In this document: positions 1 to 55,641 of the stretch, piece by piece
Numbering within the stretch: position 1 is the first letter of the stretch
Layout: every line of letters starts with the position of its first letter
DNA from: Hyphomicrobiaceae bacterium
Lineage (GTDB): Bacteria > Pseudomonadota > Alphaproteobacteria > Rhizobiales > Xanthobacteraceae
Reading direction: 5' to 3'
NCBI GenBank assembly: GCA_021324465.1
Contig: JAJPJB010000046.1
Span: forward strand, 1-55,641
Length of the DNA stretch: 55,641 nucleotides
Notes under the pieces: model-generated
The model's input: only the letters and a program-made list of their open reading frames with translations
The model's database searches: none
What the model was told of the DNA's origin: nothing
Program-made: the position numbers and the translations under genes

Positions 1-271
1 AGGCCCCACCCCTTGTTCCGCTGCGCCGCCTCCTTCGCGCCTTCAGGTCACCGGCGTCACACCGCCACGCGCGCGCCAAGGCGCGGCGCGGCAACGCGAG
101 CGCATGCCGGTTTGTCGCCATCCTGCGCGCGGCTGTCGCACAGCGTGGTCTGAGAATCGCCGTGTTGGCCGTTCGCCGCCGCCTTTGGTTCCGGCATGAT
201 GGTCCGCCCGGCCGCCGTCATGGCGGTCAACAAGAGCTATCTCGATCGCGGCGATCGGAATGGATCGTAAA
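1..271. other. Left edge, no recognisable gene
   Basis: This stretch lies downstream of the stop codon of the leftward DsbA-like gene. The frames open here are antisense or out-of-frame extensions of that gene, and none resembles a protein family I know. I see no tRNA-like fold and no hairpin followed by a T-run. Confidence 0.4.
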
Positions 272-934
272 TTACGCCCGCATGCGCGTCGCGCGGCTGG
301 CGGCGCGTTCGATGGCGCTGGCGAGATATTCCGGCGACTGCGCGCCGGTGACGATGACGCTCGAATTAAGGATGAAACATGGCACCCCGTCGATGCCGGC
401 TTCCCTGGCGCGATTGGCCTCGCCTTCGATGCGGTCGACATCGGCGTCGCTGGCCAACAGCCGCCGCACCAGATCGCCGTCCATGCCGCAGCCGGCGGCG
501 GCCTGGATCAAGGTCTTGGAGTCGCTCAAATCTGCGCCTTCCGCGAAATAAAGCTCCATCAGGCGTTGCTTGACGCGACCCGGATCGGTGACGCTGCGCG
601 ACCACAGGATCAGGCGATGGCAATCAAGCGTGTTGGGCTGGCGGCTGATCTTGTCCGGATTGTAGACGAGGCCTTCGAGCGCGGCCGCAGCCGCAATGCG
701 CTCGGCGATCACCGCATAACGCTCGGCCGAGCCGAATTTGGTCTCCAGATAGGTCTGCCGGTCGATGCCTTCGCGTGGAATCCAATCGTTGAGGAAATAA
801 GGCCGCCAATTCACGTTGATCGCAATATCGGGCGTCAGCGCGATCGCCTGTTCAAGGCGTCGTTTGCCGATATAGCACCAGGGGCAAACGATGTCGGAGA
901 CCACATCAACGTGAACGGAAGGGGCGGAATCCAT
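272..934 (-). CDS. DsbA-family (FrnE-like) thioredoxin-fold oxidoreductase
   Basis: A 220-residue protein of the DsbA/2-hydroxychromene-2-carboxylate isomerase superfamily. It opens with a beta strand leading into a CPWC active site (DIVCPWCYIGKRRLE, about residues 13-27), as in FrnE-type proteins. The C-terminal part has GVPCFIL, which looks like the cis-proline loop (Val-Pro). There is no signal peptide, so it should act in the cytoplasm as a thiol oxidoreductase or isomerase of unknown substrate. The ATG at 934 was chosen because homology begins directly after it; the frame stays open another 26 codons upstream without similarity. It is the last of four leftward genes, 87 bp from the next one. 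Confidence 0.85.
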   Translation of the reverse strand: MDSAPSVHVDVVSDIVCPWCYIGKRRLEQAIALTPDIAINVNWRPYFLNDWIPREGIDRQTYLETKFGSAERYAVIAERIAAAAALEGLVYNPDKISRQPNTLDCHRLILWSRSVTDPGRVKQRLMELYFAEGADLSDSKTLIQAAAGCGMDGDLVRRLLASDADVDRIEGEANRAREAGIDGVPCFILNSSVIVTGAQSPEYLASAIERAASRATRMRA

Positions 935-1021
935 TGCAAAATCCTTGGTTCTGGACTGCACCGTACCGCGCAGCTCGCGCCATCCCGGGACTATGTCATG
1001 TTCTTCAGGCAATGTCTGAAA

Positions 1022-2311
1022 CTATATTTGGCGCGCCGTCTCGCCCGCCGCAACCTCGCCGACCACCCGCGCAATCAGCGAATCGACGCTGTCGGTCGGC
1101 TTCAAGGTCGCGAGCGTGACCGCGGCATCGATCCTGCCTCCCTTGCGATCGGGCGCGAGCATCGTGTTTTTCAGGATGCTGGCAATGCGCCGCGCTACGA
1201 CATGGGCCGCGCGCAGATCGGTTTCGGTGAAGACCGCGAAGATCGAATTGTCGGCCTCGCGGCAGGCGAAATCGACCTGGCGCAGCAGTCGGCCGATGAG
1301 CCGCGCAGCATCGAGGCCGACACGGCGGTCATTGCCGTTGAACGAAAAGCGCGCAATCGACAGACCGACGCCGCGCTTCTCGGCATCGCCGACGGCGCGA
1401 TTGAGATCGCGCCAGAACGCCTCGTGGCCGAGCAGACCGGTATCCGGATCAATCATGCCCTTGGCGTCCAGCGATTTGAGCATGCGCTTGAGCCGTGCCC
1501 CGAAGGCATGCGCCCGCACATAGGGCAGGAAGCGCTCCACCAGAAGCTTCGGCCCTTCCGAGATGCGCTCGAGATTGGGCAGATGCGCGCTGAACGGCTC
1601 GACCAAGGCCGGATGACTGCCAAGCACGATGACCGGCAGGTCACGAAAGCGCAAATCTTCGGCAAGCACGGTGAGCAGCGCTTCGACCACGCGCGGACTA
1701 AAGCCGTCGCCGATCACCATGCCATTGATGTCGCGCACGTTGAGCGCGCGCGCGGCGCTTTCCACGCTCAGCGCGCCGACCAGGCCGACGCGCTCGCCGA
1801 CCGCGACCGACAGCGCCGGATAGGTCCGGCCGCGGCCGGCAATCAATACGGTTGCTTCGTCGAGCGGATCACTCGCCGCCAATTCCGGCACCTGTTCGCC
1901 GTGCGAGGTCAGCGTTTTCATGCGGCGCAAGACGGTGCCGTGCAAAGTGCGAAGCCGCGTTGCGGCGCCGACACGGCGAAGGAAGCGTTCGCGCGGTGCG
2001 CTGGCGGCAATGGCCAGGACATCGGGAATCGGCGAGGCGGCGTCATCGCGGATGCGGGCAATCACCGGCATGTAGAGCGCGCCGGCTCTGCCGCGCTGCG
2101 CCGCCAAAGCCGTCATCACGGTGTCGACGCGCGGCTTGTCGGCGCAAGCGTCCGCCAGCACCACGGCCTCCGGCTCGATCTCACGCATTGCCGAGCGCGC
2201 GTCGGCCCAGCCGGTTTCAATGACGGGATAAGCGCCCGCCGCGCGCAACGCTTCGGCAATGTCCGGCGCCGGGCTGTCGGCGATGACGACAAACGGACCT
2301 TGCAATGCCAT
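1022..2311 (-). CDS. PleD-like protein with degenerate GGDEF domain
   Basis: A 429-residue protein laid out like PleD-type response regulators: two receiver-like alpha/beta stretches (about 1-130 and 150-270), then a GGDEF-type domain (about 285-425). The GGDEF entry motif DPDTGLLGHEAFW is clear at 288-300. The signature loop reads ADNSIFAVF (353-361) in place of GG(D/E)EF, so the metal and GTP ligands of a diguanylate cyclase are missing. The receiver-like parts also lack an obvious phospho-acceptor aspartate pocket. It is probably a non-catalytic regulator or scaffold. The ATG at 2311 is preferred because the hydrophobic first strand starts there; 20 further codons upstream are open. The neighbouring gene is also a likely pseudoenzyme. 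Confidence 0.72.
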   Translation of the reverse strand: MALQGPFVVIADSPAPDIAEALRAAGAYPVIETGWADARSAMREIEPEAVVLADACADKPRVDTVMTALAAQRGRAGALYMPVIARIRDDAASPIPDVLAIAASAPRERFLRRVGAATRLRTLHGTVLRRMKTLTSHGEQVPELAASDPLDEATVLIAGRGRTYPALSVAVGERVGLVGALSVESAARALNVRDINGMVIGDGFSPRVVEALLTVLAEDLRFRDLPVIVLGSHPALVEPFSAHLPNLERISEGPKLLVERFLPYVRAHAFGARLKRMLKSLDAKGMIDPDTGLLGHEAFWRDLNRAVGDAEKRGVGLSIARFSFNGNDRRVGLDAARLIGRLLRQVDFACREADNSIFAVFTETDLRAAHVVARRIASILKNTMLAPDRKGGRIDAAVTLATLKPTDSVDSLIARVVGEVAAGETARQI

Positions 2312-2434
2312 GGTGACTACGCAACGTCGGGACTGGACAGCGCTCGCGGATGTTGCGCACAACAATGCCAAATTGCCGTTAATGGGGCGTCAACACCGCT
2401 GCCGGCAGCGCGCCACTTGCGGCCACGGAAGGTG

Positions 2435-4012
2435 TCAGCCCGCCGCCGCCTGGCGCAGGTCGCGTGCGCCGGCTTCGGAAAAGGCGGCGCTGATCAGCGG
2501 ATTGACGCCGTGCGCACCGAGCGCAACCTGCATCGCGGCGCAATCGCTCGCTGTGCCGACAAAGCGCTGCCCGAGCAGCGGATCGGGCGGGGCGGTCAAA
2601 GTGGCATTGACATCGATGCGCGCCACCATTTCGAGGATTTGCCGCAGGGCAAACCGGTAGCCGCCGACATTGACCAGGCCAGCCGGCGGGCCGGTCACGA
2701 CCACGGATTGACGGACCGTATCGATACGGCCGGCGAAGCCGGTATCAACATAGCCGTCCCCTCGAATCGCAAAATGCGGCTGATCGGAGCGGTCCACCCG
2801 CGGCGGAAAATGGTGGTGCGGCACCATGGGGCCGCGGATCGCCACGGTCCCCAGCGCAGTCAAGTCAAGTTCGGCGAGCGGGGCGGCGCCCGGCCCTTCG
2901 CGTGGAAACAGGACCGGCCCCAAAGGCAGCGGCCGCGGCCGACCGTCTTCGCCGCGGCATCCGGCGATAAAGCCGGCTTCGCCAAAGATCGCAAAATCGA
3001 TCAAGTCGCCGTCGCCCTGCCGCCACAATGGGCTTGCAGCCAGCCGATCCGGGCAATGCCAGGCAGCCAGAACCGCGGCCGGATTGTCGCGTGCGAACAG
3101 ACCTGCTTCGGCGAGCGGAAAGGCGACCGGCGCCGGCAAGATCAGCGCGCTGCACGCTTCATCGTGATATTGCCGCGCCAAGACATCGCCGCTGAAGCCG
3201 TGATGCAGATGCAGCGTGCCTCCAGTCAGAAGCCAGGGCACCAGAGTCAGAGCGAGGCCGGCAAAACAGGACGGCGCGATGGTCGACACAATCTGCGCGC
3301 CCTGCGCGAGGCGGCTTTCGAGCAAAGCGGCCATGCCGCCGGCCAAGAGCTCAAGATGGCGCCGCGCGACCGCAACGGGTCCGTGCTCGCCGATCTCGAA
3401 ATTGACGACGGCCAGATGCGCTGCCGCATCGCCGTCGCGGTCAAGCAGCGCGATTGGGTCGAGCTTCTCGACGGTGAAGAGCTCGTCCATCGGCACGAGG
3501 CCGTCGGCGAGGTTTTCGCCAAAACCGCAGACATAGCGAATGGCGAAGACGTCGGCGGCGATGCGGGTCGCAAGCAGACCGTGGTCGAAATTGCCGACGC
3601 GCGAACAGGTGATCAGAGCTTTGGCGCCGACCCGCGCCAAGGCGGCAACCGCGTCGGCGCGCCGCCACAACAGTGGCAAGGGCGCTGCGATCATCCCGGC
3701 GCGCAGCACGCCAAGTATGGTCAAGATGTTTTCAACCGTGTTGGGCAGCTGGATGCCGATGATCGCATCGGTCGGCAGGCCCATACGGCACAAACGTCCG
3801 GCAATTGCCGAGACCATGCGATCAGCCTCGCTGTAGGTCAGGCGCCGCGGCATCCCTTCGGTAAAGCTTGCGCGGTTTGCCGGATCGGCGAGGGCGAGCG
3901 CATCCGGCCGGCGCGCCGCGATCTGACGCAGCAATTCATCGAGCGTGATGCGGCTCGCAAGCGCGTTGCTGCTGCTGCGCCGCGGTATCGTTGTTTGATC
4001 TCCGGGGATCAT
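2435..4012 (-). CDS. AMP-binding (ANL) superfamily protein, probably inactive
   Basis: A 525-residue protein with the overall course of acyl-CoA synthetase-like adenylating enzymes. The N-terminal subdomain has the usual order (LTYSEADRMVSAIAGRL, IGIQLPNTVENILTILGVLRAG, about 58-106), and a C-terminal YVDTGFAGRID segment corresponds to the YxTGDxxxxD region. The nucleotide P-loop, normally (S/T)SGTTGxPK, is replaced by NFEIGEHGPVAV (about 204-215). The C-terminus ends without the usual PxTxxGKxxR lysine segment. Both adenylation landmarks are therefore missing, which suggests a pseudoenzyme. It lies 18 bp downstream of the solute-binding protein gene, so the two are probably co-transcribed. 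The true function is unknown. Confidence 0.7.
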   Translation of the reverse strand: MIPGDQTTIPRRSSSNALASRITLDELLRQIAARRPDALALADPANRASFTEGMPRRLTYSEADRMVSAIAGRLCRMGLPTDAIIGIQLPNTVENILTILGVLRAGMIAAPLPLLWRRADAVAALARVGAKALITCSRVGNFDHGLLATRIAADVFAIRYVCGFGENLADGLVPMDELFTVEKLDPIALLDRDGDAAAHLAVVNFEIGEHGPVAVARRHLELLAGGMAALLESRLAQGAQIVSTIAPSCFAGLALTLVPWLLTGGTLHLHHGFSGDVLARQYHDEACSALILPAPVAFPLAEAGLFARDNPAAVLAAWHCPDRLAASPLWRQGDGDLIDFAIFGEAGFIAGCRGEDGRPRPLPLGPVLFPREGPGAAPLAELDLTALGTVAIRGPMVPHHHFPPRVDRSDQPHFAIRGDGYVDTGFAGRIDTVRQSVVVTGPPAGLVNVGGYRFALRQILEMVARIDVNATLTAPPDPLLGQRFVGTASDCAAMQVALGAHGVNPLISAAFSEAGARDLRQAAAG

Positions 4013-4030
4013 CGTCGCGCAATCAAGTCG

Positions 4031-5884
4031 TCATTGCAGGGACTTGCCCGGTTCTTTGCCTGGCTCATGCCACCAGGCTTCCGGCAGATAGCCAGACAGC
4101 GATGTGCGGGCAGGGTGCTGGATGTAGGACCAGCGCGCCACCCATTGGTCGGGCAGATAAAACAGCGGCACCACATAGCTTCCCGAAATCAAAATGCGGT
4201 CAAGGGCGCGCACGGCGGCGACGAAGTCGGGGCGCTCGTGCGCGCGCAGGATCGCCGCAATCATCGCATCAATCGCGGCGCTGCGCACGCCGATATAATT
4301 GCGCGAGCCTTCCTGTTCGGCGGCGGCCGAGCCCCAGTAGATGCTCTGCTCGTTGCCGGGCGAGAGCGATTCGTCCCAGCGATATTCGATCATGTCGAAG
4401 TCGAACGAGCCGAGCCGCTCCTGGTATTGGACCGCGTCGACCATGCGGACCAGGGCCGAAACGCCGGCGCGGGCCAGTTGATTGGCAAAGGCCAACGCCA
4501 GCCGTTCATCATCGCGGCTGGTCACCATGATTTCAAAGACAAAGGGCCTTCCGGTCGCGCGGTCACGCAGCTGCGTGCCCTTCAGCTCGTAGCCGGCGGC
4601 TTTGAACAGCTCGAGCGCCTGTCGCAGTGTCTCGCGATCGCGGCCCGAGCCGTCGGTGACCGGCGGCGACCAGGTACCATCCATGACGTCGGGGCGGACC
4701 GCATCCGGGTAAGGCGCCAGCAGAGCGCGCTCACGCTCGTCGGCCGGGCGATGATAGGCGGACAGTTCGGAATCGTCGAAGAAGCTCGCGCTGCGCCGGT
4801 AGAGATTATAAAAGAAACTGCGATTGACCCATTGGAAGTCGAACAGCAGCGCGATCGCCTGGCGCACGCGAATGTCGGCAAAGATCGGTCGCCGGGTATT
4901 GAAGACATAGTCGGAGGCGAATTTCGGCAAGCCATTGGGAATCGCCTCTTTCAGGACGCGGCCGTCGCGCGCGGCGGGAAAGTCGTAGCCGGTCTCCCAG
5001 CGGGTCGGGTCGGTCTCGCTGCGCACGTCATAGAGGCCGGCTTTGAACGCTTCGAAATAGGCGTTGGAGTCACGGTAAAAATCGAAGCGCACCCGATCGA
5101 AATTCCACAGGCCGCGATTGATCGGCAGCTTGCGGCCCCAGTAATTGGGATCGCGCCTGAAGCTGACGCTTTTGCCGACGTCCACCTTGTCGACGATATA
5201 GGGGCCCGAGCCGATCGGCTTGGCGAGGCTAGAATTTTCGAAGGTCGCGACATTGATCGCGTGCTTGGGCAGCACCGGCATGAGCCCAAGGATCAGCGGC
5301 AATTCCCGGTCGCCGCCACCGCCAAAATCGAAACGCACGGTAAGCGGATCGAGAATCTCCGCCTTGACGACCTTGGAATAATAGGTGCGGTGATTGGGCC
5401 GGCCGTGATCGCGCAACAGCTGCCAGGAGAACACCACGTCCTCGGCGGTCACCGCTGTGCCGTCGGAAAAGCGCGCATCCGGATTGAGCGCAAAAGTCAC
5501 ATAGCTGCGCTCGGCGTCGGTCTCGACGGTGCGCGCCAACAAGCCATAAAGCGAGAATGGCTCGTCGTAATTGCGCGCCAGCAGGCTCTCGATCACGTAG
5601 CCGCGGATCGCCTGTACCGGCAGTCCCTGAACGATCAGCGGATTGAGGCTATCGAAGGTGCCGAGCACGCCTTCGACCATGGTGCCGCCCTTCGGCGCGT
5701 CGGGATTGACGTAAGGCAGCGCGGAATCCTGCGGCAGCGCTGGCGCACCGTGCATGGCAATGGCCGGCATAGCGGCACTTGCCGCCGATGCGACGGCGTG
5801 ATGTCCATACGGCAAAAGCCCGAACGCGCCGCAGAGTGCAGCGCGCGCCGCAAAGCTGGCACAGGCTATCCGTGGAGCTTCCAT
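4031..5884 (-). CDS. YejA-like peptide ABC transporter substrate-binding protein
   Basis: A 617-residue family 5 extracellular solute-binding protein, close in plan to YejA, which delivers peptides to the YejBEF permease. An N-terminal signal-like segment (Ala-rich, about residues 1-38) precedes the mature part. Family landmarks are NPDAPKGGTMVEG (about 60-72), the SDGTAVTAEDVVFSW motif, and a C-terminal YYGVRS-like region (YIGVRSAAIDAMI). It should bind oligopeptides or related compounds in the periplasm. No permease or ATPase gene is in the window, so partners must be encoded elsewhere. It is the first gene of the leftward group and its promoter should lie in 5885-6262. Confidence 0.85.
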   Translation of the reverse strand: MEAPRIACASFAARAALCGAFGLLPYGHHAVASAASAAMPAIAMHGAPALPQDSALPYVNPDAPKGGTMVEGVLGTFDSLNPLIVQGLPVQAIRGYVIESLLARNYDEPFSLYGLLARTVETDAERSYVTFALNPDARFSDGTAVTAEDVVFSWQLLRDHGRPNHRTYYSKVVKAEILDPLTVRFDFGGGGDRELPLILGLMPVLPKHAINVATFENSSLAKPIGSGPYIVDKVDVGKSVSFRRDPNYWGRKLPINRGLWNFDRVRFDFYRDSNAYFEAFKAGLYDVRSETDPTRWETGYDFPAARDGRVLKEAIPNGLPKFASDYVFNTRRPIFADIRVRQAIALLFDFQWVNRSFFYNLYRRSASFFDDSELSAYHRPADERERALLAPYPDAVRPDVMDGTWSPPVTDGSGRDRETLRQALELFKAAGYELKGTQLRDRATGRPFVFEIMVTSRDDERLALAFANQLARAGVSALVRMVDAVQYQERLGSFDFDMIEYRWDESLSPGNEQSIYWGSAAAEQEGSRNYIGVRSAAIDAMIAAILRAHERPDFVAAVRALDRILISGSYVVPLFYLPDQWVARWSYIQHPARTSLSGYLPEAWWHEPGKEPGKSLQ

Positions 5885-6262
5885 CAGCCGTAAAATGTGA
5901 GCGCGATTCGGTTTGCCGGTGACAATCTAGCACGGCGGCTCGTTCGTGCCTGCCGCAGAGCCGGGACCGCCACCGCCGCGCGCAGCACTCGCACCGGCCT
6001 TTATCCGGCCGCGCAATTGCGCTATTGGGCCGGACTGGAAGCTTCTGAGGGGTCACGGTGTTGCCGTATTCTGCGTCGATTCACCCTCGCTTGAGGGCGG
6101 ACCGCGCAGCGCGGCGGCGGATGTCGGGCGTGTCTTTGTCGGGCGGGCCGGCGTCATCATCGAAAACAGCAGTCTGACGGGGCAAAACTGTTTGGGAACT
6201 CCGTCCGCAAGTCACTTCGCTACGGCTCGATTTGCCGGTGGCAGCATTGAAGAGGAATTCTC
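5885..6262. other. Divergent intergenic region, yejA-like / ialB-like
   Basis: These 378 bp separate two divergent genes and should contain both promoters. I found no convincing -35/-10 pair, terminator hairpin or RNA gene. A GAGGAA sequence at the right edge is the ribosome-binding site of the ialB-like gene. Short open frames here have no similarity I recognise. Confidence 0.4.
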
Positions 6263-7117
6263 ATGAACGATCATAACGCGTCGGCACCGGGTCGCCCGGT
6301 AAGCCGCACGTTCGCTGCCACCGCGAAGTTGACGGGCCGCGCTGCAGTTCTGGCGGTAGCCCTGGCGCTGACGAGCGCTTCGCTGGCGCTGGCCCAGCAG
6401 CCGGCTCCTGCGCCGGCTGCACCTGCCGCTAAGCCAAAACCGGCTCCGGCCAAAAAGCCCGCGCCGGCAAAGCCAGCGGCCGGGGCACCCGCTCCGGAGG
6501 CGCAGCAGCCGGCGCCCGCCGAGCAGGCGCAGCAACAAGGCGCCGAGCAGCAGCAAGTCCAGTTGATCTATTCGCCCTGGACCAAGTTCTGTCTCAAGCC
6601 GAATAATGATCAGAATGCCAAGCAAGTCTGCTTCACCGGCAAGGACGCACGCATCGAGTCCGGCATGCCGGTTGTCGCCGCCGTGCTAATCGAGCCGGAA
6701 GGCGAACCCAAGAAGATTCTTCGCGTCACGCTGCCGCTTGGCATGCAGCTGATCCACGGTACGCGGCTCATTATCGATCAGAACCAGCCGATGACCGCGC
6801 CCTATGTCATTTGCTTCACCAATGGCTGCATGGCCGATTACGAGGCGACGGCGGACATGATCGGCAAGATGAAAAAAGGTCAGGGTCTCGTCGTGCAGGC
6901 GATCAATTCGACCGGCCAGCCGATCAGCCTTGTTCTGCCGCTCAGCGATTTCGCCAAAGCCTATGACGGCCCGCCGACCGATCCGAAAGTGTTTGAGGAG
7001 CAGCAGCAGAAGCTGCAGGAAGAACTGCAGCGCCGTGCCGATGAAGCGCGCAAGAAGCTCGAACAGCAGCAGGGCACGCAGCCGCAGTCGTCGAATACGC
7101 CGCCGCCGCAGCATTGA
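6263..7117 (+). CDS. Invasion-associated locus B (IalB) family protein
   Basis: A 284-residue exported protein. An N-terminal signal sequence ends near Ala-Gln (about residue 45: TSASLALAQQ). A Pro/Ala/Lys-rich linker follows (about 46-95), then an IalB domain (about 97-235) starting SPWTKFCLK, with cysteines in the FC, VCF, ICF and GC positions typical of the family. The C-terminus (about 240-275) is a Glu/Gln/Arg-rich predicted helix. IalB proteins were named in Bartonella, but homologues are common in free-living Hyphomicrobiales, where they are periplasmic proteins of unclear role. The start is supported by GAGGAA just upstream. The gene stands alone. Confidence 0.85.
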   Translation: MNDHNASAPGRPVSRTFAATAKLTGRAAVLAVALALTSASLALAQQPAPAPAAPAAKPKPAPAKKPAPAKPAAGAPAPEAQQPAPAEQAQQQGAEQQQVQLIYSPWTKFCLKPNNDQNAKQVCFTGKDARIESGMPVVAAVLIEPEGEPKKILRVTLPLGMQLIHGTRLIIDQNQPMTAPYVICFTNGCMADYEATADMIGKMKKGQGLVVQAINSTGQPISLVLPLSDFAKAYDGPPTDPKVFEEQQQKLQEELQRRADEARKKLEQQQGTQPQSSNTPPPQH

Positions 7118-7251
7118 TCTCGCCAAGCCGCGCAAGGCCCATCATCCGCGCCTCCCCGCGCAAAGCGCGCAGACCTGGCGCAAGATGTGAAGGGCGGCGC
7201 GCTCTTCCGGCTTGCGCGTCGCTTGCGAGAGAATGAGCGGACACGCGATCT

Positions 7252-7584
7252 TCAGTGCACCGTCGCTGAACGCGGGCGATATCCGCCCTTGCCGTCTTTG
7301 ACGAAGACTTCCGCGACTTGCGGATGGCGAACCGGTTCGCCGGTCGTGTCCGGCAAAAGATTCTGTTCCGAGACATAGGCGACGTATTCGGTTTCATCGT
7401 TCTCGGCGAACAGATGATAGAACGGCTGATCCTTGTGCGGGCGGATTTCAGCCGGAATCGCCTGGTACCACTCCTCGGTATTGTCGAAGACCGGGTCAAT
7501 ATCGAAAATGACGCCGCGGAACGGATAAAGGCGGTGCCGCACGACTTGACCGATCTGATATTTGGCGTTGCGAATCTTGCTCAT
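7252..7584 (-). CDS. hspQ: Heat shock protein HspQ
   Basis: A 110-residue protein matching HspQ (YccV-like, hemimethylated-DNA-binding domain). The conserved core is seen as KYQIGQVVRHRLYPFRGVIFDIDP near the N-terminus and QPFYHLFAENDETEYVAYVSEQNL in the middle. In enterobacteria HspQ acts as a specificity factor for Lon and binds DnaA; in this lineage its role is inferred. Length and start agree with the family. It is transcribed alone, toward the ialB-like gene. I did not find a convincing heat-shock promoter upstream. Confidence 0.9.
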   Translation of the reverse strand: MSKIRNAKYQIGQVVRHRLYPFRGVIFDIDPVFDNTEEWYQAIPAEIRPHKDQPFYHLFAENDETEYVAYVSEQNLLPDTTGEPVRHPQVAEVFVKDGKGGYRPRSATVH

Positions 7585-7702
7585 TCCAGATGCCAGACTA
7601 ACGGGCGGGCGTCCCTACGACCAACGCCGGCATCATAGCGCGGTTCGCTTGTCCCGAAGAGTCGGTTCTGCCGCGTTGTTCATGTTTTTCTTCAACGTAC
7701 GC

Positions 7703-8749
7703 TCATAACCCATAGCGCTGGGCCATTTCCGGGTCTTTCCGGGCGACCAGTCCCGCCAGATCGACCAGGACTCTGGCCTGTTTCCAGGTCGCATCATCCT
7801 GCATTTTGCCGTCAATCATGACCGCGCCGGAGCCGTCGGGCAAGGCGGCGATGATCTTCTTGGCGAAGGCCACTTCGGCCGGATCCGGTGAAAAAACCCG
7901 CTTGGCGATCGGCACCTGGCTCGGATGCAGCGTCCAGGCGCCTACGCAGCCCATAAGAAAAGCGTTGCGGAACTGCACCTCGCAGGCGGCGCCATCGGCG
8001 AAGTCGCCGAACGGGCCGTAAAACGCCTTGATGCCGGCGGCCGCGCAGGCATCGACCATTTTGGCGAGGGTATAGTGCCAGAGGTCTTGCTGAAAAGCCG
8101 CCCGCGGCGCCGCGCCGTCAACGCCGGAATCCGCGAGCACCTTGTACTGCGGATGACCGCCGCCGACGCGCGTCGTCTTCATCGCGCGCGAGGCGGCAAG
8201 ATCGGCCGGCCCGAGGCTGATGCCGTGCATCCGCGGCGAAGCGGTTGCGATCTCGGCGACGTTATTGACCCCCTCGGCGGTCTCGAGAATGGCATGAATG
8301 AGGATCGGCTTTTTCACGCTGTTCTTGGCTTCGAGCTGTGCCAGAAGCTGATCGAGGTAGTGGATATCCCAGGCACCTTCCACCTTCGGCAGCATGATGA
8401 CGTCGAGCTTTTGCCCGGCGGCGGCAACGATCTCGCAGATATCGTCGAGCAACCACGGCGAGTTGAGCGCGTTGACCCGCGTCCATAGGCCCGTCTCGCC
8501 AAAGTCGCAGGATTTCGCAATTTCGATGAAGCCCGCGCGGGCGGCCTCTTTTGCGTCGGCCGGAATGGCGTCCTCGAGGTTGCCGAGCACAACGTCGACC
8601 TGCGCGATCAACTCAGGAACCTTGGCGCGCAATCTTTCGATGTGCGGCGGCACGAAATGGATCATGCGCTCAAGCCGCAGCGGCAGTTCGCGCAGCGGCA
8701 CGGGCGCGCCTAGCGCCAGCGGCTTAAAGAAATTGCGCGGTAGCTTCAT
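7703..8749 (-). CDS. HpcH/HpaI-family CoA ester lyase (malyl-CoA lyase-like)
   Basis: A 348-residue member of the citrate lyase beta/HpcH aldolase family, resembling L-malyl-CoA/beta-methylmalyl-CoA lyases. Landmarks are [19 protein letters not shown] (acidic Mg-binding stretch), [24 protein letters not shown], and [15 protein letters not shown] with the metal-binding Glu. Such enzymes cleave malyl-CoA to acetyl-CoA and glyoxylate, or run in reverse. No other glyoxylate or ethylmalonyl-CoA genes are nearby, so the pathway cannot be read from context. It is about 30 residues longer than the Rhodobacter enzyme as I remember it. It is a single leftward gene. Confidence 0.8.
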
Positions 8750-8858
8750 AACATGCTCCCACCACCTGGATGGCCAACCTAAGATGACTGGCGCAATTAC
8801 GCCAAGCCGCTTTTGACGGCAGCCCTGCCCGGGAACATGACCGGGGAAATAGCGCCTC

Positions 8859-10067
8859 TCAGACCATCTCGCCGCGCATCAGGCGCGGCTGCGAGGCGGC
8901 CGGCCGCACGCCTTCGCGCATTACGGCACGGCGCAGCGGCCCGATCTGATCGACGAGATAAAGCGAGAGCCCGCGAATGGCATGCGCCGGCACGAAGTCC
9001 GTTAGTAGGCTGCGATTCAACAGGTCGACCGCGATCGAGCGGCTGGTCACGTCCATTCGGCGCTGCATTTCATAGCGTGCAAGCACGTCCGAGGCGCCGG
9101 GGTCGAGAAAATCGCGTCGCGCGTCGGCGACGATTTCGGCAATCGTGGCCGCATCGCGCAGTCCGAGATTGAGCCCCTGCGCGCCGATCGGCGGCACCAC
9201 ATGCGCCGCTTCGCCGACCAGCGCAATACGCCGGCGGGCAAAAACATTCGCGGTTTCGACGGCGAGTGGAAACAGGCCGCGGCCGGGCTCGACCGTGATC
9301 TTGCCGATCAGTGAATGCGCCCGCCGCTCGATCTCGGCCGACAGCGAGTCGTCGTCCAGGGCGGCAAAATCGGCCGCCCGTTTCGGCTCGAGCACGCAGA
9401 CGAGGCTCGATCTTTGCCCGGGCAGCGGCACCAGCGTGAAGGGGCCGCTCTCGGTGTGGAATTCCGTAGCCGTGTCGTGGTGCGGCCGGCCGTGACCGAA
9501 ATTGAGCGTCAAAGCCGTTTGCGGATAGGCGCGGCGGTGCATTGCAATGCCGGCCGCGGCCCGGCACAGCGAACGCGCGCCGTCGGCGCCGATCGCGAGC
9601 TGTACGCGGGCCTCGCCCTCGGCATGTTTGATGGTGACACCGTCGGCATGGCCGGTGACCACAAGCGCGGGCGCCGCAATCCGCGGCAGCCCGAGCGTGC
9701 GCACATGGGCTTCCAGCGCGGCGACGAGATGTCGGTTTTCGATATTGTAGCCGAAGGCTTCGAGATCGATCTCCGCGGCATCGAACAGGGCTTCCGGCGC
9801 CCGCAGCAGCCGCTGCGTATCGTCCACGATACGCAGCTTGCGAAGCGGCGCGGCGTGCGGGACGCAGGCCTGCCAGACGCCAAGGGTCTCGAGCGCCGTC
9901 ACGGAGCTTGCAAGCAGCGCCGTGGTGCGATGGTCGGCTTCGGCCTGCGGCGCAACCAGAAGCATCCGCGCGCCGGTGGCCGCAAGCGCGATGGCCGCGA
10001 CCAGGCCGACAGGGCCGCCGCCAAGCACTGCAATGTCTGCAGTCAAAGAGTCTCGAACGCCACCCAC
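8859..10067 (-). CDS. UbiH/UbiF/Coq6-family FAD-dependent hydroxylase
   Basis: A 402-residue flavoprotein monooxygenase. The Rossmann motif for FAD is at the N-terminus ([19 protein letters not shown], about 14-32). The second FAD motif, [19 protein letters not shown], is at about 290-308, with the GD replaced by GE as is common in this family. It probably hydroxylates the ubiquinone ring (UbiH/UbiL type), but which position cannot be told from sequence. The start is a GTG at 10067; a downstream TTG in TADIAV is possible. It is transcribed alone, divergent from pcs. Confidence 0.82.
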
Positions 10068-10179
10068 GACTTAAACCGTTTTCCTAACTTATGATGCCAC
10101 GCGCGTGTTTTTCAGGGGTAATACTAGCAATGGCGGAGCCACCGCGCATAGCGTTTGCCATAACGTGTAAACTCAAGAC

Positions 10180-10896
10180 ATGAATCCTCGCAGACCATCT
10201 GCCAAGCCGAGGCCGCCGGCGCGAACGGCGGCCTTTGCGGTCCATATCTTCACCGCCTGCGGGGCGGCTTGCGCGCTGTTGGCGCTGATCGCGGCGGTGC
10301 GCAGCGATTGGCCGCAGATGTTTGTCTGGCTCGGCGTCGCCCTTTTTATTGACGGCATCGATGGCACATTTGCGCGGCGTCTTCACGTCGCGGAGCTCTT
10401 GCCGCGCTGGTCGGGCGACGTGCTCGATCTCGTGGTCGACATCCTCAATTATGTTTTCGTTCCCGCTTATGCCGTTGCGGCGAGCGGCTTTGTGCCGTCG
10501 GCGGTCGCGATCCCGCTGGCTGTCGTTATCGTCGTGACCGGCTCGCTTTATTTTGCCGACCGGCTGATGAAGACCTCCGACCATTATTTCCGCGGCTTCC
10601 CGGCGGTATGGAATGTGGCGGTGTTCTACATGTTCGTGCTCAAGCCAGAACCTGTGTCGGCCATGATCTCAATCGCAATGCTGGCGGCGCTGACGTTTGT
10701 TCCGTTTCATGTTGTCCATCCGATGCGAATTCCGCATTTGCGCACGATTACGCTGGCTGCGCTCGTTCTATGGTCGGCGCTTGCGGCCTTTGCGGTTGCC
10801 AAAAATCTCGATCCGGGCTTTTGGACCCAAGTGGCCCTTTGCATTCTCGCGGCCTACTTCGTGGCTGTGGGATTTCTGCGACGCCATCATCCTTAA
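10180..10896 (+). CDS. pcs: Phosphatidylcholine synthase
   Basis: A 238-residue membrane protein of the CDP-alcohol phosphatidyltransferase family. The motif DG-x2-AR is at residues 61-66, followed by G79, D83 and D87 (SGDVLDLVVD), which completes the metal-binding signature with the longer spacing expected in Pcs. Six or more hydrophobic segments are visible. Pcs condenses choline with CDP-diacylglycerol to phosphatidylcholine in one step in the inner membrane, and is typical of alphaproteobacteria that live with eukaryotes. The ATG at 10180 begins a basic, proline-rich N-terminus. The divergent UbiH-like gene starts 112 bp away. Confidence 0.92.
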   Translation: MNPRRPSAKPRPPARTAAFAVHIFTACGAACALLALIAAVRSDWPQMFVWLGVALFIDGIDGTFARRLHVAELLPRWSGDVLDLVVDILNYVFVPAYAVAASGFVPSAVAIPLAVVIVVTGSLYFADRLMKTSDHYFRGFPAVWNVAVFYMFVLKPEPVSAMISIAMLAALTFVPFHVVHPMRIPHLRTITLAALVLWSALAAFAVAKNLDPGFWTQVALCILAAYFVAVGFLRRHHP

Positions 10897-10969
10897 GCCG
10901 TTGGCCTTTGTGACGACGCCGCGGCGACCTATGATCGCGCCCTGATCATCGCGGAGAGGGAGTGTTGTC

Positions 10970-11707
10970 ATGCCGCGGCCTGTTCTGCTCATCGCCGGCG
11001 GCAGCCGCGGTATTGGTGCTGCCACGGCACGATTGGCGGCGGAGCGCGGTTATGACGTTGCCGTCAACTACCTTCGCAATGCCGAGGCGGCAGCGGCTGT
11101 TGCCGACGCGGTGAGGCAAGCGGGCGGCAAGGCCGTCACGCTGCAGGGCGACATGGCGACGGAGGAGGATATTGTACGCGTCTTCGATCAGACGGTGCAG
11201 GCGCTCGGTCCGCTCACGCATTTCGTGCACAGTTCCGGGATCGGCGGCAAAAACTCCCGGCTCGACGCGGCGACCGCGGCGACCATCCGCGAGGTGATCG
11301 ACGTCAATTTGTTCGGTGCGGTTGTCTGCGCGCGTGAGGCGGTGCGGCGCATGTCGACCGCGCATGGCGGAAGAGGCGGGTCGATCGTGCTGCTGTCCTC
11401 GATCGCCTCCGTCACCGGCGGCGCCGCCGAATATGTGTTCTATGCCGCCGCCAAAGGCGGCGTGGATGCGCTGACCAACGGTCTGGCGCGCGAAGTGGCC
11501 AAGGAAGGCATCCGGGTCAACGCGCTGCGGCCTGGACCGACCAAGACTGACATCCACGAACCAGGACGGCTTGAGCGGATCACGCCGTTATTGCCGATGG
11601 GCCGCCCCGGCGAGCCAACGGAGATCGCGGAGGCGGTGCTGTTCCTGCTGTCCGATGCCGCCTCTTACATCAGCGGCGCCGTGCTCAATGTCTCGGGGGC
11701 GCGGTAG
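10970..11707 (+). CDS. SDR-family oxidoreductase
   Basis: A 245-residue classical short-chain dehydrogenase/reductase. The cofactor motif GGSRGIG is at about 10-16. The active site shows a serine in LLSSIAS and YxxAK as YAAAKGG, and the N(V/L)FG helix is present (VNLFGAV). The C-terminal GAVLNVSGAR resembles FabG-like enzymes that use NAD(P)H on ketones or alcohols. The substrate is unknown. The purine-rich GAGAGGGAGTG upstream of the ATG supports this start. A quinone reductase gene follows 94 bp downstream. Confidence 0.88.
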   Translation: MPRPVLLIAGGSRGIGAATARLAAERGYDVAVNYLRNAEAAAAVADAVRQAGGKAVTLQGDMATEEDIVRVFDQTVQALGPLTHFVHSSGIGGKNSRLDAATAATIREVIDVNLFGAVVCAREAVRRMSTAHGGRGGSIVLLSSIASVTGGAAEYVFYAAAKGGVDALTNGLAREVAKEGIRVNALRPGPTKTDIHEPGRLERITPLLPMGRPGEPTEIAEAVLFLLSDAASYISGAVLNVSGAR

Positions 11708-11801
11708 GCGTGCTTCCAGCCGCCTTGTCTTCGACATGCCTCCGCCTATGATCCCGGCCGCGTTGCGCCGACAATTTCCAGCGCATTTCAAGGAGAGGAA
11801 A

Positions 11802-12779
11802 ATGGTTGCTGCAGTTCGCGTCCATAAGCCGGGCGGACCCGAAGTTCTGACTTACGAAGAGGTCGAGGTCGGCGCGCCGGGGCAGGGCCAAATTCGCGTC
11901 AGGCAACATGCCTGCGGCGTCAATTTCATCGACACCTATTTCCGCATGGGCCTTTATCCGGCGGCCGGCGGCCTGCCTTTCACCGTCGGCAACGAAGGCG
12001 CCGGCGAAATCGTCGCGGTCGGACCCGGGGTCGGCGATTTCAAAGTCGGCGATCGCGTCGCCTATGTCGTCGCGCTCGGCTGCTACGCCGCCGAACGCCT
12101 GGTGCCGGCCGAGCGCGCCATAAAGCTGCCGGCCAATATCAGCTATGAGCAGGCCGCTGCCATGATGCTCAAAGGCATGACGGCGGAATATCTGCTGCGT
12201 CGGACGTTCAAGGTCGAAAAGGGCATGAATATCCTGATGCATGCCGCAGCCGGCGGAGTCGGCTTGATCCTTTGCCAATGGGCCAACCATCTCGGCGCCA
12301 ATGTGATCGGTACGGTGGGGTCGAAGGAAAAGGCCGAACTGGCCAAGGCCAATGGCTGTCATCACACCATCCTCTATCGCGAGGAGGATTTTGTCGCCCG
12401 CGTGAAGGAAATCACCGGCGGCAAGCTGTGCGAGGTGGTCTATGATGGCGTCGGCAAGACAACCTTCCCGGCGTCGCTCGATTGCCTGCGGCCGCTCGGC
12501 ATGTTCGTGAGCTTCGGCAGCTCGTCGGGGCAGATCGACGCCTTCAACATCAATATCCTGCAGCAGAAGGGCTCGCTGTTTGCGACGCGTCCGACGCTGA
12601 ACACCTATGCGGCCAAGCGCGAAGACTTGCTGGCGATCGCCAACGATCTGTTCGACGTGGTCGGCAAAGGCGCGGTCAAGATTCCAGTCAAGCACAAATA
12701 TGCTCTGCGCGACGCGCAACAGGCGCATCGCGATCTCGAGGGACGGCGTACCACCGGCTCGATCATTCTGCTGCCGTAA
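11802..12779 (+). CDS. NADPH:quinone oxidoreductase (zinc-free MDR family)
   Basis: A 325-residue medium-chain dehydrogenase/reductase of the QOR type. Family landmarks: CGVNFIDTYFRMGLYP (about 38-53), GNEGAGEIVAVGPGV, AAAMMLKGMTAEYLLRR, and the NADPH-binding AAAGGVGLILCQWA. The structural and catalytic zinc ligands of alcohol dehydrogenases are absent, as expected for QOR. It should reduce quinones with NADPH in the cytoplasm. The start at 11802 is fixed by AGGAGAGG directly upstream; the frame is open further upstream, but that part overlaps the SDR gene and has no homology. It is followed after 15 bp by a CPBP protease gene. Confidence 0.9.
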   Translation: MVAAVRVHKPGGPEVLTYEEVEVGAPGQGQIRVRQHACGVNFIDTYFRMGLYPAAGGLPFTVGNEGAGEIVAVGPGVGDFKVGDRVAYVVALGCYAAERLVPAERAIKLPANISYEQAAAMMLKGMTAEYLLRRTFKVEKGMNILMHAAAGGVGLILCQWANHLGANVIGTVGSKEKAELAKANGCHHTILYREEDFVARVKEITGGKLCEVVYDGVGKTTFPASLDCLRPLGMFVSFGSSSGQIDAFNINILQQKGSLFATRPTLNTYAAKREDLLAIANDLFDVVGKGAVKIPVKHKYALRDAQQAHRDLEGRRTTGSIILLP

Positions 12780-12794
12780 GGGGATCGCGACCGC

Positions 12795-13508
12795 GTGACG
12801 AAAATCTGGGGTTACCGGGCGACGCTGGGATGGGCGATCCTCGCCTTCCTGGCGGGCCAATTGATTGGCTTTGGCGCCATGCTTTTCCTGCACGCCGGAG
12901 CCTGGAATGCGATTCTGGAAACGCCCTATGACGGCGTGCTGGTCACGCTTTTCATCGTGATTTCGAACCCCGTCACGATCGGCGTGATCATGCTCGCGGT
13001 TGCGCTGGCGCGAAGCAGCCAGACCGATTATCTGGCGCTGAAATGGCCGGTGCGCCGCGACCTCTCGATCGGCATTGCCGGTCTCGTCGTCTTGATCGCG
13101 CTCTCCGACGCACTGCTTTACCTGAGCGGCAGGGCGCTGGTGACCTCGTTTCAGCTGCAGTCCTATACGACCGCCGCGGCCGAGGGCTGGCTCCTGCCGA
13201 TGACGCTCGCTGCCATCCTCGTGGCGCCGGCGGGCGAGGAAGTGATGTTTCGGGGTTTCTTGTTTCGCGGCTGGGCGCGATCGGAGCGTTCGACCTGGCC
13301 CGCGATTATTGTCATCTCGCTGGTATGGGCCGCCCTGCATGTCCAATATGACTGGACCGGCGGCCTGCAGATCTTTGTAGTCGGCCTGTTTCTCGGTTGG
13401 ATGCGCTGGCGCAGCGGCTCGACTGTGCTGACGTTTATTCTGCACGCGCTGTTCAATTTTGAGGGAACCATGGAGACCTTGGCGCAAGTGCATGTGTTTG
13501 CAAGATAG
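12795..13508 (+). CDS. CPBP-family intramembrane glutamic endopeptidase
   Basis: A 237-residue membrane protein with about six to eight hydrophobic segments. The CPBP (Rce1/Abi-type) motifs are EE-x3-R at E148, E149 and R153 within GEEVMFRGFLFRG, then H182 (WAALHVQY), and H217/N221 near the end (LHALFN). These residues form the catalytic centre of Rce1-like intramembrane proteases. The substrate is unknown; bacterial members take part in prenyl-protein-like processing or bacteriocin immunity. The start is a GTG, 15 bp after the QOR stop, which suggests co-transcription. Confidence 0.85.
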   Translation: MTKIWGYRATLGWAILAFLAGQLIGFGAMLFLHAGAWNAILETPYDGVLVTLFIVISNPVTIGVIMLAVALARSSQTDYLALKWPVRRDLSIGIAGLVVLIALSDALLYLSGRALVTSFQLQSYTTAAAEGWLLPMTLAAILVAPAGEEVMFRGFLFRGWARSERSTWPAIIVISLVWAALHVQYDWTGGLQIFVVGLFLGWMRWRSGSTVLTFILHALFNFEGTMETLAQVHVFAR

Positions 13509-13545
13509 CACCGCGCCGGGGACGGCGGCTTCGCCACCGCAGACG

Positions 13546-14808
13546 TCAGTTCGCGTTCGCTCCCCGCAGCAGCGCATAGGCCTTGTTGCGCGCCTTATCG
13601 GCGGAGGGATCAGACGGAATATAGGATTGGAGAACCGGCTTGTTGGCGGGTGGCCTGCTTTTCGGCTTGAGGTTGTCGGGCAGGTCCTGCGCCACCTCGA
13701 TGTCGGGCGCAATGCCCTGGCCTTCGATCATGCGGCCCGCGGGCGTGAAATATTGCCGGGTGGCAAGGCGAAGCACGCCTTGGCCGTGCCCCAGCTGCAA
13801 TTCAGTCGCTACCGATCCGGCGCCAAAAGTTCGCGTTCCAACCAGCGTGGCACGATGATTGTCTTGCAGCGCCGCCGCCACGACTTCCGCCGTCGATGCC
13901 GAGCCGCCATTGATCAGAACAACGACCGGTTTGCCTTTGCTCAGACTATTGCCATCGGCATGAATGCGCTTCGCCTGGCTTGCATTACGGCCGCCGATGC
14001 CGACGACGTCGCCACGCGCCAGAAAAGCATCAGTGGCCGCGACCGCGCCTTCCAACAGCCCGCCGGGATTGTTGCGCAAATCGACGACGTAGCCCTTGAG
14101 CTTTTCGGGCGGAATTTTCGCGGCAATGGCGTTGATCGTATTTTTTAATTCCTCCGCGGTATTTTCGTTGAATTGAACGATGCGGATATAGCCGATATCG
14201 CCGACCTCCGCGTCACCGTATACCGAGCGCGCCGTGATGTGATCGCGCACCATCGATGTGTGGATCGGCCTGTCCTGGCCGGGCCGCGCAATGCCGAGCT
14301 TAACCGTCGTTCCTGCCTCACCGTCGAGCCTGCCGAGGACCTGATAGGCTGTCAGGCCGTCGAGCGAATAGTCGTTGACATCGGTGATCACGTCGCCGGT
14401 CAGCAATCCGGCCTTGGCGGCGGGGGAATCATCGATGACGGTGATGACCTTCGGCAGACCGTCCTCGATTTTAAATCGGATGCCGATTTCCGCGAGCGAG
14501 CAGCTCCCTGAAAGGCAAACGCGGCCGCGATTGGCGGCCTTGCCGTCGAGATAGAATGAATTATCGAGGCCAGCCACCATGCCGTTAATGGCATTCTCGA
14601 TCAGTTTCTTCTCGTCGGGCACCTCGACATAGTTTTGCCGCACCTGCTCGAAGGCGGCACCGAACAGTTCAAGCGCCCGGTATTCCCCGGACTTGCCGCT
14701 GACCCTGGCCGCGGCATCAGTCGCAAGCACCGGCAACCGGACGGCGCCGACCGTCAACGCCGCGCCGGTCACGATCCCCAAGATGACGAAGGGAAATTGT
14801 CTTGCCAT
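13546..14808 (-). CDS. S41 (CtpA-like) peptidase homologue lacking catalytic lysine
   Basis: A 420-residue carboxy-terminal-processing protease homologue: an N-terminal hydrophobic anchor (about 5-29), a PDZ-like domain (about 105-180) and an S41 domain (about 200-380). The family block VVDLRNNPGGLL is at 241-252. The nucleophile Ser305 (GGSASTAEVV) and conserved Asp316 (ALQDNHRA) are present. The general-base Lys, expected 25 residues after the Ser in TFGKGSV(Q), is Ala330 (TFGAGSV). The region before the PDZ is also unusual, with two Cys (CLSGSC, 98-103). As written it should not work as a Ser/Lys protease. It is anchored toward the periplasm and transcribed alone. Confidence 0.85.
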   Translation of the reverse strand: MARQFPFVILGIVTGAALTVGAVRLPVLATDAAARVSGKSGEYRALELFGAAFEQVRQNYVEVPDEKKLIENAINGMVAGLDNSFYLDGKAANRGRVCLSGSCSLAEIGIRFKIEDGLPKVITVIDDSPAAKAGLLTGDVITDVNDYSLDGLTAYQVLGRLDGEAGTTVKLGIARPGQDRPIHTSMVRDHITARSVYGDAEVGDIGYIRIVQFNENTAEELKNTINAIAAKIPPEKLKGYVVDLRNNPGGLLEGAVAATDAFLARGDVVGIGGRNASQAKRIHADGNSLSKGKPVVVLINGGSASTAEVVAAALQDNHRATLVGTRTFGAGSVATELQLGHGQGVLRLATRQYFTPAGRMIEGQGIAPDIEVAQDLPDNLKPKSRPPANKPVLQSYIPSDPSADKARNKAYALLRGANAN

Positions 14809-14855
14809 GGCACAATTCTATCCGGGAACCGCATCGTGTCGACTCAAGGAGCATC

Positions 14856-15581
14856 CTAGCCGCGCTTGTTTTCGGGCGGAGCGTCCGGCGACATGCGCGA
14901 TCCGCCGAAAATACGCTCGAAAGCGGCAACTGTGCGGCCCACTTTACCGGTCGCTTGCGCCTTTTGCCGCGGCAAGGCGATGACTGGCTCGGCAAAGCGG
15001 CCGATCGCGGCCACCGTGTCGGCGAGCGGCACGGGTGAACCCGGTGTCTCGCTGACAATGATGGCCAAGACCTGCATATTGCGCCGGAAGAGCGCGTCGA
15101 GCGCGGTCAGCGTGTGGCTGATCGTGCCGAGATAAGACCCGGCAACCACAATCAGCGGCAATTGCAGGGTCATCATCAAGTCGAGCATGGTGCGATCCTG
15201 GTCGAGGGGCACCATGATGCCGCCTGCGCCCTCGATCAGCAGGATGTCGCGTCGCTGATCGATGGCGGTCTGGCAAAAGGCGATCACCTCGTCGACATCG
15301 ATGGCCTTGCCCTCGCGCGCGGCAGCAAGATCGGGCGACAGCGGCGCGCGAAAGCGCCACGGCGAGATCCGATCAATCTCTTTTGCGGTCACCGGCAGGC
15401 CAAGCGCCTGCAGAAGAACGCCCGGATCGCTGGAAGCGGCCTGGTCCGGATCAAAGCCGCTGACGACCGGCTTGAGCGCGTCGACCACCCGGCCCATTTG
15501 GCGCAAATGCCGAATAAGGGAGGCGGCGACGAAAGTCTTGCCGACATCCGTCCCGGTCCCGGTGATGAAGATTGCGCTCAA
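14856..15581 (-). CDS. bioD: Dethiobiotin synthetase
   Basis: A 241-residue ATP-dependent dethiobiotin synthetase that forms the ureido ring of dethiobiotin from DAPA and CO2. The Walker A variant is TGTGTDVGKTF at the N-terminus. LKPVVSG and LLIEGAGGIMVPLD are the DAPA- and nucleotide-contacting segments. Alpha-type BioD proteins share the GSYLGTISHTL block seen here. The likely start is TTG at 15581, since no ATG lies in range and the Walker loop begins eight codons later. It follows bioF after 11 bp on the same strand, so the two form one transcript. Confidence 0.92.
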   Translation of the reverse strand: MSAIFITGTGTDVGKTFVAASLIRHLRQMGRVVDALKPVVSGFDPDQAASSDPGVLLQALGLPVTAKEIDRISPWRFRAPLSPDLAAAREGKAIDVDEVIAFCQTAIDQRRDILLIEGAGGIMVPLDQDRTMLDLMMTLQLPLIVVAGSYLGTISHTLTALDALFRRNMQVLAIIVSETPGSPVPLADTVAAIGRFAEPVIALPRQKAQATGKVGRTVAAFERIFGGSRMSPDAPPENKRG

Positions 15582-15592
15582 GCCTCAATGCC

Positions 15593-16748
15593 TTAGTGTC
15601 TCATGACACGCTGCCGGACGATCTGCGCGAGTCTGTCTATTTCCGCCTCCGGATGTTGTGCGGTGAAAGCGAAACGCAGCCGCGCCGTCCCGGCCGGAAC
15701 GGTCGGCGGCCGGATGGCGACGACCAGAAATCCCTCCTCACACAGCAGGTCAGACGCCGACAGCGCCGCCTCGCTGTCGCCGACAATCACCGGCACAATG
15801 GCGCTCTGCGCCTCCGGCAGATTGAGCGCGCGCGTAAACAGCCTTGCCTTGCGGAGCGGCTCGGCGACATAGGCCGGGTCGTTTTCGATGATGTCGAGGG
15901 CGGCAATCGCCGCGGCGACCACCGGCGGCGGCAGTCCGGTCGAATAAATGAATGTGCGGGCGCGGGTCCGCATCAGATCGATTACGGCGCGCGAGGCGCA
16001 TAGATAGCCGCCATAGGCGCCGACCGCCTTCGACAGCGTGCCCATCTGCAATGGCACCTCGGCGCGCCCGTTGGCAAAAGTCGAGCCGCGGCCTTTGCCG
16101 ACGACACCCAGTCCATGTGCGTCATCACTGAGGAGCCAAGCATCATGGCGCTGCGCGAGCGCGGCCAGTTCGCCAAGCGGCGCGATATCGCCGTCCATGG
16201 AGAATACGCCGTCGGTCGCAATCAGGGCGCGCTTTTTGCCGCCCCGGTGCTGTGCAAGGAGCGCCCGCGCATGCGTGGCGTCAGCATGGCGGTAGAGCAC
16301 GGTTTTTGCTCCCGAGAGCTTGGCGCCACGCATGGATGCAGGCATGGCAAAGCTCGTCGAGCAGGATCAGGTCGTCGGCGCCGACCAGCGCGGGAATAAT
16401 GCCCGTATTGGCAAGATAGCCCGAGCCGAAGACAACCGCGGCGTCGGCTCCTTTGAGCCGCGCCAAGCGCTCTTCAAGTTCGGCATAGAGCGGGTGGTTG
16501 CCGGTCACCAAGCGCGAGGCGCCGGCGCCCATCCCGTAGCGCTGCATCGCCTCGATTGCGGCGGCGATGATTTTCGGATGTTGGCTCAAATTGAGGTAGT
16601 CATTGCACGAGAATGACAGCAGGCGGCGGCCGTTACGCTCCGCCCAGAGCCCCTCCCGCGCGGTCACCGCGGGGATGCGCCGCAGCTTGGCCCGCTCCAA
16701 GGCGGCAAGCTTTTCGCCGGCAAATTCATCGAGCGAGCGCATTCTCAT
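15593..16748 (-). pseudogene. bioF: bioF, 8-amino-7-oxononanoate synthase, frameshifted
   Basis: The PLP enzyme that joins pimeloyl-thioester and alanine to KAPA. It is split over two frames. The first (from ATG 16748) reads through FSCNDYLNLSQHP and ends normally at DELCHACIHA; the second carries AKLSGAKTV, then DDAHGLGVVGKG and the PLP-lysine motif TLSKA. Removing one base at about 16328 (an A on the plus strand) joins them as HACIHAGAKLSGAKT, which fits the family HAC..AGA.LSGA pattern. The locus is 1156 bp, one base over a multiple of three, and would encode 384 residues. Everything else looks intact, so this is either a recent mutation or a sequencing error. Confidence 0.9.
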
Positions 16749-16821
16749 CACTGGCAAACAAGGTGACCTTGGACGGCCGCACAGGCACAATATTACGTGC
16801 CAGGTTTCATGAAAGCGCCGA
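16749..16821. promoter_or_regulatory. Divergent bioF/bioA control region with two inverted repeats
   Basis: The 73 bp between the bioF and bioA starts contain a perfect odd palindrome, CAAGGT-G-ACCTTG (16759-16771), and an inverted repeat GGCAC-N8-GTGCC (16784-16801) around an AT-rich centre (AATATTAC). These could be an operator and a promoter core for the divergent genes. They do not look like the BioR box I remember from alphaproteobacteria (TTAT..ATAA). Function is inferred from position only. Confidence 0.35.
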
Positions 16822-18126
16822 ATGTCGGGCAATACCAGCAAAAACAAAGGGCTAGGAACAGGCCCGGATTGGTACGGAGCCGGGCTTCCGCATATCTGGC
16901 TGCCCTATGCCCAGATGAAGACGGCGGCGCCGCCGCTTGCCGTCGAGGCCACGAGGGGCAGCCGCATCATCCTTGCCGACGGCCGCGAACTGATCGACGG
17001 CATGGCCTCATGGTGGACGGCATGCCACGGCTACAATCACCCGCATATCCGCGCCGCGGTGGAACGCCAGCTGGCGCAGATGCCGCACGTCATGTTGGGC
17101 GGGCTGGTGCACGAACAAGCGCTGACACTCGCGCGCCGCCTGACGGCATTGCTCGGGCCATCGGACCTGGACCGGGTGTTCTTCAGCGATTCCGGCTCGG
17201 TCGCCGTCGAAGTGGCACTGAAAATGGCCGTGCAATATTGGCGCAATCGCGGGGTCCGCAGCAAAATCCGCATCGTAGCCTTCAACGGCGGCTATCACGG
17301 CGACACCACCGGCGCCATGGCGGTGTCCGATCCGGAGAGCAGTTTTCACGTCGCCTTCCGCGGACTCCTTGCGGAGCAGATCGTGGTCGACCTGCCAATC
17401 GACGAGGCGCGGACAGCGGCCTTGGAGGCGGTCCTTCGGCGGCGCGGCGATGAGATCGCGGCGTTTATCGTCGAGCCGTTGGTCCAAGGTGCCGGCGGCA
17501 TGCGCTTTCACGATGCGCGCGTGCTGCATATTTTGCGAGACTTTGCCGATCGTTATGGGCTCTTGCTGATCTTCGACGAGATCTTCACCGGCTTCGGCCG
17601 CAGCGGCGCAATGTTCGCCTTTGAGGAGGCCGGCGTGGCGCCGGACATTTTGACACTGTCAAAAGCGTTGACTGGCGGCACCCTGCCGCTCGCCGCTACC
17701 GTCGCCGCGCGCCGAATTTTCGATGCCTTCTGGTCGGACGACCCGTTAAAGGCGCTGATGCACGGGCCGACCTTCATGGCCAATGCGCTCGCCTGTGCCG
17801 CCGCCAATGCCTCACTGGATCTGTTCGAGCGCGAGCCGCGGCTCGATCAGGTCGCGAAAATTGCGGCCGCGCTGCGCCATGGACTGGAGCCCTGCCGCCG
17901 GCTCCCCGGCATTGCGGATGTGCGGGTTAAGGGCGCCATCGGCGTCATCGAACTTGACCGCATCGACAACGTCAACGCGCTACGCCAGAGTTTTGTCAAT
18001 GAAGGCGTGTTCATCCGGCCGTTTGACTCGATTGTGTACCTGACGCCGGCCTTCACCATCGCCGAAAGCGAACTCGATCTGCTGATGACCGCTATTCGCC
18101 GTGTGCTTGCGCAACGCCGCCGATGA
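16822..18126 (+). CDS. bioA: Adenosylmethionine-8-amino-7-oxononanoate aminotransferase
   Basis: A 434-residue class III aminotransferase that converts KAPA to DAPA with S-adenosylmethionine as amino donor. Landmarks: HIWLPYAQM (BioA-specific tyrosine region), DGMASWWTACHGYNHP, FFSDSGSVAVEVALKMA (PLP phosphate binding), FNGGYHGDT, IFDEIFTGFGR with the PLP-pairing Asp, and the PLP lysine in LSKALTGGTLPLA. Length matches the family. It is transcribed away from bioF-bioD. With bioF broken, KAPA supply is uncertain while bioA and bioD remain intact. The ribosome-binding site is weak. Confidence 0.93.
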   Translation: MSGNTSKNKGLGTGPDWYGAGLPHIWLPYAQMKTAAPPLAVEATRGSRIILADGRELIDGMASWWTACHGYNHPHIRAAVERQLAQMPHVMLGGLVHEQALTLARRLTALLGPSDLDRVFFSDSGSVAVEVALKMAVQYWRNRGVRSKIRIVAFNGGYHGDTTGAMAVSDPESSFHVAFRGLLAEQIVVDLPIDEARTAALEAVLRRRGDEIAAFIVEPLVQGAGGMRFHDARVLHILRDFADRYGLLLIFDEIFTGFGRSGAMFAFEEAGVAPDILTLSKALTGGTLPLAATVAARRIFDAFWSDDPLKALMHGPTFMANALACAAANASLDLFEREPRLDQVAKIAAALRHGLEPCRRLPGIADVRVKGAIGVIELDRIDNVNALRQSFVNEGVFIRPFDSIVYLTPAFTIAESELDLLMTAIRRVLAQRRR

Positions 18127-18141
18127 GGGTGAGGTCTCGCC

Positions 18142-18567
18142 TCACAGCAGCGGCTTGCCGCGGACATCCTGCGCGCGCTCGATCTTGACCAGCACGCCGA
18201 TGCCGGCGTCGGCGCCGACATGGGTCTGCTCGCGCGGCAAAAGCCTTGCAAAGATCGACTCGCGGATCGGTCCGCTCTCATGCAATTGGGCGCTGCCGTA
18301 GAAGCGCAAAAAGCCGCTCTCGAGCACGCCGTCACGCTGGGCTTTGAAATTGGCATACATCACGCAGACCCGCTTGTCGTACGCAAGATTTTCGAGCGCG
18401 GTGCGCTTGGACCGCTCCCAGTAAGCGAGATGCGCATCATCGAACACGATCATGCTGCCCTTGGGACTGATATTGGGTCCCTGCGGTCCGTTGGTGGCGA
18501 CCAGGCACGGATAGCCGTCGTCCCAGGCATTGCGGATGAGCGTTTTGATCGTGTCGGAGAGCGGCAT
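18142..18567 (-). CDS. Pyridoxamine 5'-phosphate oxidase-fold protein
   Basis: A 141-residue split-barrel flavin-binding-like protein. The pattern NGPQGPNISPKGSMIVFDD (about 26-44) and the central AYWERSKRTALENLAYDKRVCVMY resemble the putative PNPOx family rather than true PdxH. It probably binds FMN or F420-like flavins, with unknown substrate. The start is the ATG at 18567. It ends only 15 bp from the convergent bioA stop. Confidence 0.72.
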   Translation of the reverse strand: MPLSDTIKTLIRNAWDDGYPCLVATNGPQGPNISPKGSMIVFDDAHLAYWERSKRTALENLAYDKRVCVMYANFKAQRDGVLESGFLRFYGSAQLHESGPIRESIFARLLPREQTHVGADAGIGVLVKIERAQDVRGKPLL

Positions 18568-18659
18568 GTGAAAACCCAGGATTTGCAGAAAGAAGCTCGG
18601 CAGGAGGCGGAACTATCGGCGGAGCGGTGTTGCGATGCAAGCTGACATAGCCGCACTGA

Positions 18660-18695
18660 GAGCGTTGTCCGATTCGACGGAATCGGACAACGCTC
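18660..18695. repeat. Intergenic palindrome (16-bp arms, 4-nt loop)
   Basis: A perfect inverted repeat: left arm 18660-18675 (GAGCGTTGTCCGATTC), loop GACG, right arm 18680-18695. On the plus strand a T-rich stretch follows (CAGCGTTTTTGTTTTGTCGC). The element and its T-rich tail resemble a dispersed intergenic repeat I recall from many Hyphomicrobiales genomes. It lies 3' of rimO. It could fold as a terminator for plus-strand transcripts, although rimO runs the other way. Confidence 0.75.
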
Positions 18696-18779
18696 CAGCG
18701 TTTTTGTTTTGTCGCATTTTCTTACGCAATAGCGGTACCCTTTCCGGAAAATGCTGCAACAGTTCGGGGGCGGTGACCC

Positions 18780-20162
<1,383 letters not shown>

Positions 20163-20489
20163 ATCATGCGGATAGATGGGCGATTCAACCTTTAAATTCG
20201 CCCGACAGCCGCCCTTTCGGCGGCGAACCATGCCACGAAAATGCCGGACTAAGCCCGTGATTTAACCCGCCCGGGCGCACAGCCTCTGGCTGTTCGGGGG
20301 AAATTAAGGATTTCACGGTCTCCTCGGGACCTGGGACGAGTCTGGATGGCGATTCTCGGGGAACCGCGCCTTCGCAAGTCTCGCGCGCACATCCCGGCGC
20401 AGCGGATGCTGCTCAGCCGGGACATATGGCGTTTGACGTGGCGTGCAACGTAGCGTTTGACAGCCCGACTACAACGACGGAATTGCATC
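20163..20489. other. Intergenic region, rimO / lipoprotein gene
   Basis: This divergent gap should hold promoters for both genes. I see a small hairpin, GCCGCC-CTTTC-GGCGGC (20208-20224), in the rimO leader. The hexamer TTTGAC occurs twice near the right edge (around 20431 and 20456), but without a convincing -10 partner. No gene or RNA is recognised. Confidence 0.4.
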
Positions 20490-21707
20490 GTGCCATCAAA
20501 GCAATTGGCCGTTCTGCTGCTGGCGGCATGCCTGACGGGCTGCGGCGGCTACACGATGTTCGATTCCTCCTTCAGCGCGGCTGGCTTTGGATCCGGCAAA
20601 TCCGCGGACTGGCGAAGCAGCCAGGCGAGCACCTCGACCGGCGACGATCCCGACAGCACGGGCTCGGCAAGCGGGTCGCCATCAGGTGCGGCGCAATCGA
20701 ATGCGTCGACGTCCAAGGGTGATACCGACGCGCTCAATTCCTTATTTGCGCGCGCCGCGCAAAGCAAAGCCAATGAACCCAAGCTCAGCCAGGCGTCTGC
20801 ACCCGTCATACCCGCCGGCGCCCCGGTCGCCAAGCCGATTGCTCTCGCGGATGCGCGTGACGTCCCGCCACTGCCGCCGCAGGCGGGTACGAAGGTCACC
20901 GTCGTGCCGCGCGGTCGGGCCTATTTGTTCCGAGGCATTGCCGGCCTGATCTATTCGCGCGGCATGGACAAATTGGCCGAGCGGATACGAAGTACCGGTA
21001 TCGCGGCAAGCGTCGACACTTATCTCGTGTGGCGCTCTTACATTGATCAGGCGATCCGCGACTATCGCCGCGAGCCGCAGCCGATCATCCTGATCGGTCA
21101 TTCGATGGGTGGCGATGCCGCCCTGGCCTTCGCCGAGGCGCTCAATGCGGCCGATATTCCGGTGAGCCTCCTTGTTACGTATGACCCAAGCCGCATCGCC
21201 GATGACGTGCCGCCCAATGTCGAGCGCTATATCAACATCTTCCAGTCTTCGAACATCATGGGCGGCGGCAATGTCGTGCAGGGCACGCGTTTCCATGGTC
21301 ACTATGCCAGCTACAACCTGAAAAATCACAGCGAGATCATTCACATCAACATCGAAAAGGCCGATCGCATTCAAGAGCAATTGGTCAGCAAAGTGGTCGA
21401 GCTAGCCGCGACACCGGCTGCTGCGGAAGGCGAGGCGGTGCCGCTCCATCTGGAGGTGCCGGCCGATGCGGCGGTCGAATTGTGGGATTCCGGCACGCCG
21501 GTAACGGTCCATGCCGGCGATACGCTGAAAACGGTAGCCGACACCTACCACGTGCCGCTCTGGTCGCTGACCGAGATCAACGGGGGTTCGCCGCGCGCGG
21601 CGTTGAGCGAAGGCCAGCGCATTGTTGTGCCGCGCCACCTCGTGCCGACGACCTCACCCGGCACCATGACAAGCTCGATCTCGAGTTACGCTCCGGCGGG
21701 ACGCTAA
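20490..21707 (+). CDS. Lipoprotein with alpha/beta-hydrolase and LysM-like C-terminus
   Basis: A 405-residue predicted lipoprotein. From the GTG at 20490 a short signal peptide leads to the lipobox LTGC (about residues 15-18, cleavage before Cys18). A Ser/Gly/Ala-rich linker follows (about 20-115), then an alpha/beta-hydrolase-like domain with the nucleophile elbow GHSMGG (about 205-210). The last 85 residues contain VHAGDTLKTVADTYHVPLWSLTEING, which has the form of a LysM repeat for peptidoglycan binding. The GTG is preferred over an upstream TTG (20457) because of the compact signal and GACGGA about 10 bp upstream. It is probably a cell-envelope-anchored esterase or lipase, substrate unknown. 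Confidence 0.75.
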   Translation: MPSKQLAVLLLAACLTGCGGYTMFDSSFSAAGFGSGKSADWRSSQASTSTGDDPDSTGSASGSPSGAAQSNASTSKGDTDALNSLFARAAQSKANEPKLSQASAPVIPAGAPVAKPIALADARDVPPLPPQAGTKVTVVPRGRAYLFRGIAGLIYSRGMDKLAERIRSTGIAASVDTYLVWRSYIDQAIRDYRREPQPIILIGHSMGGDAALAFAEALNAADIPVSLLVTYDPSRIADDVPPNVERYINIFQSSNIMGGGNVVQGTRFHGHYASYNLKNHSEIIHINIEKADRIQEQLVSKVVELAATPAAAEGEAVPLHLEVPADAAVELWDSGTPVTVHAGDTLKTVADTYHVPLWSLTEINGGSPRAALSEGQRIVVPRHLVPTTSPGTMTSSISSYAPAGR

Positions 21708-21710
21708 CGC

Positions 21711-21980
21711 TCAGCAGCGCGGCGCAAGGCACAGTCCGCTCGGCTCATAGCAGCGCCAGAATGGCACCGGTGTCGATTGACCGTTGCTGCAAATATACAT
21801 CGTACACCAATTAAATTGATCACAATCCGACACGCAGCGGCCGCTTGACTGCGCGCAGGCGCCGGTCGGCTTCACCGTAATCTTTTTGGCTTTCCCCGCC
21901 AGCGCCGGAGGCAACGGCGCCAGCGCGGAGATGAGCGCAACCACTGCCAACAGAATGAATTTGACTGCTGTTAAACGCAT
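21711..21980 (-). CDS. Small exported cysteine-rich protein
   Basis: An 89-residue protein. A strong signal peptide (MRLTAVKF, a hydrophobic core, then PPALA-GK near residue 29) is followed by a basic segment (KAKKITVKPTG) and a short domain with eight cysteines in about 50 residues (ACAQ, RCVS, DCDQ, WCTM, ICSN, RCYE, LCLA, RC at the end). The even number suggests up to four disulfides. ATG 21980 is fixed by GGAGG seven bases upstream; an in-frame ATG at 22019 has no such site. It converges with the lipoprotein gene with a gap of three bases. I do not recognise a family. Confidence 0.65.
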   Translation of the reverse strand: MRLTAVKFILLAVVALISALAPLPPALAGKAKKITVKPTGACAQSSGRCVSDCDQFNWCTMYICSNGQSTPVPFWRCYEPSGLCLAPRC

Positions 21981-22091
21981 GCAACAGCCTCCGTTTCCTC
22001 CCCGCTTTGGATTCTCCATAATCCAAATGTAGGGACAAGCTGTGGTCGTCGGCGGATAGGAACGGACAACAACAAGGGAACGTCCGGCGCT

Positions 22092-22727
22092 ATGAAACTG
22101 CCCGATCCGCCATTGCTGCTGGTGACCGACCGTCATCAGGCACGGCGTGCTTTGCCCGAGGTCGTCGGCGCGGCGCTTGCCGCCGGTTGCCGCTGGGTGA
22201 GCGTACGCGAAAAAGATTTGCCGGAAGACGAACAGGTGTCCATGGCGCGCAGCCTCCTGGCGATGACCAGACGGTACGGCGCGCGGCTGATGCTGCACGG
22301 CGAGGCGGCGCTTGCGGAACTCGCAGGCATCGACGGGGTGCATCTGTCGTCCGGCAGTGACGCCAAAGCCGCGCGCGCGGTGCTGGGGCGCGACAAGCTG
22401 ATCGGGCTTTCGATCCACACTGTCACCGAAGCCGCAGCGATCGACCCCAGCCTCGTCGACTATGCGCTTGCCGGCCCGGCTTTCGAGACGCCGAGCAAGC
22501 CGGGTTACGGTCCGGAGATCGGCCGCAAGGGACTCGCCGAAATGGCGCGCGCCGCACGCGTGCCGCTGCTGGCGATCGGCGGCATCAATACGGCGCGCGT
22601 CGGCGAGGTGATCGCGGCCGGTTGCACGGGCGTTGCGGTAATGGGCAGCGTGATGCGCGCTGCCGATCCGGTGCGCGAAACTGCGGCGCTGCTGGCGACC
22701 CTAAAGGGCTATCCGCGCCCCCGATAG
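22092..22727 (+). CDS. thiE: Thiamine phosphate synthase (ThiE/TenI family)
   Basis: A 211-residue TIM-barrel protein of the ThiE/TenI family. Core motifs are LLLVTDR at the N-terminus, [10 protein letters not shown] (pyrophosphate site), [51 protein letters not shown] and [29 protein letters not shown]. True ThiE joins HMP-pyrophosphate and thiazole phosphate. The family also includes the non-synthase TenI, and VHLSSGSD (usually HxGQxD) is slightly divergent, so TenI-like activity is not excluded. No other thi genes are near and I see no TPP riboswitch. Its end overlaps the convergent queF by 19 bp. Confidence 0.8.
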
Positions 22728-23173
22728 CCGGCGACCGCCTGGTCCGGAACCCAGACGCCTGACGGGAGCTTTCCAGCCTGCCAGAACACGTCGATCGGCA
22801 TGCCGCCGCGCGGATGGAAGTAGCCGCCGATGCGCAGCCATTTCGGCTTGAGCAAGCCGACCAATTTCTTGCCAATCCCGACCGTGCAGGCTTCGTGAAA
22901 AGCGCCGTGATTGCGGAAGCTGTTGAGATAAAGCTTCAGCGACTTGGATTCGACCAGCCAAGCCCGCGGCACGTAGTCGATCACCAGAATCGCGAAATCC
23001 GGCTGCCCGGTAACCGGGCACATCACGGTGAATTCGGGAAAGGTGAAGCGCGCGACATAATCGGCATCAGGATGCGGATTCGCCACGCGGTCGAGCACGG
23101 CCTCTTCAGGCGACGCCGGTGGCGGCGAGGGACGGCCAAGTTGTAACGGCGCTTGCGGAGATTTCTTTGCCAT
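22709..23173 (-). CDS. queF: NADPH-dependent preQ0 reductase QueF
   Basis: A 154-residue single-domain (unimodular) QueF that reduces the nitrile of preQ0 to the amine of preQ1 in queuosine synthesis. The catalytic Cys52 lies in CPVTGQPDF, with Asp59. The QueF NADPH motif is [16 protein letters not shown] (75-90), and FHEACT supplies His93/Glu94. ATG 23173 begins MAKKSPQ; 40 more open codons upstream show no homology. It overlaps thiE by 19 bp at the 3' ends. No other queuosine genes are in the window. Confidence 0.93.
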
Positions 23174-23229
23174 AGCGACTGCATGCCTTGCTTTGACGGG
23201 GCATGACAAGGGGCTCTCCGATCCTGTAG

Positions 23230-24606
<1,377 letters not shown>

Positions 24607-24693
24607 ACCTGTCCGGATGCGCGATGTGCGCTTGTTTGGCAGTGTCAAGGGCGATACTTTGGCTGCTGTTCTCGCGCGGGGGACCGATCCGTC

Positions 24694-25500
24694 ATGGACC
24701 AAACACTCGAATTGAAGCCGGGCAATCGCCGGCTTGCGGTTGGAAATTTGAGCGATTTCGTCGCCAAGGCGGTCGAGGCTGCGCCGCTGTTCGACAAGCC
24801 ATTCACCCATCTCGTGCTCGACCATGTTTTTCCCGACGATGTTTACGCCCGGATGCTCGGCAATATGCCGGAAGCGCGCGATTACCGACCGATGCATGGC
24901 CGCAGCAAGGGTCATGATCTCGAAGACGGCACCCATACGCGGGTGAAGATCGATCTGTTTCCGGAATACATCCGTCACCTGCCCCTGCAGAAGCACGCGG
25001 TCTGGGACCTGGTCGGTCGCGCGTTGTGCTCGCCGACCGTCAAGGAGGCTTTCGTGCGGCGGCTTGCGCCGGCGCTCGAGCGCCGCTTCGGCCATGGCTA
25101 TGCCAAAGTCGGCATGTATCCGATCCCGATCCTGACGCGCGACATTCCTGGCTATCTGATCACCCCGCATACCGACACGCGCTGGAAGGGCATTACGGTG
25201 CAGCTCTATTTGCCGCGTGACAGTTCGACGACACATATCGGCACGATCTTCCACGAAAAGCTGCCTGACGGGTCGCTGCCAAAAGTAAAACGGATGCAGT
25301 TTGCGCCGAATACCGGCTACGCCTTCGCAGTCGGCACGGATACTTGGCATTCGGCCGACGCAGTCGGCCCCGAGGTGCGCACGCGCGACAGCATTCTTTT
25401 GACGTATTTCGTCGATGCCGGCGTGCTCCGCTTTTTCCGCAACCGCGGCAAGCGCTTTGGCAATTTCGTGCTCAGCGAACTGCGCAACCGACTGCCGTAG
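24694..25500 (+). CDS. 2-oxoglutarate/Fe(II) oxygenase-like protein
   Basis: A 268-residue cytoplasmic protein. The second half has the double-stranded beta-helix signature of 2OG-Fe(II) oxygenases: HTD at 159-161 (two iron ligands), strand GITVQLYLP, a distal His219 in DTWHSADAV, and Arg229/Arg231 in VRTRDSILLTYFV as the likely 2OG contact. The N-terminal half (FTHLVLDHVFPDDVYARML) resembles the start of prolyl-hydroxylase-like enzymes. The substrate is unknown. It is inserted between eno and ftsB, 87 bp after eno, and may be co-transcribed. Confidence 0.68.
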   Translation: MDQTLELKPGNRRLAVGNLSDFVAKAVEAAPLFDKPFTHLVLDHVFPDDVYARMLGNMPEARDYRPMHGRSKGHDLEDGTHTRVKIDLFPEYIRHLPLQKHAVWDLVGRALCSPTVKEAFVRRLAPALERRFGHGYAKVGMYPIPILTRDIPGYLITPHTDTRWKGITVQLYLPRDSSTTHIGTIFHEKLPDGSLPKVKRMQFAPNTGYAFAVGTDTWHSADAVGPEVRTRDSILLTYFVDAGVLRFFRNRGKRFGNFVLSELRNRLP

Positions 25501-25603
25501 TCTGTTCATTGCGACACGGGCGGAGCGTGCGAGCGCGCACAATTCGCCACCAGCGAAGATTTTCACGAGCGCCGCCGATGCCTGAGCGACGGGGGTATAG
25601 ATT

Positions 25604-25625
25604 TGCAAGCTCCTCGGAGCTTGCA
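25604..25625. repeat. Perfect 22-bp inverted repeat
   Basis: TGCAAGCTCC (25604-25613), spacer TC, GGAGCTTGCA (25616-25625). It lies in the 221-bp gap upstream of ftsB and the pdh genes. No T-run follows, so an operator or processing hairpin is as likely as a terminator. Function is unknown. Confidence 0.6.
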
Positions 25626-25721
25626 TCGGACGGGTCAAAAGGCCGGATCCGGCGGCCCAACGCAGAACGACGATGCCGCCTATTAATCTTGCTTTAAGCG
25701 GCGCGCTAACATGGTGCTGCA

Positions 25722-26078
25722 ATGGTCACCCGCAAACGGCTCCGCTCCGTACTGAACGCGCTCGCGCTCTATGTGCTGGCGGGCCTCCTGATCGGCTATT
25801 TCGGCGTCAATGCCTATAGCGGCGATCGCGGACTGAAGGCGAAAGAGGACATCGATCGGCAAATCGCGGCGCTGAGCGCTGAGCTGCAGCGGCTCAAGCT
25901 CGAACATACCCAATGGGAGCGTCGGATTGCGCTGCTCAAGTCGGACGCCCTCGATCCCGATATGCTCGACGAGCGAGCGCGTGCGTTGCTCGACTATGTC
26001 GATCCCAAGGAGCTGACTCTGGTGTTTCAGTCGCAGCCTGTTCCGGCTGGCCGCACCGCTGCCGCGGCGAACCCTTGA
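25722..26078 (+). CDS. ftsB: Cell division protein FtsB (septum formation initiator family)
   Basis: A 118-residue bitopic membrane protein. A short basic N-terminus (VTRKRLRSVLN) leads to one transmembrane segment (about 12-31), then a coiled coil (about 37-72: DIDRQIAALSAELQRLKLEH) and the conserved DALDPDMLDERARALLDYVDPKE region. FtsB forms a trimer with FtsL and FtsQ in the divisome. Position just before pdhA is typical of this order of bacteria. The C-terminal tail is disordered and Ala-rich. Confidence 0.88.
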   Translation: MVTRKRLRSVLNALALYVLAGLLIGYFGVNAYSGDRGLKAKEDIDRQIAALSAELQRLKLEHTQWERRIALLKSDALDPDMLDERARALLDYVDPKELTLVFQSQPVPAGRTAAAANP

Positions 26079-26241
26079 AGTCGTCGGCGGCGGCTCCGAA
26101 ATTAATTTTGTAACAACGATTTGGCCGGCATCGACCCGGCCGGGAACGAGCAGCATCCCCGGCTTCCGCAACAGGGTGAATTACGCTATTGCAGGAAGCC
26201 CGCCCGCCGGAACATTCGACGACAATGACCTTTCGAGGACA

Positions 26242-27306
26242 ATGATGGCCGTCGCCCAAACCAAGCAAGCGGCACAAACCACTGAAGTCTTGAGCCCGTT
26301 GACCGGCAACGGGGCCGGTCGGCCCACGGATACGGCGAAAATCGCAGAATTCACCAAGGAGCAGGAGCTCGATGCGCTGCAGCATATGCTCTTGATCCGC
26401 CGTTTCGAGGAAAAGGCCGGACAGATGTATGGCATGGGCCTGATCGGCGGCTTCTGCCACCTCTATATCGGCCAGGAGGCCGTCGTCGTCGGCATGAAGC
26501 TTGCCATGCGCGATGGCGATCAGATGATCACCGGCTATCGTGATCACGGTCACATGCTGGCCTGCGGCATGGATCCCAAAGGCGTCATGGCAGAACTCAC
26601 CGGGCGCCGCGGCGGCTACTCCAAAGGCAAAGGCGGCTCGATGCACATGTTCTCGCTGGAGAAGAAATTCTACGGCGGTCACGGCATTGTCGGTGCCCAG
26701 GTTCCACTGGGAACAGGTCTCGCCTTCGCCAACAAATATCGCGGCAGTGACACGGTCTGTCTGACGTTTCTCGGCGATGGCGCCGCCAATCAGGGCCAGG
26801 TCTATGAAAGCTTCAACATGGCCGAGCTCTGGAAACTGCCGATCGTCTATGTGATCGAGAACAATCGCTACGCGATGGGCACATCGGTGACACGTTCCTC
26901 GGCCCAGACCGATTTCTCCAAACGTGGCAGCTCGTTCAACATTCCAGGATCACAGGTCGATGGCATGGATGTGCGGGCCGTCAAGGCAGCCTCCGAAGAC
27001 GCCATCGCCTGGTGCCGCTCCGGCAAAGGCCCGGTCATTTTGGAAATGATGACCTATCGTTATCGCGGTCATTCGATGTCGGACCCGGCGAAGTACCGGA
27101 CCAAGGAGGAAGTCGACAAGATGCGCACCGAGCACGATCCGATAGAGCAGGTGCGCAAGCGTCTCCTGGAGAAGAAATGGGCGAATGAGGACGAATTAAA
27201 GAAGATCGACGCGTCAGTGCGCGCCATTGTCAATGAAGCGTCCGAATTTGCCACCCACGACCCCGAACCCGAACCTTCCGAACTCTATACCGACGTTTAT
27301 CGCTGA
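26242..27306 (+). CDS. pdhA: Pyruvate dehydrogenase E1 component, alpha subunit
   Basis: A 354-residue TPP-dependent subunit that decarboxylates pyruvate with PdhB. The TPP motif is GDGAANQGQVYESFNMAELWKLPIVYVIENN, between GDG and NN. RYRGHSMSDPAKYRTKEEV is the loop that carries regulatory serines in eukaryotic E1, and GGKGGSMH-type residues are seen as KGKGGSMHMF. Two ATGs stand together (26242 and 26245) behind CGAGGA; an in-frame GTG at 26176 gives a longer, non-homologous leader. It is the first gene of the PDH cluster; pdhB follows after 47 bp. Confidence 0.96.
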   Translation: MMAVAQTKQAAQTTEVLSPLTGNGAGRPTDTAKIAEFTKEQELDALQHMLLIRRFEEKAGQMYGMGLIGGFCHLYIGQEAVVVGMKLAMRDGDQMITGYRDHGHMLACGMDPKGVMAELTGRRGGYSKGKGGSMHMFSLEKKFYGGHGIVGAQVPLGTGLAFANKYRGSDTVCLTFLGDGAANQGQVYESFNMAELWKLPIVYVIENNRYAMGTSVTRSSAQTDFSKRGSSFNIPGSQVDGMDVRAVKAASEDAIAWCRSGKGPVILEMMTYRYRGHSMSDPAKYRTKEEVDKMRTEHDPIEQVRKRLLEKKWANEDELKKIDASVRAIVNEASEFATHDPEPEPSELYTDVYR

Positions 27307-27353
27307 GGCGCGTTCAACGCGACGCGCCGAATTGAGCTTCCAAGTGAGCTGTC

Positions 27354-28784
27354 ATGCCGACTGAGATTTTGATGCCCGCCCTTTCGCCGACTATGGAGAA
27401 GGGCAATCTTGCCAAGTGGCTCAAAAAGGAAGGCGATCCTGTCAAATCCGGCGACGTGATCGCCGAGATCGAGACCGACAAAGCCACAATGGAAGTGGAA
27501 GCGGTCGATGAGGGCACGCTCGGAAAGATTCTGGAGCCGGAAGGCACCAACGATGTGGCGGTCAATACGCCGATCGCCATGATCCTTGCCGACGGCGAGG
27601 ATGCGAGCGCATTGAAGGCCGCTATACCGGCAGCCGGACCGTCGGAAGAACCCTCGCGACAGCAGAAGGGGGCAGAATCGCCGCCGGCGGAAAGGCCCGA
27701 GCCGGCGAAGAAGGCCGCAGCCCCGGCGCCGGCTCCGACCGGCACCGCCAAGCCGCCCGCGGCCGCTCTTGCGCCGGAACCAGAGGTCCCGGAAGGTACC
27801 GAGTTCGTCACAATGACCATGCGCGAAGCGTTGCGCGACGCCATGGCGGAAGAAATGCGCCGCGACCCAGACGTCTTCATTCTGGGCGAAGAGGTCGCGG
27901 AATATCAGGGCGCCTACAAAGTGACACAGGGCCTGTTGCAAGAATTCGGCGCCCGGCGCGTGATCGACACGCCGATCACGGAGCACGGCTTTGCCGGCGT
28001 TGGCATCGGCGCCGCGCTCGACGGCCTTAAGCCGATTGTCGAATTCATGACCTTCAACTTTGCCATGCAGGCGATGGATCAACTCATCAATTCTGCGGCG
28101 AAGACGCGCTATATGTCGGGCGGGCAGGTGCAGGTTTCGATCGTCTTCCGCGGCCCGAACGGACCCGCCTCGCGCGTCGCCGCCCAGCACAGTCAGGATT
28201 ATTCGGCCTGGTATTCGCACATTCCCGGCCTGAAGGTGATCGCGCCATCGACGGCGGCCGACGCCAAGGGGCTGCTTAAGGCCGCGATCCGTGATCCCAA
28301 TCCGGTGATCTTTCTCGAAAATGAAATTCTCTACGGCCATTCTTCGCCGGTACCGAAGCTCGACGACTACGTGCTGCCGATCGGCCGCGCGCGCGTCGTG
28401 CGCTCCGGAAACGATGTCACTATCGTCGCCTGGTCTATGGGCATGACCTATGCGCTAAAGGCTGCGGACGAACTGGCCCAAGACAATATCGAGGCTGAAG
28501 TTATAGATCTGCGCACGCTCAAGCCAATGGACACGCAAACCATCGTCGAGTCGCTGAAGAAGACCGGCCGCGTGGTCACCGTCGAGGAAGGCTGGAAACA
28601 ATCGGGGGTGGGTGCCGAAATCGCAGCCTCCCTGATGGAGGAGGCTTTCGACTATCTCGATGCGCCAGTGATGCGAGTCTGCGGCAAGGATGTGCCGATG
28701 CCGTATGCGGCCAATCTGGAAAAGCTGGCGCTACCGTCTGTTGCTGAGGTCGTCGAGGCGGCAAGAGCGGTCTGTTATCGATGA
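27354..28784 (+). CDS. pdhB: Pyruvate dehydrogenase E1 beta with N-terminal lipoyl domain
   Basis: A 476-residue protein. Residues about 1-80 are a biotinyl/lipoyl domain with the lipoylation motif [10 protein letters not shown] (Lys in DKA). A Pro/Ala/Glu linker follows (about 85-145). The transketolase-like E1 beta part starts at [15 protein letters not shown] and includes [30 protein letters not shown] and the C-terminal [18 protein letters not shown]. The lipoyl domain on E1 beta is a known trait of alphaproteobacterial PDH. The start overlaps no other gene; its stop overlaps the following small frame as ATGA. Confidence 0.96.
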
Positions 28785-28986
28785 GCAATGATTCCGCCGA
28801 AGGCGCCTCGCCATTCGAGCCGCTCGCCGTTCCGCCCGCCGCGCCGATGTCGCGGGCCATAGCGGGCGCATTTGCGCGCTTGAGACTTCGATGCACCAAG
28901 ACGATGTGGTCCAAAAGGTCTGGGCGATGTTCGAGGCCGAAATGGAACGTCCTGCTGATCTTGGCACAACAAAAGCAGTAAGCTGA
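28781..28986 (+). pseudogene. Decayed small gene between pdhB and pdhC (DUF5076-like remnant)
   Basis: A frame starting in the pdhB stop (ATGA at 28781) encodes 66 residues, beginning [22 protein letters not shown] and ending in unlikely Arg/Lys/Cys-rich sequence. A second plus-strand frame, with no start codon, reads RADVAGHSGRICALETSM, then HQDDVVQKVWAMFEAEMERP and ADLGTTKAVS to a stop at 28984-28986, and looks like real protein. From memory, relatives carry a DUF5076 gene here with a similar AMFxAEMxxPxDxG end. The two pieces would be its N- and C-terminal ends, with the middle lost and the frame shifted. The family match is unverified. Confidence 0.45.
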
Positions 28987-28987
28987 C

Positions 28988-30352
28988 ATGCCCATCAATA
29001 TTCTCATGCCGGCTTTGTCGCCCACGATGGAGAAAGGCAATCTCGCCAAGTGGCTCAAGAAAGAGGGTGACACGGTCAAGACCGGCGACGTGATCGCCGA
29101 GATTGAGACCGACAAGGCGACGATGGAATACGAAGCCGTTGATGACGGTACGCTGGCGAAGATCGTCGTGCCTGAGGGCACACATGATGTCGCGGTCAAC
29201 CAGCTGATTGCAGTGCTTGCGCAGGAAGGCGAAGATGTGAAAGCGGCGGCGGCAGCGGCGGGCGCGGTTGCAGCTGCGCCCACTGTGGCCAAGCCGCCGC
29301 CCGCCCCGTCACTTGCGCCCTCCGGCAATGGCAAGGCTCAGCCTGCCGGCACAACGACCCGCCTCGGCATGCATGCTGCACCGCCTATGCAGGGCGCGCC
29401 GATCGCAGCGCGCGAAGGCGCAAATCGCGTCTTCTCATCGCCGCTGGCGCGGCGCTTGGCGAAAGAGGCCGGCATCGATATCGGCCGCATCCAAGGCACA
29501 GGCCCGCATGGTCGCGTGATCGCGCGCGACGTCGCGACCGCGAAGGAAGGCGGTATGCGCGCGCCCGCCATGGCACCCGGCGCCGCCCCGGCACCGATCA
29601 TTGCGCCATCGATGTCGGATCAGCAGATCCGCGCGCTCTACAAGGAGGGTAGCTACGAGGTCGTGCCGCATGACGGCATGCGCCGTACCATCGCGCAGCG
29701 GCTGACCGCTTCGATCCAGACCATTCCGCATTTCTACCTTACCGTCGACTGCGACATCGGCAGGCTCATCGCGGCACGCGAAGAGATCAATGCGCTTGCG
29801 CCCAAGGACAAGGATGGCAAGCCGACCTACAAGCTTTCGGTCAACGACTTTGTCATCAAGGCGCTGGCGCTCGCGCTGCAGCGCGTGCCCGACGCGAATG
29901 TGAGCTGGACCGAGGCCGGAATGCTCAAGCACAAGCAGTCCGACATCGGCGTTGCGGTTGCCATGCCGAACGGCCTGATCACGCCGATCATCCGCAATGC
30001 GGAGACCAAGTCACTGGCGACAATCTCCAACGAGATGCGCGATCTCGCCATCCGCGCACGCGACCGCAAGCTCAAGCCGCACGAATATCAGGGCGGCACT
30101 TCGGCCGTATCCAATCTGGGCATGTACGGCATCAAGGATTTCACCGCCGTGATCAATCCGCCGCACGCGACCATTCTTGCGGTCGGCGCAGGGGAGGAGC
30201 GCGCCGTTGTCCGCGATGGCAAGATCGAGGTTGCGCATATGATGAGCTGCACGCTGTCATGCGATCACCGCGCCGTGGATGGCGCTCTCGGCGCCGTGCT
30301 GATCGGGGCCTTCAAATCGCTGATCGAAAATCCGGTGATGATGCTGGTGTAA
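28988..30352 (+). CDS. pdhC: Dihydrolipoamide acetyltransferase (PDH E2)
   Basis: A 454-residue E2 core subunit. One lipoyl domain (about 1-80, [10 protein letters not shown]) is followed by an Ala/Pro linker, a peripheral-subunit-binding domain (about 150-185: FSSPLARRLAKEAGIDI, GTGPHGRVIARDV) and the catalytic domain (about 225-454) with the active-site motif DHRAVDGALGA. It transfers acetyl groups from lipoyl to CoA and forms the PDH scaffold. The lipoyl domain is nearly identical to that of PdhB over the first 60 residues, pointing to a duplicated domain. The next gene starts five bases after its stop. Confidence 0.97.
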   Translation: MPINILMPALSPTMEKGNLAKWLKKEGDTVKTGDVIAEIETDKATMEYEAVDDGTLAKIVVPEGTHDVAVNQLIAVLAQEGEDVKAAAAAAGAVAAAPTVAKPPPAPSLAPSGNGKAQPAGTTTRLGMHAAPPMQGAPIAAREGANRVFSSPLARRLAKEAGIDIGRIQGTGPHGRVIARDVATAKEGGMRAPAMAPGAAPAPIIAPSMSDQQIRALYKEGSYEVVPHDGMRRTIAQRLTASIQTIPHFYLTVDCDIGRLIAAREEINALAPKDKDGKPTYKLSVNDFVIKALALALQRVPDANVSWTEAGMLKHKQSDIGVAVAMPNGLITPIIRNAETKSLATISNEMRDLAIRARDRKLKPHEYQGGTSAVSNLGMYGIKDFTAVINPPHATILAVGAGEERAVVRDGKIEVAHMMSCTLSCDHRAVDGALGAVLIGAFKSLIENPVMMLV

Positions 30353-30357
30353 GGAAA

Positions 30358-30741
30358 ATGCCTCTGGTGCGCATCGATCTGCGGCGCGGCAAATCGGCAG
30401 CTTACAAGAAGGCGATCAGCGCCGGGGTCTACCAGGCGTTGCGCGAGATATTTGGCGTTCCTGAAAACGACCGGTTCATGGTCGTGACTGATCGTGCCGA
30501 GGAGGATTTCCTTTATGAGCAGAGCTATCTCGGCATCGCGCACGGTGCCGACTTCGTCATGCTGCAGATCACGGTCAGCGATACGCGAAGCGTCGAACAG
30601 AAGCAGGCCCTTTATGCGCGCATCGTCGAGTTGCTGAGCAAAAATCCCGGTATCCGGCCGCAGGACGTAATGATCAATCTAATCGACGTGGGCAAAGAGA
30701 ACTGGTCGTTTGGCAACGGCATCGCGCAATACCTTGTCTAA
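30358..30741 (+). CDS. Tautomerase/MIF-family protein
   Basis: A 127-residue protein of the 4-oxalocrotonate tautomerase superfamily. The start at 30358 leaves Pro directly after Met (MPLVRIDLRRGKS), the catalytic N-terminal proline of the family. The two beta-alpha-beta halves are visible (KKAISAGVYQALREIFGVPENDRF and KQALYARIVELLSKNPGIRPQDVMINL). The C-terminal GKENWSFGNGIAQY resembles cis-CaaD/MSAD-like groups. The natural substrate is unknown. Five bases separate it from pdhC, and AAGGA spans the pdhC stop, so it is read on the PDH transcript. Its 3' end overlaps the convergent ModA-like gene by four bases. Confidence 0.85.
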   Translation: MPLVRIDLRRGKSAAYKKAISAGVYQALREIFGVPENDRFMVVTDRAEEDFLYEQSYLGIAHGADFVMLQITVSDTRSVEQKQALYARIVELLSKNPGIRPQDVMINLIDVGKENWSFGNGIAQYLV

Positions 30742-31436
30742 GCCGGATCCAGTCCCTTGGCGCGGAACGCTGCGGCGGCCGGAGGCGAGCGCAGGAACGT
30801 AATCAAAGCCCTTCCCAGTTCGGCGTGCTCGCTGTCGCGCATGAGGCCGGCCGCGAACGGCGTGACGAGATTGAGATCACCGGGCAGAAAGCCGACAATC
30901 TCGGCACCTTTCACATGAAGGAGTTCCGGCTTTTGCTGCACAGCGAGTTCGACCTCGCCGGTGAGCAGAAGCTCGGCGCAGAAACCGCCCGCCGGCGGAA
31001 ATTTGGTCTTCGGCCGCATCGCCTCCGCAATGCCCATGCGCTCCAAAAGCCTGGCAAAATATACACCGCTGGCGCCGCCGGCTGACGGCTCGCTGTAAGC
31101 AATCGATTTGGCGTTGAGCAGAGTCCGTTTCAGCGCTTCAGGCGTTGAGATGTCCGGCTTCGGCGCACCGGCTTTCACGGCGATAGCGACGCCGGAGCTT
31201 GCCAATGCCATGGCCGATCCGACGACAATCTTGCCTTGCTTGCTCAGACTTTCGAGCCCGGCCAGGCTCAAGATCAGTACATCGGCCCTTTCGCCGCTCT
31301 CGACGCGCTTGACCAGCATCGGCGCCGTGCCCCAAGTGACGGCAATCTTGTGGCCGTTTGCCCTTTCGAACTGCGAGAACAGGTCTTCGGCAGCGCTGCG
31401 TACGCCAATCGTGCTGTAGACCGTCAATTCGGCCAT
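30738..31436 (-). CDS. ModA-like substrate-binding protein without signal peptide
   Basis: A 232-residue protein of the periplasmic-binding type II class, similar to molybdate-binding ModA (LTVYSTIGVRSAAEDLFSQFERANGHKIAVTWGTAPMLVKRVESGERADVLI would be one stretch; here only short pieces are cited: STIGVRSAAED, GERADVLIL, SEPSAGGASGVYFARL). From ATG 31436 the mature fold begins within three residues. Upstream, MLLPRGRF adds only eight residues, so no export signal is visible and the protein should stay in the cytoplasm. No transporter genes accompany it. The ligand is unknown. Confidence 0.72.
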   Translation of the reverse strand: MAELTVYSTIGVRSAAEDLFSQFERANGHKIAVTWGTAPMLVKRVESGERADVLILSLAGLESLSKQGKIVVGSAMALASSGVAIAVKAGAPKPDISTPEALKRTLLNAKSIAYSEPSAGGASGVYFARLLERMGIAEAMRPKTKFPPAGGFCAELLLTGEVELAVQQKPELLHVKGAEIVGFLPGDLNLVTPFAAGLMRDSEHAELGRALITFLRSPPAAAAFRAKGLDPA

Positions 31437-31526
31437 GAATCGGCCTCGTGGCAAGAGCATTCGTCTTGCTTCATCTTATCGCGCGTGGCAAGCAGCGACG
31501 AACGAAAACTTGATGCTACAGATGCA

Positions 31527-32138
31527 ATGGATGATCTGATCGAAGGCTACCGCCGTTTTCGCGCCGGCACTTGGCGGGACGAAAGGAGCCGTTTTGAGGA
31601 ATTGAGCCGTCTTGGGCAGCAGCCGCGGGCCCTGGTCATCGCCTGTTCGGACAGCCGCACCGATCCGCAGATGATCTTCAATGCTCGGCCCGGCGAACTC
31701 TTCGTCGTGCGCAACGTTGCCAACCTTGTGCCGCCCTATGGGCCGGACGACAACCCGCACGGCATCAGTGCGGCAATCGAATTCGCCGTGCGCTCGCTGC
31801 GCGTCGGCCAGATCATCGTGCTCGGGCACGCCATGTGCGGCGGTATCCGCGCCTTGTTGGACGGCGTTCCGCCTGAAGCGTCGGATTTCGTCGGCCCATG
31901 GGTGCGCATTGCTGAGCCGGCGCGACGCCGGGCCCTGCGCAAGCCGCGCGAGCAGCGGCATGATTTCTGTGAGCGCGAGGGCGTACGGCTGTCGCTTGAC
32001 AATCTGGTGACTTTTCCATGGATCGAAACGGCCGTCGAAAGCGGCGATCTCAAGCTCCACGGCGCGTTCTTCGACATCCGCTCGGGCGTGCTCGAGCGCC
32101 TGGAGGACGACGGAAATTTTCGGCCCATTCCGGAATAG
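31527..32138 (+). CDS. Beta-class carbonic anhydrase
   Basis: A 203-residue zinc enzyme for CO2/bicarbonate interconversion. Zinc and dyad residues are Cys and Asp-Ser-Arg in ACSDSRTDPQ (about 37-46) and the HxxC pair in LGHAMCGG (about 97-104). RNVANLVPPYGPD and the ISAAIEFAVRSL helix fit the beta class. ATG 31527 is chosen because homology starts at once (MDDLIEGYRRFRAG). The upstream ribosome-binding site is poor, and a GTG about 43 bp upstream is an alternative. It stands between the PDH core genes and lpdA on the same strand. Confidence 0.9.
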   Translation: MDDLIEGYRRFRAGTWRDERSRFEELSRLGQQPRALVIACSDSRTDPQMIFNARPGELFVVRNVANLVPPYGPDDNPHGISAAIEFAVRSLRVGQIIVLGHAMCGGIRALLDGVPPEASDFVGPWVRIAEPARRRALRKPREQRHDFCEREGVRLSLDNLVTFPWIETAVESGDLKLHGAFFDIRSGVLERLEDDGNFRPIPE

Positions 32139-32219
32139 AGGGACTTGCTGTAAGAGCGTCCGCGGCCGCCCCATATGGCGGCAAAGCGAGCTTGCGCAGC
32201 GCCGAAAAACGAGGACTGA

Positions 32220-33641
32220 ATGGCTGAAACGAATTTCGACATCATCATCATTGGTTCGGGACCGGGCGGCTATGTCACCGCCATCCGCGCGGCCCAGCTC
32301 GGGTTCAAGACCGCCATTGTCGAACGCGAATATTTGGGCGGCATCTGTCTGAATTGGGGCTGCATCCCGACCAAAGCGCTGCTGCGTTCTGCAGAGATTT
32401 TTCATTATCTGCAGCACGCCGGGGATTACGGTCTCTCGGCCGACAAGGTGACCTACGATCCGTCTGCCGTAGTGAAACGCTCGCGTGCGGTATCCAAGCG
32501 CCTCAATGACGGCGTCGGCTTTCTCATGAGGAAGAACAAAGTCACAGTGATCTGGGGCGAGGCCGTCATCGACGCACCCGGCAGGATCATCGTGAGGGAA
32601 GGGCGCAACGAAGCGCCGAAGGGCGCGCAGGGCGCCGGCACTTATGCGGCCAAACACATCATCATCGCGACCGGCGCGCGGCCACGAATTCTGCCCGGCC
32701 TCGAACCGGATAAGAAATTGATCTGGACCTATTTCGAAGCCATGGTGCCGGATCGCATGCCGAGGACCCTCCTTGTCATCGGCTCCGGCGCCATCGGCAT
32801 CGAATTCGCGTCCTTCTATCGCACCCTCGGCGCCGAAGTAACGGTGGTCGAAGTTTTGCCGCAGATTCTGCCGGCCGAAGACGCCGAGATTGCCGCGTTC
32901 GCGCGCAAGAGCTTTGAGAAGCAAGGCATCAAGATTTTCACCGGCGCCAAAGTGGCCAAACTTGACAAGAAGGGTGATAGCGTTGCCGCAACCATTGATG
33001 ACGGCAAAGGCGGCACACAGACTCTAACCGTTGATCGCGTCATTTCGGCGGTCGGCGTCGTCGGCAATATTGAAAATCTGGGGCTGGAAAAGCTTGGCGT
33101 GAAGAGCGAGCGCGGCGCAATCGTTATCGACGGGATGTGCCGCACCAACGTGCCCGGCATCTACGCCATCGGCGATGTCGCAGGTCCGCCGCTGCTCGCC
33201 CACAAGGCCGAGCACGAAGGCGTCATCTGCGTCGAGGGCATCAAAGGGCTGCATCCGCAGGCCATGGACAAGCGCCTGATTCCTGGCTGCACCTATTGCA
33301 GCCCGCAGATCGCCTCGGTCGGCATTACCGAGCAGGCCGCCAAGGAGCAAAAGCGCGATATCCGTGTCGGCCGCTTTCCCTTTGTCGGCAATGGCAAGGC
33401 GATCGCGCTCGGCGAGGATCAGGGGCTCGTCAAAGTGATTTTCGACAAGAAGACCGGCCAGCTTCTCGGCGCGCATATGGTTGGCGCGGAAGTCACCGAG
33501 CTCATTCAGGGCTATGTGGTGGCGATGAATCTCGAGACCACGGAGGAAGAATTGATGCACACCGTGTTCCCGCATCCGACACTCTCGGAAATGATGAAGG
33601 AGGCGGTGCTCGATGCCTATGGGCGCGTGTTGAACATTTAA
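32220..33641 (+). CDS. lpdA: Dihydrolipoyl dehydrogenase (E3)
   Basis: A 473-residue FAD disulfide oxidoreductase that reoxidises the dihydrolipoyl groups of PdhB and PdhC with NAD+. The N-terminal FAD motif is IIIGSGPGGYVTAIRAAQLG. The redox-active pair is in GGICLNWGCIPTKAL. The NAD motif is VIGSGAIGIEFASFY, YAIGDVAGPPLLAHKAEHEG is the second FAD site, and HTVFPHPTLSEMMKEA gives the His-Glu active-site pair. It starts 81 bp after the carbonic anhydrase stop. The other two PDH enzymes lie on the same strand upstream. Confidence 0.97.
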   Translation: MAETNFDIIIIGSGPGGYVTAIRAAQLGFKTAIVEREYLGGICLNWGCIPTKALLRSAEIFHYLQHAGDYGLSADKVTYDPSAVVKRSRAVSKRLNDGVGFLMRKNKVTVIWGEAVIDAPGRIIVREGRNEAPKGAQGAGTYAAKHIIIATGARPRILPGLEPDKKLIWTYFEAMVPDRMPRTLLVIGSGAIGIEFASFYRTLGAEVTVVEVLPQILPAEDAEIAAFARKSFEKQGIKIFTGAKVAKLDKKGDSVAATIDDGKGGTQTLTVDRVISAVGVVGNIENLGLEKLGVKSERGAIVIDGMCRTNVPGIYAIGDVAGPPLLAHKAEHEGVICVEGIKGLHPQAMDKRLIPGCTYCSPQIASVGITEQAAKEQKRDIRVGRFPFVGNGKAIALGEDQGLVKVIFDKKTGQLLGAHMVGAEVTELIQGYVVAMNLETTEEELMHTVFPHPTLSEMMKEAVLDAYGRVLNI

Positions 33642-33864
33642 CGTTCGCGCTGCATGTTCTTATTCGATTGCGGCGATCATCGCGTCCTCGTCGCGTGCGA
33701 CATCGATTTGCGCCCCGTCACCGACGAGGTCGAATAGAAGCGAGAGGGTTGAGCCCGCCGCTGAATTTCCGGCTCCATGCTTATCTGCGTAGGTCGCGTC
33801 ATGATGGCAACGCCTGCCGTCACGATCTGCTCGAGATAAGCGCGTGTCGCGCTTTGTGCGGAAA
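33642..33864 (-). other. Possible gene fossil downstream of lpdA
   Basis: On the minus strand one frame ends at 33660 and reads, going upstream, as protein-like sequence: DATYADKHGAGNSAAG, then STLSLLFDLVGDG, then AQIDVARDEDAMIAAIE. A second minus frame just upstream reads YLEQIVTAGVAIM, and the two could be joined by one shift near 33800. No start codon and no family were identified. It may be the end of a decayed gene, or a chance opening in GC-rich DNA. Confidence 0.25.
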
Positions 33865-35088
33865 CTATGCGACTAGTCCCGCCATCGGCTTCACGCCGTC
33901 GCTGCCGGGGAATACATTCTGCGCCAAAATCCGCTCGTCGGCATGCAGGTGATCCCTCAGCACGCCTTTGATCGCCGCGCGCAGGTCGATGGTTGGCCTA
34001 AGGTCGCGTTTCTCGTAGAGATCGCCAGGTTTCAACCCCGGCCAATCGGCGATGACGCGGCCGCCCTTGAGCGCGCCGCCGACCAGAAGTGCGACGGTGG
34101 CGGTGCCGTGATCGGTGCCGTCGGTGCCGTTGATATGGGCGGTGCGGCCGAACTCGGTCGCCAGCATCACCGCCGTATCGCGCCATGCCGGGCCCATATT
34201 GGCCTTGATCGCGGCGATTGCGTCATCGAGGGCGCCGAGCAATTGCGAGAGCCGGCCGCTGGCGATCCCTTCATTGACATGGGTGTCCCAGCCATCGAGC
34301 GCCAGCGCGCCAATCCGCGGCCCGTCGGGCTGCGCCAAAAATCTTGCGGCATTGCCGGCGGCTTCGGAGAAATAGGCGCGCGCTTGCGCAGCGCCGGATA
34401 CCGGCTTCTTCATCGCATCGCCCGGATGCTCGATCGCGGCCAGCTTGGAATTGTCTTCGAGCACGCTCGCCAGCTTCACATCGGAATGACGATAAAGGTC
34501 GAGCAGTCGGCCGATTGTGTCTTCGCTTGCCGGCATCGCCCGTTGCGGCGACCAGGACAGCACCGGTGCCGGGCCGCGGACCACAAGCGGCGTCACCGGG
34601 CCGACCGCAAAGACCTTGCTGCCTTTCGGATCGACACGGCCGCCAGGCGCGAGCGAAGCCAGCGCGCGGTTGAGCCAGCCAGACTCGCTCGGCGTCACCT
34701 TCGGCATGCCGCTCTCGAGCACGTCTTGGCCATCGAAGTGCGAGCGCTCGCGATAGGGCGTCGCGCAGGCATGGACGACGATCGCCTCATTGGCCTGGAA
34801 CATGCGATGCAAATTCGGCATCGCCGGATTGAGCGCGAAGAAATCGGTGAGCTTCAGCGCTGGAACCTTACCGTCGAGCGTGAGCGCATTATCGCCGCGC
34901 AATGCCACCCAGTCGGGATCGCCGATCGGGGCGACAGTGGCAAGCCCATCGAGCGCGCCGCGCAAAATAATGGCGAGAAAGCGCGAATCGCGCCCTTGCG
35001 CTTGGGCAAGTCTTGGCAGATGTGCCCAAGCGAACAGCGTACCGGAGGCAAGCAGAACGTCGCGACGTGAAGGAGCGTGCAGGTTCAT
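33865..35088 (-). CDS. DUF1501 family protein, Tat-exported
   Basis: A 407-residue protein of the DUF1501 (sulfatase-fold-like) family. A twin-arginine signal opens it (SRRDVLLASG, then an Ala/Leu-rich core and AQA), so it should be exported folded. Family features include FLAIILRGALDGLATVAP, a central GLALDGWDTHVNEG-like stretch (ALALDGWDTHVNEG) and EFGRTAHINGTDGTDHGTA with the TDHG motif. The biochemical role is not established. ATG 35088 follows GGAGG with five bases between, and lies 3 bp after the stop of the DUF1800 gene, so the two genes are translationally close. Confidence 0.87.
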   Translation of the reverse strand: MNLHAPSRRDVLLASGTLFAWAHLPRLAQAQGRDSRFLAIILRGALDGLATVAPIGDPDWVALRGDNALTLDGKVPALKLTDFFALNPAMPNLHRMFQANEAIVVHACATPYRERSHFDGQDVLESGMPKVTPSESGWLNRALASLAPGGRVDPKGSKVFAVGPVTPLVVRGPAPVLSWSPQRAMPASEDTIGRLLDLYRHSDVKLASVLEDNSKLAAIEHPGDAMKKPVSGAAQARAYFSEAAGNAARFLAQPDGPRIGALALDGWDTHVNEGIASGRLSQLLGALDDAIAAIKANMGPAWRDTAVMLATEFGRTAHINGTDGTDHGTATVALLVGGALKGGRVIADWPGLKPGDLYEKRDLRPTIDLRAAIKGVLRDHLHADERILAQNVFPGSDGVKPMAGLVA

Positions 35089-35090
35089 GG

Positions 35091-36554
35091 TCACCTCCGC
35101 AAGAATTCCGGCGCCATCATGAGCAGCGCCAACGCCTGAACCCGGCTTTCAGCGCGTGCGACGGTGTCACGCGTTGCGCGCGAGGCGAGCGGTCCAAGCC
35201 CGCTGTCCAACAGCGCGATCGGGTCGATGCCTTGTGCGCGGCCGGCAAATTCGCTGGCGATATCGATACGATGAGGTATGCCGTCGATCCACGCCGCCTC
35301 CGTATCGGCAAAGCCATTCGGCGCCGGCGGCCGCCACAGCGGCGCGCCGAGCATCGCCTGCGCATTCATGATGCGGCCGATCGGAACGATGGCCTCCGTG
35401 CCGCTCAAACGAATGACGCCAGCGATCCACTCGGCCGGCGGTTTGAGCTTCTGCCGTTGCGGCGCCCACGACTCGTCGGCTGTCACCAGCGTCGTCGCGA
35501 CAGCTTTTAGATCGCCGTCGCTACCGTGGAAGCTCTCGGCAAGTTTGGCGACCAGCGTAGGCGGCGGGTTGTCAGCGACAAAGTGAGATGCAAGTTTTTC
35601 GGCGATGTGCCGTGCGGTCGCCGGATGACGTGCAAGATCGGCAAGCACCGCACGGCCTTGCTCCACTGCGCTGTCCGGGTAACGCTTGCCCAGCACGATC
35701 TGATCGCCTGGCTCGTGCAGCCGCTTGATGAACGCAAACTCGCCGCCGTGCTCGGGCTCGGCAGGAGGGATCCACGACCATCCGGTCAGCACCTTGGCGA
35801 AGTTCGTCACATCGGTCTGCGTATAGCCTGAGCGAACGCCGAGCGTATGCAGTTCGAGCGTTTCGCGCGCGAGATTTTCGTTCAGGCCTTTGTCGCGGTT
35901 GATTCCGGCAACCGAGTTCGGACCCATAGACTGGACGTTGTCGAGATAGAACAGCATTGCCGGATGGCTTTCGACCGCGAGCAGCAAATCGGCGAAACGG
36001 CCAAGCACATGCGGGCGGATCGCCTCGCGTTCATAAGGTCCGGCCATTGCAATGACTTTATCGGCCGAAATGCAGAAGTGGTTGGACCAGAACCACACCA
36101 GGCGTTCAACAAAGCCGATTTCGGCCGTGACGGCCGCGTCGAAACGTGCCTTTGCTTCGCTCAAAAGAAGCTGCTGCGGCAAGGGCGGCTGGTTCGGCCG
36201 ACTGGGTTTCGCAGGTAAAGAGGAACCTGGCACGGCCATTCCGCCGGCATCAGACACATTTGCCGAAGCAGCGGCGGTCGGCGATGCGCCAGATGGTGGA
36301 TTTTCCCCCGCTTCCCGCTTGGTGCGTTGCGCAAGCTTGTGTAGGGCCTGCCGCTCGGCTTGAAAGTCGAATACCCGGCGCGCCGACTCGGCGCTTGAGG
36401 GCAGGACGGTGGCAATCTGGCCGCTGCCGGGACGATCAAGGTCGGCGAGCAAGGCGCCGCGGGGGTCGTTCGCGAGGGCATTGATCTGGTCGCCGACCGG
36501 GCCGAAGCCAAATCTGTGGAGCGCAAGTGCAGCCGCTTCTTGTGCGCGAGCCAC
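35091..36554 (-). CDS. DUF1800 family protein
   Basis: A 487-residue DUF1800 protein. The family opening ALHRFGFGP is at about residues 10-18. Also present are FVERLVWFWSNHFCIS, RPHVLGRFADLLLAVESHPAMLFYLDN, NENLARETLELHTLGVRSGYTQTDV and FAKVLTGWSW. The GTG at 36554, with AAGGAA eight bases upstream, places homology near the N-terminus; an in-frame ATG at 36593 is the alternative. No clear signal peptide is seen in either version. DUF1800 genes are commonly paired with DUF1501 as here. The pair's function is unknown; export of at least the partner suggests an envelope role. Confidence 0.87.
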   Translation of the reverse strand: MARAQEAAALALHRFGFGPVGDQINALANDPRGALLADLDRPGSGQIATVLPSSAESARRVFDFQAERQALHKLAQRTKREAGENPPSGASPTAAASANVSDAGGMAVPGSSLPAKPSRPNQPPLPQQLLLSEAKARFDAAVTAEIGFVERLVWFWSNHFCISADKVIAMAGPYEREAIRPHVLGRFADLLLAVESHPAMLFYLDNVQSMGPNSVAGINRDKGLNENLARETLELHTLGVRSGYTQTDVTNFAKVLTGWSWIPPAEPEHGGEFAFIKRLHEPGDQIVLGKRYPDSAVEQGRAVLADLARHPATARHIAEKLASHFVADNPPPTLVAKLAESFHGSDGDLKAVATTLVTADESWAPQRQKLKPPAEWIAGVIRLSGTEAIVPIGRIMNAQAMLGAPLWRPPAPNGFADTEAAWIDGIPHRIDIASEFAGRAQGIDPIALLDSGLGPLASRATRDTVARAESRVQALALLMMAPEFLRR

Positions 36555-36798
36555 GACGAAATTTCCTTGCAATTTCCTGTCGCGATGTTGCACATCGCAA
36601 TGATTCCACTAAGGCCTTTTTATTGTGGCAAAAGTTGCGCTTGGCGCGGCGCAAAGGCTTTGAAAATCGTTACGTTTTGTTCATGCGCGCGTGGGGCAGA
36701 ATGCGACGATTTGGAACTCAAACCTTGCAGCGCAGCAACCGGAGCCGTAAGTATGGCACGTGGGACAGCCGTTCCCGCCCAAGCTGGCGCAATGATAG

Positions 36799-37755
36799 AT
36801 GGCCGTTCTGATTGATACGATTGCTGATGCTGCTGCAAGCCGTCCGCGTCATCCGGAAAAGGCGCGCCGGCCCGACCAGCCGATTCTGCAAAAGCCTGAC
36901 TGGATTCGGGTCAAGGCTCCGGTTTCAGCGGGCTACGCCACGACCAGACAGATCGTGCGTGACAACGGCCTGCATACGGTGTGCGAGGAAGCCGGCTGCC
37001 CGAATATCGGCGAGTGCTGGGAGAAGAGGCACGCGACCTTCATGATCATGGGCGACACCTGCACGCGCGCCTGCGCCTTTTGCAATGTGAAGACCGGACT
37101 TCCGGGAGCACTCGATCCCGGCGAGCCCGAGCACGTCGCGCAAGCCACCGCACAGCTCGGCCTCGCCCATGTCGTTGTGACATCAGTGGATCGCGATGAT
37201 CTTGAAGACGGCGGCGCGGCGCATTTTGCTGCCGTGATCCGCGCCATCCGCAGACGTTGCGATAAAACCACGATCGAAGTGTTGACGCCGGATTTCCTGC
37301 GCAAGGACGGTGCGGTCGAGACCGTAGTCGCGGCAAAGCCCGACGTGTTCAACCACAATCTCGAAACCGTACCCTCGAAATACCTCGCCGTGCGACCAGG
37401 CGCGCGTTACTTCGCCTCGATCCGGCTGCTGCAGCGGGTCAAAGAAATCGATCCAGACATGTTCACCAAGTCCGGCATCATGGTGGGGCTGGGCGAGGAG
37501 CGGAACGAAATCTTGCAGGTCATGGATGACTTGCGCGCAGCCGGCGTCGACTTCCTGACCATCGGCCAGTATTTGCAACCCTCGCGCAAACATCATCCGG
37601 TCATGCGCTTCGTACCGCCGGATGAGTTCAAGTCGCTCGAAACGATCGCCTATGCCAAGGGATTCGCGCTTGTCGCGGCAAGTCCGCTGACACGATCCTC
37701 GCATCATGCGGGCGAAGACTTTGCGCGGCTGAAGGCGCAGCGGACAGCACGTTGA
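36799..37755 (+). CDS. lipA: Lipoyl synthase
   Basis: A 318-residue radical-SAM enzyme that inserts two sulfurs into octanoyl groups on lipoyl domains. The auxiliary cluster is bound by [12 protein letters not shown], and the SAM cluster by [10 protein letters not shown]. The conserved C-terminal RSSYHAGE-type motif is [13 protein letters not shown]. The substrates encoded in this window are PdhB and PdhC. The start ATG 36799 gives the expected N-terminal extension. ratA begins five bases after its stop. Confidence 0.96.
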
Positions 37756-37759
37756 TTTG

Positions 37760-38215
37760 ATGCCGCAATTTTCGACCAAGCGGCGGGTGCGGCATCCCGC
37801 AATCGACATGTTCGACCTCGTTGCCGATGTCGAGCATTACCCCGAATTCGTGCCGCTGTGCCAATCGTTGCAGGTGCGCAGCCGCATCAACGACGCGGAG
37901 GACAGGGAAGTCATCGTTGTTGACATGACCGTCGCCTATAAACTCATTCGCGAGACCTTCACCTCCCGCGTGACGCTTGATCGGCCGAAGCTGCAGATTC
38001 TGGTCGAATATCTTCGCGGCCCGTTCCGCAGAATGAACAATCGTTGGAGCTTCACGCCTGACGGCGAGGATGCCTGCATCGTCGAATTCTTCATCGCCTA
38101 TGAATTTCGCAGCCGTACGCTTGAGTTTTTGATGGGCACTGTCTTTGACACCGCCTTCCGCCGCTTCTCTGCTGCCTTTGAACGGCGCGCCGACCAGGTC
38201 TATGGCATCGCCTGA
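37760..38215 (+). CDS. RatA/COQ10-family START-domain protein
   Basis: A 151-residue single-domain SRPBCC protein. The family signature is VADVEHYPEFVPLCQSLQVRSR, followed by LVEYLRGPFRRMNNRWSF and the C-terminal helix MGTVFDTAFRRFSAAFERRAD. Homologues include E. coli RatA, described as a ribosome-association toxin, and mitochondrial COQ10, a ubiquinone chaperone. The ubiquinone role is more likely in this lineage, but that is inference. It starts at ATG 37760, five bases after lipA. Confidence 0.85.
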   Translation: MPQFSTKRRVRHPAIDMFDLVADVEHYPEFVPLCQSLQVRSRINDAEDREVIVVDMTVAYKLIRETFTSRVTLDRPKLQILVEYLRGPFRRMNNRWSFTPDGEDACIVEFFIAYEFRSRTLEFLMGTVFDTAFRRFSAAFERRADQVYGIA

Positions 38216-38325
38216 TTTCTCTGCCCGCTTAACTACTACCGATATTTGCTTTCCCGGATGGTCGAATTCGCGGCGGCGAAGCGGGATAATGCGCGGCCCA
38301 AATGGCGGCTTGCGAGGTCGATCAC

Positions 38326-38718
38326 ATGGTGTCGCTGCGACAGATCCCAGCGTTTACTGCTGCTCTCGTTCTTGGCCTCGGCCTGGCCCAAGTCGGGGAC
38401 AGCGGGCATGTCCCAACTCCCATGCAGCCTGCGCTGCGCGGGAGTTTGCACAAGCTCGCGGCCCGAACCCCCAGTCTGAGTTCAGCCTCACCAAGCTCGA
38501 ACATCAGCAAAAGCCCGCACGCTGCGCACAGGCAGCGTGCGTCGCGGCACGAAACGCAAGGATGGCATATTGCGCAATCAGCGTTGCCGGGTGCGGACGA
38601 TATCAGCCCATATGTTTTCGCCCCGTTCGCATATTGGCCGGGCCGCTGGTATCCGGCACCAGGCTTCGGCGATAACAGATCTTGGCCGTCCTATGCCGAC
38701 GGCGTTTGGAGCCGATAG
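38326..38718 (+). CDS. Hypothetical small exported protein
   Basis: A possible 130-residue protein. From ATG 38326 a signal-like segment (MVSLRQIPAFTAALVLGLGLA) is followed by a Ser/His-rich middle and an aromatic end (YVFAPFAYWPGRWYPAPGFG, then WPSYADGVWSR). GAGG lies eight bases upstream. It fills an otherwise empty gap between ratA and the convergent pncC. I recognise no family, so it remains uncertain. Confidence 0.42.
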   Translation: MVSLRQIPAFTAALVLGLGLAQVGDSGHVPTPMQPALRGSLHKLAARTPSLSSASPSSNISKSPHAAHRQRASRHETQGWHIAQSALPGADDISPYVFAPFAYWPGRWYPAPGFGDNRSWPSYADGVWSR

Positions 38719-38739
38719 CGCCGCCGGAAGCATTGCGGC

Positions 38740-39249
38740 TCATCCGCGCGATTTGTCCGCAAGCGCCAAGGCTTCGAGCATCGCGAGCGCTTCGGCGACC
38801 GAGCGCCAGCGAACACGCCGACGCCCGATTTTACCGAACAGCCGCTTGCGCGCGAGCGTCCGCCCATCGCGGCTCGCCGCAGCAAAATAGACCAATCCGA
38901 CCGGCTTCTCCCTCGTGCCGCCGCCTGGTCCGGCGATGCCCGTGATCGCCACGGCAATGTCCGCCCGCGAATTTTTCAGCGCCCCGAGTGCCATGGCGGC
39001 CGCCGTCTCCCCGCTGACGGCGCCGTGGCGCGCCAGTATTGCTGCCGGCACACCGAGCATCGCCTGCTTTGCTTCATTCGAATAGGTGACGAAGCCGCAA
39101 TCGACCACGTCCGACGAACCGGCAATATCCGTCAGCGTGCCGGCAACGAGCCCGCCCGTGCAGGATTCCGCCGTGGCGATATGCAGGCCGCACCTACGAT
39201 ACAGATCGAGCAGGCGACCTGCGGTTCGGTACAGCGCATCATCGCCCAT
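38740..39249 (-). CDS. pncC: CinA-family nicotinamide-nucleotide amidohydrolase
   Basis: A 169-residue protein corresponding to the C-terminal CinA (PncC) domain alone. Motifs are [56 protein letters not shown] and [26 protein letters not shown]. PncC deamidates NMN to nicotinic acid mononucleotide in the pyridine nucleotide cycle. The start ATG 39249 lies inside the end of ispDF, overlapping it by 11 bp, so the two are likely translationally coupled. The upstream part of the open frame is antisense-like ispDF sequence and was left out. Confidence 0.9.
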
Positions 39250-40441
39250 GCCGCGTGTCCTGCAGACCGGTCCAAGGCAGCCGGACTGTCGCCGTGGCCA
39301 TGGCAACGATGCCTTCGCCGCGGCCGGTAAAGCCGAGCTTTTCGCTGGTCGTGGCCTTGAGCCCGACGCGGTCGATGGAAATGGCGGCAATTTCGGCAAT
39401 ACGTTTTCGCATGGCATCGCGATGGGGTGATATTTTGGGGGCTTCACAGACCACCGTCACATCGAGATGTGCGATCATTCCTCGCCGCTGACGCACGCGC
39501 TCGCAAGCGAAGGCAAGGAAGCGGTCGGAGGAGGCGCCCTTCCATTGCGGGTCCGACGGAGGGAAGTGCGAACCGATATCGCCCTCGGCGAGTGCACCGA
39601 GAATGGCGTCGACCAAGGCATGGAGCGCAACATCAGCGTCGGAATGTCCGGTGACGCCGCGCGAGTGGGCGATCCGCACGCCGCCGAGCATGATGTGGTC
39701 GCCGTCGGCGAAGGCGTGTACATCGAAGCCGTTGCCGGTGCGGATGTCGGCGAGAGCCGCGATATGCGTCATCTCGGCACGGGCGAAATCGTCATTCGTT
39801 GTCACTTTCACATTTCCGCGCTCGCCTTCAAAAACGCTGACGCGCTGGCCGGCCCATTCGACAAGCGCGGCGTCGTCTGTAAAACTCTCGAGCCCAACGG
39901 CGGCGGCGCGTTGATGCGCTCTGAATATCAGATCAAACCTGAACGCCTGGGGCGTCTGCACGATGCGCAGGCGACTGCGATCGAGCGTCTCGGTCACGAT
40001 CGCGGCGCCGTCAATTTGTTTGACCGTGTCGGCAACAGCTATACCGGGCACCGCGGCGCCCGTCGCCTTGGCCGCCGCGATGGCGCGGTCGATCAACGCA
40101 GAGGTCAGAAACGGACGCGCCGCATCATGAATAAGCACCAGCTCGGGCTTGCGCGATGCCAGTGCTTCAAGACCGCAACGTACGGAGGCTTGACGCGTCG
40201 CGCCGCCCTGAACGGGCGGTGAAGGATTTTTCAATCCGGCTATGGCCGCGCGATAGATGGCCTCGTCCGCGCGGTTGATGACCGGCTGCACAAGATCGAT
40301 GCGCGCATGATCCAAAAAGGCGCGTAGCGTCGCCCGGATCATCGGCTCGCCGGCAATCTCCCGGTATTGCTTGGGAACGCCGCCGCCGGCGCGTTCGCCA
40401 CGGCCCGCCGCGACGATCACAGCGGCCACCAAGCCTGTCAT
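39239..40441 (-). CDS. ispDF: Bifunctional IspD/IspF (MEP isoprenoid pathway)
   Basis: A 400-residue fusion. The N-terminal IspD part (about 1-230) shows [24 protein letters not shown], the CTP-binding loop, and [12 protein letters not shown]. The IspF part (about 240-400) shows [15 protein letters not shown] with the zinc-binding Dx[33 protein letters not shown], and [17 protein letters not shown]. It makes CDP-ME and then MEcPP for isoprenoid and quinone synthesis. The fusion is typical of alphaproteobacteria. pncC overlaps its 3' end, and the 14-bp repeat array begins 40 bp upstream of its start. Confidence 0.96.
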
Positions 40442-40865
40442 GACAGTTCTCTACTGCGCGTCGGTAAAGATTCGCTTCGGGACAATCGCTGCGGCCCAAT
40501 CGCTCGGAACCAATGGCTTGGTCCCAATCGCTTGGATGCATGGCTTTAGCGCATGTCGCCGGATGTGCGAAGGACTTGCGCGGACAGGCTGCCCAAAACC
40601 GCATCAATCCGATGGGCTGACTAATCCGAAGGCTCCAAAATCAACATTTTGCCCGAGAAGTTCACAGGTTATGGATGTTGCGGTGCAGCACTTGCGCGGT
40701 TCGGCGATTTGGCTAAACTCTATGCACGTTCCAGGTGGCGCCTAATTCGTGTGCATGTCCGCCGCTGGCCCTGCGGGTCTCAGACCTCATGGTTAAGTAT
40801 ATGATTTTAAACGATATCCTTTTTTGCGCCGGCCCTGCCGGGAGCAGACCATCGAGGCCCGCGCA
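40442..40865. other. ispDF/ntrB divergent region, no dusB
   Basis: This 424-bp gap separates ispDF from ntrB. It contains the 14-bp tandem array (40481-40536) near ispDF and an AT-rich stretch near 40790-40815 (TTAAGTATATGATTTTAAACG) that could hold an ntrB promoter. In the relatives I remember, dusB/nifR3 precedes ntrB; neither the gene nor a remnant is recognisable in any frame here. Confidence 0.5.
40481..40536. repeat. Tandem array of four 14-bp palindromic units
   Basis: Four head-to-tail units of exactly 14 bp: GACAATCGCTGCGG, CCCAATCGCTCGGA, ACCAATGGCTTGGT, CCCAATCGCTTGGA (starting at 40481, 40495, 40509, 40523). The last two have perfect CCAA-N4-TTGG symmetry, the second has one mismatch, and the first is more divergent. 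A degenerate fifth unit may follow. The array starts 40 bp upstream of the ispDF start codon. It looks like a cooperative operator; the binding protein is unknown. Confidence 0.7.
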
Positions 40866-42020
40866 ATGAGCGCGGTCGAGTCCCTGTTGACTTCATCTGC
40901 GGCCGACGCCGTCCTCAACGCGCTGCCGCATCCAGTCATTGTGGTTTCCCCCGACGGAAAGGTGGTCGATGCCAATGTGGCGGCGGAATCATTTTTCGAG
41001 GTCTCCGTGCCGTTGCTGCGGCGTCACTTGCTGCGCGACCTGGTGCCGTTCGGCAGTCCGCTGATCACGCTGATCGAGCAGGTGCGGCGCCGCGGCGCCG
41101 CCGTTAACGAATACAAGGTCGACCTCGGCACGCCGCGCAATCCCGGCGACCGGCTGGTCGATTTGCATGTCGCGCCGCTGCCCGAGCAGCCCGACTATGT
41201 CGTCGTGATGCTGCAGGAGCGCACGATTGCCGACAAGATGGATCGCCAGCTCACGCACCGCGGGGCGGCGCGCTCGGTGATTGCGCTTGCCGCGATGCTG
41301 GCCCACGAAATCAAAAACCCGCTCTCGGGCATCCGCGGCGCCGCGCAATTGCTCGAGCAGTCGGTCGAAGACGAGGATCGCAGCTTGACGCGGCTCATCT
41401 GCGATGAAGCCGATCGCATCGTGAAGCTTGTCGACCGCATGGAAGTCTTCACAGACGAGCGCCCGATAGAGCGCGAGCCGATCAATATTCACGTTGTCCT
41501 TGATCACGTCAGAAGGCTCGCTCAATCCGGCTTCGCGCGGCATATCAAATTCATCGAGGAATACGATCCGTCGCTGCCTCCAGTCCTCGCCAATCGCGAT
41601 CAACTGGTGCAGGTGTTCTTGAATTTGATCAAGAACGCCGCCGAAGCAATCGGTGAAAATGCGATGGGCGGCGAAATTATCCTGTCGACCGCGTTCCGGC
41701 CCGGCGTGCGGTTGTCGCTGCCGGGCGCCAACGCGCGCATATCGCTGCCGCTTGAATTCGGCGTGCGTGACAACGGGCCTGGCGTGCCCGACGAATTGAT
41801 GCCGCATCTGTTCGACCCGTTTGTCACCACCAAGCCGACCGGATCGGGTCTCGGCTTGGCGCTGGTCGCTAAAATCGTCGGCGATCATGGCGGCATCATT
41901 GAATGCGAGTCGCAGCCGCGGCGAACCATGTTCCGCATCCTGATGCCGAAATACACCGCTGCCAACAACGGCGAGGGTGCCGAGCCGGACGGCGCCCCCA
42001 GATCGGAAGGGGATCATTGA
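40866..42020 (+). CDS. ntrB: Nitrogen regulation sensor kinase NtrB (GlnL)
   Basis: A 384-residue cytoplasmic two-component kinase/phosphatase for NtrC. A PAS domain (about 15-115: [27 protein letters not shown]) precedes the histidine-kinase part with the phospho-acceptor in [24 protein letters not shown]-binding boxes are [22 protein letters not shown] and [14 protein letters not shown]. It senses nitrogen state through PII proteins. ATG 40866 starts MSAVESLL. Its stop overlaps the ntrC start as TGATG, implying coupled translation. Confidence 0.95.
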
Positions 42021-43465
42021 TGCCCGAGGGAAGCATTCTCGTCGCTGATGACGATGCAGCGATCCGGACGGTGCTCAACCAGGCACTCTCGCGCGCGGGC
42101 TATGAAGTACGCTCGACCGGGAATGCCGCTACGCTCTGGCGCTGGATCAGCCAGGGCGACGGCGATCTGATTATCAGCGACGTGCTGCTGCCGGACGAGA
42201 GCGCCTTCGATCTGTTGCCGCGGATCAAGAAAACGCGGCCCGATCTGCCCATCATCATCATGAGCGCGCAGAACACGTTCATGACCGCCATCCGCGCCTC
42301 AGAGCGCGGCGCCTATGAATACTTGCCAAAACCCTTCGATCTGAAGGAGTTGATCGCAATCGTCGGCCGCGCGCTGTCGGAACCGAAGCAGAAAACACCC
42401 CAGCCCGCCAAGGTCGAAGATTTCGAATCCATACCGTTGGTCGGACGCTCGCCCGCGATGCAGGAGATCTACCGCGTCTTGGCGCGGCTGATGCAGACCG
42501 ATCTAACGGTGATGATTTCCGGCGAGTCCGGCACCGGCAAGGAATTGGTTGCACGCGCGCTGCACGACTATGGCAAGCGGCGCACTGGTCCGTTCGTCGC
42601 TATCAATATGGCGGCGATCCCGCGCGATCTCATCGAGTCCGAATTGTTCGGCCATGAGAAAGGGGCCTTCACCGGGGCCAATACGCGCAGTTCCGGCCGC
42701 TTCGAGCAGGCCGAAGGCGGTACGCTCTTTCTCGACGAAATTGGCGATATGCCGATGGAAGCGCAGACGCGATTGTTGCGCGTGCTGCAACAGGGCGAAT
42801 ACACGACCGTCGGCGGCCGCACGCCGATTAAGGCCGATGTGCGCATCATTGCTGCAACGAACAAGGATCTCCGCCAGCTCATCCAGCAGGGCTTGTTTCG
42901 CGAAGACCTGTTCTTCCGTCTCAACGTCGTGCCGCTGCGGCTGCCGCCGCTGCGCGAGCGCACCGAAGATATTCCCGACCTGATCCGCCATTTTTTCGCA
43001 TTGGTCGAGCGCGAGGGGTTGCCGCCGAAACAGATCGACCAAGCGGCCCTCGATCGCCTCAAGCGGCATCGCTGGCCCGGCAATGTCCGCGAACTGGAGA
43101 ACCTCGCTCGGCGGCTCGCCGCGCTCTATCCGCAAGAGACAATCACGGCCGCCGTGATTGATGCCGAATTATCCCAGCCGGCCCTGGTCGCGCCCGGCGA
43201 CAACAAGGCTGGCGACGATAACCTGGCAAGCTCTGTTGAGCGCTATCTCACGCGCTACTTTTCGAGTTTCGAGGATGGCCTGCCGCCGCCCGGCCTTTAT
43301 CATCGCATTTTGCGCGAGGTCGAAGGGCCGCTGCTCTCGGCGGCGCTGACCGCAACCCGTGGCAATCAGATCCGTGCGGCCGATCTGCTCGGGGTCAATC
43401 GCAATACATTGCGCAAGAAAATTCGGGACTTGGATATTCAAGTCTATCGCTCGAGCGGCAATTAG
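42020..43465 (+). CDS. ntrC: Nitrogen regulation response regulator NtrC
   Basis: A 481-residue sigma54 activator. A receiver domain (1-120) has its phospho-acceptor at Asp54 ([10 protein letters not shown]) and KPF further on. The AAA+ domain (about 140-370) has Walker A GESGTGKE, the sigma54-contact loop GAFTGA (in [11 protein letters not shown]), Walker [12 protein letters not shown] and [13 protein letters not shown] Fis-type helix-turn-helix ends it ([23 protein letters not shown]). It activates genes for nitrogen assimilation. It is the second gene of the ntrBC pair and is coupled to ntrB. Confidence 0.96.
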
Positions 43466-43519
43466 GCCTCTGTGGACCGCCCAACCGATCGGCGTCGCCA
43501 AAAAAAGCACGCCTATTAA

Positions 43520-43550
43520 TTGTCGTAATCTGGCAACAATGTTGTATAAA
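43520..43550 (+). promoter_or_regulatory. Candidate promoter for ntrYX
   Basis: In the 171-bp gap between ntrC and ntrY, TTGTCG (43520-43525) and TATAAA (43545-43550) are separated by 19 bp, slightly longer than ideal for the housekeeping sigma factor. The region is more AT-rich than its surroundings. This is a weak assignment; ntrYX may also be reached by read-through from ntrBC. Confidence 0.3.
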
Positions 43551-43636
43551 AGCATCACCCGGGGTGGGTGGCTGTATCCCGTTTGCCTGAAATTTTCGTC
43601 CCAATTCAAGCCCCAGTACGCGTCCGGGAAACTTGT

Positions 43637-46150
43637 ATGTCGACTGTCGAACAGGTTGTCCCGCATGACCCGGCAGCCGCTGCGCCGACGCCGGTAGCAC
43701 GGCGGCTGATTGGCCCGATCGCCGACAGTGTCGCGCTGTTTTTGACGGCGCTCACCCTGCTGGTGCTCTCCGGCATAACCCCGATCGCGCCGGTCAGTGC
43801 ATTGGCAAATGCGCTTGACTGGTTGCATGCGCTGATTCACGGCGGCGCCGGATTTGCGGTGACAACGGCCGCGGCGGTACAGGCCGCGATCGTGGTCCTG
43901 CTGCTGGTCGCCAATATCGTCAGTGACGCTCTGTTGCTGCTGGCGCCGATGCCGATGTCGTCGCGGCTGGTCGGGGCGACCGCGCTCGGGCTTGCGCTGT
44001 TATGGGCTGCGGCAACGTTCCTGGTGCTCGGCGGCCTGACGCGGATCGCGCCGGTTGATGAGGTGGTCAAGCAGCTGCTGCTTGGCAATGCCGTCACGGG
44101 CGTTCTTCTGCTTGCGATCATTGGCCGCGAGGTCTGGGTTGTCATCCAAGCGCGCTGGCGCGGGCGCGCCGGCTCGCGGCTGCACGTCCAGATCGTCGGC
44201 CTGTTCTCGGTAATCGCCGCAGTGCCAACCATTCTCATCGCCGTCGTCGCGTCGACCACCCTCGATCGCGGTCTCGATCGTTTCTTCTCGACGCGCACGC
44301 GCGCCATGATCGAGCAATCGTTGATCGTCGCCAATGCTTATGTGACCGAACATGCCGAAGCGATCCGCGGCGAGATCATGGCGATGGCGTATGATCTCAG
44401 CCGCGCCAAGCCGGTCTTTGATCAGGACCGCGATCAGTTCCGCAAATTTCTGACGGCGCAGGCCAAAGGACGCAATCTTTCGGCCGGCATCATCATCAAG
44501 CCGGACGGCTCTACAGTGGAGCGCGCCGACGTCACAATGGACCAGAAAATCGTGCTGCCCTCGGCGCAGATTTTGAATGAGGTCACCGATACGGAGCCGC
44601 AGGTCGCGTTGATCCCGGAAGGCGATCACGTTGCCGCTGTCGTCAAGCTGCACGGCTACGATGACATGTATCTCTATGTCGCGCGGCTGCTCGATCCCCG
44701 CGTGGTGCAGCAATTGCGTGCGACACAGGAGAGCGTCGGCGAATATGCCAATCTTGAAGCCCGTCGGCTTGGCATCCAGATCGCCTTTGCCCTGATGTTT
44801 GCCGTCATCGCGCTGATCGTTCTGCTGTCATCGGCCTGGATCGGGCTGGACTTCGCCAATCGTCTGGTCGCCCCAATTCGCCGTTTGATCGGCGCGGCCA
44901 ATGTGGTCTCGACCGGCAATTTGAACATTCAGGTTCCGGTTCGGCCCTCGGAGGGCGATCTCGCCAGGTTGGGCGAAACATTCAACAAGATGACGCAAGA
45001 GCTGCGCACGCAGCACGAAGACATCGTGCGCGCGCGTGACCTGATCGACAGCCGCCGCCGTTTCACCGAGGCGGTGCTTGCCGGAGCCAGCGCCGGCGTC
45101 ATCGGCGTCAATGCCGACGGTCGCATTTCCATACTCAACCGTTCGGCGGAACGGCTGATCGGGCGAAGCGAAAACGAGGCGCTCGGCCTGCCGCTGGCGC
45201 GAGTTTCCCCCGAGCTTGCCGAGATTTTCCAGGCCGCGTCCAACAGCAATCAGCGGCTGATCCAGCGCCAGGTTACGGTCTCGCGCGAAGGCCAGGAGCG
45301 CAATTATTCCGTGCGCGTCACCAGCGAGCAGGCAGCCGAAGCCGAGCACGGCTATGTCATCACCATCGACGATATTACCGAACTGGTGCTGGCGCAGCGC
45401 ACTTCGGCGTGGGCCGACATCGCCCGCCGCATCGCGCATGAGATCAAGAATCCGCTGACGCCAATCCAATTGTCGGCCGAACGCCTGCGCCGCAAATACG
45501 GCAAATCGATCACCGAAGATCCCGCGGTATTCGAGCAATGTACTGAGACGATCGTCCGTCAGGTCGACGATATCAAGCGTATGGTCGATGAATTCTCGCG
45601 GTTCGCCCGCATGCCCAAGGCCGTGATCGCCGACGACGACATCGCCGAAACGGTGCGGCAAGTCGTGTTCCTGCTGCGGGTCGGATATCCGGATATCGAT
45701 TTCGAAGTGGAACTGCCGGCCGAGAACATGCCGGCGCGTTTCGATCGGCGGCTGATTTCGCAGGCACTCACCAACATCATGAAAAATGCCACCGAGGCGA
45801 TCGCCGCGGTGCCGCCTGCTGAGCTTGGGCGCGGCCGCGTCATCGTCAGCGCAAAGCGTGAGGGTAAGGAGATCGTCATCGATGTGGTCGACAACGGCAT
45901 CGGCCTGCCGAAGGAGAATCGGGCGCGGTTGCTCGAACCTTATGTGACGACGCGGGAGAAGGGCACCGGCCTTGGCCTCGCCATCGTCGGCCGCGTGTTG
46001 GAGGAGCACGGCGGTCGCATCGAGCTGCGCGATGCCTCCGAGAAAATGCCGGGGGCGCGCGGCGCCTGGATGCAATTGCGGTTCGTTGCCGAACCGGTGC
46101 ACGCCGCGGCGGGCGCCGAGCCGGTCGAACCGCGAGCGGCCGCGGAGTGA
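43637..46150 (+). CDS. ntrY: Transmembrane sensor kinase NtrY
   Basis: An 837-residue membrane histidine kinase. Several hydrophobic segments lie in the first 200 residues and another near 375-395, with a periplasmic sensing part between. A HAMP-like linker (VAPIRRLIGAANVVSTGNLNIQV) leads into a PAS domain (GVNADGRISILNRSAERLIG) and the kinase core with the acceptor in [27 protein letters not shown] boxes are NIMKNATEAI, VVDNGIGLP and GTGLGLAIV. NtrY responds to nitrogen or oxygen/redox state. The start ATG 43637, with GGGAA upstream, is preferred over an in-frame GTG 23 codons before it. Confidence 0.94.
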   Translation: MSTVEQVVPHDPAAAAPTPVARRLIGPIADSVALFLTALTLLVLSGITPIAPVSALANALDWLHALIHGGAGFAVTTAAAVQAAIVVLLLVANIVSDALLLLAPMPMSSRLVGATALGLALLWAAATFLVLGGLTRIAPVDEVVKQLLLGNAVTGVLLLAIIGREVWVVIQARWRGRAGSRLHVQIVGLFSVIAAVPTILIAVVASTTLDRGLDRFFSTRTRAMIEQSLIVANAYVTEHAEAIRGEIMAMAYDLSRAKPVFDQDRDQFRKFLTAQAKGRNLSAGIIIKPDGSTVERADVTMDQKIVLPSAQILNEVTDTEPQVALIPEGDHVAAVVKLHGYDDMYLYVARLLDPRVVQQLRATQESVGEYANLEARRLGIQIAFALMFAVIALIVLLSSAWIGLDFANRLVAPIRRLIGAANVVSTGNLNIQVPVRPSEGDLARLGETFNKMTQELRTQHEDIVRARDLIDSRRRFTEAVLAGASAGVIGVNADGRISILNRSAERLIGRSENEALGLPLARVSPELAEIFQAASNSNQRLIQRQVTVSREGQERNYSVRVTSEQAAEAEHGYVITIDDITELVLAQRTSAWADIARRIAHEIKNPLTPIQLSAERLRRKYGKSITEDPAVFEQCTETIVRQVDDIKRMVDEFSRFARMPKAVIADDDIAETVRQVVFLLRVGYPDIDFEVELPAENMPARFDRRLISQALTNIMKNATEAIAAVPPAELGRGRVIVSAKREGKEIVIDVVDNGIGLPKENRARLLEPYVTTREKGTGLGLAIVGRVLEEHGGRIELRDASEKMPGARGAWMQLRFVAEPVHAAAGAEPVEPRAAAE

Positions 46151-46236
46151 CTAACCGACGTGCGAAGTGACTGAAACAAAGACCTGTTCGAGAAAGACCG
46201 AGCAATCGGCAAAGATGAAGAGGGCGACGGTTGATC

Positions 46237-47607
46237 ATGGCATCCGATATCCTGATCGTCGACGATGAAACGGATATCCGCGAACTCGTTGCGGGCATCC
46301 TCCAGGATGAAGGGCACGGCACGCGCACGGCCCGTGACAGCGATGAAGCGTTGGCCGCCGTGATTGCGCGCCGGCCGAATCTCGTCTTTCTCGATATCTG
46401 GCTGCAGGGCAGCCGTCTCGACGGCCTGCAGCTTCTCGACAGCCTCAAGCAGGAACACCCCGAACTGCCGATCGTGATGATTTCCGGTCACGGCAACATC
46501 GAAACCGCGGTTTCGGCCATCAAACGCGGCGCCTATGACTTCATCGAAAAGCCGTTCAAGGCCGATCGTCTGCTCCTGGTCGCCGAACGGGCCTTGGAAA
46601 ATTCCCGCCTTCGGCGTGAGGTGCGCGAGCTCAAGCAATTCGCGCCGCTCGCCTCGACGCTGGTCGGCCGCTCGCCGGCCGCCAATCAATTGCGTCAGAC
46701 CATCGAAAAGGTCGCTCCGACCAACAGCCGCATTCTCATCGTCGGGCCGTCGGGGAGCGGCAAGGAACTTGCCGCACGCACCATTCACAGCCATTCGGGG
46801 CGCGCCAATGGCCCGTTCGTCGTTATCAACGCCGCCGCCATCACGCCAGACTATATGGAAGTCGAGCTGTTCGGCGTGGAGGGAGGCAATGGGACAACCA
46901 GCCGCAAAATCGGCGCGCTCGAAGAAGCTCATGGCGGTACGCTGTTCATCGACGAAATCGCCGACATGCCGCGTGAGACGCAAAACAAGATTTTGCGGGT
47001 GCTGGTCGATCAGACGTTCCAGCGGGTCGGCGGCAGCACCAAGGTCACTGTCGATGTTCGCATCGTATCGTCAACCAGCCGCAATATCGAAGCCGATATT
47101 GCGGTCGGAAAATTCCGCGAAGATCTCTACCATCGCCTCTCGGTCGTACCGATCCGAGTGCCTGCGTTGTCCGAGCGGCGCGAAGATATTCCCGAACTGG
47201 TCGAATATTTCATGACCCAGATCTCGCAGACCACGGGTCTGCCCAAGCGCAATGTCGGTGCCGACGCGCTCGCCGTCCTGCAATCGCATGATTGGCCGGG
47301 CAATGTCCGCCAGTTGCGCAACAATGTCGAGCGGCTGATGATTCTTGCCGGCGGCGATCCGGAGGCTGTCATCACGGCTTCGATGCTGCCGCAGGATGTC
47401 GGCTCGATGATCCCAAGCATGCCGAATGGCAATGGCGGTGAGCATCTGATGAGTCTCGCGCTGCGCGAGGCGCGCGAAGTCTTCGAGCGCGAATATCTTT
47501 TGGCGCAAATCAATCGCTTCGGCGGCAATATTTCACGTACAGCCGAATTCGTCGGCATGGAGCGCTCGGCGCTGCACCGCAAGCTCAAAGCGCTGGGGAT
47601 TGACTGA
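46237..47607 (+). CDS. ntrX: Response regulator NtrX
   Basis: A 456-residue NtrC-like regulator paired with NtrY. The receiver has Asp53 (VFLDIWLQGS) and IEKPFK. The AAA+ domain has Walker A GPSGSGKEL and Walker B GGTLFIDEIADMP. The region that carries GAFTGA in NtrC reads ELFGVEGGNGTTSRKIGALEE, so the sigma54-contact loop is gone, a known NtrX feature in alphaproteobacteria. A Fis-type HTH ends it (NISRTAEFVGMERSALHRKLKAL). It likely controls promoters without remodelling sigma54. ATG 46237 was chosen. Confidence 0.94.
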   Translation: MASDILIVDDETDIRELVAGILQDEGHGTRTARDSDEALAAVIARRPNLVFLDIWLQGSRLDGLQLLDSLKQEHPELPIVMISGHGNIETAVSAIKRGAYDFIEKPFKADRLLLVAERALENSRLRREVRELKQFAPLASTLVGRSPAANQLRQTIEKVAPTNSRILIVGPSGSGKELAARTIHSHSGRANGPFVVINAAAITPDYMEVELFGVEGGNGTTSRKIGALEEAHGGTLFIDEIADMPRETQNKILRVLVDQTFQRVGGSTKVTVDVRIVSSTSRNIEADIAVGKFREDLYHRLSVVPIRVPALSERREDIPELVEYFMTQISQTTGLPKRNVGADALAVLQSHDWPGNVRQLRNNVERLMILAGGDPEAVITASMLPQDVGSMIPSMPNGNGGEHLMSLALREAREVFEREYLLAQINRFGGNISRTAEFVGMERSALHRKLKALGID

Positions 47608-47721
47608 CGACAGACGACGGAGGAGACGATAGGGGGTACACGAGGGAAAGAGGGATAAGGCCATTTGCCGCTCGCCGGCCTGTCTGTTCTTCGTCCTCTG
47701 TCCTTGCTCGTCCGATGCCTG

Positions 47722-48579
47722 ATGTCCCGCATCGCTTACGTCAATGGCCAATATCTTCCGTTTCGCGAGGCCAAGGTCCATGTCGAGGATCGCGGCTATC
47801 AGTTCGCCGATGCGGTGTACGAAGTTTGTGAGGTCAGGGACGGCCGTCTCATCGACCAACGCCGCCATCTGCAGCGGCTGCAGCGTTCGCTGTCCGAACT
47901 GCGCATCCGTCCGCCGATCTCGTGGGGAGCCCTCGACGTCGTTCTGCACGAAGTCGTGGCGCGAAATCGTATCCGCTACGGCATCGTTTATCTACAGATC
48001 AGTCGCGGCGTAGCGCGGCGCGACCACGCCTTCCCGCCGGTTTCCGTCGAGCCGAGCCTGGTTGTAACGGCGCGGCCCCTGAACAGAACGCGCAATGAGG
48101 CGCTTGCGGCAAGCGGCATCGCGGTTGTCACGGTTCCCGACAATCGCTGGGGCCGCGTTGATATCAAGACGACCAGTCTGTTGCCGAACGTCTTGGCGCG
48201 CCAGGCCGCCGTTGAGCAGGGCGCCCGTGACGCCTGGTTCGTGGACGATGCGGGCGCCGTCACCGAAGCCTCCTCGGCCAATGCCTGGATCGTAACGGCG
48301 TCCGGCGCCGTGGTGACCCGGCCGGCCGACCACGCGATCCTGCGCGGCATCACCCGCATGGTCCTGCTCGATGTCATTAAGGCTCAGGCGCTGACCTTCG
48401 AGGAGCGCAGCTTTACCGTCAAAGAGGCCTATGCGGCACGGGAAGCGTTCATCACTTCGGCGAGCCAAATCGTGCTTCCGGTGGTCCGGATCGATGGTCG
48501 GCCGATCGGGGACGGCAGACCGGGGCCGCTTGCAACCGCGCTGCGGCGCGAATTTCATAAATTTGCCGAGGCGAGCTGA
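47722..48579 (+). CDS. dat: D-amino-acid transaminase
   Basis: A 285-residue fold-type IV PLP aminotransferase. VNGQYLPFREAKVHVEDRGYQFADAVYEV would exceed citation length, but its pieces, EDRGYQFADAVYEV and RGVARRDHAFP, are diagnostic. The PLP lysine is in RVDIKTTSLLPNVLA, and TEASSANAWIV with GITRMVLLDV complete the site. It interconverts D-amino acids and oxo acids, supplying D-Glu or D-Ala. Its last 38 codons (48445-48557) are repeated at 49344-49456, downstream of vapBC, with about 94% identity. The position between ntrX and hfq is usual for this lineage as I recall. Confidence 0.88.
   Translation: MSRIAYVNGQYLPFREAKVHVEDRGYQFADAVYEVCEVRDGRLIDQRRHLQRLQRSLSELRIRPPISWGALDVVLHEVVARNRIRYGIVYLQISRGVARRDHAFPPVSVEPSLVVTARPLNRTRNEALAASGIAVVTVPDNRWGRVDIKTTSLLPNVLARQAAVEQGARDAWFVDDAGAVTEASSANAWIVTASGAVVTRPADHAILRGITRMVLLDVIKAQALTFEERSFTVKEAYAAREAFITSASQIVLPVVRIDGRPIGDGRPGPLATALRREFHKFAEAS
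48445..48557 (+). repeat. Direct repeat copy 1 (inside the dat 3' end)
   Basis: 113 bp that match 49344-49456 with 7 mismatches by eye, about 94% identity and no gaps. This copy is part of the intact dat gene and encodes AFITSASQIVLPVVRIDG and the following residues. Weaker similarity continues about 15 bp further. Together with copy 2 it brackets the vapBC module; the two are 899 bp apart. Confidence 0.93.
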
Positions 48580-48583
48580 AGCT

Positions 48584-49018
48584 CTAATCAGTCAAAGGAT
48601 TGACGATTTTCAGGTCGGGAAAGCGGCTGAAGTCGCGATCGGCCGACCACAATTCGCGCACCCCATGCAGCCGGCAAAGCGCAGCGATGCGGGCATCATG
48701 GACCTGCGCGCCCATAATCCGTCCGGCGGTCAGGATTGACTGCAATTGCCGCCAGTATCCATCGGCTTCCGCGAGCAATGTCAGGCCGGGCGCTTCCATC
48801 CATGCCATGACGGCATCAATGGCCAGGCTGATCGGGGTTGGTACTCCGTAGATGCGCGGATTGGTGACGACACTGAAAAACTCGTGAATGCAGGGCCAAG
48901 GGATCGCCCAAGCCGAACGATTCTCTGCCAATTCCGTCACCCGCCGCAGTGCGGCGGCATGAAACGGGGCATCTTCGCGATGGGCGTAAACCAGGATGTT
49001 GGTGTCCACGGCAATCAC
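48584..49018 (-). CDS. vapC: VapC-family PIN-domain toxin
   Basis: A 144-residue PIN-domain ribonuclease. Acidic catalytic residues are visible in VDTNILVYAHRED, CIHEFFSVV, QVHDARIAALC and SADRDFSRFP. VapC toxins cut RNA, often tRNA, and are held inactive by VapB. The GTG start at 49018 overlaps the vapB stop by four bases (GTGA), as usual for such pairs. The gene runs opposite to dat and ends four bases after the dat stop. The whole module lies between two copies of the dat 3' end. Confidence 0.88.
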   Translation of the reverse strand: MIAVDTNILVYAHREDAPFHAAALRRVTELAENRSAWAIPWPCIHEFFSVVTNPRIYGVPTPISLAIDAVMAWMEAPGLTLLAEADGYWRQLQSILTAGRIMGAQVHDARIAALCRLHGVRELWSADRDFSRFPDLKIVNPLTD

Positions 49019-49269
49019 TCGCCGTGACCCCCGCGTCCCTCGTAGATCATCTCGACAATCCGGTTCCAGTCGGCGCCCTGCAGCTCTGGGCGCAGACCGT
49101 TACCGGCAAACGTGACTTGCCGCAGACGAAACGGCACTTGCCGCTTCTTCGCGGCAATGACAAGTCTGAGTCCCTGTTCAACGAGCGCCCGTAGCGTCGT
49201 GCCCTCGCGCGCGGCGATTTTTTTGGCGTCGCGCAGCAGCGGATCGGCAATGTCGAGCGTCGTTTTCAC
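49015..49269 (-). CDS. vapB: VapB-family antitoxin
   Basis: An 84-residue partner of VapC. From the GTG at 49269 it begins MKTTLDIADPLLRDAKKIAAREGTT, split here as KTTLDIADPLLRDAKKIA and AREGTT, a ribbon-helix-helix type DNA-binding N-terminus. The C-terminal half (LRPELQGADWNRIVEMIYEGRG) should bind and block the toxin. An upstream in-frame ATG (49329) adds 20 residues without homology. It precedes and overlaps vapC. It probably autorepresses the pair. Confidence 0.82.
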   Translation of the reverse strand: MKTTLDIADPLLRDAKKIAAREGTTLRALVEQGLRLVIAAKKRQVPFRLRQVTFAGNGLRPELQGADWNRIVEMIYEGRGGHGE

Positions 49270-49343
49270 TGTGGCAACATATATGGGCTTTACAATATGG
49301 GTCGCAATATGGGCGACGTTAGAGCGCAAAGCAAGCTTGCCGG

Positions 49344-49456
49344 GCGTTCATCACTTCGACGGGCCAAATCGTGCTTCCGGTGCTACGGCTCGATGGCCGG
49401 CCGATCGGGGACGGCAGACCGGGGCCGCTCGCAACCGCGCTGCGGCGCGAATTTCA
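49344..49456 (+). pseudogene. Displaced second copy of the dat 3' end (repeat copy 2)
   Basis: A 113-bp fragment nearly identical to 48445-48557. In the dat frame it reads AFITSTGQIVLPVLRLDG and continues to ATALRREFHRFAGDN without a stop at the dat position. Differences from copy 1 are mostly silent or conservative (V/L, I/L, K/R), so it derives from a working dat gene. It has no start and no upstream coding part, and is a remnant downstream of vapBC. Confidence 0.9.
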
Positions 49457-49668
49457 CCGTTTTGCGGGGGACAATTGGCAGAACTGTCAACTTATTCCGC
49501 GAATCTGCGCCGAACTGCGCCCAGAGCTTGCCGTCAGACTTGCCCCTAACTTGGGCTTGCATCGCTTGCCGTGGCGCCCTCTAATGGCTGGTGCTTCGGG
49601 TCCGACCGGCCCGATATGTGGGTATGGGGCCGAATGCAACCGCACGGACGAAGGCAAAAGAAACGACT

Positions 49669-49689
49669 CCGCGGGGCAGGGGCCCGCGG
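49669..49689 (+). promoter_or_regulatory. GC-rich hairpin in the hfq leader
   Basis: Perfect 7-bp arms CCGCGGG (49669-49675) and CCCGCGG (49683-49689) around GCAGGGG, ending 24 bp before the hfq ATG. There is no following T-run, so it is not a classical terminator. It might control translation or stability of hfq mRNA; this is inferred from position. The rest of 49457-49713 shows nothing else I recognise. Confidence 0.4.
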
Positions 49690-49713
49690 TACAAAAGAAC
49701 GGAACAACCGGCC

Positions 49714-49968
49714 ATGGCAGCCGACCGCGCACAAAATCTACAAGATACCTTCCTCAATCACGTCCGCAAAAACAAGATTCCGCTCACTATCTTTCTGGTG
49801 AACGGAGTGAAGCTGCAGGGCGTTGTCACGTGGTTCGATAATTTTTGCGTGCTGCTGCGTCGCGACGGGCATTCGCAGCTCGTCTACAAGCACGCAATTT
49901 CGACCATTATGCCGGGCCACCCGGTGCAGCTGTTCGAAGGCGCCGAAGAAGCGCCGTCCGGGGAATAG
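49714..49968 (+). CDS. hfq: RNA chaperone Hfq
   Basis: An 84-residue Sm-like RNA chaperone. Sm1 is [24 protein letters not shown] (cited here as [19 protein letters not shown]), with Gln and Lys of the proximal RNA face, and Sm2 is the YKHAIST block ([12 protein letters not shown]). It forms a hexamer that pairs small RNAs with mRNAs. ATG 49714 was chosen by homology; 41 open codons upstream are not similar. hflX starts six bases after its stop, giving the usual hfq-hflX unit. Confidence 0.97.
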
Positions 49969-49974
49969 AACTGT

Positions 49975-51366
49975 TTGGAGCCTCGTCGCCGCGACACGCG
50001 CTCTGATCGGCTGAGCCCCGCGGGCTCGACGACGGGACGCGCGCTGGTCATCGAACCGGTTTTGCGCCGCGCCGCAGCGAAAGCCGCGGCGAGCGAACGC
50101 TCGGCCACGGCCAGGCTCGACGAGGCAGTCGGGCTCGCTCGCGCTATTGATCTCGAAGTTGAGCACTCCGGCATTGTCATGCTCGGTGCTTTGCGGCCGG
50201 CAACCTATCTCGGCAAAGGCAAGGTCGACGAAATTGTCGGCCTCGTTCGAACCTATGATATCGGCATCGTCGTCATGGACTGCGCGTTATCGCCGGTGCA
50301 GCAGCGCAATCTGGAACAGGCCTGGAGCGCAAAAGTGCTCGATCGCACCGGGCTGATCCTGGAAATTTTCGGCCGGCGCGCGCGCACGCGTGAAGGCGCG
50401 CTCCAGGTCGAACACGCGCATTTGACCTATCAGAAAAGCCGTCTGGTCCGGTCCTGGACCCATCTTGAGCGCCAGCGCGGCGGTTTCGGCTTTCTCGGCG
50501 GCCCGCGCGAGACGCAGCTCGAAGCCGACCGGCGCATGATCGAGGAACGTCTCGCCAAGATCGAAAGCGAACTCGCCAGGGTGAAGCGAACGCGGGATCT
50601 GCACCGCGAAAGCCGGCGGCGCGTGCCCTATCCGATCGTTGCGCTGGTCGGCTACACAAATGCAGGCAAGTCGACGCTGTTCAACCGCATGACGCACGCA
50701 GCCGTGCTGTCAGCCGACATGCTGTTTGCAACGCTCGATCCGACGCTGCGCGCCGTCGATCTGCCGCACGGCGCACGCGTGATCATCTCCGACACTGTCG
50801 GTTTCATTTCCGAGCTGCCGACCATGCTGATCGCAGCATTTCGCGCTACGCTCGAGGAAGTGATCGAAGCCGATGTCATCCTGCACGTGCGGGATATTTC
50901 ACATGAGGACGCCGAAGCTCAATTGGCCGATGTGGAAAATGTTCTGCGTCAGCTCGGCATCGAACCGCACAGCACGGCAAACGGCAAGCGGTCGCTCATT
51001 GAAGTCTGGAATAAGATCGACCGGCTTGATGCGAGGCAGCGCGCGCGCCTGCAAAACATCGCGGAGCGCCGGCCAGCGGCGGCGCGGCCGATTGCGGTCT
51101 CCGCACTCACCGGGGAGGGGATTGCTGCACTCAACGCCGCGATCGAACAGCGGCTGAGCGCCGGTCGGGTATTGCTGGAGCTCAATCTCGACCCGGCTGA
51201 CGGCGCCGGCGTGAGCTGGTTGCACCGCCACACCGAAGTGATCCATAAGGCATTCGACGACAATGGTCGGATTGCCATGACCGTGCGCGCTGATCCCGAA
51301 CGGGCGGCGGCGGTACGGGCGCGGTTTGCGAAGGAGCGAGCGGCGGCTGGCGGTCCGTCATCCTGA
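49975..51366 (+). CDS. hflX: GTPase HflX
   Basis: A 463-residue ribosome-associated GTPase that rescues or splits stalled ribosomes under stress. The N-terminal HflX domain (about 30-210) includes LRPATYLGKGKVDEIVGLV and the glycine-rich GFGFLGGPRETQLE-type segment (GGFGFLGGPRETQLEADRR). The G domain has G1 GYTNAGKSTLFNR, G3 DTVGFI and G4 NKID. The start is TTG 49975, six bases after the hfq stop. Its last codons and stop lie inside a palindromic intergenic repeat, so the extreme C-terminus may have been altered by it. Confidence 0.95.
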   Translation: MEPRRRDTRSDRLSPAGSTTGRALVIEPVLRRAAAKAAASERSATARLDEAVGLARAIDLEVEHSGIVMLGALRPATYLGKGKVDEIVGLVRTYDIGIVVMDCALSPVQQRNLEQAWSAKVLDRTGLILEIFGRRARTREGALQVEHAHLTYQKSRLVRSWTHLERQRGGFGFLGGPRETQLEADRRMIEERLAKIESELARVKRTRDLHRESRRRVPYPIVALVGYTNAGKSTLFNRMTHAAVLSADMLFATLDPTLRAVDLPHGARVIISDTVGFISELPTMLIAAFRATLEEVIEADVILHVRDISHEDAEAQLADVENVLRQLGIEPHSTANGKRSLIEVWNKIDRLDARQRARLQNIAERRPAAARPIAVSALTGEGIAALNAAIEQRLSAGRVLLELNLDPADGAGVSWLHRHTEVIHKAFDDNGRIAMTVRADPERAAAVRARFAKERAAAGGPSS

Positions 51367-51513
51367 GCTCTGAGGTGGGTGGCCGCGCAGCGGCCCTCGA
51401 AGGATGCAGGTCCAAGCGCCGGAGCTTCACTCTTCGAGGCTCGCTTCCGCTCGCACCTCAGGGTGACGTTATCAACGCAAATTTGAGGCTTGCTGCGCTC
51501 GCACCTCGAGGTG
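51359..51513. repeat. Cluster of intergenic palindromic repeats
   Basis: Three related elements. One runs 51359-51406, from CATCCT to AGGATG, with an inner perfect hairpin GGCCGC-GCA-GCGGCC (51381-51395). A second, inverted copy is at 51430-51468 (CTCTTCGAGGCTCGC ... CACCTCAGGGTGAC). A third ends in the perfect palindrome CACCTCGAGGTG (51502-51513). The type resembles the abundant 'CATCCTGAGGTGCGAGC' family I recall in Bradyrhizobium relatives. The first element overlaps the hflX stop codon. The cluster lies between the convergent hflX and mazG and may act as a two-way transcription barrier. Confidence 0.7.
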
Positions 51514-51528
51514 GAGCCGTGGAATTTG

Positions 51529-52338
51529 CTATTCGCTTGCCTTCGCTTTGTTCCACAGCGCATCCAGCTCGGCAAGTGTCACGTCCTGGGGCGTCTTGCC
51601 TCGGGCGGCCAAGGCGTGCTCGATCGCGGCAAAGCGCCGCTCGAACTTCTGATTGGTGTGACGCAACAGGCTTTCCGGATCAGCGCGCAGATGCCGCGCC
51701 AGATTGACGGCGGCAAAGAGCAGATCGCCGACTTCGGCTGCTGCCCGTTGCGGCGCGCTGTCGATCTCGGCTTCTATCTCGGCGGCCTCTTCGCGGATCT
51801 TTTGCAAGACGGCGCGCGCATCGTTCCAATCGAAGCCGACCTTGCTTGCCTTGTCTTGAAGTTTTAGAGCGCGCGTGAGGGCAGGGAGCGCCACCGGCAC
51901 GCCGGAGAGGGCGCTCCTTCCGATTGATCCATTGCGCGGGCTGGTTTCCTTCTCCTGTGCTTTGATGCGATCCCACAAGCCTTCAACCGCTTGCGGACCA
52001 TGCTCCTGAAATGCTTCGGCCATTTCACCGAATACATGCGGATGCCGGCGGATCAGCTTTTCGGTGATCGTCTGCACTACGTCGCCGAAATCGAACGTGC
52101 CTTGCTCCTCGGCCATGCGAGCGTGATAGACGACCTGGAGCAAGAGGTCGCCCAATTCCTCCTTGAGGTCGGCAAGATCGTCGCGCGCTATGGCATCGGC
52201 GACTTCATAGGCTTCTTCCAGTGTGTATGGCGCGATGGTCGAAAAATTCTGCGCCAGATCCCATGGACATCCTGTTTTCGGTGTGCGCAGCGCCGCCATG
52301 ATTTCGAGGAGACGGCGGATGTCGCGGGAAGGAGTCAT
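51529..52338 (-). CDS. mazG: Nucleoside triphosphate pyrophosphohydrolase MazG
   Basis: A 269-residue MazG that hydrolyses (d)NTPs to monophosphates and pyrophosphate. Two MazG modules are present. The first has LEEAYEVADAI and EELGDLLLQVVYHARMAEE (EExxE-12-28-ExxD pattern). The second has REEAAEIEAEID and EVGDLLFAAVNLARHL. GCPWDLAQNFSTIAPYTLEE is the usual start. Length fits the full two-domain enzyme. It converges with hflX across the palindromic repeat cluster. Confidence 0.94.
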   Translation of the reverse strand: MTPSRDIRRLLEIMAALRTPKTGCPWDLAQNFSTIAPYTLEEAYEVADAIARDDLADLKEELGDLLLQVVYHARMAEEQGTFDFGDVVQTITEKLIRRHPHVFGEMAEAFQEHGPQAVEGLWDRIKAQEKETSPRNGSIGRSALSGVPVALPALTRALKLQDKASKVGFDWNDARAVLQKIREEAAEIEAEIDSAPQRAAAEVGDLLFAAVNLARHLRADPESLLRHTNQKFERRFAAIEHALAARGKTPQDVTLAELDALWNKAKASE

Positions 52339-52434
52339 GACAATAGGTCCTGTCTCATGTGCAGGAAAACCTCATAAACCGGACGACCGGGCGACGAGAA
52401 GCGGCTAATTCTTGCCGGCAGCAAGTGCATTGCA

Positions 52435-53106
52435 ATGGGAACGCGCATGCCCGCTTTCGCTTACATTCAATCGATGATTGTCCTGATCCTGGCTGCCGCG
52501 GCGCTGTTTGGCGGAGCGGGCAGCCTCGCCATTCCAGGCTTCTGGATCTATCTCGTCCTGCTGATGGCGGTCATCGCGGCCTCTCTGGCCGGCCTTGATC
52601 CCGATCTGGTCCGCGAGCGCATGCGGCCTGCCGGTCGGAAGCCTCCGTTAGAGTTGAGGCTCATTTTTATCGTTTTCGTCGCGCATTTGCTGGTCGCCGG
52701 GCTTGACCGCGGCCGTTTCCATTGGAGCGACAGCGTACCCCGGTGGCTGCGCGTGATCGGCTTTCTCAGCCTCGCTACCGGTTATGCGTTGTCCTTCTGG
52801 GCGATGCGCGTAAATCGATTTTTCTCCTCGATCGTGCGCATTCAAGCCGACCGCGGTCAAGTCGTGGTCGACACCGGCCCTTACGCCTTCATTCGCCACC
52901 CGGGCTATTTGGCCGGCATGCTGGTGCTGCTGGCCAGCGGGCTAGCGCTTTGCTCGTGGCTCGCATGCGCCGTCCTCGCGGTGCCGAGTGTCCCGTTTCT
53001 CATCCATCGCGCGATCACCGAAGATCGCGTCCTCCACAACGAACTGCCCGGCTACCCGGACTATGCAAGGCGCGTCCGCTGGCGACTGCTGCCGGGCCTT
53101 TGGTAA
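52435..53106 (+). CDS. ICMT-like membrane methyltransferase
   Basis: A 223-residue membrane protein with about five hydrophobic segments (first at about 10-50). The C-terminal half has the isoprenylcysteine carboxyl methyltransferase/phospholipid methyltransferase pattern: VRIQADRGQVVVDTGPYAFIRHPGYLAGML (cited in part: VVDTGPYAFIRHPGYLAG), and ITEDRVLHNELPGYPDYARRVRWRL, with ELPGY binding the cofactor. It should use SAM in the inner membrane; the substrate is unknown. ATG 52435 or 52447 may be the start. It is a single rightward gene between leftward neighbours. Confidence 0.83.
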   Translation: MGTRMPAFAYIQSMIVLILAAAALFGGAGSLAIPGFWIYLVLLMAVIAASLAGLDPDLVRERMRPAGRKPPLELRLIFIVFVAHLLVAGLDRGRFHWSDSVPRWLRVIGFLSLATGYALSFWAMRVNRFFSSIVRIQADRGQVVVDTGPYAFIRHPGYLAGMLVLLASGLALCSWLACAVLAVPSVPFLIHRAITEDRVLHNELPGYPDYARRVRWRLLPGLW

Positions 53107-53179
53107 GGGGCACAGGTGCCCGGCCGGCACATCGGGTCTGACAGCCGATTCGCATAAGAGATATTATGGAACATCTCCG

Positions 53180-53989
53180 TTAATAGGCTGCAGCGAGACT
53201 GATCGTCATGCCATCAAAGGCCGGCACGACATGGACCGGAAGCTTGCCGCGCAGTGTCTCGTAATCAAGATCGGCATGAAGATTGGTGAGGATCGCGCGC
53301 CGCGGTTTCAGCCGTTCGATCCACGCAAGCGCGTCGGACAGCGAAAAATGACTGGGGTGCGGCCGGTAACGCAACGCGTCGACAATCCAGACGTCGAGAC
53401 CGCCCAACGCCGCCACGCTTTCCGGAGGCAAAGCGCTCAGATCAACGGAATAGGCCAGATTGCCGAAGCGAAAGCCGAGCGAGGCGATGTCGCCATGCTC
53501 CTGCAAAACGGGTAGACCGGTGATCGGTCCGCCCTGCCCCTCGACGGTCACCGGCAGCCCCGGCGTAAGACGGTGCTCGGTCACGATTGGCGGATAGTCG
53601 CTGCCGGGCGGCGACTTGAAGCAATAGCCGAACTTCGCATTCAGCGCGGCGCTGGTCGGCTCGTCGAGATAGACGTCGACGGGGCGGTGCCGGCTGATGA
53701 AGAACGAGCGCAGATCGTCGATGCCGTGCGTATGATCGGCGTGGTCGTGCGTGTAGAATACGCCGTCCAGCGAATCGACATTGGCGTCAAGAAGCTGCTC
53801 GCGCAAATCCGGTGACGTATCGACCAGCACACGGGTCGTCGCACCGCCGGCGCCTTTGCGTTCGACCAGAAGCGAGGTGCGGCGGCGGCGGTTTTTCGGA
53901 TTGGCCGGATCGCAATCGCCCCAGCCCAGGGCCGGCCTGGGCACGCCGCCGGAAGAGCCGCAGCCGAGAATGGTAAATTTCAGCGTCAT
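53180..53989 (-). CDS. MBL-fold metallo-hydrolase (PhnP-like)
   Basis: A 269-residue metallo-beta-lactamase-fold protein. It opens FTILGCGSSGGVPRPALGWG, a PhnP/RNase Z-like start, with Cys in the DCDPANPKNRRRRTSLLVER loop. The metal motif is THDHADHTHGIDDL (HxHxDH). It resembles PhnP, a phosphodiesterase for cyclic ribose phosphates, but no phn genes are present. Seven bases separate it from the upstream tatD, so metG-tatD-MBL form one leftward transcript, an order common in this class. Confidence 0.87.
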   Translation of the reverse strand: MTLKFTILGCGSSGGVPRPALGWGDCDPANPKNRRRRTSLLVERKGAGGATTRVLVDTSPDLREQLLDANVDSLDGVFYTHDHADHTHGIDDLRSFFISRHRPVDVYLDEPTSAALNAKFGYCFKSPPGSDYPPIVTEHRLTPGLPVTVEGQGGPITGLPVLQEHGDIASLGFRFGNLAYSVDLSALPPESVAALGGLDVWIVDALRYRPHPSHFSLSDALAWIERLKPRRAILTNLHADLDYETLRGKLPVHVVPAFDGMTISLAAAY

Positions 53990-53996
53990 TCAGCGA

Positions 53997-54800
53997 TCAA
54001 GCGGCTACGGCGGCGGGGCGGGGCACTTTTGCGAACAAGCGAAAGAAATTTGCGGTCGTCTGCCGGGCAATCTCATCGGGCGTAACGCCGCGCGCTTCGG
54101 CCAGCACTTTTGCCGTCTCCACGACGTAAGCCGGCTCGTTGCGCTTGCCGCGGAATTTTCCGGGCGCCAGATACGGCGCGTCGGTCTCGACCAGAATGCG
54201 ATCGGCCGGCAATTCGGCGGCGATCGCACGCAAGGCAGCCGAATTCTTGAACGTCAGAATTCCGGTGAACGAAATGAACAGCCCGAGCGCAATGACGCGC
54301 CGGGCAAGATCGCGGCCGCCGGTAAAGCAGTGCAGTACAGCGGGGAAGGCGCCCTTCCCTGTCTCTTCCTCGAGAATGCGCGCAGTGTCCTCATCGGCCT
54401 CGCGCGTGTGAACGACCAGCGGCAGCGCCGTCGCGCGCGCCGCCGCGATATGGGTACGGAAGCCTCGCTCCTGCGCTTCGCGCGGCGAGTAGTCGTAATG
54501 ATAATCGAGGCCGGCTTCACCCAGCGCGACGACCTTTGCCGAACGCGTGCGGGCAACGAGATCGTCCACCGTTACGTCCACTTCCTCGTGCGCGTTGTGA
54601 GGATGGGTGCCGACCGAGCAATAGACCTCGGGAAAGCGCTCGGCGATTGCCAGCACGTTCTCGTGCCGCGCCACGCGGGTTGAGATCGTCACGATGCGGG
54701 CTATGCCGGCCGCGCGGGCGCGTGCCACCACCGCATCGAGCTCGTTGGCAAGGTCTGGAAAATCGAGATGGCAATGGCTGTCGACGAGCATCCTGCCCAT
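53997..54800 (-). CDS. TatD-family metal-dependent hydrolase (DNase-like)
   Basis: A 267-residue TIM-barrel hydrolase. Metal ligands are in VDSHCHLDFPD (HxH), GEAGLDYHYD (Glu), VVHTREADED (His), HCFTGG (His) and ETDAPYLAP (Asp). FTGILTFKNS and the C-terminal TTANFFRLF are family-typical. TatD proteins show nuclease activity, and the gene was named for its location in the E. coli tat operon; no tat genes are here. It begins eight bases after metG ends. Confidence 0.92.
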   Translation of the reverse strand: MGRMLVDSHCHLDFPDLANELDAVVARARAAGIARIVTISTRVARHENVLAIAERFPEVYCSVGTHPHNAHEEVDVTVDDLVARTRSAKVVALGEAGLDYHYDYSPREAQERGFRTHIAAARATALPLVVHTREADEDTARILEEETGKGAFPAVLHCFTGGRDLARRVIALGLFISFTGILTFKNSAALRAIAAELPADRILVETDAPYLAPGKFRGKRNEPAYVVETAKVLAEARGVTPDEIARQTTANFFRLFAKVPRPAAVAA

Positions 54801-54808
54801 TTAAATAT

Positions 54809-55641
54809 TTATTGCGCGGCTTGCTTCTCGGCCTCGATATAACGCGGAAAGACCGGCGTCGGCGGCGGCAGCGCGGCGCCCGCAGCAATACGATGCTTGC
54901 CGCCGAGGAAAGCAAAACTGCGCTCGTGCGCTGGCACAGCCAAAAGGTCGAGTAATCTTGCCGCCGACCTTGGCATGAACGGCAAGGCAAGAATGCCGGC
55001 CTGACGCAACACTTCCGCGGTCACATAGAGCACCGTGCCCTGGCGCGCCGGATCGGTCCTGGCGAGCGCCCAAGGCGCTTCAGCGGCGAAATAGCGGTTG
55101 GCCTCGGCCACGATCGCCCAGACCGTGTTGAGCACCTGATGCAGTTGCTGCGTCGCCATGACCTCGCGCGCCTTGGCGATCATGGCATCGGCAGCGGCAA
55201 GCATCGCGCGGTCGTTCGCGCTGAATGGGCCGGGCTTTGGCAAGACGCCGCCGAACTGCTTGCCGATCATGGTAAGCGAGCGCTGCGCCAGATTGCCGAG
55301 ATCATTGGCGAGATCCGCATTGATGCGATTGACAATGGCTTCGTGGCTGTAATTGCCGTCCTGACCGAACGGCACCTCGCGCAGCAGGAAATAGCGCAGC
55401 TGATCGACACCATAGGCATCGGCCAGCGCGAACGGGTCGATCACGTTGCCGACCGACTTCGACATCTTCTCACCGCGGTTGAAGAGAAAGCCATGCGAGA
55501 AAACGCGCCTGGGCACTTCGAGGCCCGCCGACATCAGAAAGGCCGGCCAATAAACCGCGTGAAAGCGCACGATATCTTTGCCGATGACATGCAGACTGGC
55601 TGGCCAGTATTTCCTGAATTTGTCTGACTGAATATCGGGAT
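54809..55641 (-). CDS. metG: Methionyl-tRNA synthetase, C-terminal part (cut by window edge)
   Basis: The 3' part of metG; the 5' part lies beyond 55641. The visible frame runs from [34 protein letters not shown]-like sequence (cited in short: [21 protein letters not shown]). It includes the KMSKS signature [15 protein letters not shown] and the anticodon-binding helical region ([19 protein letters not shown]). It loads Met onto tRNA. The start is not in the window; the GTG at 55570 is internal. It is the first gene of the leftward metG-tatD-MBL unit. Confidence 0.95.

Follow-up and report, generated by a model that had tools for sequence, protein, structure and literature searches.

How chromosomal toxin-antitoxin (TA) pairs that carry neither an integrase nor a transposase reach chromosomes, and how they leave them again, is an open question. 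In the window, the 55,641-nt stretch of DNA analyzed here (contig JAJPJB010000046.1 of a Hyphomicrobiaceae bacterium, genome G000), a vapBC pair lies between the end of dat and a second, truncated copy of that end, with hfq beyond (Table 1). The locus provides a clean and testable footprint, as the site is empty in 16 of 18 readable congeners and occupied in G000 and in one congener, G019, with repeats of different lengths; the unit is also predicted to leave without a scar when the repeats recombine. As a footprint, the arrangement resembles that of insertion through ordinary recombination, and it is missing from most sister species compared here.

Table 1. Features of the dat-hfq region in G000 (positions are those of the window)
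Feature	Position	Strand	Evidence or remark
dat, D-amino-acid transaminase, intact	47722..48579	+	NCBIfam NF005209, 417 bits (cut-off 320); Pfam PF01063
Direct repeat copy 1, within the dat 3' end	48445..48571	+	113-nt core 48445-48557
vapC, predicted toxin (PIN-domain ribonuclease) of a type II TA pair	48584..49018	-	PF01850, 45.1 bits (cut-off 23.6); TIGR00028, 102.9 bits (cut-off 73.6)
vapB, putative antitoxin	49015..49269	-	ORF list; PF09957, 20.8 bits, below the cut-off of 23.4
Region upstream of vapB	49270..49343	.	Similarity to G019 reaches about 49335 (match to query 25-936)
Direct repeat copy 2, dat 3' end cut short before the final codons and stop of the gene	49344..49470	+	
Native dat-hfq spacer	49471..49713	+	Sequences compared by eye
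hfq	49714..49968	+	PF17209; NF001602 and TIGR02383 above cut-offs

NCBIfam models were passed by dat and hfq, and also by hflX, and the PIN domain of VapC exceeded both of its cut-offs. VapB was more weakly supported, as its PF09957 score stayed below the cut-off and the NCBIfam search gave no match for it. It shares 71% identity over 76 residues with the VapB of G019. We chose the GTG start; upstream of it, the frame continues without a stop as far as a TTG at 49329. PADLOC matched neither protein. The vapB gene lies directly upstream of vapC with a 4-nt overlap in the ORF list, and dat and vapC stand tail to tail with their stop codons 4 nt apart. Between the repeats, the ORFs of at least 50 aa comprised only vapB, vapC and short overlapping frames; judged by size, none would accommodate a usual integrase, in line with the preliminary description. 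No tRNA genes were found in the window. The 2.4-kb locus gave a single match in its own genome (99.67% complete, 107 contigs), and a plasmid collection searched with it returned only two weak partial matches. The spacer behind the second repeat carries a GGGCTTGCATCG...TCTAAT element that, by eye, precedes hfq in most congeners.

The two direct copies are 90% identical over 127 nt and start 899 nt apart. Their 113-nt core (48445-48557 and 49344-49456) shows 93.8% identity (106/113, seven differences; BLAST E between 1e-42 and 3e-45). The preliminary description had reported two repeats of about 94% identity lying 899 bp apart, which is correct with the distance taken from start to start; the gap between the cores is 786 nt and contains vapC and vapB. 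It had also taken the first repeat for the true end of dat. This repeat does lie inside the dat 3' end, but its core makes up 113 of the final 135 nt, and another 22 nt of the gene follow it. The second repeat is the fragment behind vapBC that had been described. A self-BLAST of the window (E ≤ 1e-6) gave one other pair only, a 78% direct repeat at 27343-27565 and 28977-29199. It represents the similar starts of two neighboring ORFs with putative lipoyl domains and looks ordinary.

Six codons differ within the core. In four of them the fragment encodes another amino acid (A to T, S to G, V to L and I to L), and the other two differences are silent, which contradicts the earlier impression of mainly silent or conservative changes. 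The four amino-acid-changing differences all occupy first codon positions. At 48460, 48463, 48484 and 48490, the unusual, amino-acid-changing base sits in the fragment, with 17 or 18 of 18 congeners matching dat; at 48498 and 48559 the unusual base sits in dat, with 16 and 17 of 18 congeners, respectively, matching the fragment. At third codon positions, 3 of 37 differ between the two copies of G000; when dat of G000 is compared with the nearest of 17 congeners measured, 106 of 239 differ. The dat ends of 18 congeners reach at most 80.5% identity to copy 1 and at most 77.9% to the fragment. Based on the unusual amino-acid-changing states, which would be expected in an unconstrained piece, and on the distances among copies and congeners, the fragment is best understood as part of the G000 lineage's own dat that has been drifting freely.

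To place this arrangement within the genus, 20 genomes including G000 were compared, one per species. The region from dat to hfq was readable in 18 of the 19 others, the exception being G002. The preliminary description had proposed that a unit inserted at dat left the gene intact and an extra end downstream; it suggested looking for strains with a single dat end and no vapBC, whereas an old fixed arrangement would show vapBC and both repeats, equally diverged, in all close relatives. The between-species comparison favored the former, as 16 of the 18 readable congeners have a single dat end and no vapBC. In 12 loci from other genera of the family, the dat-hfq spacers measured 147 to 480 nt and gave no tblastn match to vapBC. 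Together with the 16 congeners, these loci make the single dat end, most simply, the older state.

The same gene order, dat, vapC, vapB, dat end and hfq, was found in G019. Its dat-end copy spans 72 nt at 97% identity (70/72), with the rarer base in the fragment both times, and terminates with the dat stop codon before running straight into the spacer. The stretch before this fragment showed no dat similarity (175 of 500 shuffles were as good). Since this upstream similarity is missing and the fragments differ in length (about 127 nt in G000 and 72 nt in G019), the vapB-side joints of the two genomes differ. In a third genome, G008 (locus L077), a vapC stub consisting of the last vapC codons directly follows dat (0 of 500 shuffles as good). 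The three nearest sister species of G008 on the dat tree are without this stub, which lies after position 3388 of L077 and is followed by spacer. Counted from the dat stop, the end of vapC lies at 4 nt in G000, 16 nt in G019 and 10 nt in G008. Among the PIN-domain matches listed, 14-20 per genome fell in G005, G008, G009, G013, G018 and G019, and 0-7 in the 14 remaining genomes of the genus, including G000.

Whether these occurrences trace back to one event was addressed with the dat and VapBC sequences. In both G000 and G019, the two dat ends within the genome resemble each other much more than either resembles the dat of any congener. The VapBC proteins of the two genomes share 67% identity over 220 columns and are sisters with moderate support (SH-aLRT 87 for VapC alone; 94/85 for VapB plus VapC). 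In a tree of the dat body, with the repeat left out, G000, G019 and G008 stand in different parts of the genus, and the minimum number of changes on the dat tree is three, or two without G008. Forcing all three genomes together was rejected (p 8e-65), and G000 plus G019 as one clade was not clearly rejected (p 0.078). Because the copies of each genome are mutually closest although the vapBC pairs differ at one third of residues, the dat-end duplications appear to be young and lineage-own. The link between dat and vapBC appears to predate both duplications or to have been transferred laterally among members of the genus. A simple recent event confined to one strain does not account for the arrangement in G000, since the order recurs in G019 with a repeat that is different and shorter.

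Our preferred reading of these observations, to which we give an even chance, is that DNA with a dat end plus vapBC came from a very close relative, was circularized, and integrated by one crossover in dat. The donor piece would already have held the dat 3' end next to vapBC, its ends would have been joined, and the circle would have entered the chromosome by a single homologous crossover inside dat. The predicted product is a complete dat, vapBC, a dat end cut at a random joint and the native hfq spacer, with the joint falling 135 nt from the dat end in G000 and 72 nt in G019. A crossover in the opposite direction, from one repeat to the other, would take out the 899-bp unit scarlessly, and this would explain the patchy presence. 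TA pairs confer stability by addiction, and vapBC is predicted to do so here. In favor of this route we count the repeat and its anatomy, the empty sites, the version in G019, the mutual closeness of the copies and the sister relation of the VapBC pairs. Against it, the G000 fragment is without the last dat codons and stop, which the route predicts and which G019 has, so that the route has to invoke a small deletion at a later time. The donor must already have had dat next to vapBC, and the first capture is thus left unexplained. The presence in G000, G019 and G008 also needs at least three changes on the dat tree. Any donor strain would have to be both unsampled and very close.

The individual steps of this route have a laboratory precedent. 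An E. coli conjugation assay with linearized DNA, one end of which was homologous to lacZ, is described as giving 60 Lac- clones (PMC3240628). A PCR product for a gene-end duplication was obtained from 56 of them, 14 sequenced clones had duplications of 109-950 bp, and the remaining 4 were one-ended illegitimate events (PMC3240628). The authors' account, as given there, is a single crossover of a circular molecule with part of the homologous segment lost, most likely by cutting, partial degradation and recircularization (PMC3240628). Applied to a piece with a dat end and vapBC, these steps would yield the order of this locus. The events were reported as rare, at a few per 10^9 recipient cells (PMC3240628), and this counts against the model.

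The young appearance of the duplications could equally belong to an old duplication homogenized by gene conversion. The main rival explanation is concerted evolution of one old insertion: vapBC entered with a dat-end duplication in the ancestor of the genus, was inherited vertically and lost many times, and conversion kept the two ends alike. The site and orientation common to G000, G019 and the vapC stub of G008 fit this history, the sister VapBC pairs are compatible with an old split at their 67% identity, and the repeats offer, in principle, an easy way to lose the unit through recombination. By our reading of the dat tree, it requires about six or more losses against three gains, and conversion would have had to act in both lineages. 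At the vapB-side joint of G019, no old dat sequence precedes the 72-nt fragment. A degenerate dat end would also be predicted in G008; a candidate behind the vapC stub was not supported, as 3 of 500 shuffles were as good but real-sequence controls did as well in 33 of 354 and 15 of 342 cases. Overall, we consider this history possible but doubtful.

Repeats of gene ends around other TA pairs bear on the remaining explanations. By record titles, kin of the window's VapC occur in many phyla (80 of 167 relatives retained). A survey of this VapC subfamily covered 88 loci, of which 16 were left out for short flanks and 72 were scored against shifted placements. Direct repeats around the pair (E ≤ 1e-6) were found at 6/72 loci against 8/981 shifted placements (Fisher p 0.00016), and at 4/70 loci after removal of the window and G019 (Fisher p 0.006); these p values are only indicative, because the threshold was set after a first run (E ≤ 0.01; 10/71 against 19/253, a weaker contrast), module limits differed slightly and the placements overlap. 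A general PIN survey took 80 loci from the first 82 matches listed, two of which lay in a stretch already taken, and 77 loci were left after exclusion of 3 with short flanks. Here, 2/77 loci against 6/639 shifted placements gave no clear general excess (E ≤ 1e-6), and flanking of all PIN TA pairs by long repeats is unsupported.

Among individual loci, L282 (G026:C43, 1859-3737), a striking case from the general PIN survey, has radC, an RHH-PIN pair and then a second copy of the radC 3' end, 231 nt long at 85% identity. This is the same anatomy as at dat with a different TA pair in the same bacterial family; the contig ends 122 nt later. At L180 (3670-4513), a 44-nt, 98% copy of the 3' end of an M16-peptidase gene lies beyond a kin vapBC whose vapB frame is apparently broken, and this is the only plain gene-3'-end case among the four other VapC-subfamily loci (L180, L154, L146 and L182). 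At L154 (3272-4613), a kin vapBC precedes a phosphoglucomutase-family gene, glmM-like by our reading, and 149 nt of the 5' end of the gene are duplicated at 98%. An older vapB remnant (78%) lies upstream, which allows a tandem-duplication reading there. The other two loci are ambiguous: L146 lies in broken pieces of what is, by our reading, a putative ATPase, and the repeat of L182 is a 27-nt palindrome and likely a dispersed element. Gene-end repeats around other TA pairs are seen at radC, and less clearly at the M16-peptidase gene and glmM.

These cases, together with the lineage-own repeats of different lengths, fit separate de novo insertions, in which related vapBC modules entered each lineage with their own target duplication and the dat end served as a hot spot; this would be insertion with long target duplication in its strict sense. 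We regard this as improbable, since the same gene end, the same orientation and sister VapBC pairs would hardly coincide unless the site were strongly preferred, and the unit holds no ORF of transposase or integrase size. Tandem duplication is common, and at this locus it would have taken in the dat end together with vapBC, the second vapBC disappearing afterwards; the vapB remnant beside the glmM-like repeat of L154 offers a parallel. This history is very unlikely here, as no second vapB or vapC trace was found near either locus (best extra tblastn match, E 0.06) and the G019 fragment ends at the stop codon with the spacer following directly. The earlier suggestion that one copy came from the dat of another strain fails for the sampled congeners, as both copies are far from all 18 measured and much closer to each other.

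Returning to integration of a circle by one crossover in dat, a wider proposal can be attached to it. Small TA pairs may be spread and lost as minicircles, with the end of a neighboring core gene acting as a home-made attachment site that RecA uses, so that an integrase is unneeded; the dat end would be one such site in this genus, used more than once. We offer this generalization tentatively and think it rather unlikely to hold.

In integrase-driven islands at gene 3' ends, the arriving DNA makes the gene whole again and shifts its former end away. The dat locus resembles them in its intact dat end and the extra dat end downstream. Unlike such islands, the dat unit has no integrase-sized ORF between its repeats, and a fixed att core is absent, given the different repeat lengths in G000 and G019. 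Among the literature matches listed, titles and abstract beginnings did not describe vapBC between copies of a gene's end. A ParDE-like pair of Microcystis aeruginosa PCC 7806, beside MaOC1, is described between two identical 152-bp direct repeats, and thus likewise as a TA pair just after a gene with repeats on both sides (PMC7935541). Unlike at dat, the first of those repeats, as described, begins 14 bp after the gene stop, holds a 16-bp inverted repeat and does not copy the gene end (PMC7935541). As at dat, the recircularized DNA integrated in E. coli lies next to a gene end that is duplicated over a variable length; unlike dat, the case described concerns a plasmid construct followed through conjugation in the laboratory and no natural locus (PMC3240628).

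Insertion with long target duplication is recognized by long direct repeats of the host target flanking the unit, here 113-127 nt of the dat end, and by a single-copy empty target in relatives, here the 16 of 18 readable congeners compared between species. As first described, its cargo is a restriction-modification system, and at dat it is vapBC. Insertion of this kind by restriction-modification genes has reportedly been treated by Nobusato et al. 2000 and Furuta et al. 2010. Published accounts describe restriction-modification genes inserting with long, variable target duplications on the order of 100 bp (PMC3874152, PMC3031569). As far as these accounts go, the likeness lies in a small addiction-type gene set, no known mobile element and long, variable target duplications of about 100 bp; the dat locus differs in carrying vapBC, in using a gene 3' end that is left intact as the target, and in having a second lineage, G019, with its own version at the same site. 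The dat-vapBC locus belongs with insertion with long target duplication; its cargo is a TA pair, and its target is the 3' end of a gene.
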